Of a DNA stretch of 64,000 nucleotides, positions 1-64,000 are shown one piece after another. This DNA comes from Marinobacter gelidimuriae (GTDB lineage Bacteria; Pseudomonadota; Gammaproteobacteria; Pseudomonadales; Oleiphilaceae). A program made the translations under genes and the position numbers. The stretch is taken from NCBI RefSeq assembly GCF_000372805.1, contig NZ_KB889908.1, positions 695 to 64,694 of the forward strand. The letters are read 5' to 3'. The notes under the pieces were generated by a model. The model was not told the DNA's origin. It saw only the letters and a program-made list of their open reading frames with translations, and searched no databases. Each line of letters opens with the position of its first letter. The stretch's first letter is position 1.

Positions 1-50
1 CCTGTTGCGGGCCTTCTTTGTAACCATGTGATCAATCGAGATATTCGTTG

Positions 51-117
51 TGCCTGTCCATGATCAGATTTTTGTCCATAGTCAGATTTATGCCTGTCCA
101 GTCCATAGTCAGATTTA
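51..117. repeat. Short degenerate direct repeats beyond the pilin-ligase 3' end
   Basis: The decamer TGCCTGTCCA occurs at 51-60 and 91-100, and GTCCATAGTCAGATTTA occurs at 74-90 and 101-117, with a diverged copy of the CAGATTT part at 64-70. The stretch lies just past the stop codon of the minus-strand gene that starts near 1602. It contains no convincing gene. It resembles the other small tandem arrays at gene junctions in this window. Confidence 0.7.
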
Positions 118-120
118 AAA

Positions 121-1602
121 TTAAGGCATTTGTGACTCGTGACGTGGAAAGTTTCCATGAAGCCAAAATCTTGGCAATGTACCCATCGGCACGTTTTCAT
201 AGTAAAAGACCTCATCAACAATCATCGCAGAGTGGTAAGCCCTAACCTCTTTTAACCAGGTCAGGCACAGCAGACCCCCAGCCAAAGCTACTGCTAACGC
301 GACTATCGTTCGTTTTGTTGTCGGTTTATTCGTTGAAGTTACGCTGTCATCGCTGATCAGCGCCCAGAACACTGAAAGCACCAGAAAACCAATCAACATA
401 GAACCAGGCGCCATTAAAACGGCCGAAACTCCAGCGTGTAATAATGCGGCTGACACCGAAGCAGTGAAAGCGGCTAACGGCAGAGCTTTCGTATCATCGT
501 GCACCAACTCATTTCGGCGCCTCCAGAACAGACGCACTGCCTGCGCCGCCAAAACTAAAAGCCCGACCATCAACAACCATCCATATTCCGCCGCCCACAT
601 TAAGTACATGTTGTGTGGATGGCCGAATTTTGGCGATTTCCGATAACCTTCTGTGATTATTTCATGGGTCAGCCAAGACTGAGGCCCCAACCCGAGTGGA
701 AACTCAATAAGGCTCATGCGCCAAGCTTCAATGAACAATGGCATGCGCCCAGACGTGTCTGATTTCAGTGTGCGCATACTCACTTCATCTAACAGCACAG
801 ACGGAATTAGCACCGAAAGTAAAAACCAGGCAATGACGCCATAAACCAGATATTTAAAAAACACTTTCAACCAAGGTACAGCTGGCCGTCCAATCAACAC
901 CGCTGCTAAAAAGACACCAAACGCAACGCCCAACATGGTTCCGCGTGAAGATGAAAGGAAAACAATCCACCACCAGAGTGCCGCACCTATCGCGACGGAT
1001 AAACGCCACAACCTTTGCTTTTGAAGAGGCCCCACCAACACCGCAAGGGGCAGCAACGGCAGCAGCCAAGTTGCTATATGGCCCCAGTAACGGATACTTA
1101 CAAATCCCCACGGAATGTATGTTGATAAATTCGCCACGCTATCCGACATTGCAAAAAGATAAACTGTGAAGGTAGACGCACCGTAAAACGCTGACGTAAT
1201 AGCAGCTACGCCAACCAGAATGGTTAACCAGCGCTCTTTTTGCACCCACTGCCTCGGCAAACGGCCAGCCAGCACAAATCCCAGAAAAAATAACGCATAC
1301 ATACCAGGCTCCACCCAGGCGAATGCAATCTTGCAAAATGGCAACGACAACAAAATAAATCCGACAGACAACATTGCAGCGGGAAAAATATCTACTAACC
1401 ACCGAAAGCCATCACGATAGATTAAAAACCCTAATGAAAAGACAACAAAAAACCCCAAAAATCCTAAAATAAAAAACCGCTGAGCCGCATAACTGCCTAC
1501 CTGCATCGGAATAAAATCAGCAAATAGAACTAGCAAGAAGAACGCAACAGTCAGTAAACAGAGAGCCAAACTACAAGCTTTTTGCATCGCTCCCTCATTC
1601 AT
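121..1602 (-). CDS. Wzy/O-antigen-ligase family membrane protein, probable type IV pilin glycosyltransferase (TfpO/PilO- or PglL-like)
   Basis: Polytopic inner-membrane protein of about 490 residues with roughly ten hydrophobic segments. It carries the ligase/polymerase signature: an SSSRGT loop, then a periplasmic loop with GLGPQSW and a HPHNMYLMWAAEYG motif typical of Wzy_C proteins. Members of this family move a lipid-linked glycan onto LPS, onto a growing O-antigen or onto pilin. The gene lies directly downstream of, and co-oriented with, the pilin gene, as tfpO does in group I Pseudomonas aeruginosa strains, which suggests pilin O-glycosylation. Start choice is uncertain: ATG codons at 1602 and 1587 are both plausible, the latter preceded by GAGGGAG, while a longer reading to 1689 adds an unlikely N-terminus. 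An LPS ligase role cannot be excluded. Confidence 0.75.
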   Translation of the reverse strand: MNEGAMQKACSLALCLLTVAFFLLVLFADFIPMQVGSYAAQRFFILGFLGFFVVFSLGFLIYRDGFRWLVDIFPAAMLSVGFILLSLPFCKIAFAWVEPGMYALFFLGFVLAGRLPRQWVQKERWLTILVGVAAITSAFYGASTFTVYLFAMSDSVANLSTYIPWGFVSIRYWGHIATWLLPLLPLAVLVGPLQKQRLWRLSVAIGAALWWWIVFLSSSRGTMLGVAFGVFLAAVLIGRPAVPWLKVFFKYLVYGVIAWFLLSVLIPSVLLDEVSMRTLKSDTSGRMPLFIEAWRMSLIEFPLGLGPQSWLTHEIITEGYRKSPKFGHPHNMYLMWAAEYGWLLMVGLLVLAAQAVRLFWRRRNELVHDDTKALPLAAFTASVSAALLHAGVSAVLMAPGSMLIGFLVLSVFWALISDDSVTSTNKPTTKRTIVALAVALAGGLLCLTWLKEVRAYHSAMIVDEVFYYENVPMGTLPRFWLHGNFPRHESQMP

Positions 1603-1703
1603 AATGCTTTTCTCGTAGTAAATAAAAAAGACTATGTCGTTCCTGCCCAAAATCATTTCACAGGAATGAATCAAATCGGCTTTTAGCAATCAGGTTTAAA
1701 CAC

Positions 1704-1743
1704 AAAAAAAATAAAAAAGCCCGGGGAAGAACCCTCGGGCTTT
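1704..1743 (-). terminator. Rho-independent terminator after the pilin gene
   Basis: On the minus strand a GC-rich stem of AAAGCCCG paired with CGGGCTTT, with one imperfect step near the loop, is followed by a run of Ts interrupted by one A. It lies between the pilin and the membrane glycosyltransferase gene. Pilin mRNA should therefore mostly end here, giving high pilin and low downstream expression by partial read-through. Confidence 0.8.
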
Positions 1744-1810
1744 CAATAACTAGCTCATTCGAAACTGTGAATGTCCAAAATTATTTTTCTTAAACTAATT
1801 AACCAATCGA

Positions 1811-2242
1811 TTAACTTGCACCACACTTCGAGACGTACTGCTGATCAATGTCTGTTGTGCAAGTCCATTGGCCCGATGTACCGTCGTACGAGTATGAAAC
1901 TAATCCGGCATTCAAGTTAGGACTGGCCCCTGAAAATGTATAAATTAAATCATACGAGGTAGTCCCATCGGCGACATTGCCCCCAGAAACGGTGCCATAT
2001 TCCCCGGCCGTTTGTAGACCTAGATCAGCGAAGGTAATCCCGCTTCCGGAATCAATTTTCTCTTGCACAGACACCCGCGCACCACCAAGCAAGGTATGCG
2101 CCTCAGAAAACTGCGAGCGAGCAATGTAATTTTGGTACTGCGGAATAGCAATCGCCGCCAAAATACCAATAATAGCCACAACAATCATCAGTTCAATCAG
2201 TGTAAAACCCTGCTGACCATGCTTCATTTGCATATTTCTCAT
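1811..2242 (-). CDS. pilA: Type IV major pilin
   Basis: Major pilin subunit of 143 residues. A short positively charged leader ends in Gly12, followed by Phe13 and the class IVa signature [24 protein letters not shown]; Glu at mature position 5 is present. Prepilin peptidase should cut after Gly12 and N-methylate Phe. Two C-terminal cysteines (WTCTT and SKCGAS) can form the D-loop disulfide. The protein ends in Ser right after that loop, as in pilins glycosylated on the terminal serine. The start at 2242 has GAGG about nine bases upstream, and a sigma-54 promoter lies at 2295-2310. The divergent pilBCD operon supplies the assembly machinery. Confidence 0.95.
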
Positions 2243-2294
2243 AAGAACGCCTCTATCGTTATCGTTTGAAAATCTTTCACCTTACCCGACATCA

Positions 2295-2310
2295 AGCAGC
2301 GCCCGTGCCA
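2295..2310 (-). promoter_or_regulatory. Sigma-54 (RpoN) promoter of pilA
   Basis: The minus strand reads TGGCACGGGCGCTGCT, matching TGGCACG-N4-TTGCW with the invariant GG and GC dinucleotides at correct spacing and one change (C for the first T of the -12 element). Transcription should begin near 2283, giving a leader of about 40 bases to the pilin ATG. RpoN/PilR control of pilA is established in Pseudomonas. Confidence 0.85.
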
Positions 2311-2417
2311 ATTGTTTAATTTTCATAAATATCACAATAAATCAATGCACTACCACCTTTCGCGAACTAGCCCCCATTCACCAAAGAACAAAAAACCCAC
2401 CACCCCACGTCAAAACC

Positions 2418-2432
2418 TGACAATTTTTGTCA
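2418..2432. promoter_or_regulatory. Inverted repeat, candidate PilR enhancer site
   Basis: TGACA and TGTCA arms flank an AT spacer about 135-150 bp upstream of the inferred pilA transcription start, a suitable distance for a sigma-54 enhancer-binding protein. TGTC elements are known in P. aeruginosa PilR sites. Assignment to PilR is inference. The rest of the 305-bp pilA-pilB spacer shows no gene. Confidence 0.45.
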
Positions 2433-2547
2433 TTCACAACCCACATACCCCCAGCCCATCACAAGCTTTCCAAACCGCCCCCACCCATCTAAACTCAAGC
2501 CTCGCAATTACTCGCACCCCAACCGTCAGGCTGCAGCGCCCTAATCT

Positions 2548-4263
2548 ATGACAGCAAACACAAGCAACATCACCTTAACGGGCCTGGCACGGCGCTTTGT
2601 AAGCGACGGCCTGCTGGATGAACTTACGGCCAAAGACGCCTTTTTTCAGGCTTCTCAGACTCGTATTCCGCTGATCACCTATCTGACCCAACACAAGTTG
2701 GCAGACAGTTCCGCGTTGGCGTTTTCAGCAGCTATGGAATTTGGCATTTCCGTGCTGGACCTGGATGCATTTTTGCCGGAAATGATGCCCTACAAGCTGG
2801 TGGACGAAAAGCTGCTGCGCAAGCACAACGCCCTGCCCCTGTATAAACGTGGCAACCGGCTGTTTATTGCAGTGAGTGACCCCACCAACGTTCAGGCTCT
2901 GAATGAAATCAAGTTCAACACCGGCTTAAGCACCGATGCGATTCTGGTGGACGACGCCAAGCTGCGGGCGGCTATTGAAAAGCATCTGGCGTCTAACGAA
3001 AGCTCCATGGGCGACTTGGCCGATTCAGACCTTGAAGGTATCGAAACAGAAGGCGCGGATGGAAACGAGGACGACAGCGCCGTTGTTGTTGCAGAAATAG
3101 ACGATGCGCCCATTGTAAAGTATGTGAACAAAATGCTGCTGGACGCGATTCGCGGGGGCTCTTCAGACGTTCACTTTGAACCCTACGAGAAAACCTACCG
3201 TGTACGCTTTCGCACTGACGGCATTTTGAAAGAAATGTCGCGACCGTCTATAAAGCTGGCACCGAAAATATCCGCGCGAATAAAAATCATGGCGCAGCTG
3301 GATATTTCCGAGCGGCGTCTGCCGCAAGACGGCCGCATGAAAATGAGGCTGTCCAAAACCAAGTCCATCGACTTTCGGGTGAACACCCTGCCCACCTTGT
3401 GGGGCGAAAAAATTGTACTGCGTATTCTGGACCCCAGCCAGGCTAAGCTGGGCATTGATGCCCTTGGGTATGAGGAAGACCAGAAAAAGCTGTATATGGA
3501 CGCCCTGGCGCAACCACAGGGCATGATTTTGGTCACGGGCCCCACCGGTTCCGGTAAAACCGTATCGCTGTATACCGGCCTGAATATTCTGAACACCGAC
3601 GAGCGCAATATTTCCACCGCGGAAGACCCAGCGGAAATTAACCTGGAAGGCGTGAATCAGGTAAACGTGAACAACAAAGTAGGGCTTGGCTTTGCCGAAG
3701 CGCTACGGGCGTTTTTGCGGCAAGACCCCGACGTCATCATGGTGGGCGAGATTCGGGATCTGGAAACCGCCAACATTGCCATCAAAGCGGCGCAAACCGG
3801 TCACCTTGTGTTATCCACCCTGCACACCAATAGCGCTGCGGAAACCTTAACCCGTATGACGAACATGGGCGTGCCGGCGTTTAACATTGCCACGTCTGTC
3901 AGCCTGATTATTGCCCAGCGCCTGGGCCGGCGACTTTGCAGCTGCAAACAGGCTGGAGACATCCCGAAAGACGTGCTTTTAGCCGAAGGGTTCTCAACTG
4001 AACAAATTGACACAGGGTTCACGTTGCACCACCCGAAGGGCTGTGATAAATGCACTAATGGGTATAAAGGCCGCGTTGGCATTTACGAGGTGGTGAAAGT
4101 GACCGAGCAGCTGGCCAACATGATTATGGAAGAGGCCAGTTCTATCAAGATTGCAAAAGCAGCTCAGGCCGAAGGCTTCCGAACCCTGCGCCAATCCGCC
4201 CTGTTAAAAGTGATTGAGGGTGTAACCAGCCTTGAAGAAGCCAACCGCGTGACCAAGGATTAA
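2548..4263 (+). CDS. pilB: Type IV pilus extension ATPase PilB
   Basis: Cytoplasmic hexameric GspE-family ATPase of 571 residues that powers pilin polymerisation. An N-terminal MshEN-type domain (about 1-150) precedes an acidic linker and the ATPase core. The core has Walker A GPTGSGKTVSLYTGL, the Asp box ILDPSQAK region, EDPAEINLEGVNQ, Walker B DPDVIMVGEIRD and the His box STLHTNSA. A C-terminal CSCK...CDKC tetracysteine zinc site is intact. Length matches PilB rather than the shorter retraction ATPase PilT. It is followed two bases later by pilC. No strong promoter was identified upstream. Confidence 0.97.
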   Translation: MTANTSNITLTGLARRFVSDGLLDELTAKDAFFQASQTRIPLITYLTQHKLADSSALAFSAAMEFGISVLDLDAFLPEMMPYKLVDEKLLRKHNALPLYKRGNRLFIAVSDPTNVQALNEIKFNTGLSTDAILVDDAKLRAAIEKHLASNESSMGDLADSDLEGIETEGADGNEDDSAVVVAEIDDAPIVKYVNKMLLDAIRGGSSDVHFEPYEKTYRVRFRTDGILKEMSRPSIKLAPKISARIKIMAQLDISERRLPQDGRMKMRLSKTKSIDFRVNTLPTLWGEKIVLRILDPSQAKLGIDALGYEEDQKKLYMDALAQPQGMILVTGPTGSGKTVSLYTGLNILNTDERNISTAEDPAEINLEGVNQVNVNNKVGLGFAEALRAFLRQDPDVIMVGEIRDLETANIAIKAAQTGHLVLSTLHTNSAAETLTRMTNMGVPAFNIATSVSLIIAQRLGRRLCSCKQAGDIPKDVLLAEGFSTEQIDTGFTLHHPKGCDKCTNGYKGRVGIYEVVKVTEQLANMIMEEASSIKIAKAAQAEGFRTLRQSALLKVIEGVTSLEEANRVTKD

Positions 4264-4265
4264 GC

Positions 4266-5486
4266 ATGGCTCAAAAAGCGAACAAACTGGAATCCTACGT
4301 CTGGGAAGGCAAAGATCGTCGGGGCAACAAAGCCAAGGGTGAAATGTCTGGCGTAAGCCTGGCTTTGGCCAAGGCCCAGTTGCGCAAGCAGGGCATAATT
4401 CCAGACAAGGTGAAAAAGAAATCCAAGCCTTTGTTCGGTGGCAGCAAAAAAATCACACCCTTTGACATTGCCATGCTCACCCGCCAGCTGGCCACCATGA
4501 TGAAAGCCGGTGTACCCCTGGTGCAAAGCTTTGACATTGTATCGGACGGCTTGGAAAACAAAGGCTTACAAGAACTGGTGATGTCGGTTCGGAACGACAT
4601 TGCGTCTGGCACCAGTTTCGCCGGCGCTCTGCGCAAACACCCCCGCCAATTTGACGACCTTTACTGTAACCTGGTGGATTCCGGCGAAAAAGCCGGTGCG
4701 CTCGAGAAGATGCTCGACCGTATCGCCACCTATATGGAAAAAACAGAAATTCTGAAGAAAAAAGTCAAAAAGGCAATGACGTACCCCATCGCCGTTGTGG
4801 TGGTTGCGATCGTGGTAACGGCCATTTTGCTGGTAAAAGTAGTGCCGCAGTTTGAATCGCTGTTTAACGGGTTTGGTGCGGAACTACCGGTGTTCACCCA
4901 GATGGTGGTGCGCCTGTCAGAATGGATGCAAACCTGGTGGTTCGTGGTGATGCTGGGCATTGTCGGCACCATTGTTTTATTCAAAGAGTCAAAACGGCGG
5001 TCACAGAAGTTTTCAGACATTGTCGACAAATATGTGCTGAAAGTGCCGGTTATGGGAGAAATTCTGGACAAATCCGCCGTCGCGAAGTTTGGCCGGGTGC
5101 TTTCAACCACCTTCGCAGCTGGTGTGCCCCTTGTGGACGCCCTTGAATCCGTGGCGGGCGCTACCGGCAACGCGGTTTATCGCGATGCGATTATGCGCAT
5201 TCGTAGTGATGTTTCCAGCGGTACCCAGCTCCAAGCCTCTATGCGCGCGCAGAACGTGTTTCCGGTGATGGCGGTTCAGCTGACGGCGATTGGCGAGGAA
5301 TCCGGTAACCTGGACGAAATGCTGGAAAAAGTCGCCGAGCACTACGAGGCCGTAGTGGATGACATGGTAGACAACCTGACTGCGCTGATGGAGCCGATGA
5401 TTATGTCGGTATTGGGTGTTCTGGTGGGTGGTTTGATCATCGCCATGTACCTGCCAATTTTCCAAATGGGCCAGGTTGTTGGGTAA
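4266..5486 (+). CDS. pilC: Type IV pilus inner-membrane platform protein PilC
   Basis: GspF-family platform protein of 406 residues that couples the PilB motor to pilin insertion. Two homologous cytoplasmic T2SSF domains are visible, each with the MLTRQLATMMKAGVPLVQ- or FGRVLSTTFAAGVPLVDA-type start. They are separated by a membrane segment near residues 175-195, with a second near 225-245 and a third at the C-terminus (GVLVGGLIIAMYLPIF). It lies two bases after pilB and three before pilD, clearly one operon. Confidence 0.97.
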   Translation: MAQKANKLESYVWEGKDRRGNKAKGEMSGVSLALAKAQLRKQGIIPDKVKKKSKPLFGGSKKITPFDIAMLTRQLATMMKAGVPLVQSFDIVSDGLENKGLQELVMSVRNDIASGTSFAGALRKHPRQFDDLYCNLVDSGEKAGALEKMLDRIATYMEKTEILKKKVKKAMTYPIAVVVVAIVVTAILLVKVVPQFESLFNGFGAELPVFTQMVVRLSEWMQTWWFVVMLGIVGTIVLFKESKRRSQKFSDIVDKYVLKVPVMGEILDKSAVAKFGRVLSTTFAAGVPLVDALESVAGATGNAVYRDAIMRIRSDVSSGTQLQASMRAQNVFPVMAVQLTAIGEESGNLDEMLEKVAEHYEAVVDDMVDNLTALMEPMIMSVLGVLVGGLIIAMYLPIFQMGQVVG

Positions 5487-5489
5487 TTC

Positions 5490-6365
5490 ATGGTCGATTT
5501 AAGCATTTTTCTGGACACACCCTGGTTGCTGTACAGCACGGTTGCCTTCGTGTCTTTGTGCATTGGCAGTTTTCTGAACGTGGTTATTTTTCGCCTGCCG
5601 GTGATGATGCAGCAGGAGTGGCGCTGCCAGTGTGAAGAGCTTTTGGAAGTGCCGGATGCCAGGCGGGAACCGGCGAAGGTGCTGAATCTGTCAAAGCCGG
5701 CCTCTACCTGCCCCCACTGCGGCCACGGCATTCGCGCCTGGCAGAATGTTCCGGTTATCAGCTACCTGTTACTGAAAGGCAAATGCGCCCGTTGCAGCGA
5801 ACCGATTTCAGTGCGCTACCCGATTATTGAGCTGGTAACAGCGGCGTTCTCGGTGCTTACCGTGTACCTGCTGGGGCCAACACCTGCGGCGCTTTGGGCG
5901 TTATTGCTGGTGTGGGCGCTGGTAGCGCTGACGATGATTGATTTTGATACTCAACTGCTGCCAGACTCCATCACCCTGCCCTTGCTGTGGTTAGGGCTGA
6001 TTGTGAATTACTTCGGCCAGCTGGTGCCTTTTAACGAAGCATTCTGGGGCGCCGTTGTCGGTTACCTGGCGCTTTGGTCGGTGTACTGGCTGTTCAAGCT
6101 GGTGACCGGCAAGGAAGGCATGGGCTACGGCGATTTCAAGCTGCTGGCAGCGCTGGGCGCCTGGCTGGGTTGGACGTTATTGCCGGCGGTTATTCTGTTG
6201 TCCTCTGTTGTGGGCGCAGCCGTTGGTATAGCCTTGATGGTGTTCAAACAGCAAGGCCGAGAGGTGCCCATTCCCTTCGGGCCTTATTTGGCCACGGCTG
6301 GCTTGCTGTGTTTGTGGTTTGGTGATGAAATTGTGGGTGTATGGTTCGGTTTTCTTGGTGTATAA
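5490..6365 (+). CDS. pilD: Prepilin peptidase / N-methyltransferase PilD
   Basis: Bifunctional inner-membrane aspartyl protease of 291 residues that cleaves type IV prepilin leaders and methylates the new N-terminus. The cytoplasmic methyltransferase loop has the two cysteine pairs CPHCGHG and CARCSEP. The two catalytic aspartates are in MIDFDTQLLPD and in the GMGYGDFKLL motif. About eight hydrophobic segments fit the family. It is the last gene of pilBCD. Its TAA stop falls inside the first unit of a short tandem repeat that runs to the coaE ribosome-binding site. Confidence 0.97.
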   Translation: MVDLSIFLDTPWLLYSTVAFVSLCIGSFLNVVIFRLPVMMQQEWRCQCEELLEVPDARREPAKVLNLSKPASTCPHCGHGIRAWQNVPVISYLLLKGKCARCSEPISVRYPIIELVTAAFSVLTVYLLGPTPAALWALLLVWALVALTMIDFDTQLLPDSITLPLLWLGLIVNYFGQLVPFNEAFWGAVVGYLALWSVYWLFKLVTGKEGMGYGDFKLLAALGAWLGWTLLPAVILLSSVVGAAVGIALMVFKQQGREVPIPFGPYLATAGLLCLWFGDEIVGVWFGFLGV

Positions 6366-6423
6366 ACTTGATGCATAAGCTTGATTTATAAGCTTGGCTA
6401 CATAGCCTTGGTTTCATAAGGAG
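6362..6423 (+). repeat. 13-14-bp tandem array in the pilD-coaE junction
   Basis: Units begin ATAAACTTGATGC, ATAAGCTTGATTT, ATAAGCTTGGCTAC and ATAGCCTTGGTTTC, and the final partial unit ATAAGGAG supplies the Shine-Dalgarno sequence of coaE. The pilD stop codon TAA lies in the first unit. The array fills most of the space between the two genes. Confidence 0.8.
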
Positions 6424-6434
6424 TAGGCGCGCGT

Positions 6435-7043
6435 ATGGCACCCAAAATTGTGGGGCTGACCGGTGGTATTGGATCAGGAAAATCAATGGTTGCCAGCCTC
6501 TTTGGCGCCTTTGGCGTGCATTGGGTAGACGCAGACGATGTCGCCCGTCAGGTGGTAGAGCCTGGCACCCGGGCGCTGGAACTGATTGCCCAGCATTTTG
6601 GCCACGACATTTTGACGTCTGGTGGCGCTCTGAATCGCGCAGCCTTGCGCAAGCTGGTGTTTGATGACGCCGACGAGCGAAGGTGGTTAGAAGAATTGAT
6701 ACACCCGATTATTCACACAGAACTGGAGCGCCAGCTAAAGCCCGACGACTACAACTTGCCTTACGTGTTGCTGGTGTCGCCGCTGTTATTTGAAACGATT
6801 CAGCACACCATGACCGAGCGGGTGATTGTGATAGACAGCCCGGAAAGCGTGCAAATACAGCGCACCATGGCCCGAGACAACAACCCGCGAGACCAGGTTA
6901 AACGCATTATTGCCGCCCAGATTCCGCGCCAGCAGCGGCTTGATAAGGCCGACCTGATTATTGATAACGGCGGCACCAAAGACAACGTGCGCCAACAGGT
7001 GCGAGACGCCCACAATGCGCTGCTGGTGGAATTTGGCCATTAA
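6435..7043 (+). CDS. coaE: Dephospho-CoA kinase
   Basis: Cytoplasmic P-loop kinase of 202 residues that phosphorylates the ribose 3'-OH of dephospho-CoA, the last step of CoA synthesis. Walker A is GLTGGIGSGKS at the N-terminus. The substrate region WVDADDVARQVVEPG and the lid arginines (RTMARDN) are conserved. GGAG at 6420-6423, the end of the leader repeat array, is the ribosome-binding site. The pilD-coaE-yacG association is common in gammaproteobacteria. Confidence 0.96.
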   Translation: MAPKIVGLTGGIGSGKSMVASLFGAFGVHWVDADDVARQVVEPGTRALELIAQHFGHDILTSGGALNRAALRKLVFDDADERRWLEELIHPIIHTELERQLKPDDYNLPYVLLVSPLLFETIQHTMTERVIVIDSPESVQIQRTMARDNNPRDQVKRIIAAQIPRQQRLDKADLIIDNGGTKDNVRQQVRDAHNALLVEFGH

Positions 7044-8124
7044 CCGGCGCCAGGTATTTGGCGCCAGTTTCCTTACTATTGCTGCAGTGCTTACAGCGCC
7101 CTCAGCCTATGCGCTGGAACCTTCAATACAATTCCACCAGCGATCTATTCCCCAGCACCTTGCCCCGCAGGCGTTACCCAGCAACTTTTACGACTTCGCC
7201 CCAGAAGATTATTGGGCCGAGCCGGAAGACTCTTATTGGATGACCTTCAGTAACTGGGTGCTGTTGCAGGAGCGCACTCAGGGTGAGCGTGTGGGACAGC
7301 TGGGGCAGTGGGCAGACAGAACCCTGTCCGGCGAAAGTCACAGCCTGCCGCTGAACGAAAGTTATTTGCGCCTAAGCTTTGCCACCGAAACCCGCGCCGG
7401 CACAGTGTTGAATTTTGAGCCAGAGGCGCGCTTTCGGGTGGATATACCCACCGCACGCAAAAAGCTGAGACTGGTCATTGAAAGCGAAAGCGAAGAGCTG
7501 ATTCCGCTGGCAGAGCGGCAGCGCGACCGTCAGCTTACGGAACCGGAACGCTCTTCAACCGGTACCGCGGGCGCTCTCCGGTTTTTGGGCCAATTGGGTG
7601 ACTCGATTAATTTCTCCAATGATTTTGGCGCGCGCCTGCACTTGCCCCCCGATGCTTTCTGGCGCGCCACCGTGCGCAAGAACTGGCGGCCATCTGGAGA
7701 CTGGGGCTTGCTGGCTCAACAGCGTTTTTATTATTACCATCAAAACGGCTGGGGCTCGCGCAGCTGGTTTGAGGCGCGGCACGATTTAGGTAAGGGCTGG
7801 GAGTTTATAAACTCGTCTGAGCTTGAGTGGGTGCACAGCGACAGGGAGTTTGTGGCAGCCCAGGTGTTCAGTGTGCGCAAACGGTTGAATAACCGTGCGG
7901 TGCTTACGCCCCGTATTGGCGTGCTGGGTGAAAGCCAGCCCGGCTGGCGTACCACCGAAGCCTTTGCCGACGTGACCTGGCGCTATCGTATGTACAGCGA
8001 CTGGTTGTTCGGAGAGGTTATTCCGGCGATGCAATTTGCGCGGGACAATTCGTTTAAAGACGACAGCTCGCTGATTTTGCGGCTGGAGATGTATTTTTCT
8101 GGCAACATTGTTCGGCGTAACTGA
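7015..8124 (+). CDS. Exported protein of unknown function, possible outer-membrane protein
   Basis: I do not recognise a named family. From the ATG at 7015 the product is about 369 residues, with a signal peptide (core FLTIAAVLTAPSAYA, cleavage before LEPS). The mature part is rich in aromatic and charged residues in alternating patterns (RATVRKNWRPSGDWGLLAQQRFYYY, SWFEARHDLG) that suggest beta-strands of a barrel. The last residues, RLEMYFSGNIVRRN, do not end in a classic terminal Phe. The start overlaps coaE by 29 bases; a TTG at 7033 is an alternative. Co-transcription with coaE and yacG is likely. Confidence 0.7.
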   Translation: MRCWWNLAINRRQVFGASFLTIAAVLTAPSAYALEPSIQFHQRSIPQHLAPQALPSNFYDFAPEDYWAEPEDSYWMTFSNWVLLQERTQGERVGQLGQWADRTLSGESHSLPLNESYLRLSFATETRAGTVLNFEPEARFRVDIPTARKKLRLVIESESEELIPLAERQRDRQLTEPERSSTGTAGALRFLGQLGDSINFSNDFGARLHLPPDAFWRATVRKNWRPSGDWGLLAQQRFYYYHQNGWGSRSWFEARHDLGKGWEFINSSELEWVHSDREFVAAQVFSVRKRLNNRAVLTPRIGVLGESQPGWRTTEAFADVTWRYRMYSDWLFGEVIPAMQFARDNSFKDDSSLILRLEMYFSGNIVRRN

Positions 8125-8197
8125 CACTTATGCCCCGCCATAACGCCAAAGACGCCACTGAAGCCCTTACACTCACGCCCATTGCCTATAGGTTGCC

Positions 8198-8395
8198 ATG
8201 AACGTTGAATGCCCCACCTGCCGTAAAACCGTGGAATGGACCGATGCCAATCCGGAGCGCCCATTCTGCTCGCACCGCTGCAAGTTGATTGACCTGGGCG
8301 CCTGGGCCAATGAGGAATACCGGGTACCGGCACAGAATGTAAGCTCGGAAGATCTGGACCAACTGGACCAGTTGGAAGACGACACCCAGCACTGA
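8198..8395 (+). CDS. yacG: DNA gyrase inhibitor YacG, zinc-binding
   Basis: Small zinc protein of 65 residues. The four ligands are seen as CPTC near the N-terminus and CSHRC about 20 residues later, followed by the conserved [15 protein letters not shown] block. In Escherichia coli YacG binds GyrB and inhibits gyrase. Its place downstream of coaE is the usual one. The acidic C-terminal tail ([12 protein letters not shown]) is typical. Confidence 0.93.
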
Positions 8396-8606
8396 GCGCA
8401 CTGTTTGTAGCCGTTTTCAAACCATCTGAAAAAAACAGTGTGGATTGTGCTGACCGTTCATACCCAGCTGTTACGGACTTTTAAGTTGTGGGTTACCGGC
8501 GCGCGCTTTACCATCATATGCATTACCGTTGTACACGGAGCCTTCCGCCATTGCCGGCAGCTTCCACGCTCGTTCATGAACCGTTCATTACCAATAAGGT
8601 AGCATT

Positions 8607-9167
8607 ATGAAAGCCTCACAAATTTCACTGATGGCCCTGTCACTTGCTATGGGCGCAGCACCTGCGCTGGCCAGCGACGTTGACCTGAGCTTGACCACAG
8701 ATTCCGCAAAGGCACAGATGAACTTCTTTGACAGCCGCGACGACATGCAGTTGGGCGCCGGTTATACCTACCACGAAGGCAGCCGCCATATCGGTAACGT
8801 GGACTTTCACGCCCAAGGCCGCACGGCCCTTGGTAATCTGCCGACCACAGCAGGCCTTGGTATGCGCTTGATCGGCTGGGATGATGACCGGGTTGACGGC
8901 GGCGCTTTGGCGCTGGGCGGCTATGCAACTGTGAACATTCCCGATGTACCGGGCCTGTCAGTCACTGGCGGCCTGCACTACGCACCCAGCATTCTGGCGT
9001 TTGGCGATTCCGATGACATGACCAGCCTTGAAGCCCGCGTTAGTTACCGTGTGATTCGTAACGCAGAGTTGTTTGCCGGTTACCGCTACCTGAACACAGA
9101 TTTGGATGGCAGCAAAGATCTGAACCTGGACGAAGGCCTTATGGCCGGTATGAAATTGTACTTCTGA
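8607..9167 (+). CDS. YfaZ-family outer-membrane protein
   Basis: Exported protein of 186 residues with a clear signal peptide (cleavage after ALA, before SDVDLS). The body is built of amphipathic beta-strands and ends in a terminal Phe (MAGMKLYF), the outer-membrane barrel recognition signal. DNGF-type strands such as LGAGYTYHEGSRHIGNVDFHAQG match the YfaZ family, whose function is poorly defined. A strong terminator follows at 9189. The 211-bp region upstream holds no gene; it contains three CGTTCAT motifs at 8455, 8571 and 8582 that could be an operator. Confidence 0.8.
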   Translation: MKASQISLMALSLAMGAAPALASDVDLSLTTDSAKAQMNFFDSRDDMQLGAGYTYHEGSRHIGNVDFHAQGRTALGNLPTTAGLGMRLIGWDDDRVDGGALALGGYATVNIPDVPGLSVTGGLHYAPSILAFGDSDDMTSLEARVSYRVIRNAELFAGYRYLNTDLDGSKDLNLDEGLMAGMKLYF

Positions 9168-9188
9168 TCAATTTGCTGCCGAACCTGA

Positions 9189-9227
9189 AAAAATCCCCGG
9201 CCCGCGCACTGCGGCCCGGGGATTTTT
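9189..9227 (+). terminator. Rho-independent terminator after the YfaZ-like gene
   Basis: A long stem AAATCCCCGG...CCGGGGATTT with an inner CCGC/GCGG extension and five-base loop is followed by Ts. The adjacent A-tract makes it potentially bidirectional. Confidence 0.93.
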
Positions 9228-9305
9228 GTGTATTGGCCGCGCTGCTGGTATTTTAATCACCTAACCACAATAACCAATCAGGTTATTACCGAGCCCAGAG
9301 GTGAT

Positions 9306-10235
9306 ATGTCAGTTAACACAGGCGCACCTTCCTCCGCTGCCAAGAAGCGTCATGCTCTGGCGTTCGCTCTATTACTCCTTGCCGGTGCTTTATTTGGCGC
9401 ATTTTATAAACCGTCACCTGGTGCGTTCAGCAGCCGTGACGATGCCGGCGAAGAGTTTCAGTTTGCCACGCTACCGGCGCTACCCAGCTGGGCCAATGCG
9501 CCCTTGCCAGATTTTTCTGGCTACGCAGATACTGACGAAAAAAAAGCGGCTTTTTTTGAATTTCTGTTCCCGCGCATTGTGCTGGCCAACAGCCGCATTT
9601 TATTGGAACGCAAGTACCTGGACGCTTTAGCTGCAAAATCCGAGCTTACCGGCAAAGAAAAACAATGGCTGAAAGACGAAGCCAAGCGCCTGCGGGTAGA
9701 TCTCGCGCTGGCGGGCAAGGCCCAGATTGCCAAGCTGAAAAGGCGCCTGGACGTAATACCGCCGTCGCTGATTATGGCCCAGGCGGCTAACGAGTCCGCT
9801 TGGGGCACGTCGCGTTTTGCGGTGGAAGGGAACAATCTTTTCGGCCAATGGTGCTTCTCGGCTGGCTGCGGCCTGGTTCCGCTTAGCCGGGTATCGGGCG
9901 CCAGCCACGAGGTAGCGACGTTCTCTTCTCCCTATCGTTCGGTACTGGCCTATATCCAGAACCTGAACCGCCACCCTGCTTATCAAACATTACGGGATAT
10001 TCGCCTGACTGATCGCAAACAACAGGAACCGCTGTCTGGCAAGGGGCTGGCCGCGGGGTTGGAGCTTTACTCCGAGCGCGGGGAAGAATACATAGGCGAG
10101 ATAACGGCAATGATTCGCCATAACAACCTGACCGTTTACGATCAGGCGTTTGCCGAGATCTTGCAAGATCAAAACCCGGCTCATCTGCAACAACTGGCCA
10201 GCGCGCGCGATATAGACGAGCTGCTGCCGCGCTAG
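9306..10235 (+). CDS. Bax-like glucosaminidase-domain protein
   Basis: Exported or membrane-anchored protein of about 309 residues. The N-terminal hydrophobic segment (ALAFALLLLAGALFGAF) is followed by a glucosaminidase fold: IPPSLIMAQAANESAWGTSRFAVEGNNLFGQWCF carries the catalytic Glu and the NLFG motif. Related to E. coli Bax and FlgJ-type N-acetylglucosaminidases acting on peptidoglycan. The ATG at 9306 was chosen because AGAGGTGAT precedes it and because it starts the signal anchor; a start at 9228 would overlap the terminator region. It converges on the LuxR gene. Confidence 0.85.
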   Translation: MSVNTGAPSSAAKKRHALAFALLLLAGALFGAFYKPSPGAFSSRDDAGEEFQFATLPALPSWANAPLPDFSGYADTDEKKAAFFEFLFPRIVLANSRILLERKYLDALAAKSELTGKEKQWLKDEAKRLRVDLALAGKAQIAKLKRRLDVIPPSLIMAQAANESAWGTSRFAVEGNNLFGQWCFSAGCGLVPLSRVSGASHEVATFSSPYRSVLAYIQNLNRHPAYQTLRDIRLTDRKQQEPLSGKGLAAGLELYSERGEEYIGEITAMIRHNNLTVYDQAFAEILQDQNPAHLQQLASARDIDELLPR

Positions 10236-10264
10236 AAGCGTCTATTATCTCGAAGCATAGCGAG

Positions 10265-13090
10265 TTAGAGCACGCCCAGTTCGCGGGCTCGAACAATGGC
10301 CTGGGTACGGGATTTTACACCCAGTTTGGCGTTTATGCGGCGGGCGTGAGTTTTGACGGTGTGCAGTGAAATGTGCAGTTTGTCTGCGACTTCCTGATTC
10401 GACAGGCCGCGGGCAATACACTCCAATACGCCTTTTTCCCGTTCGCTGATTGGCTCGGCCAGGGGCGCAACCGTGCTTGTCGCGGCCTTGATGCCGAACA
10501 GTTTTGCCAGGGCGTCGGTGAAAACATCGGCTGGGAGCTGGTCAAACGTTTGCCGTAGCAGCGGCTCAAGTTCTTGTTTTAGCTCGTTAAACGGGCTGAT
10601 GAAATGCTCTTTGGCCGCCAACTCAACAATACTGACCAGGCGTTTGACGGCTTGGGCAGGACTTTTTTCCCGGGCAAGCAGCGCGGCGTCTAACAGGCTC
10701 ATGTGCATGTCTACGCCCATGGGAATAGCATCGCGATAGCCAGCACGCAGGCCATTCAGCCGGGTTCTGGCCGCGCCATATTCCCCGCGGGCCATGGCAA
10801 TGCGCACTTGCAGGCAATCCATCAGCCCCGGCATGGTGGGGAAGAGTTCCGGTGAATAGCCAGCCTGGCGATAAGGCAATATTTTGGCCAGCGCCTGGGC
10901 CGCTCTGTCTGGCTGGCGCTGTGCCAGCCAGCACGATGCTTTCAATGCTTCCAGTACCGGCACGTAAAGGTCGCCGTCGACCTGCCACGACTGCATGGTG
11001 CGTTCGGCGCGGGCAATCCAGGCAAAGGCTTCGTCAAAATGGCCCTGGCTGCGGCAGATAAATACCCGCAAACACATGGCCATTAACAAGCCCAGATCCC
11101 GGGTTTGTTCGGCTTGCCGGGTGCACACGGCCAAAACCCGGTCTACATCCTGATATCTACCCTGGTGCCATAACACCAGCGCGAGATTCAGCTGTAGCCG
11201 GATTTCCCCTACCCGCGCCGGCCGCGCCAGTTCTTGCATGGCCGTATCCAGACTGCTGCGCAGCAGGTGTTCGGTATGGCGAAGTTCGCCTTTGCTCAGT
11301 TCGATGCGGGCATGGGCGTAAACCGCCAGGGCTTCGGAGCCAGTATCGCCAGCCTGTCGCGCCAGGCGTGCGGCTTCGCGGCTGGCCTGCCGGGCATCGG
11401 CGAAACGGCCGAGGGCACACAAGGCGCTGGATCGCACCAGTTGGGTAACCAGCTGGCCCTGAACGGATAACTCCGGATCTTCGAGGGCAGCTTCGGCCAG
11501 CACAAGGGCCGGCTCTACCTGGCCCTGGCCGCGAGCAATAAACGCCTGTAAGGCCTGAATTCGCCCAAGTGGAATATCGTGTGTTTCCACCTCGCCCAGA
11601 TGTTCAACCAGCTCGGTTGCCTGGCGACATTGCCCGCCAATGGCGTGTACCCAGCCAAAAACCAACCGCAGCCGCGGATTGGCGGCCAGCACCGTTGCCG
11701 GCAAGCTACGCCGCAGGCGTAACAGCGATGCGGTGTCTTGCCCCAGCAGCAGAGCTTCAGAGCCTTCCGCTGCCATGCGCCGAATCTGCGCCACGTCTGC
11801 GGACAACAGAGCGTATTTCAAGCCTTCGGAGTACTGCCGGCGCTGGGCGAACCACTCACTCACCCGCAACATGCGCTGAGCACTGCCGTTCAACGCCAGC
11901 GTTTGCAACCAGTCCAGCAACAGTGGATTCAGCCGATACCAGCGGCCACGGCCGGCCATAAGCTTTGCCGGCAAACCGCGCTCGACCGCCTCTGAAGGTA
12001 CTATTTGTGAGAGTGTTGTCGGTGTAGGCGTTATCTGCGAGAGCACTGTTTGTGGAGGTGCTAAGGCTAATTCAGTCGTGGTATCCGCCAGCGCAGCGAA
12101 TAAATCGTCAGAAAACACGTCAAGCTCGGCCAGCGCGCGCAGCGCCAACAGCTGCGCCTTTGTGTAACGGCCCAATACGGCGTCTGCCAGAAAACGCTGA
12201 ACGCTTGCGGTGTCTTGCAGGGCTTTGCGCTCGCGATCACTGCGCAACTCACCGCGGTAAAGCCCCAGGGGCGTTGGCCAGCCTTCGGTGAGGCTGTAAA
12301 GATGGTCTACCGCAACGGTGGTCAACTGCTGTTGCTGAAGTTCACCGGCAAAAAACTCAAACACTTCGCTGCGGCTGAATTCAAGTTTATCCGGGCCAAG
12401 GCTGGTGAAACGGTTTTGGAGTTCCAGAGAATGGGTACTGATAGCCAGCGGGCCGCGGGATATGCCCAGCAAGCGCAGTTGCGCTGGCAGGTTATCCACC
12501 AGTTGTTGCAACAAGGCCAAGGCCGCCGGATTGTTGATTGCATCCAGATTGTCTAGCACCAGCACTCGAGGCAGAAGGCTGGCCGAGTCGGGCCGTTCTG
12601 TGGCCGCCAGCAACCACTGCAAACCGTCGGCAAATGCTCCGCTGTGTGCAGGTTCAGGCTGATTCAGCGCTACCGCTAGAAGCATTAAAAAACGCTCGGG
12701 GGCGTTATCTTGAGCGTTCAGGGTTAACCAGCGAATATGAGCGGGGCAGAAATCAGACGCCAACAACGCCTGCGTAGCGGCGGCCGATTTGCCATAGCCG
12801 CAAGGGCCGTGAATGTTCAGCAATCCGGCGGGCACCACGTTGGCCATCAGCGCCTGATTTAACTCTGGCCGAACCAGCAAACCTTGCAGATGTTTTTCAT
12901 CAAATGGCCGTTTTACCCGCTGCTGCAGGAGCTCACGTACCCGCTCGCCACGCTGAAGCGCGCTGTTAGCGGTCTGGAATTCGTCGTTTGCTGCTTTACC
13001 CTGTTCAACTTGTTTCACGCACTGCCCCGTCGATACCGGCGCGTGGCGAACAAAAGCCCTGCGCTGACCGGCAAATTCCAATAGTGGCAT
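10265..13090 (-). CDS. MalT-type LuxR-family transcriptional regulator
   Basis: Large STAND-type ATP-dependent activator of 941 residues. An N-terminal nucleotide-binding domain has Walker A HGPCGYGKSAA near residue 95 and the Walker B-like VLVLDNLDAI. A long helical TPR-like sensor region (about 400-860) follows. The C-terminus is a LuxR HTH: EPISEREKGVLECIARGLSNQEVADKLHISLHTVKTH. A linker near residues 345-370 contains the repeated TxLSQIxP motif. It lies downstream of the DUF1329 and DUF1302 genes, the same trio as PA3921-PA3923 in P. aeruginosa, so it probably regulates them; the ligand is unknown. A terminator separates it from DUF1329, implying its own promoter. Confidence 0.88.
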   Translation of the reverse strand: MPLLEFAGQRRAFVRHAPVSTGQCVKQVEQGKAANDEFQTANSALQRGERVRELLQQRVKRPFDEKHLQGLLVRPELNQALMANVVPAGLLNIHGPCGYGKSAAATQALLASDFCPAHIRWLTLNAQDNAPERFLMLLAVALNQPEPAHSGAFADGLQWLLAATERPDSASLLPRVLVLDNLDAINNPAALALLQQLVDNLPAQLRLLGISRGPLAISTHSLELQNRFTSLGPDKLEFSRSEVFEFFAGELQQQQLTTVAVDHLYSLTEGWPTPLGLYRGELRSDRERKALQDTASVQRFLADAVLGRYTKAQLLALRALAELDVFSDDLFAALADTTTELALAPPQTVLSQITPTPTTLSQIVPSEAVERGLPAKLMAGRGRWYRLNPLLLDWLQTLALNGSAQRMLRVSEWFAQRRQYSEGLKYALLSADVAQIRRMAAEGSEALLLGQDTASLLRLRRSLPATVLAANPRLRLVFGWVHAIGGQCRQATELVEHLGEVETHDIPLGRIQALQAFIARGQGQVEPALVLAEAALEDPELSVQGQLVTQLVRSSALCALGRFADARQASREAARLARQAGDTGSEALAVYAHARIELSKGELRHTEHLLRSSLDTAMQELARPARVGEIRLQLNLALVLWHQGRYQDVDRVLAVCTRQAEQTRDLGLLMAMCLRVFICRSQGHFDEAFAWIARAERTMQSWQVDGDLYVPVLEALKASCWLAQRQPDRAAQALAKILPYRQAGYSPELFPTMPGLMDCLQVRIAMARGEYGAARTRLNGLRAGYRDAIPMGVDMHMSLLDAALLAREKSPAQAVKRLVSIVELAAKEHFISPFNELKQELEPLLRQTFDQLPADVFTDALAKLFGIKAATSTVAPLAEPISEREKGVLECIARGLSNQEVADKLHISLHTVKTHARRINAKLGVKSRTQAIVRARELGVL

Positions 13091-13140
13091 TATAATCGAC
13101 GGCTTAGCGGCCGCGATTAAGGTACAGCGCAGATTAGCAT

Positions 13141-13171
13141 AAAAAAGGCGGGCACCAAGGCCCGCCTTTTT
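13141..13171 (-). terminator. Bidirectional terminator between DUF1329 and luxR-type genes
   Basis: GGCGGGC and GCCCGCC arms flank a six-base loop, with A-runs on one side and T-runs on the other, so it can act on both strands. It lies between the end of DUF1329 and the start of the regulator, suggesting that the regulator is transcribed separately. Confidence 0.9.
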
Positions 13172-13176
13172 ATTTC

Positions 13177-13220
13177 AGGTACTTTCTATTTAAAAAGTAC
13201 TTTCTACAAGATGCTTCCTA
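13177..13220. repeat. Degenerate direct repeats in the DUF1329 3' flank
   Basis: GTACTTTCTA occurs at 13179-13188 and 13197-13206, and a diverged GCTTCCTA follows, giving about 16-19-bp spacing. The stretch sits between the DUF1329 stop codon and the terminator. It is one of the short junction arrays noted elsewhere in the window. Confidence 0.6.
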
Positions 13221-13239
13221 CAATCGACTTTTTTAAGAA

Positions 13240-14601
13240 CTAGCGCACACCAGACCTGCGCAGCGCGGCCGGAGTGTAGTCACGGGACTGCCGTTGAATA
13301 CCGAACTCGTACGGGTTGGCTTCTTCGTTCGTCAGGCCCAACACCAGATAGCGGCCAGAAAGCAGATCGTAGATGGTTTCAACGGCGTACCAGGGCACAT
13401 CGCGATCGTAGAACTGAACGGCGTGGGCTTCTGACACCCTCCACAGCTCGCCGCGGCCGTCATACTGGTCAATCACCGCTGCCTGCCAGGAATCTTCGTC
13501 AAAGTAGATGTCACGCCTGGCATAGATGTGGCGCTCGCCTTCCTTCAAAGTAGCGCGCACATGCCATACCCGGTGCAGTTCATAACGGGCCAGTTCCTGG
13601 TTGATGTGGCCAGGCCGCACGATATCGGTGTACTTGATATCACGATCGAGCAGCTTGTAGGAATTGTACGGAATGTACATTTCTTTCTTGCCCACCAGCT
13701 CCCAGTTGTAGCGGTCTGGGGCGCCGTTCATCATGTCCAGGTTATCAGAGGTACGCATGCCGTCGGACGCCGTGCCCGGGCCGTCATACGCTACCTGAGG
13801 CGCACGGCGAACACGACGCTGGCCGGCGTTGTAAATCCACGCACGGCGGGGTTCGGCGATCTGGTCGATGGTTTCGTGCACCAGCAGCACGTTACCTGCC
13901 AGCCGAGCCGGCCCTACGATGGCCTGCTTAAAGTAAAACAGCACGTTGGGATCGGGGTTCTGATTGGCGTCTTCCAGGAAGGTGCGGTAGGTCAACTCTT
14001 CCTGAAACCGCACTACGCTGAAATCGCCGCTTTCTGTGGGTGTTACCTGGCCAATGTTACGCAGCACCGAGCCGCCGCGGTAACGGGTGATGTGGTTCCA
14101 GTAAACTTCCAGGCCACTTTGTGGCATCGGGAAAGGCGTGCCGGCCTGGTAATTTTCCAGCCCGGAACCGCCTTCTTTCAATTTCACCGTGGTGGCATTG
14201 GCGCGGGTTTGCTCCTGCACGGCTTGCGGGTACGCCATGGTACGGCGGGTTTGATACACCGGAATCACAAAGTTGTCGTACTTTTCGATCATCGCCACCT
14301 GGCCCGGTGACAAATTATCGCGGTACTGATCCACGTTGCTGCGATCGATGGTGAATTCTGGCGTATCTGACGGGAACGGATTGACATAAATGCCATCGTT
14401 CTTGTAGCCGGCCGGCGGGGTGGTCAAGCCACCCTCAAAGGCCGGAATAGCGCCGCCATTGCCAGCTTGCTCTGCGCCCATCAGGGTCAGCGTATCGCCC
14501 AGCTTGGCGGCCTCGCTGCCTGACACCGCGGCAAAGGCGTTCATGCTGAACAGCGATGCCGCAAGAATTCCGGTGGTCAGTAATTTTTTGTTCAATTTCA
14601 T
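13240..14601 (-). CDS. DUF1329-family exported protein
   Basis: Periplasmic or outer-membrane-associated protein of about 453 residues with a signal peptide (KLLTTGILAASLFSMNAFAA). Family features are seen in the YKNDGIYVNPFPSDTPEFTI and WVYNAGQRRVRRAPQVAYD-type blocks. The family has a LolA/LolB-like fold and is found with DUF1302 outer-membrane proteins, often near genes for hydrophobic substrates; direct function is not established. The ATG at 14601 has AGG eight bases upstream, so it is preferred to the GTG at 14610. It is 33 bases from the DUF1302 gene and surely cotranscribed. Confidence 0.9.
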   Translation of the reverse strand: MKLNKKLLTTGILAASLFSMNAFAAVSGSEAAKLGDTLTLMGAEQAGNGGAIPAFEGGLTTPPAGYKNDGIYVNPFPSDTPEFTIDRSNVDQYRDNLSPGQVAMIEKYDNFVIPVYQTRRTMAYPQAVQEQTRANATTVKLKEGGSGLENYQAGTPFPMPQSGLEVYWNHITRYRGGSVLRNIGQVTPTESGDFSVVRFQEELTYRTFLEDANQNPDPNVLFYFKQAIVGPARLAGNVLLVHETIDQIAEPRRAWIYNAGQRRVRRAPQVAYDGPGTASDGMRTSDNLDMMNGAPDRYNWELVGKKEMYIPYNSYKLLDRDIKYTDIVRPGHINQELARYELHRVWHVRATLKEGERHIYARRDIYFDEDSWQAAVIDQYDGRGELWRVSEAHAVQFYDRDVPWYAVETIYDLLSGRYLVLGLTNEEANPYEFGIQRQSRDYTPAALRRSGVR

Positions 14602-14634
14602 AGTTATCACCTCGCTAAACGAATGAGAGACGGA

Positions 14635-16473
14635 TTAGAACGAGTAGGAAACGCTCGCGCTGATGAAATCGCGGTCTCTGGAGTCGTTATAGGGTTTGCC
14701 ACCGAAGTAGTTGGTATAGCTGATATCAGCACTGACCTTGTTCTGATACACCGCCTCTAAGCCCAAGCCAATCGATTTGTTGCCTTCGTTAAACGCGCCA
14801 CCGGGCTGCGGGGCGTAGCCTTTGACATCGTGACTCCAGGCCAAACGCGGGAACAGGTTCACGCCAGAGAATGCGTTCAGGTAATCCCATACCAAGCGGG
14901 TGCGATAGCCCCAGGAGAAGTCGGTGGTGAAGCCTTCGTTTTCGCAGTAGGCGGTGTTGAGGTTTGCCGGCGGCTGCGAGCCTGCACCTACATTAAATGA
15001 TGTGCCGCAAATATCCTGTCCGCCCAGAGCCGCAACCTCCGTTGGTCCAATACCAAAAGCGCCCGATCGGCCATAACGCGCCTCATCGTAACCCGGCAGT
15101 CCATGAACGTATGTTGCACCCACTTCGTTAATCAGCGAAAGGCGATTGGCGCCCATGACCTGGTCAAAGAATTTAATCAGAGTGAACTGAGCCTGGGACA
15201 CGTCATAACGATCGAAGCCTGGAGCAGTCAAACCCGCAATAGAATCGGTGCTGGACAAACCCAATCTTTCGCGGGTTCTCTGTTCCAGCAGGCTGACTCC
15301 AGACTCGTTTCCTGCAAGGAGCAGCTCAAACGCGTTCCACTGTAACGGCAAGTCTTTGCGGAAGCTGTACTCGGCACCAAGTGACCAACCGCCCGGTATT
15401 GTAGTGTTGATACTGATGCCGTAAAGGTCAATATTTTCAGGATATTCAATAAAAACGGTTGGCGTAGTTCCTACCCCCCCAGTTCTCACGATACCGCTAA
15501 CGTAGGGCAAACGACTGTTGTACTTGATGTAATAGAGACCAATTTCAGAATCGTTTAAAGCAGGCACATACCAACGCAAGGCCACACCGAACTGGTCTTT
15601 GCTGTCGGCTTCGCGATCCCCAACCCTTTGTGAAACGAACTGTGGAAAAGTTGCGTTGGTTTCTTGAGGGAGTTGGCCGGCAAGATAAACAGGCCCACAA
15701 CCATCAGCCACGAAATCCACTGTGGAGAAGAATGTGCCGCAATCATCGGTGCGCACTTTTTCCCAGTCAGTCTGAACAAAGCCTTCTATGGTCACGTTTT
15801 CGGTAATACCCGCAGAGAGATAAAACATCTCTACCGGTAGCAGAGCGTCTTTCAGTTCGGCGCCTGGGGCGCGAAAAGCGTTTACGTCGATAGGGTTAAT
15901 GGTGTTAATGCCACCCTGAATGAAGGTGCTTTCACCCCAGCTGACCACCTGGTTGCCGTAGCGTGCACTTACTGGAACATTACCAAAGTACCAGTCGGTA
16001 AAAATAAAGGCATCCAGAATTTCACCGCCGGAGGCGTTGTCTCTTCCATCCGAGCTTAGTGGCGCGAACTGACGATTTTCATCCTTCAGTTCGAAGTCAT
16101 ACCAATAGCGGCCACGAACCAGCGCACCCACTCGGGTGAGCACACTGCTGTCGACATCGTAACTGAGGAAGAGCTCGCTGTTGCCTTTGACAAGTTTGGA
16201 AACCGTATCGCCCTTGTCGAAGTTCAGGTTGCCGTCGTCGTAGTTGGTCGAAGAGGCTGTACCTCCGTTACCAAGGCCCACCAGGCCTTTGTCACGGTTC
16301 TCGGTACGCCAGGTAGCACCTGCAGACAATGTGGTATTGAGCTGGGCTTCTACGCCGCCCAATTTCTCGGAATCGAAGGAATAAGCTGAGGCATAACCGG
16401 AAAAGCCGGCCGCGATGGCAATCGCCAGCGGCAGTCGCTTCCAGATACGCGGCGCGTGTTGGTTTTTTATCAT
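14635..16473 (-). CDS. DUF1302-family outer-membrane protein
   Basis: Exported protein of about 612 residues with a signal peptide ending YASA. The mature protein is rich in beta-strand patterns and ends in an aromatic residue (SASVSYSF), fitting an outer-membrane barrel. The conserved blocks NQVVSWGESTFIQGGINTINPIDVNAFRAPGAELKDALLPVEM and DQFGVALRWYVPALNDSEIGLYYIKYNSRLPY mark DUF1302. The start at 16473 has GGAG ten bases upstream. Together with DUF1329 it forms a two-gene envelope unit, perhaps for transport or sensing of hydrophobic compounds (inference). Confidence 0.9.
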   Translation of the reverse strand: MIKNQHAPRIWKRLPLAIAIAAGFSGYASAYSFDSEKLGGVEAQLNTTLSAGATWRTENRDKGLVGLGNGGTASSTNYDDGNLNFDKGDTVSKLVKGNSELFLSYDVDSSVLTRVGALVRGRYWYDFELKDENRQFAPLSSDGRDNASGGEILDAFIFTDWYFGNVPVSARYGNQVVSWGESTFIQGGINTINPIDVNAFRAPGAELKDALLPVEMFYLSAGITENVTIEGFVQTDWEKVRTDDCGTFFSTVDFVADGCGPVYLAGQLPQETNATFPQFVSQRVGDREADSKDQFGVALRWYVPALNDSEIGLYYIKYNSRLPYVSGIVRTGGVGTTPTVFIEYPENIDLYGISINTTIPGGWSLGAEYSFRKDLPLQWNAFELLLAGNESGVSLLEQRTRERLGLSSTDSIAGLTAPGFDRYDVSQAQFTLIKFFDQVMGANRLSLINEVGATYVHGLPGYDEARYGRSGAFGIGPTEVAALGGQDICGTSFNVGAGSQPPANLNTAYCENEGFTTDFSWGYRTRLVWDYLNAFSGVNLFPRLAWSHDVKGYAPQPGGAFNEGNKSIGLGLEAVYQNKVSADISYTNYFGGKPYNDSRDRDFISASVSYSF

Positions 16474-16826
16474 TGGGAGACTACTCCGTTTATTATTGTG
16501 TTCTTGCTGTGATAGAACTATCAGGATCACACTATACCAACGCCCTCTCCTGTTCTTATCAGTCAAAAGTATGATTTTCACGTTCATCCCCACTGCTTAG
16601 GCGTGGGCTTGCTTAATCTGACTATAGTCAACCCGCCCGCAATGGGCGACATTATTATTTTTGCAGTTCATCCCAGGGGTGAACCGGCAATACCGCTTCG
16701 CTGACTTCCGATTCCATGCTGTCGCGGAAATAGTCCATGGCTTTTTCTGCTTCGCCGAGCTCGTCGAACCGCGCATTCCGATAAATCGCCTCGCCTTCGT
16801 TCACCAGCGGCAGGTTAAACCGATGT

Positions 16827-16990
16827 TTGACATCCTCCCCTCCCTTCGCTGATTACTCAGGAAGAGGATTCCCAAAAGAGGGTGCTACCTGATCACTCGG
16901 ATAGTCGGTTCCTGCTTCATCGAGCGGCTAACGCCGACTCTCCACAGGCTAGAACGCGATGTCCTCGCGCTTTGATATTTATTGCACCTA
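16827..16990 (-). ncRNA. Probable omega-RNA (TnpB guide RNA scaffold) covering the tnpB 3' end and right end
   Basis: In IS605-type elements the guide RNA overlaps the 3' end of tnpB and the right-end hairpin, and its guide is taken from the DNA just outside the right end. Here the stretch after the catalytic Asp codon holds several GC-rich pairings and the terminal ATCCTC/GAGGAT hairpin. The guide would start near 16826 and run into the split host gene. Limits are inferred by analogy. Confidence 0.45.
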
Positions 16991-18107
16991 CCAGATCGGC
17001 GTTCTCCGAAAACCCGCATTCGACGCACTCAAACCGAGCTTGCGTCTTCCGGTTGTCGGCGCTTATATGCTGACAGACTGGGCACGTTTGACTGGTGTAA
17101 TGCGCTGGCACGGCCAGCACTTCACCGCCCCGGAACGCCTGCTTGTAGGTCAGTTGTCGCCGGAATTCGTGCCAGCCCTGATCCAGTATCGACCGGTTTA
17201 GGCCGGATTTTGCGGCAACATTGGTGCCCGGATTTTCCGTGGTGCCTTTGGCCGAACGAGACATATTGCTGACCTTCAAATCCTCAATCACGATCATTGC
17301 GTGGTTTTTGCTGATCGTGGTCGAGGTTTTGTGAAGATAGTCTCTCCGGACGCTGGCGATGCGGGTGTGAATCCGGTTTATGCGGGCCTTCTGTTTTTGC
17401 CAGTTGGCCGAGAATTTCACCTTTTTAGCCAAGGCGCGTTGCGCTCTGGTCAGCCGGTGCTGATGTGCTTTGAACGAACTAGCCGGCTCCTTCACCGTTC
17501 CATCGGACAGGGTAAAGAACCGAGTAACGCCCAGATCTAAACCCACCATCGAGCGAGATGAGTGCTTGGGCTGATCGATCTGGCGTTCGGTCTGGAAGCT
17601 GATAAACCAGTGACCGCCGTCAAACCCGATTGTGCAGTTTTTAACGGTGCCAAGGATGTCACGAGACTTGCAGAATGTGATCCAACCTAGCCCGGACGGT
17701 AGCTTTACCCGCCGACCTTCCAGCTTGCAGTATTTGTGAAAATTCACGAATCGGATGCTGTCGCGAGAGCGGCCCTTCTTCTTAAATCGCGGGCGCCGTG
17801 CGTTACCGATTTTCTTGAAATACCGTTGCCAAGCGGTATCCAGGTCTTTGAGTTTCTGTTGCAGGTTGTCGGTGTACGCTTCTTTCAACCACTCAGTTTC
17901 CGAGTCTTTTTTCCAGTCCGTCACCCATTTCGCCATCGACTCGTAGCGAGGCACGTACTGGCCTTCCGTTTGAGCCGCTTCATTGCACAACGCCAGTGCC
18001 TGATTCCACACGAACCGCGCATGACCACAAAGAACCCGCAAGCGGGCGCTCTGAGCGTCATTGGTGTCGAGTCGATATTTAAAGCCTTGGCGAACAATCA
18101 TAATCAC
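16917..18107 (-). CDS. tnpB: RNA-guided endonuclease TnpB
   Basis: Complete 396-residue TnpB. An N-terminal helical/wedge region is followed by a split RuvC nuclease: Asp191 in MVGLDLGVTRFF, Glu275 in MIVIEDLKVSNMS and Asp371 in ENADLVGAINIKARG. The zinc finger Cys342-Cys345/Cys361-Cys364 (CPVC, CVEC) sits between the second and third blocks. All catalytic residues are present, so the protein is likely active. TnpB proteins cut DNA next to a transposon-associated motif using omega-RNA, and help keep the element in the genome. Start ATG at 18107 or two codons later. Confidence 0.93.
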   Translation of the reverse strand: MIMIVRQGFKYRLDTNDAQSARLRVLCGHARFVWNQALALCNEAAQTEGQYVPRYESMAKWVTDWKKDSETEWLKEAYTDNLQQKLKDLDTAWQRYFKKIGNARRPRFKKKGRSRDSIRFVNFHKYCKLEGRRVKLPSGLGWITFCKSRDILGTVKNCTIGFDGGHWFISFQTERQIDQPKHSSRSMVGLDLGVTRFFTLSDGTVKEPASSFKAHQHRLTRAQRALAKKVKFSANWQKQKARINRIHTRIASVRRDYLHKTSTTISKNHAMIVIEDLKVSNMSRSAKGTTENPGTNVAAKSGLNRSILDQGWHEFRRQLTYKQAFRGGEVLAVPAHYTSQTCPVCQHISADNRKTQARFECVECGFSENADLVGAINIKARGHRVLACGESALAAR

Positions 18108-18350
18108 AGATTACCACGGACTGTACATCCATACAGCGTTGTTGGCAAAATTAATACAAACACGGCGCCGCATTCACCCCACACCTAGCTCGGAGTGGGT
18201 ACCCTGCGGCAAACTGGATGGCTACCGGCGACTGGCCAAACAGAAACAGCGAACTGAACCATTGGCCCCAGGCAATGCCATCAATCACGCTGGCAGCCAT
18301 GTGTTTTAATTGTTCTAACACGGTACGTTTTCTCCTGGCCTGTACCACTC

Positions 18351-18414
18351 AAATAGAAGGCCGATCAAATAAAAGGTCAATTAAATGGAAGGTCAGCCAC
18401 ATAAAAGGTCAACC
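18351..18414. repeat. 16-bp tandem array, four units
   Basis: Units AAATAGAAGGCCGATC, AAATAAAAGGTCAATT, AAATGGAAGGTCAGCC and ACATAAAAGGTCAACC are exactly 16 bp each. The array lies just upstream of the ribosome-binding site of the minus-strand gene split by the insertion element. The flanking 90 bp to 18503 are GC-rich and show no gene. Confidence 0.8.
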
Positions 18415-18503
18415 GAAAATCCGGTCCAGAGTGCGCACAAAGCGCCCGCGGCTGACGTGTTCCCGGGCCGGGCCCAGGGGTTCGCAGGGGCGAATTGAGG
18501 ATA

Positions 18504-18893
18504 TTAACCGGGGTAACGGCACAGCGGCTGGTAAGGCCGAATAACCGTTGGGCGGTCCGCCATGGCGGGAACGTAGGTCACCATTTCGGCATCGCTGTTA
18601 CGGATGAAACGCTGCACCGGGATGTCTGACGATGGCAGTGAGTGGCCGGTGACCAGCTTCCAGTCTTTAGGCACCTGCTGCTGTTCTGCCTGCTGGGAGC
18701 GAATTTGCCATTCCATGTCCAGCAAGGTCACCCAGATTTGCGAGTGGCCCAGGCTATGGTGTTGGGTTTCGCCAGATTTCAGGGTGTACGGGCTGGCCCA
18801 CAGGCCGTCATCGCTGCTGGATTTCCAGCGCTGGTCAGCGGCTAGAGAATGCTGTGGAGAATGCTGTAAAGAGCACTCTGCGGGCTGTTTCAT
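18504..18893 (-). CDS. Hypothetical protein
   Basis: No family recognised. About 129 residues from ATG 18893; an upstream TTG would add 21 residues including a hydrophobic WYWIIVSATW stretch. The protein is Gln/Ser/Trp-rich with no signal peptide in the short form. Conserved-looking blocks are DDGLWASPYTLKSGETQHHSLGHSQIWVTLLDMEWQIRSQQ and SDAEMVTYVPAMADRPTVIRPY. The N-terminal SLQHSPQHSL comes from a 12-bp DNA repeat (18845-18880). It may be in an operon with the split gene and DUF1302, as all are co-oriented. Confidence 0.5.
   Translation of the reverse strand: MKQPAECSLQHSPQHSLAADQRWKSSSDDGLWASPYTLKSGETQHHSLGHSQIWVTLLDMEWQIRSQQAEQQQVPKDWKLVTGHSLPSSDIPVQRFIRNSDAEMVTYVPAMADRPTVIRPYQPLCRYPG
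18845..18880. repeat. 12-bp in-frame tandem repeat
   Basis: GAGAATGCTGTG, GAGAATGCTGTA and AAGAGCACTCTG lie head to tail. Within the minus-strand ORF the array adds four codons per unit, so unit loss or gain would keep the frame. Confidence 0.65.
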
Positions 18894-19059
18894 ACGCAGG
18901 TTATCTTCCTGTTTTGTCAGTCGCCATGTTGCGCTCACTATAATCCAATACCACAATAGCAGCGAATAGATAAGCGCGTGATTTTATTGGCTGTGCGCAG
19001 TGTAATTACCCGTATGGTTAGCTCTGCACAACCCCTTTAGCCAACACTCAGGAGACACC

Positions 19060-20514
19060 ATGACTCAGCTGGTCTGGTTCCGTAACGACCTCAGAGCCGC
19101 CGACAATCCGGCCCTGGCCGCCGCCTGCCAGAGCGCTGCGCAATCATCCGGCGAGCCGGTTGAAGCCTGCTTTATAGTCACAACGGGGCAGTGGCTCAGC
19201 CACGACTGGTCGGCGGCCAAGGTGCGCCTGATGCTAGACCACGCCGATGCGCTGGCACAGGAACTGGCCAAACTGGGCATTGCCCTGAGTTTTTTGCGCG
19301 CCGCAGACTTTGAGCAGTCGCTGGGTACGCTGGAAGCGTTTTGCCGCAAGCACAAGATTAGCCAGGTTCATTTTAACGAAGAATACGGCGTGAACGAGCG
19401 CCGCCGCGATAAAGCGCTGAAGCCACGGCTGGACACGCTTGGCATTAAAGTCAGCAAGTACCGTGACCAGGCTGCCGTGCCGGTAGGCGAAGTGTTGACC
19501 CAACAAAGTGAGCCTTATTCGGTGTTCACGCCGTTTTCCCGGCGCTGGCGCAGCTGGCAGGAAGAACAGCAACCGGCTTTGTTAGCGGTGCCGAAGAAAG
19601 TGGGCGAAGCGATAACAGGCACCGACGTTAAAAACAGCAGCAGCGTGATTCTGAAGAAAGAGGTGGATGCGCTGTTTGGCGAGGCACCGCCGGCGTTAGT
19701 GACCACAGGGGAGAACGCCGCCCACGATGCCCTACAGGATTTTTTGCAGGAGCGGGCGGGTGATTACAAGAAAGACCGCGACTTTCCTGCAATTGATGGC
19801 ACCAGCAAATTGTCGCCCTACCTGGCCATAGGTGCGCTTTCTGGGCGCCAGTGTGTGCAGGCGGCGTGGCAACTGAAACAGTCAATTGCCAGCAAAGCCG
19901 ACGCCGAGGAAGGGTTTTTTACCTGGGTGACCGAGTTGGCCTGGCGTGATTTTTATATTCACATTCTTTACCACTGCCCGCGAGTGAGCATGCACCGGGC
20001 GTTCAAGCCCGAAACCGAAGCCCTACACTGGAACACGGCCGACGAGCATTTCGAAGCCTGGAAAAATGGTCGAACAGGCATACCGATGATAGACGCCGCC
20101 ATGCGCCAACTCAACGCCACCGGCTGGATGCACAACCGTCTGCGGATGGTGGCGGCGATGTTTCTGACCAAAAATCTGTTTATTGACTGGCGCCGGGGCG
20201 AGGCCTATTTCATGTCAAAACTGGCGGACGGCTACCTGCCATCCAACAACGGCGGCTGGCAGTGGAGTGCGTCTACCGGCACCGATGCGTCGCCCTACTT
20301 CCGAGTTTTTAACCCCATGACCCAGGGCGAACGCTTTGATGCAGACGGCGAGTTTATTCGCCACTGGGTGCCGGAACTGGCGAAGCTGGACAGCAAGCGG
20401 GTTCATAATCCGGGTAAAGGCGGGGTGATACCTGGGGGGTATCCCAGGCCGATTGTGGATTTGAAGGAGAGTCGGAAAGAGGCGATAGCGCGGTTTCAGG
20501 CGTTGCGGGACTGA
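19060..20514 (+). CDS. phrB: Deoxyribodipyrimidine photolyase (CPD photolyase, class I)
   Basis: Light-driven DNA repair flavoprotein of 484 residues that splits cyclobutane pyrimidine dimers. The N-terminal antenna domain starts TQLVWFRNDLRAADNPAL. The FAD-binding domain contains TELAWRDFYIHIL, TGIPMIDAAMRQLNATGWMHNRLRM, LFIDWRRGEAYFMSKLADGYLPSNNGGWQW and TGTDASPYFRVFNPMTQGERFD, all hallmarks of class I photolyases. A GGAG lies upstream of the ATG (CAGGAGACACC). Half copies of the window's palindromic repeat begin 16 bases after the stop. Confidence 0.96.
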   Translation: MTQLVWFRNDLRAADNPALAAACQSAAQSSGEPVEACFIVTTGQWLSHDWSAAKVRLMLDHADALAQELAKLGIALSFLRAADFEQSLGTLEAFCRKHKISQVHFNEEYGVNERRRDKALKPRLDTLGIKVSKYRDQAAVPVGEVLTQQSEPYSVFTPFSRRWRSWQEEQQPALLAVPKKVGEAITGTDVKNSSSVILKKEVDALFGEAPPALVTTGENAAHDALQDFLQERAGDYKKDRDFPAIDGTSKLSPYLAIGALSGRQCVQAAWQLKQSIASKADAEEGFFTWVTELAWRDFYIHILYHCPRVSMHRAFKPETEALHWNTADEHFEAWKNGRTGIPMIDAAMRQLNATGWMHNRLRMVAAMFLTKNLFIDWRRGEAYFMSKLADGYLPSNNGGWQWSASTGTDASPYFRVFNPMTQGERFDADGEFIRHWVPELAKLDSKRVHNPGKGGVIPGGYPRPIVDLKESRKEAIARFQALRD

Positions 20515-20530
20515 ATGGCCGGGAGAAAGC

Positions 20531-20648
20531 GGGGACGGATTTGAGAGAAAGCGGGGACGGAGAGAAAGCGGGGACGAGAGCGGGGACGGATTTGAAATCC
20601 GTCCCCTATCTTCACCGCCAACCGGGGACAGACTTGAAGTCTGTCCCC
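20531..20648. repeat. Palindromic repeat cluster 1 (two full copies plus half copies)
   Basis: Full 25-bp palindromes of the GGGGACRGAYTT type lie at 20582-20606 (CGG/CCG variant) and 20624-20648 (CAG/CTG variant with compensating changes). Half-site starts GGGGACGGA or GGGGACGAG are at 20531, 20553 and 20570. Cluster sits between convergent phrB and moeB. The last base of the second copy is the G of the moeB TAG stop. Confidence 0.92.
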
Positions 20649-21397
20649 TATCTGTTGCTGCACACCGGGCAAGCGGGATCTTTGGCCAGCTTTATTTCGC
20701 GCCATTCCATGCGCCAGGCGTCGACAATCAGCAGGCGGCCGACCAAGGTTTTGCCCACGCCGCTGATGACTTTTATCGCTTCCATCGCCTGGGCAGCGCC
20801 AATCATACCTACCAGCGGGGCGATTACGCCGGCTTCGGAGCAGGTCAGGTCTTCATTTCCTTGTTCAGGATACAGGCAGTGGTAGCACGGCGATTGCGGC
20901 TGGCGGCTGTCGTACACGCTAATCTGACCTTCGCCACGAATGGCCGCACCAGACACCAGCGGTACGCCGGCTTTCACGCAGGCTCGGTTCAGGGCAAAGC
21001 GGGTGTTGAAGTTGTCACAGCAATCCAGCACCAGGCTTGCTTGTGCCACAGGCGCGTCAAAATCTTCATCCGCCAGCCGCTGGCGAATCACGTCTACCGT
21101 TATTAACGGGTTTATACCGCGAATGCGATCGGCCAGCCGCTCGGCTTTGGATTCACCCATCTGGGCAGTTTCAAAGGCGATTTGGCGTTGCAAGTTGGCT
21201 ACTTCGATATGGTCGTCGTCTACCAGGGTCAGGTGCCCTACCCCGGCTGCGCCTAGGTAAAGCGCTACGGGGCAACCCAGGCCGCCGGAGCCCACTATGA
21301 ATACGCGCGCGGATTTCAGCGCCTGCTGGCCGGCAATATCGAAATTCGGCATTAAAATCTGGCGACTGTAACGTAACAGCTCGTCGTCACTTAGCAT
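20648..21397 (-). CDS. moeB: MoeB/HesA-type adenylyltransferase (ThiF family)
   Basis: E1-like enzyme of 249 residues that adenylates the C-terminal Gly-Gly of a MoaD- or ThiS-like sulfur carrier. Motifs are the nucleotide loop VFIVGSGGLGCPVALYLGAAG, the Arg-containing LQRQIAF, CCDNFNTRFALN, and two zinc CxxC pairs (CYHC and CPVC). No rhodanese domain, so it is MoeB-like. The ATG at 21397 is preceded by GGAG six bases away; a longer reading would translate palindromic repeats. The stop TAG overlaps palindrome copy 20624-20648. It follows hemA-prfA-prmC. Confidence 0.9.
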   Translation of the reverse strand: MLSDDELLRYSRQILMPNFDIAGQQALKSARVFIVGSGGLGCPVALYLGAAGVGHLTLVDDDHIEVANLQRQIAFETAQMGESKAERLADRIRGINPLITVDVIRQRLADEDFDAPVAQASLVLDCCDNFNTRFALNRACVKAGVPLVSGAAIRGEGQISVYDSRQPQSPCYHCLYPEQGNEDLTCSEAGVIAPLVGMIGAAQAMEAIKVISGVGKTLVGRLLIVDAWRMEWREIKLAKDPACPVCSNR

Positions 21398-21417
21398 GGT
21401 GGGCTCCGTTGGCAGAT

Positions 21418-21516
21418 CGGGGACAGATCGGGGACAGATTTGAAATCTGTCCCCTTGAGTGGGATTTCCAGGCAGACCGAGGACAGAAAGCGGGGACGGA
21501 TTTGAAATCCGTCCCC
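21418..21516. repeat. Palindromic repeat cluster 2 (two full copies plus half copy)
   Basis: Full copies are at 21430-21454 (GGGGACAGATTT arms) and 21492-21516 (GGGGACGGATTT arms), with a half copy at 21418. They occupy the prmC-moeB gap. The 21516 base is the last G of the prmC TAG stop read on the minus strand. Confidence 0.92.
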
Positions 21517-22388
21517 TACCTTGCCTGGCCAAGAGTCATTCGGTCGTTGCGGCCGTAATCCTGGCGGCTGTGCACCTGATCAAAGCCCTGTTGCTGTAGC
21601 AATGCCTGCACCGCCTGCGCCTGATCATAACCGTGCTCTAGCAGCAGCCAACCGCCAGCGTTCAGCCAGCTAGGCGCGGCGGCCACGATATGACGGATAT
21701 CATCCAGGCCATCGGCACCCGATACCAGCGCAGAAGCCGGTTCGAAACGAACGTCGCCTTCACTCAGGTGATGGTCAGTGCTGGCAATATACGGCGGGTT
21801 AGATACGATTAAATCAAAGCAGACAGCCGCGAGCTGGTCGAACCAATGGCTTTTCACCACCTGAATTGACAGGTTCAGCGCCGCGGCGTTGCTCTGGGCC
21901 AAGGCTACGGCGGCATCTACAAAGTCACTGGCGGTTATGTCCCAATCAGGCCGCTCGCTGGCCAGCGCCAGGGCAATGGCGCCGGTGCCTGTACCCAAAT
22001 CCAGAATCCGCGCCTGGGCTGGAAGATCCAGGGTCAGCGCCTGCTCGACCACACATTCGGTATCGGGCCGTGGAATCAACGTGGCGGCGCTCACCTGCAA
22101 CGGCAGTGACCAGAACGCCTGCTGTCCCAGCACATAAGCAACGGGTTCGCCAGCCGCGCGCTTGTCTACAAGCTGCTCAAAAGCGGCCGCCTGCACAAGA
22201 CTGACCTGTTGTTCGGGAAAGGCACGGAAGCGGGTTCGGGACCACCCGGTTACCTGGGCCAGAAGCAGCTCGGCGTCTAGCTGGGGCGAGTCACTGCCGA
22301 TGCGGCTTGCAGCGGCCCGTAGCAAATCGTCACAGCGTAAAGTGGCTGGGCCGAAAGTGCCCGGGTCGTCAGCAGAGTCAGCGGTCAT
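21516..22388 (-). CDS. prmC: Peptide chain release factor N5-glutamine methyltransferase
   Basis: SAM-dependent methyltransferase of about 290 residues that methylates the GGQ glutamine of release factors. Motif I is [23 protein letters not shown], and the substrate-binding NPPY is in [12 protein letters not shown]. The N-terminal helical domain recognises the release factor. The ATG at 22388 overlaps the end of prfA by 11 bases, the usual translational coupling of enzyme and substrate. The stop TAG abuts a 25-bp palindrome. Confidence 0.95.
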
Positions 22389-23466
22389 CGGCCAATGCAG
22401 CCAGCAGCTCGGCTTGGTGTTCTTGCAGCAATGGCTTGACCACCGAATCCAGATCGCCCGCAATCACTTCATCCAGCTTGTACAGGGTCAAATTAATGCG
22501 GTGATCAGTCACCCGGCTTTGGGGAAAGTTGTAGGTGCGAATGCGCTCGGAACGGTCGCCGCTGCCCACCAGGCTCTTGCGGGTTTCAGCCATGCTCTGA
22601 TGGGCACGTTCGGTTTCAATGTTCTGTAAGCGCGAAGCCAGCAGGCTCATGGCCTTGGCACGGTTTTTATGCTGAGAGCGCTCTTCCTGGCATTCCACCA
22701 CCATGCCACTTGGCAGGTGGGTAATGCGGATGGCAGAGTCGGTTTTGTTAACGTGCTGGCCGCCGGCACCAGAGGCGCGAAAGGTGTCTACCCGCAAGTC
22801 GCCTTTGTTGATTTCTACGGCTTCAGTTTCGTCGGCTTCCGGCATAACAGCCACCGTGCAAGCCGAGGTGTGAATGCGGCCCTGGGATTCGGTTTCCGGT
22901 ACCCTTTGCACACGATGCACACCGGATTCAAATTTCAGCGTGCCGTATACGCCGCTGCCGGCCACCCGGGCAATCACTTCTTTGTAACCGCCGTGTTCAC
23001 CGTCGCTGGCGCTGAGAATTTCCACCTGCCAACGCCGGCGTTCAGCAAAACGGCTGTACATGCGGAACAGGTCGCCGGCAAATATGGCCGCTTCATCGCC
23101 GCCGGTGCCGGCGCGCACTTCCAGAAACACGTTTTTGCCGTCGTTCGGGTCTTTCGGCAGCATCAGGCCCTGCAGTTCTGCGTCCAGCCCTTCGCTGGTT
23201 TGCTGGGCGGTGTGCAGTTCGTCTTCCGCCATTTCACGCATGTCGGCGTCGCCGTCTTTGCACAGTTCTCGGGCTTCGTTTATGTCCACAAGGGAGTGCT
23301 GCCAGGCCTGAAAGCACTGCACCACCGGCTCTATTTCGGCGTATTCACGGGACAGCTCGCGAAATTTGTTCTGGTTGGCAATCACGCCGGCATCGCTGAG
23401 CAAGGCACTGACTTCTTCAAAACGTTCAACAAGCTGTTCAAGGCGAGACTGAATAGACGGCTTCAT
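22378..23466 (-). CDS. prfA: Peptide chain release factor 1
   Basis: RF1 of 362 residues, decoding UAA and UAG stops. The GGQ catalytic loop is [16 protein letters not shown]. The domain 2 tripeptide region and the C-terminal [22 protein letters not shown] (here SGDRSERIR) are standard for RF1. The start overlaps hemA by four bases, so hemA-prfA-prmC form one operon on the minus strand. Confidence 0.97.
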
Positions 23467-24752
23467 ATTTTTCCAACGGGGGTCTTATGGTCGGTTTCTT
23501 CTGCATCAAGCTGGTGCAACTCACGCAACCATTCGGTGACCTCGGTGCGCCCGGCCGTGGTGGCCTTGCGTACCTGAATTGACGGTTGGTGTAGCAACTT
23601 GTTGGTAATACCACGAGCCAGGCTGCGCATCACGGTTTCTGGATCGGCGCCGTTGCGTAAGGAGCGCAGCGCTTTTTCAGTTTCGGCATCGCGCAGGTCT
23701 TCGGCTCGCTGGCGGAACTGCTTCAGGGTGAATACGGCGTCCAGTGCGCGCAGCTGGTTCAGAAATTCCTGCACACCCAGGTCAATCAGGTTTTCGGCTT
23801 CCCGGGCGGCGCCCTCGCGGGAGCGAATGTTCTCTTCAATCACCTGGCGCAGGTCGTCAACGGTGTAAAGATACACGTCGTCGAGCTCGGCCACTTCCGG
23901 TTCTATGTCCCGCGGAACGGCAATATCCACCATGAAAAAGGGCTGGTGCTTGCGCTTTTTCAGGGCCCGCTCCACGGTGCCTTTGCCCAGAACGGGCAGC
24001 GGACTGGCGGTGGACGAAATGATAATGTCCACTTCGTGCAGATGTTCGGCGATGTCAGACAACAATATGCCTTTACCGCCGTGGACCTGGGCCAAGGTTT
24101 GCGCCCGCTCCAGGGTACGGTTGGCTACCAGGAAATCTTTCACGCCGGCGTCTGCCAGGTGGCGGGCAACCAGTTCGATGGTTTTGCCGGCGCCGATCAG
24201 CAGCGCTTTGTTGCGCGACATATCGGCAAAAATGCGGTTAGCCATGCTGACCGCCGCGTAGGCGACAGAAACCGGGTTTTCGCCAATAGCGGTTTGGGTG
24301 CGAACCCGTTTGGCTACCGAGAAAGTGTGTTCGAACAGGCGTGCCAGAAACGAGCCGCAGGCCTTGTGCTCCCGCGCCAGGGCATAGGCGTCTTTAAGCT
24401 GCCCCAGTATCTGCGGCTCCCCCAAAACCATGGAATCCAGCCCGGCCGCTACCCGCATCAGGTGGCGTACCGCCTCGCTATCGTGATGCACGTAAATCAC
24501 GTCTTCCAGATCGCCGGCATCAACGTTGTGAAAACCGGCCAACCAGCGCAATATCAGCGGGGCACAATTTTCGTCAGCTGCGAGATAAATTTCGGTGCGG
24601 TTACAGGTCGAAAGTATGGCCGCCTCGGTTGCTCCGGCAGCTGCGCGCAGCTCTGCAAATGCCTCGGCCATGCGCTCAGGAGTGAACGCCACCCGCTCGC
24701 GGATTGCCACAGGCGCCGTGCGATGATTAATACCAAGCGTTACCAGTGCCAT
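23463..24752 (-). CDS. hemA: Glutamyl-tRNA reductase
   Basis: NADPH-dependent enzyme of about 429 residues that reduces glutamyl-tRNA to glutamate-1-semialdehyde, the first step of tetrapyrrole synthesis. N-terminus [18 protein letters not shown] and the catalytic cysteine in [12 protein letters not shown] are intact. NADP-binding [20 protein letters not shown] and the long C-terminal dimerisation helix follow. ATG 24752 begins the family N-terminus; upstream TTG codons are less likely. Divergent from the TPR lipoprotein gene. Confidence 0.96.
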
Positions 24753-24958
24753 TTTGTGATTCAACAACCCTGCGCGCTTTGCGATTAATGAAATTTTAAT
24801 ATTACCAGCATTTTAACGGTCTGAAGGCCGCGCTGCCACCCATAAGCCTTGCGCTGCGGCAAGTGCGGACACGTTAGGCAACATCTGGCGGTTATGCCAT
24901 TATACGGTTTTGGCGCTCCACATCGGGTTTTACGCCTGCTCAACATACGGAATTTTGC

Positions 24959-26836
24959 ATGCAAACATTCTTTTTCGGGCTCTTTTACCGCGCAGTTGAT
25001 GGCAATCGTCATTCCACTCGCCATTCCACCCGCCATCACAACCTTCATCGCGTTCTGGCCACCGGCCTGCTGGGCCTGGCGATTTCGGGCTGCAGCAGCC
25101 TTTCGGGCTTTGATAACGTCAATCCAGACGTGGATGGCGCCGAATCGAATGCCTCTGCACCCAACTCTATGCCTGCCTCTGTGGCACCCGACTCTACGCC
25201 GGTGTACGGGAATTTCGAGCCTGAAGTCCTGTACCTGCTGACCTCTGCGGAAATTGCCGCTCAGCGCGGTCACTATGATATCACTTTGGGCCACTACGTG
25301 CGGGCCGCCCAGATGTCCCGTGATGTCGGCGTTATTGAGCGGGCAACCCGCATCGCCCAATCCCTCAACAGCGACAATACCCAGCAGGAGCTGGTGAAAT
25401 TGTGGCTGGAAGTGGAACCCGACAGCATCGAAGCCCACCGCTCTGCCGCCATTCAGGCGGTAAAAAGTAATGACCTGGCACTGGCACTGGTGCACATGGA
25501 GCGCATTATGGAACTCGGCGGCGACGCCGACTTTGACAGCCTGGCAGCCATGACAGCCAGCCTTTCGGCTGAGCGCCAGCAGCAGTTGTTGTCGCTGTAC
25601 CTGGATTTGGCTGAGCGCCACAGCGACAACCCAGAGCTGGAATACAGCATTGCCCTATTGATGAAAATACGCGACATGCCGCAGCCGGCACTGGCGCGAC
25701 TGCAAACGCTGCTGGAAAAACACCCGACTTTCCAACCGGCCATCATTTTGAAAGGCGACCTACTGTACGGCAGCGACCAAAAACGCGCTGCGCTTGACCA
25801 CCTGATGACCAACACCCGGCGCTTTCCTGGCAACCGACAAATGGGCGCTCTGTATGGCCGCATGCTGGTTAACGAGGGCGAGCTGCAAGCCGCGCAAGAC
25901 GAATTCGAGCGACTGGTTAACCGCTACCCGGATATGTCTGAGCTGCGCCTGTCCCACGCGCTGGTGGCGATTAAAAACCAGCAGGGAGGCATCGCCCGCA
26001 AAGAACTGACGTTTTTGCTGAACCGTGGCCAGCAAGCCCCTGAAGCCAACTATCATTTAGGCCGACTGGCAGACAATGAAAACCGCTTTGCACAGGCGAT
26101 TAACTTCTATCAGGCCGTTGGCGATGGCGTCTATTACCTACCCGCCCAAGCCAGAGCCAGCACTTTGTTGGCTGAAACCGGCGAGCTGGCGCAAGCGGTT
26201 GATGCCATTCAGCGACTACGCGAAACCAATCCCGGCCGCTCCGAAGCGCTGTGGATGATTGAAATCAACCTGCTGTTGGAGCAGGGCCAACAGCAGCAGG
26301 CCGCCGCCGCCATTGACCAGGCGCTGCTGCAACATCCGGACAATATCCAGATTCGTTACGCTCGCGCCATGCTGATGGACAGCCAGGGCAATACCGCAGA
26401 AGCGGTGCAAGACCTAGAGCAGATTGTGCGCGACGACGTCGACAACGCGGTGGCTTTGAATGCACTCGGGTACATTCTGACCATTCGCACCAAGCGCCTT
26501 TTTGAGGCCCGACAGTTGATTGGGCGAGCGCTGGAGCTGGCGCCCGAAAACCCGGCCATTCTCGACAGCATGGGCTGGCTACTGTACCGCGAAGGCAAAT
26601 TGCAACAGGCTCTGGATTACCTGTCCCGCGCCTGGGCCGCCTTCCCGGACCCCGAAGTAGCCGCCCATTACGGCGAAGTCTTGTGGATGACCGGCGCCGA
26701 CGAGCAGGCACGTATTATCTGGGAACAGGGACTAAAACAGGACCCCCAGCACGACGTGTTGCTGGAAACCATTGAGCGGTTAGGCTCGCAGCCGGTACCC
26801 AATACCGACACTGTTGATGCTACGGCTGACGAATAA
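24959..26836 (+). CDS. Tetratricopeptide-repeat lipoprotein
   Basis: Exported protein of 625 residues. A basic, His-rich N-terminal stretch (HRSTRHSTRHH-type) precedes a hydrophobic segment and the lipobox LAISGCSS near residue 45, so it should be lipidated. The rest is a chain of TPR helices, clearest near the C-terminus (NAVALNALGYILTIRTKRLFEARQLIGRALELAPENPAILDSMGWLLYREGKLQQALDYLSRA). The gene precedes lolB here as PA4667 does in P. aeruginosa. The partner is unknown; a role with envelope assembly is plausible from context. Confidence 0.88.
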   Translation: MQTFFFGLFYRAVDGNRHSTRHSTRHHNLHRVLATGLLGLAISGCSSLSGFDNVNPDVDGAESNASAPNSMPASVAPDSTPVYGNFEPEVLYLLTSAEIAAQRGHYDITLGHYVRAAQMSRDVGVIERATRIAQSLNSDNTQQELVKLWLEVEPDSIEAHRSAAIQAVKSNDLALALVHMERIMELGGDADFDSLAAMTASLSAERQQQLLSLYLDLAERHSDNPELEYSIALLMKIRDMPQPALARLQTLLEKHPTFQPAIILKGDLLYGSDQKRAALDHLMTNTRRFPGNRQMGALYGRMLVNEGELQAAQDEFERLVNRYPDMSELRLSHALVAIKNQQGGIARKELTFLLNRGQQAPEANYHLGRLADNENRFAQAINFYQAVGDGVYYLPAQARASTLLAETGELAQAVDAIQRLRETNPGRSEALWMIEINLLLEQGQQQQAAAAIDQALLQHPDNIQIRYARAMLMDSQGNTAEAVQDLEQIVRDDVDNAVALNALGYILTIRTKRLFEARQLIGRALELAPENPAILDSMGWLLYREGKLQQALDYLSRAWAAFPDPEVAAHYGEVLWMTGADEQARIIWEQGLKQDPQHDVLLETIERLGSQPVPNTDTVDATADE

Positions 26837-26838
26837 CC

Positions 26839-27486
26839 GTGTTTTTTTTAACCTTGACCAAAGCGTGGCTGCGCCACGCTCTTTTGATGCTTGTACTGGC
26901 TACGCTGAGCGCCTGTAGCACGATTACTCTGGAGCCCTTACCGGAAGGTCTGACCGACCAGCCGCCCGCCTCCTGGGCAGACACCGTGCGCCAACGGCAG
27001 AATCTTGAGCACTGGCAACTGACCGGCAAGCTCGCCGTTAAGCAGCCGTCTGACAGCGGCAGCGCGCTGATTAACCAATGGGTACAGCACAACGAAGACT
27101 ATGATCTGACCCTGTCTTCGGCCTTTCTGGGCATGGGCCGCACCCGGCTTAAAGGTTCACCCGACTTTATTGAACTGACACTGGCCGACGGCGAGCGTTA
27201 CCAATCCTCTGATCCAGACGAACTGGTACTGGCGGCAACGGGCTGGCGCTTGCCATTGAACCAGCTGACCTGGTGGGTACGGGGTTTAACCGCGCCCGAT
27301 GGCGACTTCCGCCTGCTGTTCGACAGCACCGGGGAACTGGTGGCTATTCGCCAGAGCGGCTGGCATATCCAATACGACCGCTGGTACAGCGCCAGCGCCG
27401 AACTGCCGGCACTGCCTGCCCGTATTACTGCTACCAAGGGCGAGAAGCGCGTGCGCATGGCCATCACTGACTGGCAGCCTCTCTAG
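26839..27486 (+). CDS. lolB: Outer-membrane lipoprotein receptor LolB
   Basis: Lipoprotein of 215 residues that accepts lipoproteins from LolA and inserts them in the outer membrane. The lipobox is LATLSACST near residue 26. The mature part has the LolB features WQLTGKLAVKQPSDSGSALINQWVQ and the WWVRGLTAP segment. The GTG start at 26839 is only two bases after the previous stop, so translation is coupled. An ATG at 26887 would leave too short a signal peptide. Confidence 0.93.
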   Translation: MFFLTLTKAWLRHALLMLVLATLSACSTITLEPLPEGLTDQPPASWADTVRQRQNLEHWQLTGKLAVKQPSDSGSALINQWVQHNEDYDLTLSSAFLGMGRTRLKGSPDFIELTLADGERYQSSDPDELVLAATGWRLPLNQLTWWVRGLTAPDGDFRLLFDSTGELVAIRQSGWHIQYDRWYSASAELPALPARITATKGEKRVRMAITDWQPL

Positions 27487-27490
27487 CGCT

Positions 27491-27562
27491 GACGGCAGCT
27501 CTCGATGCAAGTTTCAAGGCAACTCTCAAAGCAACTCTGACAGAAACTATGACGGCAACAAT
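27491..27562 (+). repeat. 12-bp tandem array in the lolB-ispE junction
   Basis: Six diverged units near GACGGCAACTCT run head to tail: GACGGCAGCTCT, CGATGCAAGTTT, CAAGGCAACTCT, CAAAGCAACTCT, GACAGAAACTAT, GACGGCAACAAT. The array starts four bases after the lolB stop and ends just before the likely ispE start, and it creates a spurious ATG at 27549. Confidence 0.75.
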
Positions 27563-27575
27563 AGCGGCCATCACT

Positions 27576-28436
27576 ATGACGACAATCACCCTGCCGGCGC
27601 CGGCAAAGATCAACCTGTTCTTGCACATCAATGGCCGCCGCGCTGACGGTTACCACCTGCTTCAAACCCTATTCCAGTTTCTGGACTACGGCGATGAACT
27701 GACCTTTGAGCTGGCTCCCGATAAGCCCGGCGTACGCCTGGCGCAATCGATGCCCGGGGTAGCCGATGCCGACAACCTGATCATTAAGGCTGCTCACGCA
27801 TTGGCCGGGGACGCCCTGGCGCAGTTGCCCGGTGTTACCATCAGTATCTGCAAAAAACTGCCCATGGGCGGTGGCTTGGGCGGCGGTAGTTCTAACGCCG
27901 CAACCACCCTGCTGGCGTTGAATCACCTGTGGCAGCTTGGCCATGACGAAGACGCTCTGGCAGAACTGGGCCTGAGATTGGGCGCCGATGTACCGGTTTT
28001 TGTGCGCGGCCACGCAGCCATCGGCGAAGGCGTCGGTGAACAGCTCACACCCGCAAACCCGCCACAAGACTGGTTTGTGGTGCTAAAACCCGAATGTAAC
28101 ATTCAAACCACCAAGATTTTTTCGGCAAAAGGGTTGACAAGAAACACCCCAAAAATGACAATACCGCCCGCTTTTGAGGGAGACGCCTCGAGGTACAAAA
28201 ACGACTGTGAAGCAACGGTTCGGAAACTGTATCCTGATATCGCTAAAAGCCTGGATTGGCTTTCACAATTCGGACCCGCAAGATTAACTGGAACAGGGGC
28301 TTGCATTTTCGGACGTTTCCCGACAGAATCCGCAGCCCGGATCATCTGGGAAAGCAGACCCTCTGGCATCAAGGGGTTCGTAGCTAGAGGGGTGAATCAT
28401 TCATCTCTACACCAGAAACTAGCAGAGCTAAAATGA
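27576..28436 (+). CDS. ispE: 4-diphosphocytidyl-2-C-methyl-D-erythritol kinase
   Basis: GHMP kinase of 286 residues in the MEP isoprenoid pathway. N-terminus [32 protein letters not shown] and the ATP-binding [22 protein letters not shown] are clear. The ATG at 27576 fits the family length; ATG 27549 lies inside the leader repeat. From about 28090 to the end the DNA is visibly AT-richer than the first part and than lolB, though the protein continues in frame to [12 protein letters not shown] and a normal end. tRNA-Gln and prs follow in the usual order. Confidence 0.95.
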
Positions 28437-28455
28437 TGCCAAATAAGCACGACAC

Positions 28456-28530
28456 TGGGGTGTCGCCAAGTGGTAAGGCAACGGGTTTTGATCCCGTCAT
28501 GCGCAGGTTCGAATCCTGCCACCCCAACCA
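28456..28530 (+). tRNA. tRNA-Gln (TTG)
   Basis: Cloverleaf with acceptor TGGGGTG/CACCCCA, anticodon stem ACGGG/CCCGT around loop TTTTGAT, anticodon TTG at 28488-28490, T-arm GGTTCGAATCC, and genomic CCA at 28528-28530. It lies between ispE and prs as in Pseudomonas, and is probably cotranscribed. Confidence 0.96.
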
Positions 28531-28582
28531 TCTTTCTCCTGCTTCTTCTGAATCACACGCCGATACCGAGAAGGATGCTATC

Positions 28583-29533
28583 GTGTCCAAGTTAATGATT
28601 TTTGCCGGCAACGCCAATCCTGACCTTGCCCACGCAATTTCCAAGCAACTCCATATTCCAGTTGGCAACGCGACAGTCGGGTGTTTTAGCGATGGTGAAA
28701 CCACCGTTGAAATTAACGAAAATGTGCGCGGCCACGATGTCTTTATCCTTCAGCCTACGTGCCACCCCACCAACGATAATCTAATGGAACTGATTGTGAT
28801 GGCCGACGCCCTGCGCCGGGCTTCTGCATCACGTATCACCGCCGTTATCCCCTATTACGGCTACGCCCGTCAGGATCGTCGGGTTCGTTCCAGCCGAGTT
28901 GCCATCAGCGCCAAAGTGGTTGCTGACATGATTTCCAGCATTGGTGTAGACCGGGTACTGACCGTAGACTTACACGCCGATCAGATTCAAGGCTTCTTTG
29001 ATATTCCGGTGGACAATATTTACGCTACACCGGTACTGATTGAAGATATTGAAAAGCAGCGTTTTGAAAACTTTGTAGTGGTATCGCCCGACGTTGGCGG
29101 TGTTGTGCGGGCCCGCGCCGTGGCCAAGCGCCTGGATGACGCAGACCTTGCGATCATCGACAAGCGCCGCCCCAAGGCCAATGTGTCCCAGGTTATGCAC
29201 ATTATTGGTGATGTGCGTGGCAAAGTTTGCATTCTGGTTGACGACATTGTTGATACTGCCGGCACGCTGTGCAAAGCCGCCGAAGCCTTGAAAAAGCACG
29301 GAGCATCGCGGGTTGTGGCCTACATTACCCACCCGGTTCTGTCGGGCAAAGCCATCGACAACATTAACAACTCCGAACTGGACGAACTGGTGGTGTGCGA
29401 CACCATTCCCCTGGGTGACAAGGCCCGGCAGTGTGATAGAATCCGCCCCCTCAGTATGGCCGGTTTGCTTGCGGAATCTATTCGCCGCGTTAGCAACGAA
29501 GAATCTATCAGCGCCATGTTCGAGAATGTCTAA
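28583..29533 (+). CDS. prs: Ribose-phosphate pyrophosphokinase
   Basis: PRPP synthetase of 316 residues, making PRPP from ribose-5-phosphate and ATP for nucleotide, His and Trp synthesis. The start is a GTG at 28583 with AAGGA seven bases upstream, giving the family N-terminus [18 protein letters not shown]. Motifs are [25 protein letters not shown] and the PRPP loop [22 protein letters not shown] hairpin and a terminator follow, before rplY. Confidence 0.96.
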
Positions 29534-29542
29534 GCCGATCTG

Positions 29543-29580
29543 ATTTGGAACCGTTCTGAATAATCGGAACAGTTCCAAAT
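29543..29580 (+). other. Inverted repeat downstream of prs
   Basis: ATTTGGAACCGTTC pairs with a near-perfect reverse complement ending at 29580, with a short AT-rich loop. It lacks a T-run, and a classical terminator follows 20 bases later. It may be a processing or regulatory stem-loop in the prs-rplY spacer. Confidence 0.5.
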
Positions 29581-29600
29581 AGACCGCAAAAGCAAATATC

Positions 29601-29633
29601 GGTACGGGAGCCACAACGGCTCCCGTACCTTTT
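29601..29633 (+). terminator. Rho-independent terminator after prs
   Basis: A perfect 12-bp stem GGTACGGGAGCC/GGCTCCCGTACC with a five-base loop is followed by TTTT. It separates prs from rplY. Confidence 0.92.
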
Positions 29634-29718
29634 CATAGCTGGCACCGCCGGCTTTTTAAAACCTCATCTGTAAAGAGCCTGGTCGCGGGCCGTGCAGATG
29701 ACGATAAGGATACCTACC

Positions 29719-30360
29719 ATGTCTCAGGACTTTGTAATTGAAGCATTTCCTCGTGACGACCAGGGGAGAGGTGCGAGCCGCCGCCTGCGTCGCGAAGAGC
29801 GTAAAATCCCGGCCATCATCTACGGTGGTCATAAAGATGCTACGCCCATCTCCATCTGGCACAACGAGCTGAAAAAAGCGTTGGAAAACGAAGCTTTTTA
29901 CTCCCGCGTTCTGACCATTGAACTGAATGGCGAAAAAGAAAGCGTTATCCTGAAGGATCTGCAGCGTCACCCGTACAAGCCGCTGCTGAGCCACGCTGAT
30001 TTCCAGCGCATTAACAAAGACGAAGAAATCTTCGTTCACGTACCGCTGCACCTGGTAAACGAAGAAACTGCTCCGGCCATCAAGACCTTTGGCGGCGTTG
30101 CTTTCCGTCTGATGACCCAGGTAGAAGTCGCTTGTTTGCCGGAGAACCTGCCAGAGTTCATCGAAATCGACCTGTTTGACGTCGAGATGGATGGCATTGT
30201 GCACATGAGCGACCTGAAGCTTCCAGAAGGTGTTCGTATTCCTGCACTGCAGCACGGCGCTGAGCACGACCAGGCTGTTGTTACCATCAATAAGCCTAAA
30301 GGTGTTAAGACTGACGCCGCTGAAGATGAAGATGAAGAAGAAGGCGAAGACAAGCAGTAA
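29719..30360 (+). CDS. rplY: Large-subunit ribosomal protein L25 (Ctc/TL5 long form)
   Basis: 5S rRNA-binding ribosomal protein of 213 residues. The N-terminal L25 domain contains [20 protein letters not shown], and a C-terminal Ctc beta-domain extends it, as in Pseudomonas rather than the short E. coli L25. The tail is strongly acidic ([10 protein letters not shown]). ATG 29719 has AAGGA eight bases upstream and gives the conserved SQDFVIEAF start; an earlier in-frame start at 29692 is less likely. It is 20 bases from pth. Confidence 0.95.
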
Positions 30361-30380
30361 TCACTGCGGGGCGACGGCAG

Positions 30381-30971
30381 ATGGCACAGGATATTGTCAT
30401 GGTAGTTGGACTGGGTAACCCTGGTGCCGATTACGAGAATACCCGCCATAATGCCGGCGCCCTCTTCGTTGAGGCACTGGCCCGCGATGCGGGTCAGGCG
30501 CTTCGCCTTGAAAAGAAATACCACAGCCGGTATGCCCGTATTCAATGGCAAGGCCTGGAACTGCATTTACTGAACCCCTTAACGTTCATGAATCGCAGCG
30601 GTTTGTCGGTAAAAGCGCTGGCAGATTTTTTCAAGATTTCCCCCGAACAGATTCTGATCGCCCACGACGAACTTGATTTACCCCCGGGCACCGCGAAACT
30701 GAAAAAAGGCGGCGGCCACGGCGGTCATAATGGTTTGCGCGACAGCATTGCACACCTTGGCACCAACAATTTCCAGCGCTTGCGACTTGGCATTGGCCAC
30801 CCTGGCGAAGCCCGTCAGGTAACCGGTTATGTACTGGGTCGCCTGGGCAAACAGGAAACTGAAGCGCTGAGCGCGGTATTTGACGAAATCATGCGCGTAT
30901 TGCCAGACGCCGCCAACGGCAACATGGCTGCGGCCATGAACCGACTGCACGGCTTTGACGCCAACGCCTGA
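30381..30971 (+). CDS. pth: Peptidyl-tRNA hydrolase
   Basis: Essential hydrolase of 196 residues that recycles prematurely released peptidyl-tRNA. The motifs [18 protein letters not shown] (catalytic His), [22 protein letters not shown] and [13 protein letters not shown] are all present. Coupled with rplY in the usual order. Three palindromic repeats fill the gap to ychF. Confidence 0.97.
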
Positions 30972-30985
30972 CACACGCTCAAACC

Positions 30986-31097
30986 AGGGACAGATTTGAA
31001 ACCTGTCCCTCAGCACAAACCGGGAAACCGGGGACAGATTTCAAATCTGTCCCCAAGCAAGCAGCACACAGCGGGGACAGATTTTAAATCTGTCCCC
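30986..31097. repeat. Palindromic repeat cluster 3 (three copies)
   Basis: Copies are at 30986-31010 (AGGGACAG outer arms, one mismatch), 31030-31054 (GATTTC/AAATC core) and 31073-31097 (GATTTT core). They fill the pth-ychF spacer. Paired sequence changes in both arms suggest the stem-loop is maintained. Confidence 0.92.
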
Positions 31098-31131
31098 TAG
31101 GCACATTTTTCAGCAGCATCAGAGGCACTCC

Positions 31132-32223
31132 ATGGGATTTAACTGCGGCATCGTCGGCCTTCCCAACGTCGGCAAATCTACCTTGTTCAACGCACTGACC
31201 AAAGCAGGCATTGGCGCAGAAAACTTTCCGTTCTGCACCATCGAGCCCAACGCCGGCGTAGTGGCCATGCCCGACCCGCGCCTGACAAAGCTGGCTGACA
31301 TTGTTAAGCCCCAGCGTGTAGTGCCAACCACCATGGAGTTTGTAGACATTGCCGGGCTGGTAGCCGGTGCCTCCAAAGGCGAAGGCCTGGGCAACCAGTT
31401 TCTGGCCAACATCCGCCAGACCGAAGCCATTGCCCACGTAGTGCGTTGTTTTGACGACAGCAACGTGATTCACGTGTCGAACAAGGTAGACCCTGCAGAC
31501 GACATAGAGGTGATCAACACCGAACTGGCGCTGGCCGACATGGACACCGTGGAAAAAGCCATCAGGCGGGTACAACGAATCGCCAAAGGCGGTGACAAAG
31601 AAGCCAAGGCCCAGCTGGAAATTTTTGAACGCTTGCTGCCGGTTCTGAACGAAGGCCAACCTGTGCGCGGTATGGGCCTGAATAAAGACGAGTTGCTGTT
31701 GATTCGCGAATTGTGCCTGCTGACCATCAAGCCCACCATGTACATCGCCAACGTGGCCGAAGACGGCTTCGAGAACAACCCATACCTGGATACCGTGCGC
31801 GAAATCGCCGCTGCCGAAAACGCCGTGGTGGTGCCCATCTGTAACAAAATTGAAGCAGAAATCTCCGAACTGGAAGACGACGAAAAAAGCATGTTCCTGG
31901 ACGAAATGGGCATGGAAGAACCCGGCCTGGACCGTGTGATTCGCGCCGGCTACGGCTTGCTTGGCCTGCAGACCTACTTCACTGCCGGGGTGAAAGAAGT
32001 GCGCGCCTGGACCGTAAAAATTGGCGCCACTGCGCCCCAGGCCGCCGCCGTGATTCACACCGACTTCGAGCGTGGCTTCATTCGTGCCGAGGTGATTGGC
32101 TACGAAGACTTCATTCAGTTCAAAGGTGAAGCGGGCGCTAAAGACGCCGGGAAGTGGCGCCTTGAAGGCAAAGAATACATCGTGAAAAACGGCGACGTGG
32201 TGCACTTCCGCTTTAATGTCTGA
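31132..32223 (+). CDS. ychF: Ribosome-associated ATPase/GTPase YchF
   Basis: OBG-family P-loop protein of 363 residues. G1 is [18 protein letters not shown]; the NKxD position carries NKIE, typical of YchF, which prefers ATP. A coiled-coil insert and the C-terminal TGS domain ([22 protein letters not shown]) are present. It binds the ribosome and is linked to oxidative-stress control in E. coli. AGAGG precedes the ATG. Confidence 0.97.
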
Positions 32224-32296
32224 TTAGAATAACGAGAACACTCAACACTTTTCGAAGAGTCTGAAACGGTCGCTATTATAATGGGCTGCCAGGCTG

Positions 32297-33265
32297 TCAG
32301 GAAAATAGCGACTGATCGATTGGCATATTGCACGACAAGGCGCACATAAGCCGCAGCCGGGCCTTTCTGGCATTAAGGTGGCTGGCCTTGAGCACGCCTA
32401 TCGCGACCTGTTCAGCCAGTGACCCACGGTACTCATAGGCCTCTGCGAGCCTGCCCCATTGGGTAGACGACACGACCACCACAGGGACGCCTGCGGCTCT
32501 CAGGACGCCAAGCGGTTCCATCCAGCTCGGCGGAACGTGTCCACGGCCGACAGCGTCTATCACCAGCCCTTGGGCACCGCTGGCCACTGCCGCTTCAAGC
32601 AGGGCGGGCGATGCGCCAATCGCCACCGGAAGAATATCCACGCGCGGCAGCTGCTCGCCCGGCGCAATGGCGCTCAAGCGCTGCACCCGCTTGGTGAGCC
32701 TGACCTCATCGCCATCGACAAACCCCACGGGCCCGATGCCCGGTGAACCAAAGCCATTAAGCTGATAGCTGCTGAGTTTACGCACAGAGCTTGCCCCGTG
32801 AATTTCCTCATTGAACACCACCAATGCGCCGGCGCCCCGTGCCTGCGGTGCATTCGCTACCTTCAACGCATCGCGAAGATTGGGGCCGGCATCCGAGCCG
32901 GGAGCATAGGGAACGCGTTGAGCGCCGGTGACCACAAGCGCCGTGTCTTCAAGCGCCAGGCTCGTGTCGAGGAAATAGGCAGTATCTTCGAGGGTGTCCG
33001 TACCCTGGGACACCACCAACCCGGCCACATCTTTACGCTGGGACAACTCAAGACACAACACTCTGAGCTGCAGCAGGTCGTCAGTGGTAATGGCATTGCT
33101 GGGCTTCTGGCAAAGGGTGATCACGTCAACCGGACCGTCGCTTTTGATCTGCAAACTGTCCATCAGTTCTTTGCCTGAAAGAGCACCCGCAATCGCCCGC
33201 CCCGAACTGCCCGGAAGACTGGCGATGGTGCCGCCCAGTGAAATAAGTACGACAGTATTTTTCAT
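32297..33265 (-). CDS. Asparaginase family amidohydrolase
   Basis: Type I/II L-asparaginase-fold enzyme of 322 residues, hydrolysing Asn (perhaps also Gln) to the acid and ammonia. First catalytic block is LISLGGTIAS with the nucleophilic Thr, second is VVSQGTDTLEDTAYFLD with the Thr-Asp pair, followed by ALVVTGAQR. No signal peptide, so cytoplasmic. It converges on ychF; a GTCGCTATT/AATAGCGAC inverted repeat (32269-32312) spans its stop codon. Subtype is not clear from sequence alone. Confidence 0.88.
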   Translation of the reverse strand: MKNTVVLISLGGTIASLPGSSGRAIAGALSGKELMDSLQIKSDGPVDVITLCQKPSNAITTDDLLQLRVLCLELSQRKDVAGLVVSQGTDTLEDTAYFLDTSLALEDTALVVTGAQRVPYAPGSDAGPNLRDALKVANAPQARGAGALVVFNEEIHGASSVRKLSSYQLNGFGSPGIGPVGFVDGDEVRLTKRVQRLSAIAPGEQLPRVDILPVAIGASPALLEAAVASGAQGLVIDAVGRGHVPPSWMEPLGVLRAAGVPVVVVSSTQWGRLAEAYEYRGSLAEQVAIGVLKASHLNARKARLRLMCALSCNMPIDQSLFS

Positions 33266-33320
33266 ATCCGTATCTTCAGGAAAAAATGATCAGGATGTTT
33301 GAACGCACAATACAGAATAA

Positions 33321-33506
33321 ATACTTTACTGCAACAATGAGTTCGAGGCCGTCAGCGCTTTCACCGGGGAAGAGCTGGTTGGCAGCCGGCATAACATTGT
33401 CCGGCACCCTGACATGCCGCCTCCCGTGTATGAGCACACATGGCAGTGTTTGAAGGCCGAGATTAACTTTGCACGATCAACGGATTGCTTTATTCTCCAT
33501 TTATAA
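33321..33506 (+). pseudogene. Remnant of an Aer-type PAS chemoreceptor
   Basis: The frame reads YCNNEFEAVSAFTGEELVGSRHNIVRHPDMPP and then a short altered tail before TAA. The NIVRHPDMPP motif is characteristic of the FAD-binding PAS domain of Aer-like energy-taxis receptors. There is no start codon, and no HAMP or signalling domain follows, so only about 60 codons of the PAS domain survive. Confidence 0.75.
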
Positions 33507-33561
33507 CCCTTCTTGCCAGTTATTTTCTGCCTGGCTTCGCTGCTTTACCTGAGCAGAAATC

Positions 33562-33979
33562 ATGAACAGCCTTCCTTTGCGCCTGCGTTACCAAACCATC
33601 GATGTTGGTAATACTGATATCCATCTGTGTACCCTGCGCGACAATCAACAGTTTAACGACCCCGAGGGCGCGGTCGATGCCCTTGGTATTTCCTCTGCGG
33701 CATGGCGCTATCAAGCCTGTTGCTGAACGCGCGCCAAGCCGACATCACGGCGACCGACTATCACCCCGAAGTTGAACACTTCCTGGCTCGCAACACTCTG
33801 CTGAATCAGGGCAAAAGCATTGCGTTTGAGCGGGCAGACTGGGCCGTGGTCGAAAAACCAAAGTCAGCGTGAAACTGGCCGCACACGGTTTCGGCAACAG
33901 CCATACAAAACCCGTTCACACCGACTACCTTGAGAAGCCGTTTAAAGGCCATACCCTCGAGTTTTCTCGAAATATCTAA
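33562..33979 (+). pseudogene. Internally deleted class I SAM-dependent methyltransferase
   Basis: Three fragments of one protein follow each other in different frames. The first, from ATG 33562, reads LPLRLRYQTIDVGNTDIHLCTLRDNQ to ALGISSAAW and then stops. The second starts near 33709, LSSLLLNARQADITATDYHPEVEHFL to ERADWAV. The third is KLAAHGFGNSHTKPVHTDYLEKPFKGHTLEFSRNI before TAA. The SAM-binding glycine motif and the region after the second fragment are missing. The order fits a protein methyltransferase of about 220 residues with two internal deletions (inference from family memory). Confidence 0.75.
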
Positions 33980-33991
33980 CGCCCAACCCCC

Positions 33992-34020
33992 TTGACACAT
34001 TCGGCAGCGAAACTTACTAT
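33992..34020 (+). promoter_or_regulatory. Sigma-70 promoter of tRNA-Met
   Basis: TTGACA and TACTAT are separated by 17 bp and followed by the GC-rich discriminator ACGCGCC, typical of stable-RNA promoters under stringent control. It is about 30 bases upstream of the tRNA. Confidence 0.88.
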
Positions 34021-34050
34021 ACGCGCCGCTTCCATCGTTGATGGCGCGCT

Positions 34051-34127
34051 GGCAAGGTAGCTCAGTTGGTTAGAGCACAGCACTCATAATGCTGGGGTCG
34101 GCGGTTCGACTCCGCCCCTTGCTACCA
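34051..34127 (+). tRNA. tRNA-Met (CAT), probably elongator
   Basis: Complete cloverleaf: acceptor GGCAAGG/CCTTGCT with a G-U first pair, D-arm GCTCAGTTGGTTAGAGC, anticodon stem CAGCA/TGCTG with loop CTCATAA, anticodon CAT, T-arm GGCGGTTCGACTCCGCC and encoded CCA. Overall sequence resembles elongator tRNA-Met; a lysidine-modified Ile tRNA has the same anticodon and cannot be fully excluded. Confidence 0.93.
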
Positions 34128-34135
34128 GATATCAA

Positions 34136-34168
34136 AGACTTACAGTTAACGCTGTAGGTCTTTTTTTT
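34136..34168 (+). terminator. Terminator after tRNA-Met
   Basis: AGACTTACAG and CTGTAGGTCT form a stem with one wobble around a short loop, followed by eight Ts. Confidence 0.9.
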
Positions 34169-34186
34169 AGCCCGCTGCAACGGAGT

Positions 34187-34399
34187 TTTGTTGATGCCTT
34201 TGGTTTTGAGTTGGGCCTGCTGATCGTCTTCCTGCCGATTGTGTCTCGCATATTGAATATAAACCTGATGGAAGCTCTGGTCATAGACTTGGGCTTTATG
34301 GCGTTTTATCTGGTGTACGCCTTTGCCTTTACCTGGGCCTACGACACCCTCTTCCCCATCGGCCAGCCTTTTCACAAATCGGAGACCGAGTTCAAGTAG
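34187..34399 (+). pseudogene. C-terminal fragment of a PACE-family efflux transporter
   Basis: The frame reads FVDAFGFELGLLIVFLPIVSRILNINLMEALVIDLGFMAFYLVYAFAFTWAYDTLFP, matching the second of the two BTP repeats of proteobacterial antimicrobial compound efflux (PACE/AceI) proteins. The first repeat and start are missing; the fragment begins right behind the tRNA-Met terminator. Its TAG stop shares its G with a 25-bp palindromic repeat. Non-functional as it stands. Confidence 0.75.
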
Positions 34400-34423
34400 G
34401 GGACAGATTTGAAATCTGTCCCC
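34399..34423. repeat. Palindromic repeat, single copy
   Basis: Perfect 25-bp palindrome with GGGGACAGATTT arms. The first base completes the TAG stop of the PACE remnant. Confidence 0.92.
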
Positions 34424-34428
34424 GCAAA

Positions 34429-34521
34429 CTGAGGGCCGAGTATGTCAGCTATTCGCTGGCGGTGGTCACTGCCGGTGTTCTCTTACGACCCCGCGCGCTG
34501 GAACGACTGATCGCGCATTAG
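34429..34521 (+). pseudogene. Possible 3' remnant of a membrane protein gene
   Basis: The frame LRAEYVSYSLAVVTAGVLL followed by RPRALERLIAH and TAG looks like the end of a transmembrane protein, with no start upstream. It could be chance. The stretch up to metY (34522-34626) shows no other feature. Confidence 0.25.
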
Positions 34522-34626
34522 CTTAGAATTTCTAATTCGAAAGGCGGCTCTTTTAACCGGTTGTGACTGTGGCATACTGCAAGATTGCACATGTCCACTT
34601 TCTGTAACCAAAAGGAATGAGCCGTT

Positions 34627-35904
34627 ATGAAGCGGGAAACCATAGCGTTGCACGCCGGGTTCAAAAGCGACCCCACCACCAGAGCGGCAACCACGCCAAT
34701 TTATCAAACCACCTCTTATACCTTTGATGACACCCAGCACGGTGCTGACCTGTTTGATCTGAAAGTGCAGGGCAATATTTATACCCGCATTATGAACCCC
34801 ACCAACGCTGTGCTGGAAGAGCGCATGGCGCAGCTGGAAGGCGGCATTGGCGCGCTGGCCGTTGCTTCGGGTATGTCTGCCATCACCTATGCCCTGCAAA
34901 CCATCTGTACCGTGGGCAATAACATTGTTAGCACCAGCCAGCTTTACGGCGGCACCTACAATTTGTTTGCCCACAGCCTGCCGAACCAGGGCATTACCTG
35001 CAAAATGCTCACCCACGATGACTTTGACGGCGTAGAAAACGCCATTGATGAAAACACTCGTGCCCTGTTTTGTGAATCCATAGGCAACCCGGCCGGCAAC
35101 GTTGTGGACATTCAGCGCTGGGCTGAAATAGCGCACAAACACGGCCTGCCACTGATCGTGGATAATACCGTTGGCACACCTTTTCTATGCCGCCCTATCG
35201 AACACGGTGCAGACATCGTGGTTCACTCGCTGACCAAATACCTGGGCGGCCATGGCACCACCGTTGCCGGCGTTGTGGTGGATTCTGGCAAATTCGACTG
35301 GAAAGCCAACGCCGACAAGTTCCCGATGCTGAACGAGCCAGATCCGTCGTATCACGGCGTGATATACACCGAGGCCTTGGGGGCGGCAGCGTTTATTGGC
35401 CGCTGCCGCGTAATTCCACTGCGCAACACGGGCGCCGCACTGTCGCCGTTTAACGCGTTCCTGATCATGCAGGGCATTGAAACCGCCGCTCTGCGGATGG
35501 AACGCCACTGCGAGAACGCCCAGAAAGTCGCTCAGTTCGTGCAGGATCACCCGTCTGTAGAATGGGTTAACTACGCCGGCCTGGCCAACAGTCCGTTCCG
35601 CGCCACCTGCGAAAAAATCTGCGGCGGCAAAGCCTCCGGTATTCTCAGCTTCGGCATTAAAGGCGGCCGAGACGCCGGCGCGCGTTTCATCGACGCGCTG
35701 GACATGGTGCTGCGCCTGGTCAACATTGGCGACGCCAAATCCCTGGCCTGCCATCCGGCAACCACCACTCACCGCCAGCTAAACCCGGACGAGCTCAAAT
35801 CTGCAGGTGTGAGCGAAGATCTGGTGCGCCTGTCGATTGGTATTGAGCACATTGACGACATAATTGCTGATGTCGCCCAGGCTCTGGACGCCGCCGTTCG
35901 CTGA
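34627..35904 (+). CDS. metY: O-acetylhomoserine/O-acetylserine sulfhydrylase
   Basis: PLP-dependent Cys/Met metabolism enzyme of 425 residues, making homocysteine from O-acetylhomoserine and sulfide. Signature blocks are TTPIYQTTSYTFDDTQHGADLF, YTRIMNPTNAVLEERMA and the PLP lysine region DIVVHSLTKYLGGHGTTVAG. The long insert and length match MetY rather than MetZ or MetB. AAGGA precedes the ATG. It stands alone, with 130 bp to lipA. Confidence 0.93.
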   Translation: MKRETIALHAGFKSDPTTRAATTPIYQTTSYTFDDTQHGADLFDLKVQGNIYTRIMNPTNAVLEERMAQLEGGIGALAVASGMSAITYALQTICTVGNNIVSTSQLYGGTYNLFAHSLPNQGITCKMLTHDDFDGVENAIDENTRALFCESIGNPAGNVVDIQRWAEIAHKHGLPLIVDNTVGTPFLCRPIEHGADIVVHSLTKYLGGHGTTVAGVVVDSGKFDWKANADKFPMLNEPDPSYHGVIYTEALGAAAFIGRCRVIPLRNTGAALSPFNAFLIMQGIETAALRMERHCENAQKVAQFVQDHPSVEWVNYAGLANSPFRATCEKICGGKASGILSFGIKGGRDAGARFIDALDMVLRLVNIGDAKSLACHPATTTHRQLNPDELKSAGVSEDLVRLSIGIEHIDDIIADVAQALDAAVR

Positions 35905-36034
35905 GAACGCCAGCCAGCACTCTTCCAGACACCACCCCCCGTGTTTATCCTTACTGTCCTTGTATCTGGCGCGCGCCGGCTTTACCCTTTACGCCTAACC
36001 AAAGTCTTTTGTACAGAACGAGAGCTCCGCATCC

Positions 36035-37114
36035 ATGACTGCAAACACCAAGCCCCGTGTGGCCAGTGGCGCCAAGTTCCGCAGTGAACATGGCTTTTCT
36101 GCTATTAAGGACGGCGTTAAGCAAAGCCGCAATGTTTCCAACGAAGGCGTCAGCAACGATCCAAAACCCAAGTGGTTGCGTGCACGTATGCCCGGTGGTG
36201 AGCGCTACGAGGCTGTCAAACAGAATGTGAAAAGCCACAAGGTTGCCACCGTGTGCCAGGAATCCCACTGTCCCAATATTGGTGAGTGCTGGACCAACGG
36301 CACTGCAACGATCATGGTGATGGGTTCGGTGTGTACACGTGCCTGCAAATTCTGCGCGGTAGACACCGGCAACCCCAACGGCTGGCTAGATAAAGAAGAA
36401 CCCGAGAATACGGCAAAATCGGTAGAACTGATGGGCTTGCGCTACATTGTGCTGACATCGGTTGACCGCGACGACCTGCCCGACGGCGGTGCCGGCCATT
36501 ATGCGGCCTGTGTGTTGGCCATCAAGCACCGCACGCCGGAAGTCAGAGTGGAAGCACTCACGCCGGACTTTGATGCGGTAATGCAGCACGTAGAGCAGGT
36601 TGTAGACTCCGGGCTGGATGTATTCGCCCAGAACGTCGAAACCGTTCGCCGCCTGACTCACCCGGTACGTGACCCGCGAGCCGGCTATGAGAAGACTATA
36701 AGCGTACTAAAGCATGCCAAGCAATACCGCCCGGACGTACTGACAAAAACCAGTTTAATGCTGGGCCTGGGCGAAACCGACGAAGAAATTCAGCAAACCA
36801 TGGACGACTTGCTGGCGGTGGGCGTGGATATTCTGACGCTGGGCCAGTACCTGCGCCCTACTCCGAACCATTTGCCGGTGATGCGCTACGTCACCCCGGA
36901 AGAATTCAACCGTTACCGGGAAATTGGCTTGGCCAAGGGCTTTATGGAAGTGCCATCAGGCCCCTTGGTGCGGTCGAGCTACCGTGCAGACCGCGTGTTT
37001 GACAAGAACAACTTGGGATTGGCGGTGCCAGCAGTTCCTGCCTCAATAGAAACGATGTCGGCAGAATCCGAGCCAGTCAACGCCCTGCAGATACCGGTCA
37101 AATCCGTAGGCTGA
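36035..37114 (+). CDS. lipA: Lipoyl synthase
   Basis: Radical SAM enzyme of 359 residues that inserts two sulfurs in octanoyl groups on lipoyl domains. The auxiliary cluster cysteines are in [12 protein letters not shown] and the radical SAM cluster is CTRACKFC. The C-terminal [11 protein letters not shown] supplies the conserved RSSY serine ligand. It normally sits beside lipB; here lipB is about 20 kb away. Confidence 0.97.
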
Positions 37115-37159
37115 CCGAGCACCTGCATTGGCATCTTACCACTGTTGGCGGGGCTGCAT

Positions 37160-37591
37160 TTACTGGCCGCCCTGCTGACGCTGTTGTTGCATCTGCTGCA
37201 TTTTTTGCATTTGCATCTTTAGCTCATTACGCTGCTCATCTGTAAAAATACTTTCTACCTTCGCCTGCATCAGGGTAGACAGTGCTGCCATCTCACCGGT
37301 TACATCACCCAGCTCTTCCGCGTGTTCGCGAATAGCATCTTCGCTGAAATCTGCTTTTACCTCGGCTTGCAACTGCTGCTGCAGCGTTTGTGCCTGCTGG
37401 CGCAGATCAACAATCTGACCCTGCAACTCGTCAAACACGCCGCGGATCTGTTCTTGTTGCTCGTCGTTCAAGCCAACCATTTGCGCCAGCTGATCTATAC
37501 GGTCGGGCTGGCCATTCGCCTGTTGCGCCAATGCCGGCGCCGACAGACTTACCGCAATCAGTGCTGTCCCCAGTGCTTTTACTAATTTCAT
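37160..37591 (-). CDS. Spy/CpxP-like periplasmic protein
   Basis: Exported protein of 143 residues with a signal peptide cut after ALA (APALA^QQANG). The mature part is all-helical and Gln-rich with two LTxxQ-like turns (GLNDEQQEQI and FTDEQRNELKMQM) and ends in a Met/Gln-rich tail that could bind metal. Spy/CpxP-type chaperones act in envelope stress. ATG 37591 has GGAG upstream; the longer upstream frame has no signal peptide at its start and is rejected. The assignment to Spy rather than another Gln-rich helical family is moderate. Confidence 0.7.
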   Translation of the reverse strand: MKLVKALGTALIAVSLSAPALAQQANGQPDRIDQLAQMVGLNDEQQEQIRGVFDELQGQIVDLRQQAQTLQQQLQAEVKADFSEDAIREHAEELGDVTGEMAALSTLMQAKVESIFTDEQRNELKMQMQKMQQMQQQRQQGGQ

Positions 37592-37812
37592 ACTGCTCTC
37601 CGTTTTGAATAATTTCACACACCCTAAAGCATCATGCGGGTAAATCGCACCCCATAATGGCTGTTTATTTCGAATAATAGCCGCCAAAGCGGCTGCCAGC
37701 CCACCATTACGGCGATTTTCAGGCAAATATAAAAGTTTGGTCATCGACTTTCGGTATTGTGCTGAAATTGCTGCATACTGGCGGCTCTTTTTATTCACAC
37801 ACACTGGCCAGC

Positions 37813-37870
37813 GCGTTTTGAATTCAGCGTTTTAGAATTCAGCGCTCTTACGGGCAGCGGGAGTAGCACA
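37813..37870 (+). repeat. 14-15-bp array abutting the ylqF start codon
   Basis: GCGTTTTGAATTCA, GCGTTTTAGAATTCA, GCGCTCTTACGGGCA and GCGGGAGTAGCACA run head to tail and end at the ATG. The last unit holds the GGGAG ribosome-binding site. The rest of the 280-bp spacer to the Spy-like gene shows no gene. Confidence 0.75.
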
Positions 37871-38818
37871 ATGGCGATTAACTGGTTTCCCGGGCACATG
37901 CACAAAGCCCGCAAGGAGATCAAAGAAGTCATGCCGCAGATGGACCTGATTATCGAGGTGGTGGACGCCCGCATTCCTTTCAGCAGCGAAAACCCACTGG
38001 TGCCTGCCCTGCGCGGTGATACGCCGTTGATCAAAGTGCTTAACAAGCGCGACCTGGCCGACCCCGATGTGACGGGGCAGTGGCAAAGCTGGCTGGAACG
38101 GGAGCGCGGTGTAAAAACCATCACTCTGACCCACAACCAGCGCAGCGAAGCCCTAGACATTCTTACCCTGGCCGAACAGCTGACGCCGAATCACGATCGC
38201 CAGAAAAGCGCGCTACGGGTGATGATTCTGGGCATTCCTAACGTCGGCAAATCTACCCTGATCAATACCCTGGCCGGACGACCAGCCGCACAAACCGGTA
38301 ACGAGCCGGCCGTCACCCGAGCTCAGCAAGCGATCAAATTGCCAAATAACATTTTGCTGTACGATACCCCCGGTTTCTTGTGGCCCAAGCTTTCACCGGC
38401 GGCCTGTGGTTATCGCCTGGCGGTCACCGGCGCTATTCGCAGCGCTGTGCTGGATTTTGCAGACGTTGCGCTGTTTGCCACCGAGTATTTGCTGGCTCAT
38501 TACCCGAAATTCCTGACCAGCCGTTACGGACTGGACCCGCTGCCGGTTGACGGCCTGGCCGCAATGGACGCCATTGCGGCCAGGCGCCGGTTTTTTGGGC
38601 GCGGCGGCATACCGGATTTACACAAAGTGTCGGAGGTGTTACTGAACGAATTCCGCGCCGGCACGCTGGGGCGCATTTCTCTGGAAACACCGCGTCTGAT
38701 CCAGCACGAAACCGAAATCGCTCTGGCTGAAGCCGAAGTTCAAGCTGTACTGGATGCAGAAAAGGCGATCGCAGACGGCAAAAAGAAAGCGAAAACCCGA
38801 CGCAACCGCAAACGTTAG
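37871..38818 (+). CDS. ylqF: Ribosome-assembly GTPase of the YlqF/RbgA family
   Basis: Circularly permuted GTPase of 315 residues. G4 (KVLNKRDLAD) precedes G1 ([16 protein letters not shown]) and G3 (DTPGFLWPK). The N-terminal INWFPGHMHKARKEI motif is the hallmark of RbgA/YlqF. In Bacillus it helps late 50S assembly. The C-terminal ANTAR-like helices and a basic tail (KKKAKTRRNRKR) suit rRNA binding. A tandem array directly abuts the start. Confidence 0.93.
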   Translation: MAINWFPGHMHKARKEIKEVMPQMDLIIEVVDARIPFSSENPLVPALRGDTPLIKVLNKRDLADPDVTGQWQSWLERERGVKTITLTHNQRSEALDILTLAEQLTPNHDRQKSALRVMILGIPNVGKSTLINTLAGRPAAQTGNEPAVTRAQQAIKLPNNILLYDTPGFLWPKLSPAACGYRLAVTGAIRSAVLDFADVALFATEYLLAHYPKFLTSRYGLDPLPVDGLAAMDAIAARRRFFGRGGIPDLHKVSEVLLNEFRAGTLGRISLETPRLIQHETEIALAEAEVQAVLDAEKAIADGKKKAKTRRNRKR

Positions 38819-38852
38819 TGTCGCATTTGCATCTACGCCTGAACCAAGGTCA

Positions 38853-38865
38853 TATACCGTATACT
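38853..38865 (+). promoter_or_regulatory. Putative fabB promoter -10 overlapped by a small palindrome
   Basis: TATAC-C-GTATA (38853-38863) is an inverted repeat that overlaps a good -10 hexamer, TATACT (38860-38865). A repressor bound here would block the promoter. No clear -35 is seen. Identity of the regulator is unknown. Confidence 0.4.
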
Positions 38866-38939
38866 GATGAAAAGCTTTACCATCACACCTATATAACGCA
38901 ACACAAGCGCCTGTTCCTGGCGCCGGTAAGGAGAGCTTT

Positions 38940-40148
38940 ATGAGACGAGTCGTGGTCACCGGAATGGGAATTATTTCCTGCCTGGGCAATAGCCTGGACG
39001 AAGTTACCAACAGCCTGAAAACGGGAAAATCCGGCATCCGCTTCAGTGAAACCTACAAAGAACTGGGGTTCCGCAGCCAGATTTGCGGCGCACCGGATGT
39101 CGACACCTCGGTCATTGACCGAAAAGTACGTCGTTTTATGGCTGACTCGGCCATGTACAGCTACTTGTCTATGCAGCAGGCCATTGCCCAAGCCGGCTTG
39201 ACCGACGACATGGTGTCAAACAACCGCACCGGGCTGATTGCCGGCTCTGGCGGCGCGTCTTGCTCAAGCCAGGCGGAAGCCGTTGATATTCTGCGTGCCA
39301 AAGGCGTGAAGCGCATTGGGCCTTATATGGTACCGCGCATTATGGCCAGCACTGTCTCTGCGTGCCTGGCGACCGCCTTCAAGATTCGCGGCGTGAACTA
39401 TTCCATATCGTCGGCCTGCGCCACTAGCGCACACTGTATTGGCCAGGCTATGGAGCAAATCCAGATGGGCAAGCAAGACATTGTGTTTGCCGGCGGCGGT
39501 GAAGAAGAAGACTGGAGCCTGACCATGATGTTTGATGCCATGGGTGCCCTGTCTACCAAATACAACGATGCACCGGAAACCGCGTCGCGGCCGTTTGATA
39601 GCAAGCGTGACGGTTTTGTGATTGCCGGTGGCGGCGGTATGCTGGTACTGGAAGAACTGGAGCACGCCCGCAAGCGCGGCGCCAACATTATTGCCGAGCT
39701 GACCGGCTACGGTGCCACTTCAGACGGCTATGACATGGTTGCGCCATCCGGTGAAGGCGCCCAGCGCTGCATGGAGCAGGCCATGGCGACCATGCATGGC
39801 AAAGTTGACTACATCAACGCCCACGGCACCAGCACCCCGGTTGGCGACGCTGCGGAGATAGGTGCTGTTCGCAACATCTTCGTTGACAAAGTACCGCCGA
39901 TTTCCTCTACCAAGTCACTGTCTGGGCATTCGCTGGGCGCTGCCGGTGTACAGGAAGCCATTTACTCGTTGCTGATGATGCAAAACGGCTTTATTGCCGG
40001 AACCGCAAATCTGAACGAGCCGGATGCGGCCATTGCTGATCTGCCCATTGTGGGGCCGGCGGGCCAGGAAGCCACCCTTAACGCGGTGATGTCCAACAGC
40101 TTTGGCTTCGGCGGCACCAATGCATCGCTGATATTTGAGCGTCTGTAG
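38940..40148 (+). CDS. fabB: 3-oxoacyl-[acyl-carrier-protein] synthase I
   Basis: Condensing enzyme of 402 residues, elongating acyl-ACP including unsaturated chains. The catalytic Cys is in [14 protein letters not shown], and the two His are in [12 protein letters not shown] and [12 protein letters not shown]. The N-terminus [15 protein letters not shown] matches FabB more than FabF. fabA is not adjacent, unlike in Pseudomonas. GGAG precedes the ATG. Confidence 0.95.
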
Positions 40149-40204
40149 GGAAGGCCGGCCAGAAACGCCATTGGCAAATGGGTTGATCCGTACTAAACTG
40201 AAGT

Positions 40205-40218
40205 TTGATATGGATCAA
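40205..40218 (+). promoter_or_regulatory. FNR/Anr box upstream of anr
   Basis: TTGAT-N4-ATCAA is a perfect match to the FNR/Anr consensus. It lies 20-33 bases upstream of the ATG of the FNR-type regulator. The closeness to the start suggests negative autoregulation, as for E. coli fnr. Confidence 0.85.
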
Positions 40219-40237
40219 ATTTGACGGGCCATCTGCT

Positions 40238-40990
40238 ATGAACCAAGCAATTCGACTCCATCAGGTTGCGTCACCGCTCAAGGCTACATGTAACAAGTGT
40301 AGTCTGAGCAATCTTTGCCTGCCCCTTGCAGTGGAAGAGAATGATTTGGAGCGCCTTGAAGACATTGTTCTGCAGGGCAAAATCTTCAATCGGGGCGAAC
40401 ATATTTTTGACCAAAGCACGTCTTCTAAGTCGTGCTTTGCGGTGCGTAGCGGGTCGGTAAAAACCTCGATTATTACCGAAGGCGGAGATGAACAGGTTAC
40501 CGGTTTTTTCATGCCTGGCGAGCTGATTGGGCTCGACAGCATGGCAACCGACAACTACGCCTGCACCGCCAAGGTACTTGAGCGCACCAGCGTATGCGAA
40601 TTTCCAGTAGCCAAACTGGAGCAACTTACGCGTAAGTTGCCTGAGCTTCAGCACCACATGTATCACCTGATGAGCCAGGAGATACAAAACAGTCACCAGC
40701 TAGCCATGCTGCTGAGCAAGAATACCGCGGAGGAGCGTATTGCAGCTCTGTTGTTGTCGCTGTCCAGCCGCTTTCAGCGCAGGCGCATGTCGCCCACTAA
40801 TTTCAGCCTGCCGATGGCGCGCAATGATATCGCGAACTTTTTGGGCCTTGCGGTAGAAACGGTTAGCCGCGTATTCACCCGCTTCCAGAATCAGGGCATC
40901 ATCAAAGCGCGCGGCCGTGAAGTCGAACTGCTGGACGTAGAAGCCCTGCAACGGGTCACCCGCGATTTTGCCCGCCAGGGTTGTCGCTAA
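40238..40990 (+). CDS. anr: FNR/Anr-type oxygen-sensing transcriptional regulator
   Basis: CRP/FNR-family regulator of 250 residues. Cys18, Cys21 and Cys27 (CNKCSLSNLC) with Cys120 (TSVCEF) can hold the oxygen-labile [4Fe-4S] cluster, so the protein should activate anaerobic or microaerobic genes. The C-terminal HTH is in MARNDIANFLGLAVETVSRVFTRFQ, whose ETVSR is the FNR-type recognition helix. ATG 40238 is used; the earlier in-frame start would translate the FNR box. It is next to, but separate from, fabB. Confidence 0.94.
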   Translation: MNQAIRLHQVASPLKATCNKCSLSNLCLPLAVEENDLERLEDIVLQGKIFNRGEHIFDQSTSSKSCFAVRSGSVKTSIITEGGDEQVTGFFMPGELIGLDSMATDNYACTAKVLERTSVCEFPVAKLEQLTRKLPELQHHMYHLMSQEIQNSHQLAMLLSKNTAEERIAALLLSLSSRFQRRRMSPTNFSLPMARNDIANFLGLAVETVSRVFTRFQNQGIIKARGREVELLDVEALQRVTRDFARQGCR

Positions 40991-40999
40991 AAAGCGCTT

Positions 41000-41869
41000 C
41001 TATGGGCTGGCTGACTTGACCGGATCTGGCCCTTTTAGCAGAGTCAGCTCATCTGTCAGCCCCACACGCCACGGGACTTGTTTGATACCAAAGGTGTTAC
41101 GAATTTTTGTACACACCAAGCGTGTGTTCACCGGTTCCAGCTGACCCCACCCACTCACTTCATCCACCAGATGCAAATCCTCGGGAATACCCGGCAAGCC
41201 GGCGATGGCCAAGCCCAGCTCATACAGGCTGATGCCCTCAGAACCGGCGTACTGATAGGTGCCCCACACTTCAGCCCCGCAATCAAGCTGCTGGATAATC
41301 GCGCGCATGACCCGCGCCAAATCGGTGACTGCCAAGGGCTGACCAACGCAGCGGCCGGGCAACGACAAGCGGGTGCCAGCAGCTGTGCTGGCCTGAACCT
41401 TCCGTATAAAGCGCCCCAAGCTCCATCCTGTTCGCAAAATAATGTGGCGGGTTAATAAACCGCGCAGGCCCTGCTCGCACTCCCACTGCCAGACACCCAG
41501 CTGGTTCACCGGCTGCCCGGGGTTAGAGGCAATATAAGCCGTCTGTTTGCGGCCATCAAAAATATAGCAGGTGGACAATTGCAGCATCGCGATATTGCGA
41601 TCGCGGGCAAACTCGCCCAGCGCCAGAGGCAATGACAAAGCCGCGCGCTTGACGTCATCAGGGCGTTCCTGGGCGGATTCCGGATCGGCCAGCCAAAGCG
41701 CATTGACAATCAAGTCCGTATCCGCCGGAATCCAGCTTTCCAGGGCCGCCAGATCCACGCTGGCGGTGTTACTCACCAGCAAAGGGCTGACCTGCAAAGA
41801 AGTGGCGCGCAGCTGCTCCAGCAATACTCTGCCCAAGGGGCCGTAATCGTGAACTACCAGAACATGCAC
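41000..41869 (-). CDS. RmlD-like sugar-nucleotide/NAD(P)-dependent reductase
   Basis: Extended SDR protein of 289 residues. The N-terminal nucleotide-binding strand is HVLVVHDYGPLGRVLLEQL, where the usual GxxGxxG is degenerate (DYGPLG). LSTCYIFDGRKQTAY corresponds to the S-T-xY...FDG motif of RmlD (dTDP-4-dehydrorhamnose reductase), but the catalytic YxxxK Tyr-Lys pair is not evident (QLGVWQWECEQ replaces it). Function may therefore differ. It stands between anr and alr; no other rhamnose genes are near. Confidence 0.7.
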   Translation of the reverse strand: MHVLVVHDYGPLGRVLLEQLRATSLQVSPLLVSNTASVDLAALESWIPADTDLIVNALWLADPESAQERPDDVKRAALSLPLALGEFARDRNIAMLQLSTCYIFDGRKQTAYIASNPGQPVNQLGVWQWECEQGLRGLLTRHIILRTGWSLGRFIRKVQASTAAGTRLSLPGRCVGQPLAVTDLARVMRAIIQQLDCGAEVWGTYQYAGSEGISLYELGLAIAGLPGIPEDLHLVDEVSGWGQLEPVNTRLVCTKIRNTFGIKQVPWRVGLTDELTLLKGPDPVKSASP

Positions 41870-41903
41870 GGGTCTTCTTTACCTCCATTCCTGTTAAGTA
41901 AGA

Positions 41904-42983
41904 CTAGCACCAGCGCCGAGGTACCCGGGCTGTAACGCCGGTCAGCAACTCGTAACCAATCGTACCGGCGTGGCCGGCCACGTCATCCACCGGCACCGTG
42001 GTGCCCCACAGTTCTACCGGGTCGCCATTGCGCGCCGCGGGGGCAGCGCTCAGATCGACCGCCAGCATGTCCATCGACACCCGGCCGATAAGCTGTATGC
42101 GCTGGCCATGGACAGCAGCAGGGGTACCCGTGCCCGCATGGCGAGGGTAACCGTCGCCGTAGCCCAAGGCGACAATGCCCATGCGCGTAGGCTTGTTCGC
42201 AACCCAGTCTGCGCCGTAACCCACGCTGTCGCCAGGCTGCAACAGACGGGTACTGATCAGCGGCGCCTGTAACGTCATTACCGGCTTTAACCCCAGCTCC
42301 GCAGCCGACGTGCCAACAATGGGCGACGCGCCATACAGCATGATGCCGGGGCGGCTCCAGCCAAACAGCTTTTGGCCCGGCCTGAACAACGCCGCCGAGT
42401 TGGCAACGCTGCGCTGCAACCCGGGCCAAGGCGCGGTCGCCTTCTCGAAACGCTCGGTCTGCTGCTGCGTCATGGTGCTGCGTTCGTCATCGGCACAGGA
42501 AAAATGGTTCACAAAACCTATCACCTTTGGCGTCAGCTGGTGATGCGCAAGCGTGGCCATCACCCGGGCCAGCTCCTCGGCGTGAAAACCCAGGCGGTTC
42601 ATCCCGGTATTTATTTTCAGCCAGATACTCGGCGCAGCTGGCGCTCGCACAACCCACTGCAACTGGTCGTCGCAGTGCAGCACCGGTTCGAAGTTGTGCT
42701 CTATGCAAGTCGCCAGATCCTGCTCACTGTGAACCCCCTGCAGCAACGCCACAGGCTGTTGACCTACGCCAGCATTACGAATGGCGATGGCCTCTTCAAT
42801 ACACGCCACCGCAAATTTGGGCGCCACCGCAGCCAGGGCACCCGCAACTCCCGCAATGCCGTGGCCGTAGCCATCGGCTTTAATTACCGCCATGGCACTG
42901 GATTGCCCAGAACGCTGGCAGGCCACCTGGTAGTTATGCTGCAGCGCTTTTGAGTCTATCAGCGCAAAGGAACCCCTTGGCAT
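41904..42983 (-). CDS. alr: Alanine racemase
   Basis: PLP enzyme of 359 residues interconverting L- and D-alanine for peptidoglycan. The PLP lysine is in MAVIKADGYGHG, and the partner Tyr region is DSVGYGADWVANKPTRMGIVALGYGDGYPRH. The start overlaps the dnaB stop by one base (TGATG), so the genes are translationally coupled; the dnaB-alr order is as in Pseudomonas. Confidence 0.96.
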   Translation of the reverse strand: MPRGSFALIDSKALQHNYQVACQRSGQSSAMAVIKADGYGHGIAGVAGALAAVAPKFAVACIEEAIAIRNAGVGQQPVALLQGVHSEQDLATCIEHNFEPVLHCDDQLQWVVRAPAAPSIWLKINTGMNRLGFHAEELARVMATLAHHQLTPKVIGFVNHFSCADDERSTMTQQQTERFEKATAPWPGLQRSVANSAALFRPGQKLFGWSRPGIMLYGASPIVGTSAAELGLKPVMTLQAPLISTRLLQPGDSVGYGADWVANKPTRMGIVALGYGDGYPRHAGTGTPAAVHGQRIQLIGRVSMDMLAVDLSAAPAARNGDPVELWGTTVPVDDVAGHAGTIGYELLTGVTARVPRRWC

Positions 42984-44389
42984 CAGTAGTCGTCTCCATA
43001 CTCGCCATAATTACCGTGGGCAAGATCTTCAAACTTGGTGTATTTGCCAATAAACGCCAAGCGTATCGTACCAATAGGGCCATTACGCTGCTTGCCGATG
43101 ATAATTTCGGCCACACCTTTATCTGGAGTATCTTCGTTATAAACCTCATCACGATAGACAAACATAATAACGTCTGCATCTTGCTCGATAGCCCCGGATT
43201 CACGCAGATCCGAGTTGATGGGCCGCTTGTTGGGGCGCTGCTCCAGGCTTCGGTTGAGCTGCGACAGCGCAACCACCGGGCAGCTCAGCTCTTTGGCGAT
43301 ACCTTTGAGTGAGCGCGAAATTTCGGAGATTTCCGCGGTGCGGCCTTCGGTGTTACCAGGCACCCGCATCAGCTGCAGGTAATCCACCATGATCAGCCCG
43401 ATTTTGCCGCCATTCTCCCGCGCAATGCGCCGGGCCCGCGAGCGCAGCTCGGTCGGGCTAAGGCCGGGGGTGTCGTCAATATAGAGCGGTTTGTCTTTCA
43501 GCAGGCTCACCGCCGAGGTTAACCGGGGCCAGTCGTCTTCTTCGAGCTTGCCATTGCGTACTTTGGTTTGGTCTATGCGCCCAAGCGAAGACAACATACG
43601 CATGGCCAAGGCGTCTGCTGGCATTTCCATGCTGAACACCAACACGGGCAGGCCACTTGAAATCAAGGCGTTTTCAACGATGTTCATGGCGAGCGTGGTT
43701 TTACCCATAGACGGCCGCCCGGCAACAATGATCAGGTCTGAGGGCTGCATACCCGAGGTACGCTCATCCAAATCACGAAAACCCGTGGTCAAGCCGGTGG
43801 TCTGTTCGCCAGATTCGAACAGCTCTTCAATGCGGCTTAGGGTTTGCGTAAGAATCGGATTAATGCCCTTAGGGCCAGAACCTTCTTTAACCCGCGACTC
43901 GGCAATCTGGAACACCGTGCGCTCGGCTTCGTCCAGAATTTCACTGCTGTTGCGACCCAATGGGTTGAACGCCGAATCGGAAATTTTACCCGATGCCTCC
44001 ACCAACTGGCGCAAAATAGAACGTTCGCGAACAATATCGGCGTAGGCGCGGATGTTCGCTGCGCCGGGGGTTTTTTCGGCCAGCTCAGCCAGATACGACA
44101 GGCCACCGGCGTGTTCGATATCCCCTGCCCGCTCCAGAAATTCGGCCAGAGTAACAACGTCTAGCGGCTCGTTTTCACTGGCCAGGCGTTCCACCGCGCC
44201 AAAAATCAGCCGATGGTCCTGGCGATAAAAATCCACCGCCGAAATCATCTCGGAGATTTCATCAAAGCGGCGGTTGTCCAGCATCAGCCCACCCAGCACG
44301 GCCTGCTCCGCTTCCAAGGAATGCGGCGGCACTTTAATTCGGCTGGTTTCTGGATCGCTGTTTGCGGGCTTTAGATTCGGCTTTGCCAT
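42983..44389 (-). CDS. dnaB: Replicative DNA helicase
   Basis: Hexameric 5'-3' helicase of 468 residues. The N-terminal DnaB domain (PHSLEAEQAVLGGLMLDN) and the RecA-like core with Walker A AGRPSMGKTTLAMNI, Walker B IGLIMVDYLQLM, and the arginine-finger region SDLRESGAIEQDADV are complete; no intein. ATG 44389 is used (GTG 44395 is upstream). A long hairpin separates it from rplI. Confidence 0.97.
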   Translation of the reverse strand: MAKPNLKPANSDPETSRIKVPPHSLEAEQAVLGGLMLDNRRFDEISEMISAVDFYRQDHRLIFGAVERLASENEPLDVVTLAEFLERAGDIEHAGGLSYLAELAEKTPGAANIRAYADIVRERSILRQLVEASGKISDSAFNPLGRNSSEILDEAERTVFQIAESRVKEGSGPKGINPILTQTLSRIEELFESGEQTTGLTTGFRDLDERTSGMQPSDLIIVAGRPSMGKTTLAMNIVENALISSGLPVLVFSMEMPADALAMRMLSSLGRIDQTKVRNGKLEEDDWPRLTSAVSLLKDKPLYIDDTPGLSPTELRSRARRIARENGGKIGLIMVDYLQLMRVPGNTEGRTAEISEISRSLKGIAKELSCPVVALSQLNRSLEQRPNKRPINSDLRESGAIEQDADVIMFVYRDEVYNEDTPDKGVAEIIIGKQRNGPIGTIRLAFIGKYTKFEDLAHGNYGEYGDDY

Positions 44390-44484
44390 GAACACGTCTT
44401 CAGTTGACCACTGCTCTGGCGTACGGCTTACGAAGGCTCAGTGGCAATGGGAGAGGAAACAGGACTTTGAAGCATACCAGAAAG

Positions 44485-44526
44485 CAGCAGGCCCGAAACC
44501 GTATTGCTACCGTTCCGGGCCTGCTG
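44485..44526 (-). terminator. Long inverted repeat between rplI and dnaB
   Basis: CAGCAGGCCCG pairs perfectly with CGGGCCTGCTG, and the inner AAAC/GTTT region adds pairs. On the minus strand it is followed by only a short T stretch, so it may attenuate rather than fully terminate rplI transcription into dnaB. Confidence 0.5.
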
Positions 44527-44581
44527 TGCGGCAATAAAGATCAGAACTGACCACTATTGCCTGATGCTGAACTGCTGCCGA

Positions 44582-45028
44582 TTACTCGGCAACAACCGCC
44601 AGCTTAACGGTTATGTACACATCGCTGTGCAGCTTGAGCTCAACTTCGTACTCGCCAACAGCCCGCAGCGGGCCTTCTGGCAGCAGAACTTCGCTCTTTT
44701 CTACATCGGTGCCGGAAGCGGTGATGGCATCAGCCACATCGCGCGCACCAATAGAACCGAACAGCTTACCTTCATTACCCGCTTTAGAGCTGATGGTGAA
44801 AGATGCGCCTTCGAGCTTTTCGGCGCGGGCTTGCGCAACAGCCAGTTTTTCGGTTGCGGCTTTTTCAAGCTCGGCACGACGCTCTTCAAACGCGTTCAGA
44901 TTGGCTTCAGTGGCCGGAACCGCTTTGCCATAAGGCAGCAGGAAATTACGGCCGTAACCGGATTTCACATTAACCTTGTCACCCAGGGCACCCAGGTTTG
45001 CAACTTTTTCGAGCAGAATAACTTCCAT
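44582..45028 (-). CDS. rplI: Large-subunit ribosomal protein L9
   Basis: L9 of 148 residues: N-terminal 23S-binding domain [35 protein letters not shown], a long central helix, and the C-terminal domain. ATG 45028 gives the family N-terminus and has GAGG upstream; the longer frame overlaps the DUF2232 gene and is rejected. Last gene of the rpsF-rpsR-DUF2232-rplI group. Confidence 0.97.
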
Positions 45029-45048
45029 CTCGTTAACCTCTTCGTGCT

Positions 45049-45915
45049 TTATTCGACCGGTCCGGGAGGATTGATTCGCCCCCGAATATTCAGCCAACTA
45101 TCCACAAAAGCCAGAACTACTAACAGAATCATCAGGCTTGGACCCAGCAATACCAGCGCAACGTAAAACATCACCAACCATTGGCGGCTCAGCTTTTTAC
45201 GCGCTACAACACCATGAACCAGCGCCAGCCCGGCCAGAAACAGCGGGGTTCCCGCAGCCCAGGCCAGCAGCACGGTGTTCAACCCCAGCACGGGGCCAAT
45301 CACCATGGTGACGGCAAACACAACCGCAAATACCGGCGACAGGCGCAACCCGTGAAACTCTGTGCGCAAACCGCCAGGGTTGTACAGTGCTGCCTGCCAA
45401 CCACGAGCTAGCAGGGTCATACCTATGGCCAAAGCCAGATAGGTACCCGCCATACTGGCGCTCATGGTTTGCCGAATCACAGATTCCAGGTTGTTACCCA
45501 GCGACTGTGCTACGTCGGCGTTGTATTGCTGGTAAAACTGAACTCCGGCTTGCACCAGAATGTCCATCAGGCCGGGGTACAGCTGCGGCAGAACCAATCC
45601 TGTCACAATCGCCAGAAAAGTACCGCCACACAGAGCTTTGTCCCACGACGAAGTCACCCGCAACAGAGCTGTCATCAGCATCACTTCCAGCAACACGGCC
45701 AGAGCGGTAGGGTCTTGCCCAAACCAACTCCAGCCCAGTGCCGGCAGCAATGCCCAAAGGCCAACGTTCAGCCCCTGGCGAATGCCAAGCCGTAATATAA
45801 CCAGCCCGACAACCGCTGTGCCAACCCAGAAAAGCAGAGGTATAGCCGTAGTTAAAGCCGCTACCACGCTAGCCTGCAGGGGACCGCGCATTACAAATTG
45901 TGCCAGTGCACGCAT
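45049..45915 (-). CDS. DUF2232/YybS-like membrane protein
   Basis: Polytopic protein of 288 residues with about eight hydrophobic segments and no catalytic motif visible. A gene of this type is commonly found between rpsR and rplI in gammaproteobacteria, and YybS has a similar place in Bacillus. The function is not known. It is 25 bases after rpsR and 20 before rplI, so it is cotranscribed with ribosomal protein genes. Confidence 0.85.
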
Positions 45916-45940
45916 GGTCCCAAGTCCTGTTTATCTGTTC

Positions 45941-46171
45941 TTAGTTATCGTGGCTGTCCGAATACGGCAGCAGTGCCAGGAAGCGGGCGCGCTTGATAGC
46001 GGTGGCCAGCTGACGCTGATAACGTGCTTTGGTGCCGGTAATGCGGCTAGGCACGATTTTGCCTGTTTCAGTGACATAACCTTTCAGGGTGTCCAGATCC
46101 TTGTAATCGATCTCTTTAACACCTTCTGCCGTGAACCGGCAGAACTTGCGACGTCTGAAAAAACGAGCCAT
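45941..46171 (-). CDS. rpsR: Small-subunit ribosomal protein S18
   Basis: S18 of 76 residues with the typical [65 protein letters not shown]. The zinc-lacking form (single Cys). It binds with S6 on the 30S platform; rpsF lies 25 bases upstream. Confidence 0.98.
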
Positions 46172-46196
46172 AACGTAACTCCTTAACTCCGGTTAA

Positions 46197-46616
46197 TTAC
46201 TCTTCTTCGTCTGTGTCGTCAGCTTTTTTCTGGCTTTCGTCAGATTCGGCTGAGCGGCGCGGACGATCATCTCCACTTGGGCGGCGGTCTTCGCGAGACT
46301 CGGCAGTTTTCATCGGAGACATATCGGTAACAGCTTCATCACGACGCAGGATCAGCTCACGGATGATGGCATCGTTGAAGCGGAAGTTATGGGTCAGCTC
46401 GTCCATCGCGGTCTGTGAACATTGAATGTTCATCAGCACGTAATGAGCTTTGTGAATCTTGTTGATCGGGTATGCCAGGTGACGACGGCCCCAATCTTCC
46501 AAGCGATCTACCTGGCCACCATCTTCAGTGATGAGGCTGGTATAACGCTCGATCATAGCGGGCACTTGCTCGCTTTGATCCGGGTGTACCATAAATACAA
46601 CTTCGTAGTGACGCAT
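46197..46616 (-). CDS. rpsF: Small-subunit ribosomal protein S6
   Basis: S6 of 139 residues: [25 protein letters not shown] to HYVLMNIQ. The C-terminal tail is long and charged (Asp/Glu-rich after SAESRED...), as in organisms where RimK adds glutamates to S6. First gene of the operon; the 260-bp upstream region holds its promoter and the rlmB terminator. I see no clear S6:S18 leader motif. Confidence 0.97.
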
Positions 46617-46798
46617 GAATTCTCCCTACGGATTGAACAGCCTCTAGATTTGCGGCGGGCGTAAACGCCATCAATGTCGCATAACATAAAAGCAAGGAGG
46701 TGACAGCAGAACTGCCGTTTTTTTGCCAGGCCCGAAACTCTTTATCGGAAAGACGTTTGCCGGCGCTGGCGAGGTAATGCATTGCCTTTGTTGAGACA

Positions 46799-46826
46799 AT
46801 AAAAAACCACCCCGGAAAAGGGGTGA
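46799..46826 (-). terminator. Terminator after rlmB
   Basis: CACCCC/GGGGTG stem with TTTTCC loop on the minus strand, followed by a TTTTTTATT run. The remaining 46617-46798 region is the rpsF upstream region with no gene. Confidence 0.88.
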
Positions 46827-46878
46827 GGTATACTAGGCGGGTGCCGCCAGGTATGCAAGGATTGATAAGCTACTGCAG

Positions 46879-47622
46879 CTAGCCCTTAGCAGAACGCTGG
46901 CGCAAGGCCTCATAAAGACACACACCACTGGCAACAGACACGTTCAGACTTTCAACGTCGCCCACCATCGGAATGTTGATCAATTGGTCACAATGCTCAC
47001 GGGTCAACCGCCGCATACCCTTGCCTTCGGCTCCCATCACCAACGCCAGCGGGCCGGTCAGGTCAGCCTGGTGCAAGGTAATGCTGGCTTCACCCGCGGT
47101 GCCGACCAGCCAAACGCCCTGCTCTTGCAAGGTGCGCAGCAGGCGTGCCAGATTGGTCACACGGACAAAAGGTACGGTTTCTGCTGCACCGCAGGCAACC
47201 TTGCGGGCAACCGGCGTTAAGGTGGCGGATTTATCTTTTGGCACAATCACCGCCTGCACGCCGACTGCATCGGCGGTGCGCATACACGCGCCCAGGTTAT
47301 GGGGGTCGGTAACACCGTCCAGAATCAACAGAAACGGCGGCTTTTCAGAGTTTGCCAGCAGCGCCAGCAAGTCGTCTTCACTCCATTCCCGACTTTCGCT
47401 CACCGACGCAACAATGCCTTGATGGACACCGGCAACGCGGCTATCCAGCAGTTTTCGATGCACAATCTCCCAAGACACACCCAGGGTATCCAGCAGTTCG
47501 GTGGTGCTTTTTACCCGCTTATCCTGGCGGCCGGTTTGAATCCACACTTGCAGCAGCCGCTCGGGTTCACGCTTTAAGACGGCTTCAACGGCATGCCAGC
47601 CAAATACAAATTGCTCTGCCAC
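46879..47622 (-). CDS. rlmB: 23S rRNA (guanosine-2'-O-)-methyltransferase RlmB
   Basis: SPOUT methyltransferase of 247 residues acting at G2251 of 23S rRNA (E. coli numbering). The N-terminal substrate-binding domain precedes the knot motifs: [41 protein letters not shown] and [23 protein letters not shown]. Downstream of rnr, as is usual. Confidence 0.96.
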
Positions 47623-47639
47623 TGACGGTATTTCCTGCT

Positions 47640-47699
47640 AAAAAATTTTGGTAAATCTACCACCGCCTTGCGCGCACATTAAAGTCGGCAAGGTGGTGG
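47640..47699 (-). terminator. Terminator between rnr and rlmB
   Basis: A 12-bp stem (CCACC-CCTTGC with one mismatch) around a 16-base loop is followed on the minus strand, after about eight bases, by AAAATTTTTT. It lies directly upstream of rlmB, so rlmB would need read-through or its own promoter. Confidence 0.6.
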
Positions 47700-47733
47700 T
47701 CAGCGAAAGACTACAAGAAGTCAGCTGGGTGCG

Positions 47734-50295
47734 CTAGCTCTTGGGTCTGCGCTTGCGCGGCTTGCGCAATTCGCCGCCACTGGCATCGCCGTCGCTTGCC
47801 GAGGCTTTACCACCAGCAGCGCGAGCCGCATCGGCAGCCAGTTGATCACGGGCGGAGCCGGCGGCCGGCTTGGCCCGATCCGATTTCGGGCCTGCGGATC
47901 TGGAGCCGCGGCCCGCAGCTGGCTTGTCCGACTTACCACCGCGCTTACTGCGCTCGCCTTTGGCTTTACCGTCTTTCTTGCCACCTTTGCCACTTTTACC
48001 GGGATCTCGACCGGCGCGGCCGTTCACTTCAAGCGCATCGCGGTCGGCCTGGCGACGTTTTGGCGTGCTTACCAGCTCCAGGTCAATCTTGCGATCTTCC
48101 ATACCCACGCGCATCACTTTCACACGCACTTCATCGCCCAGGCGGAAACTGATGGCCGTGCGTTCGCCAATCAACCGGTGCTTGGCGTGATCGTGCTGGA
48201 AGTAGTCGCCATTCAGCGTTGACACGTGCACCAGGCCTTCGATATAGATGTCGGCAAGCTCTACAAAGAAGCCAAAACCGACAACAGCCGCAATGACGCC
48301 GTCGTATTCCTCACCTACATGGTCACTCAGGAACTCGCACTTCAACCAAGCCATTACGTCGCGAGTGGCATCGTCAGCGCGGCGCTCGGCCATCGACGCA
48401 TGTTCACCGAACTTCTCCATACGGGCGTAATCGTACGGATATTTCGCCAGTTCCGCGTCTGTCTGATCTGGCGCAATCACGTCTTTCGTTGGCTGATCTG
48501 CGTGAATGCAGGCTTTGATTGCCCGATGCACGATCAGATCCGGATATCGCCGAATCGGCGAGGTAAAGTGTGCGTAGCTCGAATACCCCAGGCCAAAGTG
48601 GCCGGCTTCTTCAGGGCTGTAAACTGCTTGGCTCAGGGAGCGCAGCATGACAGTCTGAATCACTTGAGCATCAGGCCGCTCACCGATAGAGCCCAGCAGT
48701 TGCTGGTAATCAGCCGACGTAGGCTTGTCGCCACCGCCAAGCTGCAACCCTAACTCGCCCAAAAACAGCCGCAGGGATCCAAGGCGTTGTTCCGATGGGC
48801 CATCATGCACTCGATACAGCGCCGGCATTTTGTGCTTTTTCAGGAAGCGCGCGGTAGCCACGTTGGTCGCCAGCATGCATTCTTCTACAATCTTGTGGGC
48901 GTCGTTGCGCTGCACCGGCACGATTTCTTCAATCTTGCGTGCGGCATCAAATACTATACGGGTTTCGGTGGTTTCAAAATCAATGGCACCACGCTCAGTG
49001 CGCGCCTTGCGCAGCAGCTTATACAGGCCGTACAAATTGTGCAGCTCGGGCAATACGGCGGAATACTGGTTGCTCAGCTCGATACCACGGGGGGACTCGG
49101 GGTGCTCCAGAATGTCGCTGACCTTGTTATAAGTCAGCCGCGCGTGGCTGTTCATTACCGCCTGGTAGAAGGTGTAGCTACTGATGTTGCCCGCGGCGCT
49201 AATGGTCATATCCGCCACCATGCACAGGCGATCCACTTCCGGGTTCAGCGAGCACAAGCCGTTGGACAACTTTTCCGGCAGCATGGGCACTACGTGGTCT
49301 GGAAAATACACTGAGGTGCCGCGATTCAGCGCTTCGTCATCCAGCGATGAGCCCGGGCGCACATAGTGCGACACATCGGCAATGGCTACCAGCAACCGGT
49401 AGCCACCGCGCGGGCGCGGCTCGCAATAAATGGCATCGTCGAAATCCCGCGCGTCTGCACCGTCAATGGTCACCAGCGCCAGTTCACGAATGCACACGCG
49501 GTTGCGCTTGTCAGCATCGGTGACCTGCTCGGAAATGGCCGCAGTTTGCTCACCGACCGCATCCGGCCAGGAATGGGGAATGTCGTAGGCACGAATCGCC
49601 ACGTCAATTTCCATGCCCGGAGCCATATGCTCACCCAGCACTTCGGTGACGCGCCCGGTGGGCTGACTGCGCAGGGTGGGCTGACGAATGATGTCGACCA
49701 CCACGTACTGCCCATGACGTGCCGCGCCAGCCATCTCATCCGGTATCAATACTTCGTGGTTGATGCGGGCGTTTTCAGGCACCACAAACGTAATACCGCT
49801 TTCTTTAAAGAAACGGCCGACGGTTTGCGTGGTGCGGTGCTCCAGCACCTCAACAATCGCGCCCTCACGGCGGCCACGATCGTCTACTTTGTCAACGCGG
49901 GCAACCACACGGTCGCCGTGAAACACCTGACGCATCTGGCGCGCGGTCAAAAACAGGTCGGTGCCATCACCATCGGGTGTTAAAAAACCGAAGCCATCTT
50001 TATGGCCAATCACCCGGCCGCTCACCAGGTCGGCTTCTTCGATGGGCAAAAAAGCGTTGCGGCGGTTGCAAATAAGCTGACCGTCGCGGCACATCGCAAT
50101 CAGGCGGCGGCGCAGGGCTTCAATGCTCTCTTCGGACGACTGCCCCAGTTCTTCGCACAGGGTTTCGTGTGTGGCCGGCGCACCCCGGTCTTTCAGATGC
50201 GCAAGAATGAACTCGCGGCTCTGAATCGGGTTGTCGTAATTCTGGGCCTCACGTTTGGCGTGGGGGTCGTTGGATGTCTTCTTACTGGAAACCAT
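47734..50295 (-). CDS. rnr: Ribonuclease R
   Basis: 3'-5' exoribonuclease of 853 residues that degrades structured RNA. Order: N-terminal HTH_12, two cold-shock domains, RNB catalytic domain with GADARDFDDAI (metal-binding Asp residues) and the ARFLKKHKMPALYRVHD and GYSSYAHFTSPIRRYPDLIVHRA blocks, S1 domain (YDGVIAAVVGFGFFVELADIYIEGLVH), and a long basic Lys/Gly/Arg tail rich in low-complexity sequence. AAGGA precedes the ATG. Confidence 0.97.
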   Translation of the reverse strand: MVSSKKTSNDPHAKREAQNYDNPIQSREFILAHLKDRGAPATHETLCEELGQSSEESIEALRRRLIAMCRDGQLICNRRNAFLPIEEADLVSGRVIGHKDGFGFLTPDGDGTDLFLTARQMRQVFHGDRVVARVDKVDDRGRREGAIVEVLEHRTTQTVGRFFKESGITFVVPENARINHEVLIPDEMAGAARHGQYVVVDIIRQPTLRSQPTGRVTEVLGEHMAPGMEIDVAIRAYDIPHSWPDAVGEQTAAISEQVTDADKRNRVCIRELALVTIDGADARDFDDAIYCEPRPRGGYRLLVAIADVSHYVRPGSSLDDEALNRGTSVYFPDHVVPMLPEKLSNGLCSLNPEVDRLCMVADMTISAAGNISSYTFYQAVMNSHARLTYNKVSDILEHPESPRGIELSNQYSAVLPELHNLYGLYKLLRKARTERGAIDFETTETRIVFDAARKIEEIVPVQRNDAHKIVEECMLATNVATARFLKKHKMPALYRVHDGPSEQRLGSLRLFLGELGLQLGGGDKPTSADYQQLLGSIGERPDAQVIQTVMLRSLSQAVYSPEEAGHFGLGYSSYAHFTSPIRRYPDLIVHRAIKACIHADQPTKDVIAPDQTDAELAKYPYDYARMEKFGEHASMAERRADDATRDVMAWLKCEFLSDHVGEEYDGVIAAVVGFGFFVELADIYIEGLVHVSTLNGDYFQHDHAKHRLIGERTAISFRLGDEVRVKVMRVGMEDRKIDLELVSTPKRRQADRDALEVNGRAGRDPGKSGKGGKKDGKAKGERSKRGGKSDKPAAGRGSRSAGPKSDRAKPAAGSARDQLAADAARAAGGKASASDGDASGGELRKPRKRRPKS

Positions 50296-50516
50296 TCGGA
50301 TCCTTGTTTGCTATCTGCGCCTCAGCGGCACAACTGTATTGAGTCAATGGGCGTTAGCATAACAGTATAACGCCGGTTCGCCGAAACTGCCTGATACACA
50401 GGCTTTATAAAGCAGGTAGAAAGCGCATCAGTATTTACACTTGGACACGTTCGTAACCCTTTTCTTTATAGCGCCAGAGAAGGCAAATAAACATCTCAGC
50501 CTTTTAAAAAAAGTGT

Positions 50517-50545
50517 TTGACAGCTTTTCGGCGAATCATTAAAGT
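50517..50545 (+). promoter_or_regulatory. Sigma-70 promoter of tRNA-Leu
   Basis: TTGACA and TAAAGT are separated by 17 bp, with the discriminator ACGCGCC, the same heptamer as at the tRNA-Met promoter. The tRNA begins about 75 bases after the expected start. The 330-bp rnr-tRNA gap shows nothing else. Confidence 0.88.
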
Positions 50546-50625
50546 ACGCGCCATCGGTTGAGGGCAACTTTAACTGGCGGCAGAACACTCTGACTTCCGA
50601 ACACCAGACATCCTGCGAATCACCT

Positions 50626-50712
50626 GCCGAGGTGGTGAAATTGGTAGACACGCTAGCTTCAGGTGCTAGTGCTCGCAAGGGCGTGGAGGTTCAAGTCCTC
50701 TCCTCGGCACCA
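50626..50712 (+). tRNA. tRNA-Leu (CAG)
   Basis: Class II tRNA with acceptor GCCGAGG/CCTCGGC, anticodon stem CTAGC/GCTAG around loop TTCAGGT, anticodon CAG at 50660-50662, a long variable arm (TGCTCGCAAGGGCGT), T-arm GAGGTTCAAGTCCTC and encoded CCA. The 50713-50894 stretch after it shows no gene. Confidence 0.96.
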
Positions 50713-50894
50713 TTTCTTTCCCCAAGATATGGTCTTATCGTAAAGCTCAACCGGACTGAAGCAATTCTGATCAAAACGCCGTTCCTTTTACACACAATGG
50801 GTACGAGACGTTTTTTGCGTTCAAATTTTGCCTATAAACCTCATAAAAACATCTACTGACGCAGAGACTCGCACGCCCGCAGAAAACCGCGCGC

Positions 50895-51572
50895 CTAACC
50901 CCCTTTAAGCTTTCGCGCTAGCCTCTCTTCCCCCCAGCGCGGCATCAGTTTCTGATTAACACCTAAGTGATCCAGCAAACGTGCCACCACAAAGTCCACC
51001 AAGTCGTTGATGGTTTCCGGATTGTGATAAAACCCCGGGCTGGCTGGCATGATGACAGCGCCCATGCGGGTCAGTTTCAGCATGTTCTCCAGGTGAACTT
51101 CTGAATAGGGCGCCTCGCGCGGCACCAGTATCAGCTGGCGGCGTTCTTTCAGGGCTACGTCCCCTGCTCTTTCTATCAGGTTGTTGCTGGCGCCCGTGGC
51201 CAGGGCCGACAGGGTGCCGGTGCTGCAGGGGCAAATCACCAGCGGGGCTTTTTCGCCGGAACCGGAGGCCGGCGGTGAAAACCAATCTTCGCGGCCAAAT
51301 ACCAATACCTGGCCGGGGGCTGCCTGGCTGTATTCGCTCAGGCACTGTTGCATGGCCGGCGGTGTACCGGGCAATTTCAGGTCGGTTTCGGTGGCAATCA
51401 CAATCTGCGCGGCTTTGCTGATCATCACCTGAACCCGACAGCCGGCAGCTACCAGGCACTGCAGCAGGCGCAGGCCGTAAGGCGCGCCAGAAGCACCGGT
51501 AAACGCCAGGTTGATGACTCGCGGGGCATCGTCTGTTGCTGCTGTATCACTCACTGCGGGCACCTCATTCAT
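50895..51572 (-). CDS. ubiX: Flavin prenyltransferase UbiX
   Basis: Makes prenylated FMN, the cofactor of the UbiD decarboxylase in ubiquinone synthesis. 225 residues; FMN-binding [69 protein letters not shown] are diagnostic. The N-terminal 16 residues are a non-conserved extension. Adjacent to mpl, as in Pseudomonas. Confidence 0.96.
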
Positions 51573-51610
51573 GCACGGCTTGCTCCAATTCTAAGGCGGC
51601 GTAATTTGGA

Positions 51611-53005
51611 TTACCCGTTGATACGCTCGATTTCAGCCATCAGTCGTTGATGAATGCCGCCAAAACCGCCGTTGCTCATAATTACAATGTGGCAGGGGCT
51701 GGGCAAGTCTGCCATTACCCGCGAAATCAAATCGTCTACTGATGCTTCTACCCGGTGCAAGCTACTGTCGGCGTTGGCCTGTTGCCAGCGTTCAACCAAT
51801 TCCGGCAACCAGCTCGAATCGTTCAGGTTGGCCCAGAGCACGCGATCGGCGGCTGCCGCGCTGGGCAACAGGGTGTCGCTGTGTACGCCCTGTTTCATGG
51901 TATTGGAACGGGGCTCGATCAACGCCAGCACCGGCTCGTCGCCCACCTGCTTACGCAAGCCGTCCAGGGTCGTGGCGATGGCTGTGGGGTGATGGGCGAA
52001 GTCGTCATACACCTTTACGCCATTAATGTCCGCCAGCAACTCCATACGCCTTTTTACTCCGGAAAAATGGCACAACGCACTAATGGCGTAGTCTGGAGTA
52101 ACACCCATATGGCGCGCTGCGGCAATGGCCGACAGGGCGTTACGCACGTTGTGTAGGCCGCTGTGGGACCACTTTACTGCGGCCACCGGCTGCTCGTGGC
52201 GCAACACCATGAAATGGCTGCCGTCGTCGCTCAACAGCTCGGCTCGCCAGTGGCTTGGACTGTCGGCTTCGCCACCAATAGACAGCGTTTGCTGCGGGGT
52301 CCAGCAGCCCAGGGCAATGGCGTTGTCCAGGTGGCTATCCAGCGTCGGGCGCAGAATCAAGCCCTGGGACGGCACGGTGCGAATCAGGTGATGAAACTGG
52401 CGCTCGATGGCTTCCACGTTGTCAAAAATATCGGCATGGTCGAATTCCAGATTGTTCAAAATCAGCGTGCGCGGGCGGTAGTGAACAAACTTCGAACGCT
52501 TGTCAAAAAACGCGCTGTCGTATTCATCGGCCTCAATCACAAAAAAGTCACTGCTGCCCAGGCGCGCAGACACCGGCAAATCTTTGGGTACGCCGCCCAC
52601 CAGATAACCGGCGTCAAACCCGGCCTGCTCCAGTATCCACAGCAGCATGGCGGTGGTGGTGGTTTTGCCGTGGGTGCCGGCTACCGCCAGCACCCAACGC
52701 TGGTGTAACACTTCCCGCGCCAGCCATTCGGGGCCGGACATATAAGGAATATTGCGGTTAAGCACCTGTTCCACTTCGGCGTTGCCACGGGACATGGCGT
52801 TGCCGATCAGCACCAGATCGGGCCGCGGTTTGAGGTTGTCAGGGTGGTAGCCTTCAATCAGCTCGATGCCCTGAGCTTGCAGCTGGGTACTCATGGGCGG
52901 GTAAACGCCTTGATCAGAGCCAGTCACCTTGTGCCCCAGTTCACGGGCCAATACAGCCAGGCTACCCATAAAGGTGCCGCAAATACCCAATATATGAATG
53001 TGCAT
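51611..53005 (-). CDS. mpl: UDP-N-acetylmuramate:L-alanyl-gamma-D-glutamyl-meso-diaminopimelate ligase
   Basis: Mur-ligase-family enzyme of about 464 residues that recycles murein tripeptide onto UDP-MurNAc. N-terminus HIHILGICGTFMGSLAVLARELGHKVTGSD distinguishes Mpl from MurC; Walker A is AVAGTHGKTTTTAML. ATG 53005 has AGGAGG eleven bases upstream and starts the conserved region; the longer frame is not needed. Divergent from the phosphofructokinase gene. Confidence 0.95.
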   Translation of the reverse strand: MHIHILGICGTFMGSLAVLARELGHKVTGSDQGVYPPMSTQLQAQGIELIEGYHPDNLKPRPDLVLIGNAMSRGNAEVEQVLNRNIPYMSGPEWLAREVLHQRWVLAVAGTHGKTTTTAMLLWILEQAGFDAGYLVGGVPKDLPVSARLGSSDFFVIEADEYDSAFFDKRSKFVHYRPRTLILNNLEFDHADIFDNVEAIERQFHHLIRTVPSQGLILRPTLDSHLDNAIALGCWTPQQTLSIGGEADSPSHWRAELLSDDGSHFMVLRHEQPVAAVKWSHSGLHNVRNALSAIAAARHMGVTPDYAISALCHFSGVKRRMELLADINGVKVYDDFAHHPTAIATTLDGLRKQVGDEPVLALIEPRSNTMKQGVHSDTLLPSAAAADRVLWANLNDSSWLPELVERWQQANADSSLHRVEASVDDLISRVMADLPSPCHIVIMSNGGFGGIHQRLMAEIERING

Positions 53006-53169
53006 GAAACCGACCGCCTCCTGATAAAAACACTGCCAAGCGTCCCCCATACGCTGCGGTCCGTCAAGCATGCGCTGCTGACCGTTTCGGTTTTACCGGT
53101 CATGAAAATTGCCGGTAATTGGCGTATCATGCGCGCCATCGTCAAATCAGTGAGAGGCTTACCTGCCAG

Positions 53170-54432
53170 ATGGCCATTAAAAACGCATTCTATGCACAAT
53201 CCGGTGGTGTTACCGCCGTTATAAACGCCAGCGCCTGTGGCGTTATTCAGACCACCCGCCGGCACCCGGATAAAATCGGCAAGGTGTATGCCGGGCGCAA
53301 CGGTATTCTCGGTGCGTTGAAAGAAGAACTGATCGATACCAGTCTGGAGTCCGATGGCGCCATTGCCGCGCTGATGCATACCCCTGGCGGTGCTTTTGGA
53401 TCGTGTCGCCACAAGCTTAAAAATATTTCCGAAAACCGCCGCGAATACGAGCGTTTAATTGAAGTGTTCCGCGCCCACGACATCGGGTATTTCTTCTATA
53501 ACGGCGGCGGCGATTCTCAGGACACCGCTTACAAGGTATCGCAGATCAGCGAAAAAATGGGCTATCCTATTACCTGCATCGGTATACCCAAAACCGTTGA
53601 TAACGATCTGCCCTTCACCGATTGCTGCCCGGGCTTTGGCTCGGTTGCCAAGTACATTGCCATCTCCACAATGGAAGCCAGCCTGGACATCAAATCCATG
53701 TGCGAGACCTCCACCAAGGTGTTCATTCTGGAGGTGATGGGCCGTCACGCCGGCTGGATTGCTGCATCAGGCGGGCTTGCCGGTCAGAGCGAAGGTGAGC
53801 CGCCACACATTATTCTGTTCCCGGAAATTCCGTTTGATCGCGAGGCCTTCCTGGCCCGGGTGGACTTTTGCGTGAAGGAATACGGTTATTGCGTGATTGT
53901 TGCGTCTGAAGGCGCCCAATATGAAGACGGCCGCTTTCTGGCTGAAGCCGGGGCCAGAGACGCCTTTGGCCACACCCAACTAGGCGGCGTTGCACCCGCG
54001 CTGGCAAATCTGATGAAGCAGGCTCTGGGCTACAAGTACCACTGGGCCGTAGCCGATTACCTGCAGCGCAGCGCGCGCCATATCGCCTCGGCCACCGACG
54101 TAGAACAGGCCTACACCGTCGGCAAGGCAGCGGTAGAAATGGCGATTGCCGGCAAGCAGGCGCTGATGCCCATCATCGTTCGCGAGCAGGCCAAACCTTA
54201 TCGCTGGAGAGTGGGCGAGGCACCGCTGAGCGACGTGGCTAACCAGGAAAAGAAAATGCCGATTCACTACATCACCGATGATGGCTTCGGCATTACCCAA
54301 GACTGCCGCGACTACCTGAGCCCGCTGATTCAGGGCGAGAGTTTTCCACCTTTTGAAAACGGCTTACCAAAAGTAGCCAAACTGAAAAACCAGCTGGTAG
54401 AAAAGCGCCTTAAAACCGCATTCGAGCTCTGA
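53170..54432 (+). CDS. pfp: 6-phosphofructokinase, probably pyrophosphate-dependent
   Basis: PFK-fold enzyme of 420 residues. The nucleotide/PPi loop is FYNGGGDSQDTAYKVSQ and the substrate motif PKTVDNDLPFTDCCPGFGS, followed by EVMGRHAGWIAASGGLA. Acidic residue after GGG and the PKTVDND signature are the pattern of PPi-dependent rather than ATP-dependent PFKs, so the reaction is likely reversible. ATG 53170 starts the conserved N-terminus. Confidence 0.88.
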   Translation: MAIKNAFYAQSGGVTAVINASACGVIQTTRRHPDKIGKVYAGRNGILGALKEELIDTSLESDGAIAALMHTPGGAFGSCRHKLKNISENRREYERLIEVFRAHDIGYFFYNGGGDSQDTAYKVSQISEKMGYPITCIGIPKTVDNDLPFTDCCPGFGSVAKYIAISTMEASLDIKSMCETSTKVFILEVMGRHAGWIAASGGLAGQSEGEPPHIILFPEIPFDREAFLARVDFCVKEYGYCVIVASEGAQYEDGRFLAEAGARDAFGHTQLGGVAPALANLMKQALGYKYHWAVADYLQRSARHIASATDVEQAYTVGKAAVEMAIAGKQALMPIIVREQAKPYRWRVGEAPLSDVANQEKKMPIHYITDDGFGITQDCRDYLSPLIQGESFPPFENGLPKVAKLKNQLVEKRLKTAFEL

Positions 54433-54536
54433 GACAACCCTGCCGCACTGCCCGCTTCGCCGCCAAATAAACGACTCTGTGGTTGAGCGGCAACTGAGCC
54501 AACCAGATCGTGAGTGGAATGAACAGTTAGACGTAC

Positions 54537-54788
54537 TTAATGCTCGGCTGTTTCTTGCTGGCGTACAAAAGTGGAAAATTCGTCATAGCCGCCAATGTGC
54601 TGCTCACCCACGAAGATCTGCGGCACGGTATATACAGGCTTGCCGATTTTCTGTGCAATATCCGCTTTAGTAATGTCTTCCTCAATCATGTCTACCCATT
54701 TAAACTCGAAATCACGAGCTTCGCACAGACGAATGGCCCCTACGCAGAAACCGCAACTGGTACGACCAAAAATTGTGACTTTTCCCAT
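54537..54788 (-). CDS. GrxA-like glutaredoxin with a CGFC active site
   Basis: Glutaredoxin of 83 residues. VTIFGRTSCGFCVGAIRLCEARDFEF and KPVYTVPQIFVGEQHIGGYDEF closely follow E. coli GrxA, but the active site is Cys-Gly-Phe-Cys instead of Cys-Pro-Tyr-Cys. The cis-Pro (TVPQ) and GG glutathione loop are intact. It probably reduces protein disulfides or glutathione mixed disulfides; the CGF portion recalls the Fe-S-binding CGFS class. Upstream leader has diverged CAAGC repeats (54789-54852). Confidence 0.9.
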   Translation of the reverse strand: MGKVTIFGRTSCGFCVGAIRLCEARDFEFKWVDMIEEDITKADIAQKIGKPVYTVPQIFVGEQHIGGYDEFSTFVRQQETAEH

Positions 54789-54852
54789 AACTTGCTCCCG
54801 TTATTAATGCTTGCCTGTTAGCTTGATGGCTATTGGCTTGATCGATGTTTTT
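54789..54852 (-). repeat. Weak 12-19-bp repeats in the grxA-like leader
   Basis: On the minus strand the words ATCAAGC, CATCAAGC, AGGCAAGC and GGAGCAAGT recur at 12- to 20-base spacing and end at the start codon. The last contains the GGAG ribosome-binding site. Less regular than the coaE, ylqF or kinase arrays. Confidence 0.45.
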
Positions 54853-54991
54853 CCCATTGGCGTAGACATGATGGCATGGCTGCCGGGGAATGAAAATTGA
54901 CTGTTTGAATAGCCGCGATAGTCTAGTATTCCGATTGGCCAACTATGCTGAAAGCCAAAGCTGATCCAATAAATCCTCAAACGGAGAACCC

Positions 54992-55459
54992 GTGGTATAC
55001 CTGACCCTGTTCGCCACCGCTTTTGCCGCTGCTACGCTGCTACCGGCGTATTCGGAAATCCTGCTGGGCACCCTGCTGGCCAAGGGCTATGGGCCATTCT
55101 GGTTGTGGTTTGCGGCCACAACCGGCAATACGCTGGGGTCTGTGGTGAACGGAATTATCGGACGCCAGGTAGATCGATTCAAGCACAAACGCTGGTTTCC
55201 GATGACCGAAGTGCAGCTGCACAATGCCCGCAACCGCTTTAACCGCTTTGGCCAATGGTCGTTACTGCTGGGCTGGTTACCGATTGGCGGCGACGCGCTT
55301 ACCCTGGTAGGCGGTATTATGCGCGTGCCTTGGCTGAACTTTGTGATTCTGGTTGGCATCGGCAAGGGCCTGCGCTATGCCATTGTGTTGTGGCTGGTAC
55401 TCAGTGCCTACGGCCCCGAAACCGAGGCGCTGGTGTCGGGTTTAGTGTTCTCAGGGTAA
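54992..55459 (+). CDS. YqaA/DedA-like small membrane protein
   Basis: Membrane protein of 155 residues with about four hydrophobic segments and a central basic loop (RQVDRFKHKRWFP). It matches the YqaA group of the DedA/VTT superfamily (AAATLLPAYSEILLG, GNTLGSVVNGIIGR, GWLPIGGDALTLVGGIMRVPW). Function unknown; the superfamily includes lipid flippases. GTG start at 54992 with GGAG five bases upstream. Its 3' end overlaps the convergent kinase gene by 52 bases. Confidence 0.85.
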   Translation: MVYLTLFATAFAAATLLPAYSEILLGTLLAKGYGPFWLWFAATTGNTLGSVVNGIIGRQVDRFKHKRWFPMTEVQLHNARNRFNRFGQWSLLLGWLPIGGDALTLVGGIMRVPWLNFVILVGIGKGLRYAIVLWLVLSAYGPETEALVSGLVFSG

Positions 55460-56844
55460 AGATAGCGCCGTAGCATTGGCTCGCCGTTGAATTCCGCCTG
55501 CAAAACGGCAATAAACGTGTAAACCCCGATCAACTTGCGGTTCAGAAACACGAACTCTTTTGGTGGCACGCGAAAGTAGCGACTAATAGCAGAACGAGCG
55601 GCCTGCCGTGCTACCCGTGAAGGCAGGTCGCTTTGTTTCCAGCGATACTGGCCGGCGCTGTTCACAGCCTCGGGTGGCCATTCGCTAGGGTCGCCAATCA
55701 ACGGCTCCAACACTGACATACATACCCGGCCAAAGATTTCCAGCACCTCAGTGGGCCAGTCACGGCTCATAAACCGGAGTTGCACGCCGCCATCGATCAC
55801 AGCACCCAGATCGTTTTCATAGGAGGCACGAATCATTTGGATAACCGGCTGTAGAAAGTCATCGCTGTAGCGCTGCACCGCGCCAAAATCCAGCAGCACG
55901 ATACGATCGTGGTCTGCTTCTGCGCCCGACTCTCCGGCCAAGCGAATGCGATAGTTGCCAAAGTTCGGGTCGGTCTGAATTTCACCCCAATCAAACAACT
56001 CGCGAAAGAACAGCTCCAGCGCGGCCTTACCCAGCTCACTGCGGCGCTCCAACGACATGCCGGCAACCGTGGGCGAGTTAACAGAGTGCCCGCGCTCATA
56101 AGTGGAGGCAATCACTTGGGCACTGGAGTATTCCGGCAGTACCCGCGGCACAATGAAACGCGGATCGTCTAGCAGCATTTGACGAAAACGCTCGGTGGTG
56201 TGGGCTTCCAGGCGGTAATCCACCTCGCGGTGCATCATTACCCGCACTTCTTCCAGCCAGTCGTCGAATTCAGGGCCAAAATTGACTAAGCGGGCCATTT
56301 TTAGCAGCTTGGCAACGGCGTTTAGATCGCTGTCGACCGCATCGCCCACATCGGGGTACTGCACTTTCAGCACCAGTTCAAGGCCATCACTCAAGCGCCG
56401 GGCGCGGTGAACCTGGCCCAGTGAAGCGGCGCCAATAGGCTGAGGTTCAATTTCCAGCTGCGCCAGGCGCTCCCTGCCCAATTCCGATTGCAACACGCGC
56501 TCGATGGCCGGCCACGCCAAAGACGTGGTCTGGTCTTCCAGAGTATGCAGGGCTTCGGTCACTTCATCGGGTAGAAAATGTTCGCCGTACAAGGCCATCA
56601 CCTGGCCAATCTTGACCACGCTGCCTTTTAGCTGGCCCAGCTCGTCTACCAGAAAGCGGGCCTGGGTAGACAGCATGGCCTTGTGACGCTGTTCGCGGCG
56701 TTCCTTCCCACCCAGCCAATTGGTCGCCATGTGGGAAGCCATGCGGGTGCCGGCAAACAGGCCGGCACGGGTGAGGCTAAGCCTGCGTTCGAAGCTGCCG
56801 GTTTTTATGCGTGAGACAGAGTTGTCTGATCCCTTTTTTGCCAT
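55408..56844 (-). CDS. ABC1/UbiB-family atypical kinase
   Basis: 478 residues. Family signatures are KGSVVKIGQVMALYG (KxGQ motif, KxxQ), PIGAASLGQVHRARRLSDGLELVLKVQYP with the alanine-rich nucleotide loop, and the catalytic DPNFGNYRI and LLDFGAVQRY motifs. Members such as UbiB support ubiquinone synthesis through small-molecule extraction from membranes. No C-terminal transmembrane pair as in UbiB, so this is a paralogue. A degenerate tandem array of Shine-Dalgarno-like units lies in front of the start. Confidence 0.9.
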   Translation of the reverse strand: MAKKGSDNSVSRIKTGSFERRLSLTRAGLFAGTRMASHMATNWLGGKERREQRHKAMLSTQARFLVDELGQLKGSVVKIGQVMALYGEHFLPDEVTEALHTLEDQTTSLAWPAIERVLQSELGRERLAQLEIEPQPIGAASLGQVHRARRLSDGLELVLKVQYPDVGDAVDSDLNAVAKLLKMARLVNFGPEFDDWLEEVRVMMHREVDYRLEAHTTERFRQMLLDDPRFIVPRVLPEYSSAQVIASTYERGHSVNSPTVAGMSLERRSELGKAALELFFRELFDWGEIQTDPNFGNYRIRLAGESGAEADHDRIVLLDFGAVQRYSDDFLQPVIQMIRASYENDLGAVIDGGVQLRFMSRDWPTEVLEIFGRVCMSVLEPLIGDPSEWPPEAVNSAGQYRWKQSDLPSRVARQAARSAISRYFRVPPKEFVFLNRKLIGVYTFIAVLQAEFNGEPMLRRYLYPENTKPDTSASVSGP

Positions 56845-56961
56845 AAATACTCTCCAACTCTAAATGCTCTCCAGCCCTAAATCTCTCCAGCTTAAATACT
56901 CTTTCACTTAGATATTCACTCACTCAAGTGCTCTCTAACGTAAATATTTACTGATTCAAAT
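56845..56961 (-). repeat. 15-17-bp tandem array upstream of the ABC1 kinase, seven units
   Basis: Read on the plus strand, units begin AAATACTCTCCAACTCT, AAATGCTCTCCAGCCCT, AAATCTCTCCAGCTT, AAATACTCTTTCACTT, AGATATTCACTCACTC, AAGTGCTCTCTAACGT and AAATATTTACTGATTC. On the coding strand the nearest units each carry GGAGAG followed by four to six bases, and the unit next to the ATG gives the natural ribosome-binding site. The array fills the gap to lipB. Confidence 0.85.
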
Positions 56962-56998
56962 GTTTTTTAGCCTGCCACTGTCTCATCTCGGCGCAGAT

Positions 56999-57652
56999 TC
57001 ACCAGCCCTGCTGCCAGCTTACCGAGCCCTCGCCTGTCAAGCTATGGCCCAAGGCGGCAACCAGTTGTTCGGCAAGCTGCTGCTCTATCTGTGCAAATGT
57101 GGCGTGCTGCGCAAAGTCCTGAACCTGGCACATGGCCATACCGGCATAGCCGCACGGGTTGATTCGCGCGAAGGGTTCCATATCCATGGCAACATTCAGC
57201 GCCAGGCCGTGGAATGAGCAACCGCGGCGTACACGCAAACCCAGCGACGCGATTTTCGCGCCATCCACATAAACCCCCGGCGCATCGGCCCGCGGCGCGG
57301 CGCTGATACCCAAAGGTGCAAGAGTGTTTACGATGGACTGTTCAATATGGCTGACCAACGCGCGAATACCCAAGGCACTGCGAGTCAGGTCAATCAGCAG
57401 ATAAATGACCAATTGGCCGGGGCCGTGGTAGGTCACCTGACCACCCCGGTCTACCTGAACCACCGGTATATCACCGGGCGCCAGAATATGCTCGGCCTTA
57501 CCGGCCTGCCCCTGGGTATAAACCGGCGAGTGCTGCAGGCACCAGAGCTCGTCAGCGCTGTTTTTGTCGCGGCTGGCGGTAAATGCCTGCATGGCATGCC
57601 AGGTTTCCAGGTAGGGCTGCTCGCCCAATGAGCGCACAATCAGTTGGCTCAC
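56999..57652 (-). CDS. lipB: Octanoyl-[ACP]:protein N-octanoyltransferase
   Basis: 217 residues. Moves octanoyl groups from ACP to lipoyl domains, before LipA. Motifs [43 protein letters not shown] (catalytic Lys) and [14 protein letters not shown] (catalytic Cys) are intact. GTG start at 57652, two bases after the ybeD stop. lipA is not downstream but at 36 kb. Confidence 0.96.
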
Positions 57653-57654
57653 GG

Positions 57655-57924
57655 TTACAACACCATGTGCACGCGGCCGCTGGCTTTGAGCTCGTTAAAC
57701 AGCGCCTGCAGTTGTGGCTCCCCGGTTGCAGCCATGGTCAGCCGCACCGAACAGAAACGGCCGTTACGGCTGTCGTTTACGGTCACGGTGCTGGCATCTG
57801 GCCTCGGTGCATGGCGTTCAACCACTGCCAGCACAAACTCCCTGAAATCCGGAGCTGCATTACCAATCACCTTAATCGCGTAATCGCAGGGGAATTCGAT
57901 TTTTGGTGCTTTTGCGTCACTCAT
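57655..57924 (-). CDS. ybeD: YbeD/DUF493 family protein
   Basis: 89-residue ferredoxin-like (ACT-type) protein; [33 protein letters not shown] is the typical start. It is regularly placed between dacA and lipB. Role uncertain; a regulatory role in lipoate or cell-wall supply has been proposed from context. Confidence 0.9.
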
Positions 57925-57951
57925 CTTACTGTCCGGCTATGGGGCTCTGGC

Positions 57952-59118
57952 TTACTGGAACAACTGCACAAAAAACAGTTTTACAACATCCCAGATGCGC
58001 TTGAAAAAACCGCCTTCAGGCACATCTGCCAGCGCCAGTACGGGCTGGTCTACCAGCACCTCGCCCTGATACGAAACCTTGATGCGGCCCAATTCATCGC
58101 CAGCGTTGACGGGCGCTTTTACCACTGAATCCAGGTCTATAACAGACTCCAGCTGATTGCGGGCACCGCGGGAAATGGTGACATAAACATCTTCAAGCAC
58201 CCCAACCGGCAAGGTGTTGGCAGCACCACCCCAAACCGGTGACTTAATCAGCTCTTGGCCGGCGCTAAACAGGCGCTCGCTCTGATAGTAACGGAAGCCA
58301 TAGTACAGCATTTTCTGCACTTCTTGTGAGCGCGACTCCACACTGCGAGCGCCCATTACCACCGCTATAAAACGGGTGTCATCGCGTTCTGCCGAAGCTA
58401 CCAGACAATATCCGGCTTCTTCGGTATGGCCGGTTTTCAGCCCGTCTACGCTGTTGTCACGCCACAGCAAGCTGTTGCGATTTGGCTGGCGAATGTTGTT
58501 GAAGGTGAAGTGCTTTTCGGCGTAAATCGGATAGGTTTCGGGGTAATCGTTGATGGTGGCCTGGGCCAAAAGAGCCAAGTCATGAGCGGTAGAATAGTGG
58601 TTAGGTGACGGCAATCCGGTGGCGTTCTCGAAATTGGTATTGGTCATGCCCAGGAGTTCAGCCTGCTGGTTCATGATGTCGACAAACGCGCCCTCGCTGC
58701 CGGCAACAAATTCCGCCAAGGCCACCGAGGCGTCGTTACCGGACTGAATCACTACCCCACGTAACAAATCTTCTACCGTTACGCTGGTGCCTTCACGCAC
58801 AAAGGTACGGGAACCTCCGGTTTGCCAGGCAGTCACGCTGATGGGCACCATGTCGCCCATGGCAACACGGCCCTCATCCAGCTCGCGCTCAACAATGTAC
58901 GCGGTCATCATTTTAGTCAGGCTCGCGGGCGGCAGGCGCTCACTGCTGTTGTTTTCCATAATGACGTGCCCGCTTTTGGGCTCCATCAACACGTAGGAAC
59001 TGCCGGCAATCTGCGGCGGCGCCGGTATCAGTACGGTCTGGGCCAGAGCGTTGCCAGCGACGACCAGCAACAATGTGTACACAAACAAAGCGGAACGAAA
59101 CAGAGATATAAAAGCCAT
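57952..59118 (-). CDS. dacA: D-alanyl-D-alanine carboxypeptidase (PBP5/6 type)
   Basis: Periplasmic low-molecular-mass penicillin-binding protein of 388 residues, trimming the terminal D-Ala of the stem peptide. Signal peptide cleaved after ALA. Active-site SLTK, SGN (QSGNDASVAL) and KTG (LKTGHTEEAG) triad is complete, followed by the PBP5 C-terminal domain and an amphipathic C-terminal anchor (FKRIWDVVKLFFVQLF). Confidence 0.95.
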   Translation of the reverse strand: MAFISLFRSALFVYTLLLVVAGNALAQTVLIPAPPQIAGSSYVLMEPKSGHVIMENNSSERLPPASLTKMMTAYIVERELDEGRVAMGDMVPISVTAWQTGGSRTFVREGTSVTVEDLLRGVVIQSGNDASVALAEFVAGSEGAFVDIMNQQAELLGMTNTNFENATGLPSPNHYSTAHDLALLAQATINDYPETYPIYAEKHFTFNNIRQPNRNSLLWRDNSVDGLKTGHTEEAGYCLVASAERDDTRFIAVVMGARSVESRSQEVQKMLYYGFRYYQSERLFSAGQELIKSPVWGGAANTLPVGVLEDVYVTISRGARNQLESVIDLDSVVKAPVNAGDELGRIKVSYQGEVLVDQPVLALADVPEGGFFKRIWDVVKLFFVQLFQ

Positions 59119-59209
59119 GGTTTTTTCATTTATCAGTCAGTGTATGGATAGGGTTTACCGGCGACTCTTCAGCGTGGCTCTTGTGCCTGGATCAGCCAGC
59201 GCGAACCAG

Positions 59210-60172
59210 TCAACGTGAGTCCGTCAGCAAAATGGTTTGATGAAAGCCGAAGGTCTGCAGCAACTGTTGGGCTTGCAGGGCGCTCTGTTCATTGTTGAAA
59301 GGGCCAGCCTGAACGCGGTGAAAACGCCCGCTACCGGTGTCAGCCACTTTAACCCGCATGGGTGTCTGCATCTGGTTTTGAACCTGTCGTATCAGATTTT
59401 TGGCCGCAACGTTGCTGGAGAATGACGCCAACTGCACGAATACTCCTTGAGCTGAAGATGCGACGACTGTTGCGCTATCCTGACGTTCTGCCGAAGCCGG
59501 CTCCGCCGCCACCACAGGTTCGCGCTGAGGTTCTGGGCGCTTCGGCTTTGATTGCACAGCCACCGCTTGCGACCTGGCGGCTCCAGCAAACGGTTTATTG
59601 GCCAAGAGCATGGCGCCGTCCGGGCTAACCGTAATCGCTGCCACCTCTACCTTTGCGACACCCTGGCCCTGGTAGCCCAGTCGTTTGGCTGCAGCGTAAG
59701 ACAAATCAATCATCCGGTCGCCATGAAAAGGACCGCGGTCGTTTACCCGCACAATCACCGAGCGGCCGTTGGCAAGGCTGGTCACCCGCGCGTAACTGGG
59801 AATGCGCAGCGATTTGTGGGCGGCGGTCATCTGGTACATATCGAACACTTCGCCGTTGGAGGTTTTGTGGCCGTGGAACTTTTCACCGTACCAGCTTGCC
59901 ATGCCTTCGGCCACGTACCCGTCGTTGTCGTCCATCACGCTGTATTGTTTGCCCCACACGGTGTAAGACGATTTGTTGCCTGCCCGCCGCGGCTCCTCAT
60001 AACGAGGTTGCGCATCTTTTAGCCCGGAGGCGTCAAAGTTGCCGTCAGGCGCGCGATCCTGGCGGATCGTATAACGGCCGGAATGATCTTTTTCCGGGGG
60101 CGCAGAAGCACAGCCGACCAGCATGGCCAGAGCTCCCGCCAACACGACCCACAGGGCAGACTTGATGATCAC
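59210..60172 (-). CDS. rlpA: RlpA-type septal lytic transglycosylase lipoprotein
   Basis: About 320 residues. Lipoprotein signal with lipobox LAMLVGCASA, double-psi beta-barrel (GMASWYGEKFHGHKTSNGEVFDMYQMTAAHKSLRIPSYARVT, VRVNDRGPFHGDRMIDLSYAAAK) with the catalytic Glu and Asp residues, Ala/Glu/Pro linker and C-terminal SPOR domain (VFVQLASFSSNVAAKN). Acts on denuded septal glycan. GTG 60172 is chosen for a normal-length signal peptide; a GTG at 60214 is possible. The mltB gene that is found before rlpA in P. aeruginosa is absent here. Confidence 0.93.
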   Translation of the reverse strand: MIIKSALWVVLAGALAMLVGCASAPPEKDHSGRYTIRQDRAPDGNFDASGLKDAQPRYEEPRRAGNKSSYTVWGKQYSVMDDNDGYVAEGMASWYGEKFHGHKTSNGEVFDMYQMTAAHKSLRIPSYARVTSLANGRSVIVRVNDRGPFHGDRMIDLSYAAAKRLGYQGQGVAKVEVAAITVSPDGAMLLANKPFAGAARSQAVAVQSKPKRPEPQREPVVAAEPASAERQDSATVVASSAQGVFVQLASFSSNVAAKNLIRQVQNQMQTPMRVKVADTGSGRFHRVQAGPFNNEQSALQAQQLLQTFGFHQTILLTDSR

Positions 60173-60284
60173 AGTGGGATATCCCCCATAATTGAAAACC
60201 GCAAAAGCGGGCACTGCCCCATTCTAACGGCTGCGGCTGGTACTACGCCATTACCGGGCAGCCATGGTTGCGATCCGGAACTGT

Positions 60285-61427
60285 TCACGAACAGATCATA
60301 CGGCGGTGGGTGTGAATCGACATCAACACCCCGAAAGCCGCCATAAAGGTAACCCCGGAGGTACCGCCGTAACTGACCAGGGGCAGCGGCACGCCCACCA
60401 CAGGCAACATACCGCTGACCATACCAATATTGACAAAAATATAAATGAAAAAGGTCATGGTCAATGCGCCTGCCAGCAAGCGACTAAACGAATCCTGAGC
60501 AGAAACTGCAATGTAAAGGCAGCGCAGAATAATCAGAAAATACACCGTTAGCAAAACCAGCATGCCGACAAAGCCAAACTCTTCCGCCAGCACAGCCACA
60601 ATGAAGTCGGTGTGGCTTTCGGGCAGAAATTCCAGACGCGACTGGGTGCCGTGTAGCCAGCCCTTGCCATCGTAGCCACCGGAACCGATAGCGGTTTTAG
60701 ACTGGATGATATTCCAGCCTGCCCCCAGCGGGTCACTTTGCGGGTCCAGCATGGTCAGCACCCGCTGTTTTTGGTAATCGCGCATGCCGTACATCCACAT
60801 CACCGGCGCCGACACCGATACCAACGCAAAAAATGCCGCAATCAATTTCCAGCTGATACCGGCAAAAAACACCACGAAAATACCCGCCATACCAACCAGC
60901 AGGGAGGTGCCCAAATCAGGCTGTTTGACGATCATCGCCATAGGCACCAACACGATGGCCATACCCACCGCCAGATGACGCAAGCGTGGCGGCAGATAAT
61001 GGCGCGACAAATACCAGGCCGCCATCATTGGCACCACCAGCTTCATGTATTCGGAAGGCTGGAACCGGGGCAAACCGGGAACCGCCAGCCAGCGCTGGGC
61101 GCCCTTGGCACCAACGCCCACCAGCAGCACAGCCACCAGCGCCACCAGGCCGAGGGTGTAAAACAGCGGTGCCCAGCGGCGAAACACGGCAGGGTCAAGC
61201 TGGGCCAGCACTACCATTGCGACGAAGGCAATTCCCAGACGAATACCCTGAGCCTTGACAACGTCTATATTGCGGTCGGCACCGCTGTAAAGCACAAAAA
61301 GGCCGCCACCCATCAGCATCAGCAGCAACACCAGTAGAATGGGGTCAAGATGCACCGTCGCCCAAAAACCGCGGGGGTTTCCCAAGGAGCTGCTGTCGGT
61401 GCCGTGTAATATATCCCGATTGGCCAT
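60285..61427 (-). CDS. rodA: Rod-shape peptidoglycan glycosyltransferase RodA
   Basis: SEDS-family membrane glycosyltransferase of 380 residues with about ten TM segments, working with PBP2 in cell elongation. FQPSEYMKLVVPMMAAWYLS, FKQPDLGTSLLVG-type (VKQPDLGTSLLVG) and the conserved ESHTDFIVAVLAEEFGFVG loop with its catalytic Asp are present. Its start overlaps the mrdA stop by one base. Confidence 0.96.
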   Translation of the reverse strand: MANRDILHGTDSSSLGNPRGFWATVHLDPILLVLLLMLMGGGLFVLYSGADRNIDVVKAQGIRLGIAFVAMVVLAQLDPAVFRRWAPLFYTLGLVALVAVLLVGVGAKGAQRWLAVPGLPRFQPSEYMKLVVPMMAAWYLSRHYLPPRLRHLAVGMAIVLVPMAMIVKQPDLGTSLLVGMAGIFVVFFAGISWKLIAAFFALVSVSAPVMWMYGMRDYQKQRVLTMLDPQSDPLGAGWNIIQSKTAIGSGGYDGKGWLHGTQSRLEFLPESHTDFIVAVLAEEFGFVGMLVLLTVYFLIILRCLYIAVSAQDSFSRLLAGALTMTFFIYIFVNIGMVSGMLPVVGVPLPLVSYGGTSGVTFMAAFGVLMSIHTHRRMICS

Positions 61428-63331
61428 CAGCCAGGGCCCTCAACGTTGGCGATGTCTGCGGCGGCGCCCTCTCTATCACCCCCGCCTTCGCCGAATTCCA
61501 ACAGCCAGGCGTCAAACAGGGCGCGCGCCACCGGCGCAGCAGTACTGCTGCCGCCACCGCCGTTTTCCACAATCACCGACACAGCAATCTGCGGGTTATC
61601 TACCGGCGCAAACCCCACAAACATCGCGTGATCACGCAGCCGCTCTTTCACTTCCTCTGCATCGTACTCTTCATCTTCAGCTAAGGAGAAAACCTGGGCC
61701 GTGCCGGTTTTACCGGCCATTCGGTAGCTGGCGTTTGCGCCAGAGGCACGGGCGGTTCCGCGCGCGCCGTGCATCACGTCGGCCATGGCCTCCACTACAA
61801 ACTCCCAGTCGTCCGGATTTTTTAGCGTTAACGGCGCGTGATTTTGCTCCGGCAAAAAACTCGTGAGATCGTTGTTGCCGTCAATACTTTTTAGCAGCCG
61901 CGGCTCTATCCAAAACCCACGGTCGGCAATCAGCGCCGTGGCCGTTGCCAACTGCAAAGGCGTGGCCAACATGAAACCTTGGCCGATACCCAGATTAACC
62001 GTGTCACCGGGATACCAGGGTTCCTGCCGGGCGCCCTGCTTCCATTCCCGTGAAGGAAGAAGGCCACTCAGTGCCCCTGCTACGTCCAGCGCAGCGTCTT
62101 CACCGAATCCAAATCGAGAAAGGTAGTGGTGAATGGTATCAACCCCCATGTCCACCGCGATTTCGTAAAAATACACATCGCAGGATTGGGTTATGGCCAG
62201 GTCAAGGTCAACCCACCCATGCCCTGAACGTTTCCAGTCCCGATAGCGCCGTCCAGACGAGTTCAACTGGAAATAACCTGGATCCCACACCCGGCGTGTG
62301 CGATTTGTTGCACCGCTATCCAGTGCCGCAATCGCCAGCATCGGTTTCAGAGTAGAGCCAGGGGGGTACTGCCCACGAAGGGCGCGGTTAAACAAAGGTT
62401 TATCGCGGCTTTCACTCAGTTCGCGATAGTCTTCTACGCTGATGCCGGTCACAAACTGGTTGGCGTCAAACGCCGGCACACTGGCCAACGCCAGAATACC
62501 GCCTGTTGCCGGTTCAATCGCCACAATGGCTCCGCGCCGACCGTCAAGCAGCTTGTGGGCCAGCTTCTGTAAGCGCAAATCCAGATGCAGCTGAATATTT
62601 TCACCGGGCACCGGATTTTTGCGCTCCAACACCCTAAGGGTGCGGCCACGAGCGTTGGTTTCAACATGCTGGTAGCCAACCTTGCCGTGCAGCTGCTGTT
62701 CGTAAAAACGCTCAATTCCAGATTTTCCGATGTAATTAGTACCGGCGTAGTTAACCGGATCAATACGCTGCAACTCACTTTGATTAATGCGCCCCACGAA
62801 GCCCAAGGCATGGGCGGTAAATTCGCTGTGGGGGTAGTAGCGCACCAGCTCGGCCTGCACTTCTACGCCCGGTAACTCATGGCGCAGCACCGCTAGCCGG
62901 GCGATTTCTTCTTCATTAAGATCATAACGCAGAGGCAATTCCTGAAACGGACGGCGGCGCTCTTTCAAGCGGCGCTGAAAGCGTTCAAGGTCTTCATCGG
63001 AAATGGACAGAATGGTTTGCAGGCGCGCCAGGGTAGCGCTCATATCAGCAATGCGCTCGGGCACCAGAGTCACGCTGAACACCGGGCGGTTTTCCGCCAG
63101 CAGCACGCGGTTGCGATCGTATACCAACCCCCGAGGCGGCGGCACCGACTGCACCTGAACCCGATTTTTGTCTGACAGTGTGGTGTAGATCTCGTGTTCT
63201 ACTACTTGCAACTGGTACAGGCGCGCAATCAACGCTCCCGTTAGCAACATTACAAAAATCAGCATGACCAGAGTGCGGCGCTGGAACAAACGGCGTTCAG
63301 CGGCTATATTTTTGAATTCACCCCAAGGCAT
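61427..63331 (-). CDS. mrdA: Penicillin-binding protein 2
   Basis: Class B transpeptidase of 634 residues for lateral wall synthesis. Short cytoplasmic segment and one TM helix (TLVMLIFVMLLTGALIARL), pedestal domain (RGLVYDRNRVLLAENRPVFSV), then transpeptidase motifs PPGSTLKPM, SCD (TQSCDVYFYE) and KTGTAQV. Follows rlmH by 21 bases; rodA follows. Confidence 0.97.
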   Translation of the reverse strand: MPWGEFKNIAAERRLFQRRTLVMLIFVMLLTGALIARLYQLQVVEHEIYTTLSDKNRVQVQSVPPPRGLVYDRNRVLLAENRPVFSVTLVPERIADMSATLARLQTILSISDEDLERFQRRLKERRRPFQELPLRYDLNEEEIARLAVLRHELPGVEVQAELVRYYPHSEFTAHALGFVGRINQSELQRIDPVNYAGTNYIGKSGIERFYEQQLHGKVGYQHVETNARGRTLRVLERKNPVPGENIQLHLDLRLQKLAHKLLDGRRGAIVAIEPATGGILALASVPAFDANQFVTGISVEDYRELSESRDKPLFNRALRGQYPPGSTLKPMLAIAALDSGATNRTRRVWDPGYFQLNSSGRRYRDWKRSGHGWVDLDLAITQSCDVYFYEIAVDMGVDTIHHYLSRFGFGEDAALDVAGALSGLLPSREWKQGARQEPWYPGDTVNLGIGQGFMLATPLQLATATALIADRGFWIEPRLLKSIDGNNDLTSFLPEQNHAPLTLKNPDDWEFVVEAMADVMHGARGTARASGANASYRMAGKTGTAQVFSLAEDEEYDAEEVKERLRDHAMFVGFAPVDNPQIAVSVIVENGGGGSSTAAPVARALFDAWLLEFGEGGGDREGAAADIANVEGPG

Positions 63332-63352
63332 GAAGCACTCCCATCGTGCGCC

Positions 63353-63823
63353 TTACGCCCTGTGGTAAGGATGATTGCGGGTAATGGACCAGGCTCGGTA
63401 CAGCTGCTCCGCTAACACAATGCGTACCAACGGGTGAGGCAGCGTCAGCAGCGATAAAGACCATTGTTGGTCGGCGCGCTGGCGACAGGCGTCAGCAAGC
63501 CCGTCCGGCCCGCCCACCAGAAAGTTGACGTCGCGGCCATCCTGTTGCCAGTTTTCCAGTTGCGCAGCCAGTTTTTCTGTCGACCAGGGACTCCCACCCA
63601 CTTCCAGCGCTACCACCCGGTCTTTCGGTTGGGTAGCGGCAAGAATGGCATCGCTTTCGCGCTGAATGAGTCTGGGGATGTCCGGGTTTTTACCCCGGTG
63701 TGCCATGGCGATTTCGATCAGCTCCAGAGATAACTCCGGAGGCATGCGGCGAGCGTAATCCAGATAACCGGCACTGACCCAGTCGGGCATTTTTTGCCCC
63801 ACGCAGATCAGACGTAAACGCAT
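63353..63823 (-). CDS. rlmH: 23S rRNA pseudouridine-1915 N3-methyltransferase RlmH
   Basis: SPOUT methyltransferase of 156 residues. N-terminus [41 protein letters not shown] and the C-terminal [10 protein letters not shown] are typical. Start is two bases past the rsfS stop, so the pair is coupled. Confidence 0.96.
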
Positions 63824-63825
63824 GG

Positions 63826-64000
63826 TTATTCGCCGCCCGCGAGACCAAAATCAGGTGCAGGGGCGTCACGCCAAAATCGTTCCAAGTCGTAAAATTCGCG
63901 AGCCGCCGGCATCATTACATGCACCACAACGTCACCCAAATCCACCAGTATCCAGTCGCTACCGCCTGCGCCTTCTATATGATCAACCCGAACACCCTGC
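63826..64000 (-). CDS. rsfS: Ribosome silencing factor RsfS, partial
   Basis: Only the C-terminal half (57 codons) is in the window; the 5' end lies beyond 64000. It reads [39 protein letters not shown], the characteristic RsfS (YbeB) block. RsfS binds L14 on free 50S subunits and blocks subunit joining in starvation. Confidence 0.95.

Follow-up and report, generated by a model that had tools for sequence, protein, structure and literature searches.

The leader of an ABC1/UbiB-family kinase gene in a 3.63-Mb Marinobacter genome (G000) holds seven degenerate tandem units, which probably represent a decaying minisatellite, that is, a by-product of tandem duplication in which the duplicated unit happened to include the ribosome-binding site. 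Arrays of this kind are known, and this one is ordinary; we consider, with moderate confidence, that a wider excess of intergenic arrays in part of the lineage carrying it is the more interesting lead. The window hereafter means the whole stretch of this genome that was analyzed, 64,000 nt in length.

A Degenerate Tandem Array Between lipB and the Kinase Gene

The array lies inside the 154-nt gap that separates lipB from the kinase gene on the minus strand. The kinase scored 130 bits against the NCBIfam UbiB equivalog, far under the cut-off of 488 bits, so that the designation "ABC1/UbiB-family" is fair and plain "UbiB" is unwarranted. Its closest named relative among the matches listed was that of strain ELB17, with 95% identity. 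The features of the locus are as follows.

55408..56844, minus strand: ABC1/UbiB-family kinase gene, 478 aa, ATG at 56844, Pfam ABC1
56848..56864, minus strand: unit 7, TTTAGAGTTGGAGAGTA; holds the kinase's own ribosome-binding site
56852..56855, minus strand: GGAG Shine-Dalgarno core, 7 nt before the ATG; identical in the five genomes with this leader
56865..56881, minus strand: unit 6, TTTAGGGCTGGAGAGCA; a 17-nt block across units 6 and 7 is absent in G004
56882..56896, minus strand: unit 5, TTTAAGCTGGAGAGA; GGAG altered in ELB17, G026, and G146
56897..56912, minus strand: unit 4, TCTAAGTGAAAGAGTA
56913..56928, minus strand: unit 3, CTTGAGTGAGTGAATA; units 3 and 4 resemble units 1 and 2, as in a 32-nt dimer step
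56929..56944, minus strand: unit 2, TTTACGTTAGAGAGCA; a 16-nt block here is absent in G004
56945..56960, minus strand: unit 1, TTTGAATCAGTAAATA; furthest from the consensus
56999..57652, minus strand: lipB (octanoyltransferase), the same-strand gene upstream of the kinase

Delimited by hand, the seven head-to-tail units occupy 56848-56960 and measure 16, 16, 16, 16, 15, 17, and 17 nt from unit 1 to unit 7, after which TTT leads to the kinase ATG. TRF on the whole window reported 56844-56946 with period 16 and score 58, and the gene-proximal part, 56844-56902, with period 17 and score 83. When the gap was analyzed alone, the TRF score was 81, a value that no dinucleotide shuffle attained (5000 shuffles, highest score 76). 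The self-match of the gap had maxima at lags 16, 32, and 48, the value at lag 16 being 0.54 against 0.29 expected (z 5.6). The peak at lag 32 was equally high (0.54) because units 1-2 are similar to units 3-4, which suggests that one duplication step copied a 32-nt dimer. Thus, a unit in the 10-60-nt range of minisatellites is repeated head to tail beyond chance.

An earlier note had described a seven-unit array, the longest and most regular of its kind in the window. The seven units are real, and the array is both the longest and the top-scoring entry in the TRF list of the window, where the runner-up at 18349-18412 scored 65 (period 16) and 82 (period 32). "Most regular" was generous, since TRF matches within the array are 67-84%. 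The runner-up contains four copies of a 16-nt unit, and about six are found at the same place in ELB17. We also considered the kinase-leader unit as a dispersed element. This was rejected, as the only two exact matches to TGGAGAGNATTTA in the genome are both inside the array; with one mismatch allowed, seven further single sites were found, compared with two for the control.

Evolution of the Leader Among Relatives

Searching 124 Marinobacter genomes with the leader DNA returned a match in five (G000, ELB17, G026, G146, and G004), which group together as a single clade of the kinase tree with a support of 1.0. Four of them have seven units and G004 has five, and the alignment resolved this difference into one 16-nt and one 17-nt block, i.e., a whole-unit copy-number change between related genomes, as is typical of minisatellites. 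The outgroup comprised 79 named loci, mostly from Marinobacter (the best 80 of 295 relatives less ELB17), and none of these had an array with a TRF score of at least 40 in the 200 nt upstream of the kinase gene. The suggestion that the array is a by-product of slippage therefore gained ground from the unit-sized copy differences between sister species and from the array-free leaders of the outgroup loci, as well as from the numerous arrays of unrelated sequence that these genomes contain, described below. One gap elsewhere in the window, 54433-54539, is about 1290 nt longer in all four lineage relatives, which implies that a gene-sized segment that would separate a phosphofructokinase-like gene (named by eye) from a glutaredoxin gene is missing in the window genome.

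In the comparison of leaders that the earlier note had asked for, the final Shine-Dalgarno sequence, spacer, and start codon (GGAG-N7-ATG) are identical in all five genomes. The upstream GGAG copies are not kept: that of unit 5 is changed to GGAA in ELB17 and G026 and to CGAG in G146, and that of unit 6 is rearranged in G146. Substitution across the array as a whole was low among G000, ELB17, and G026, at 1.7-5.1% compared with 10-22% for fourfold sites in lipB and the kinase gene; only 2 of 118 positions differ between G000 and ELB17. Taken by itself, this could hint at constraint. The lipB and kinase distances contradict each other across genome pairs, so DNA exchange between species may be an alternative explanation. 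Furthermore, the leader diverged from G130, G026, G146, and G004 by 2.6, 4.6, 11.1, and 15.8%, against 5.2, 6.9, 6.9, and 6.2% for the pooled other gaps of the window, of which 21, 18, 23, and 4 of 29 were comparable with the respective genomes (for the rest, no ortholog was found or too little was aligned). Since the leader is thus less diverged than the pooled gaps in two of these comparisons and more diverged in the other two, no special constraint is visible, and the low value relative to fourfold sites is not distinctive. Array-specific conservation, promising between G000 and ELB17, was consequently rejected as being within the spread of the other gaps of the window.

Intergenic Arrays Across the Lineage

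Arrays with a period of 9-30 nt and a TRF score of at least 40 were counted, a gap being any stretch of at most 600 nt that separates simple ORF calls. The results showed 73 gap arrays in 138.3 kb from the five lineage genomes versus 16 in 100.0 kb from seven other Marinobacter (binomial P 2.4e-6), which is approximately a threefold difference in density. Outside gaps, mostly within genes, the two sets were alike, with 119 arrays in 1368.5 kb versus 81 in 1018.5 kb (0.87 versus 0.80 per 10 kb). Leaving out the window and its syntenic stretches, which represent the same loci again, 51 arrays in 1200 kb sampled remained against 11 in 800 kb (P 2.3e-4); both P values are optimistic, because gene calls were crude, the stretches were not random, and the related genomes are not independent. 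Per genome, the counts outside the region of the window were 18 in 400 kb for G000 and, in 200 kb each, 17 for ELB17, 10 for G004, 4 for G026, and 2 for G146. G026 and G146 come close to the outgroup density, which leaves three of the five genomes with a clear excess. Base composition does not explain it, since shuffled gaps yielded far fewer arrays: 56 arrays lie wholly in gaps in the lineage versus 3.1 from shuffles, and 13 versus 1.8 in the others. Twelve sister-group loci, all from one genomic neighborhood, had no array in 12.7 kb of gaps, where 0.5 was expected from shuffles.

Loss of a slippage-limiting nuclease was considered as the cause of the arrays and, for ExoI and RecJ, rejected. 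ExoI (PF08411) is present in all nine genomes examined. RecJ (TIGR00644) also had a match in the nine genomes, over the cut-off in eight, and is whole in the five lineage genomes. Two outgroup assemblies, G036 (C1:1881956-1883597) and G055 (C1:1981565-1983207), have recJ broken up into several frames, possibly through sequencing errors.

Several other repeats were observed beside genes. A gene resembling ispE (named by eye) has a 12-nt array in its leader at 27494-27548 of the window. Compared over 27487-27548, this leader has gained 24, 24, and 48 nt in G130, G026, and G146 relative to the window, all whole multiples of 12. A 13-nt array, CTTGATGTATAAG, at 6354-6434 is located directly before the Shine-Dalgarno sequence of a gene resembling coaE (named by eye), with a diverged version in G026 (L166 12730-12768). 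In G000 (C1), the last copy of a 15-nt array (L146:18139-18194) adjoins the ATG of a lepB-like gene (by eye); its units contain AGGC(A/G)(T/C)CTGA, the last being followed by ATG, which makes it a second start-abutting repeat with a different unit. Finally, GGGGAC repeats occur beside the palindrome-like GGATTTGAAATCC at 20543-20620 and 21413-21470, with similar pieces in ELB17; these presumably resemble REP-type elements.

Shine-Dalgarno Content and Predicted Structure of the Leader

It had been proposed that the units near the gene each hold GGAGAG and that such stacked elements could act as standby sites. In such a device, 30S subunits would be retained close to the start codon by the upstream units, and initiation at the kinase gene would rise. 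The first part of the proposal applies to the three gene-proximal units of the seven; unit 2 has AGAGAG, unit 4 has AAAGAG, and both motifs are lacking in units 1 and 3. The kinase's Shine-Dalgarno sequence is the GGAG of the gene-proximal unit, followed by 7 nt and the ATG. After units 1-6, the codons at the equivalent place are ACG, GAG, AAG, AAG, AGG, and AGA, none of the six being a usual start codon. In G000, three sites are predicted to pair with the anti-Shine-Dalgarno sequence at -6.4 to -6.8 kcal/mol, their GGA being 16 and 17 nt apart, an arrangement that would suit standby binding. The exact 16S tail GGATCACCTCCTTA, which holds the canonical anti-Shine-Dalgarno sequence, is present in four of the five lineage genomes, which likewise favors such pairing; an exact search did not find it in the draft assembly of the window genome, so the anti-Shine-Dalgarno sequence is assumed for G000.

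The remaining evidence makes a standby role improbable. Only one to three strong sites (predicted at -6 kcal/mol or below) are found per species: besides the three in G000, there are two in ELB17, G026, and G004, and one in G146. Standby binding calls for a single-stranded region where the ribosome can land ahead of a structured start site, and the predicted folds of the leader show no such arrangement. The predicted mean unpaired probability of the array is 0.35-0.41, i.e., mostly paired and slightly more open than the start region, for which the prediction is 0.21-0.36 with the whole leader versus 0.25-0.28 with the last 40 nt alone. Removal of the array would shift start accessibility by 0.10 at most, in both directions and furthest in G026 (0.10). 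According to these predictions, the array is neither an open landing pad nor a clear relief of structure at the start. The loss of upstream GGAG in some relatives, next to an invariant last GGAG, also speaks against the proposal. A search of Rfam with 56700-57200 gave nothing relevant and no match at the gathering score; the one sub-threshold miRNA match (19.7 bits versus 85) lies on the opposite strand inside the kinase gene.

Nor do the arrays of the lineage behave as ribosome-binding devices when taken as a set. Their coding-strand units pair with the anti-Shine-Dalgarno sequence at -1.99, compared with -2.17 for shuffled units (P 0.55) and -1.00 for the other strand (P 0.16). Same-strand gaps contain 45 arrays, of which the 34 usable ones have a mean relative position of 0.50 (KS P 0.10), so that there is no significant bias toward the start side, and convergent gaps are as dense in arrays as same-strand gaps (5.79 versus 5.65 per 10 kb). 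The upstream stop codon is overlapped by 12 of the 45 and the start codon is touched or overlapped by 10, four of which are copies of the kinase-leader array, start calls being rough. Coding-strand units at -6 or below were found only in four of the five orthologous kinase-leader copies; as the sole strongly Shine-Dalgarno-like array of the 45, the kinase-leader array is therefore not typical. A stacked Shine-Dalgarno sequence as a genus-wide device was rejected too. The pattern of three GGAG 15-17 nt apart, the last 7 nt before an ATG, had 17 matches in 16 of the 124 Marinobacter genomes, the reversed control had 8 in the same 124, and by eye only the match in the window is clearly a repeat. 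A looser RGAG pattern gave three matches in the genome of the window and none for the control.

Control at the DNA level, with the repeats serving as direct-repeat operator or promoter elements in place of the promoter of other Marinobacter, is likewise very unlikely, although the leaders do differ in this respect. TATAAT was detected within 150 nt of the kinase start, at a median of 57 nt before it, in 65 of the 79 outgroup loci, often inside ATCCGTATAATG (loci L035-L113), whereas none of the five array leaders contains it; with one mismatch allowed, only G146 has a candidate (TAAAAT). The lineage would thus have replaced a promoter-bearing leader. However, the scan of 56600-57300 gave no promoter-like match at its threshold, with 0.3 expected. 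In addition, similarity between pairs of units is as low as about 0.44-0.5, their sequences change from species to species, and the period of 16-17 nt corresponds to a non-integer number of helical turns.

CsrA/RsmA proteins recognize ANGGA motifs that cover the Shine-Dalgarno sequence, preferably within hairpin loops. Repression of this type through repeated GGA, the last one over the Shine-Dalgarno sequence, would fit the three GGA spaced 16-17 nt apart in three of the five species, but it is highly improbable: ANGGA is absent from all five leaders, G146 and G004 have two GGA only, and the fold of the leader with the gene start does not surpass that of shuffles, of which 129 of 200 were as good (z 0.37). 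A leader peptide from a GTG at -79, overlapping the kinase start and coupling translation, was already disfavored and can practically be dismissed, since its frame, which runs for at least 46 codons without a stop in G000, ELB17, and G026, closes in G146 after 20 codons and is missing from G004.

Discussion

We propose that the kinase leader was lengthened by repeated duplication in one Marinobacter lineage. An AT-rich segment of about 16 nt, already carrying the ribosome-binding site as GGAG and an AT-rich spacer, would have been duplicated in the ancestor of the five species. The outcome of duplication is observed directly, and out-of-register replication slippage is its presumable mechanism. 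Further single-unit steps, apparently with a dimer step among them, and losses are shown by the unit-sized differences that are seen today. Its position and invariance suggest that the copy beside the ATG serves initiation as the Shine-Dalgarno sequence. The upstream copies would be passive leftovers, in which substitutions build up and whose number rises or falls by whole units; judging from their decay, they most likely have no function.

The array resembles bacterial intergenic minisatellites (VNTRs) in its 15-17-nt head-to-tail units, its unit-sized copy differences, its non-coding location, and a period that is not a multiple of 3. Unlike in hypervariable VNTRs, its copies are strongly diverged from each other, which points to an old locus that is unlikely to be hypervariable at present. 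A present-day phase-variable contingency locus is therefore unlikely from the sequences of one genome per species. The tandem repeats of archaeal Borg elements (PMC9879509) are similar in that many unrelated short arrays, intergenic ones included, occur with genome-specific abundance and with unit numbers that differ between relatives. Borg units are perfect and A-rich, and about half are within genes, whereas the Marinobacter arrays are degenerate and in excess between genes only. With ribosome standby sites in structured 5′ leaders (PMC3936740), the array shares upstream sequence that could contact the 30S subunit; it differs from them in that an open landing pad is not predicted, start accessibility would change little according to the predictions, and the upstream GGAG is not conserved. 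Neither the kinase-leader array nor the array excess of the lineage was described among the matches listed, within the titles and abstract openings of open-licence literature.

On its own, the array matters little, being a ribosome-binding site caught within decaying tandem repeats. It does carry a warning that stacked Shine-Dalgarno-like motifs can come from duplication without selection. More tentatively, and with considerable doubt on our part, one Marinobacter lineage may form or keep intergenic short tandem duplications several times more often than its relatives do, so that leaders are rebuilt; here, the array would have displaced a conserved promoter-bearing leader, and its last copy would supply the ribosome-binding site of the kinase. 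The array-rich lineage offers a place to test the cause of such duplications, mutation rate versus weak selection on spacers. If the proposal is true, the kinase leader would be one case of lineage-specific duplication supplying raw material for new expression signals.
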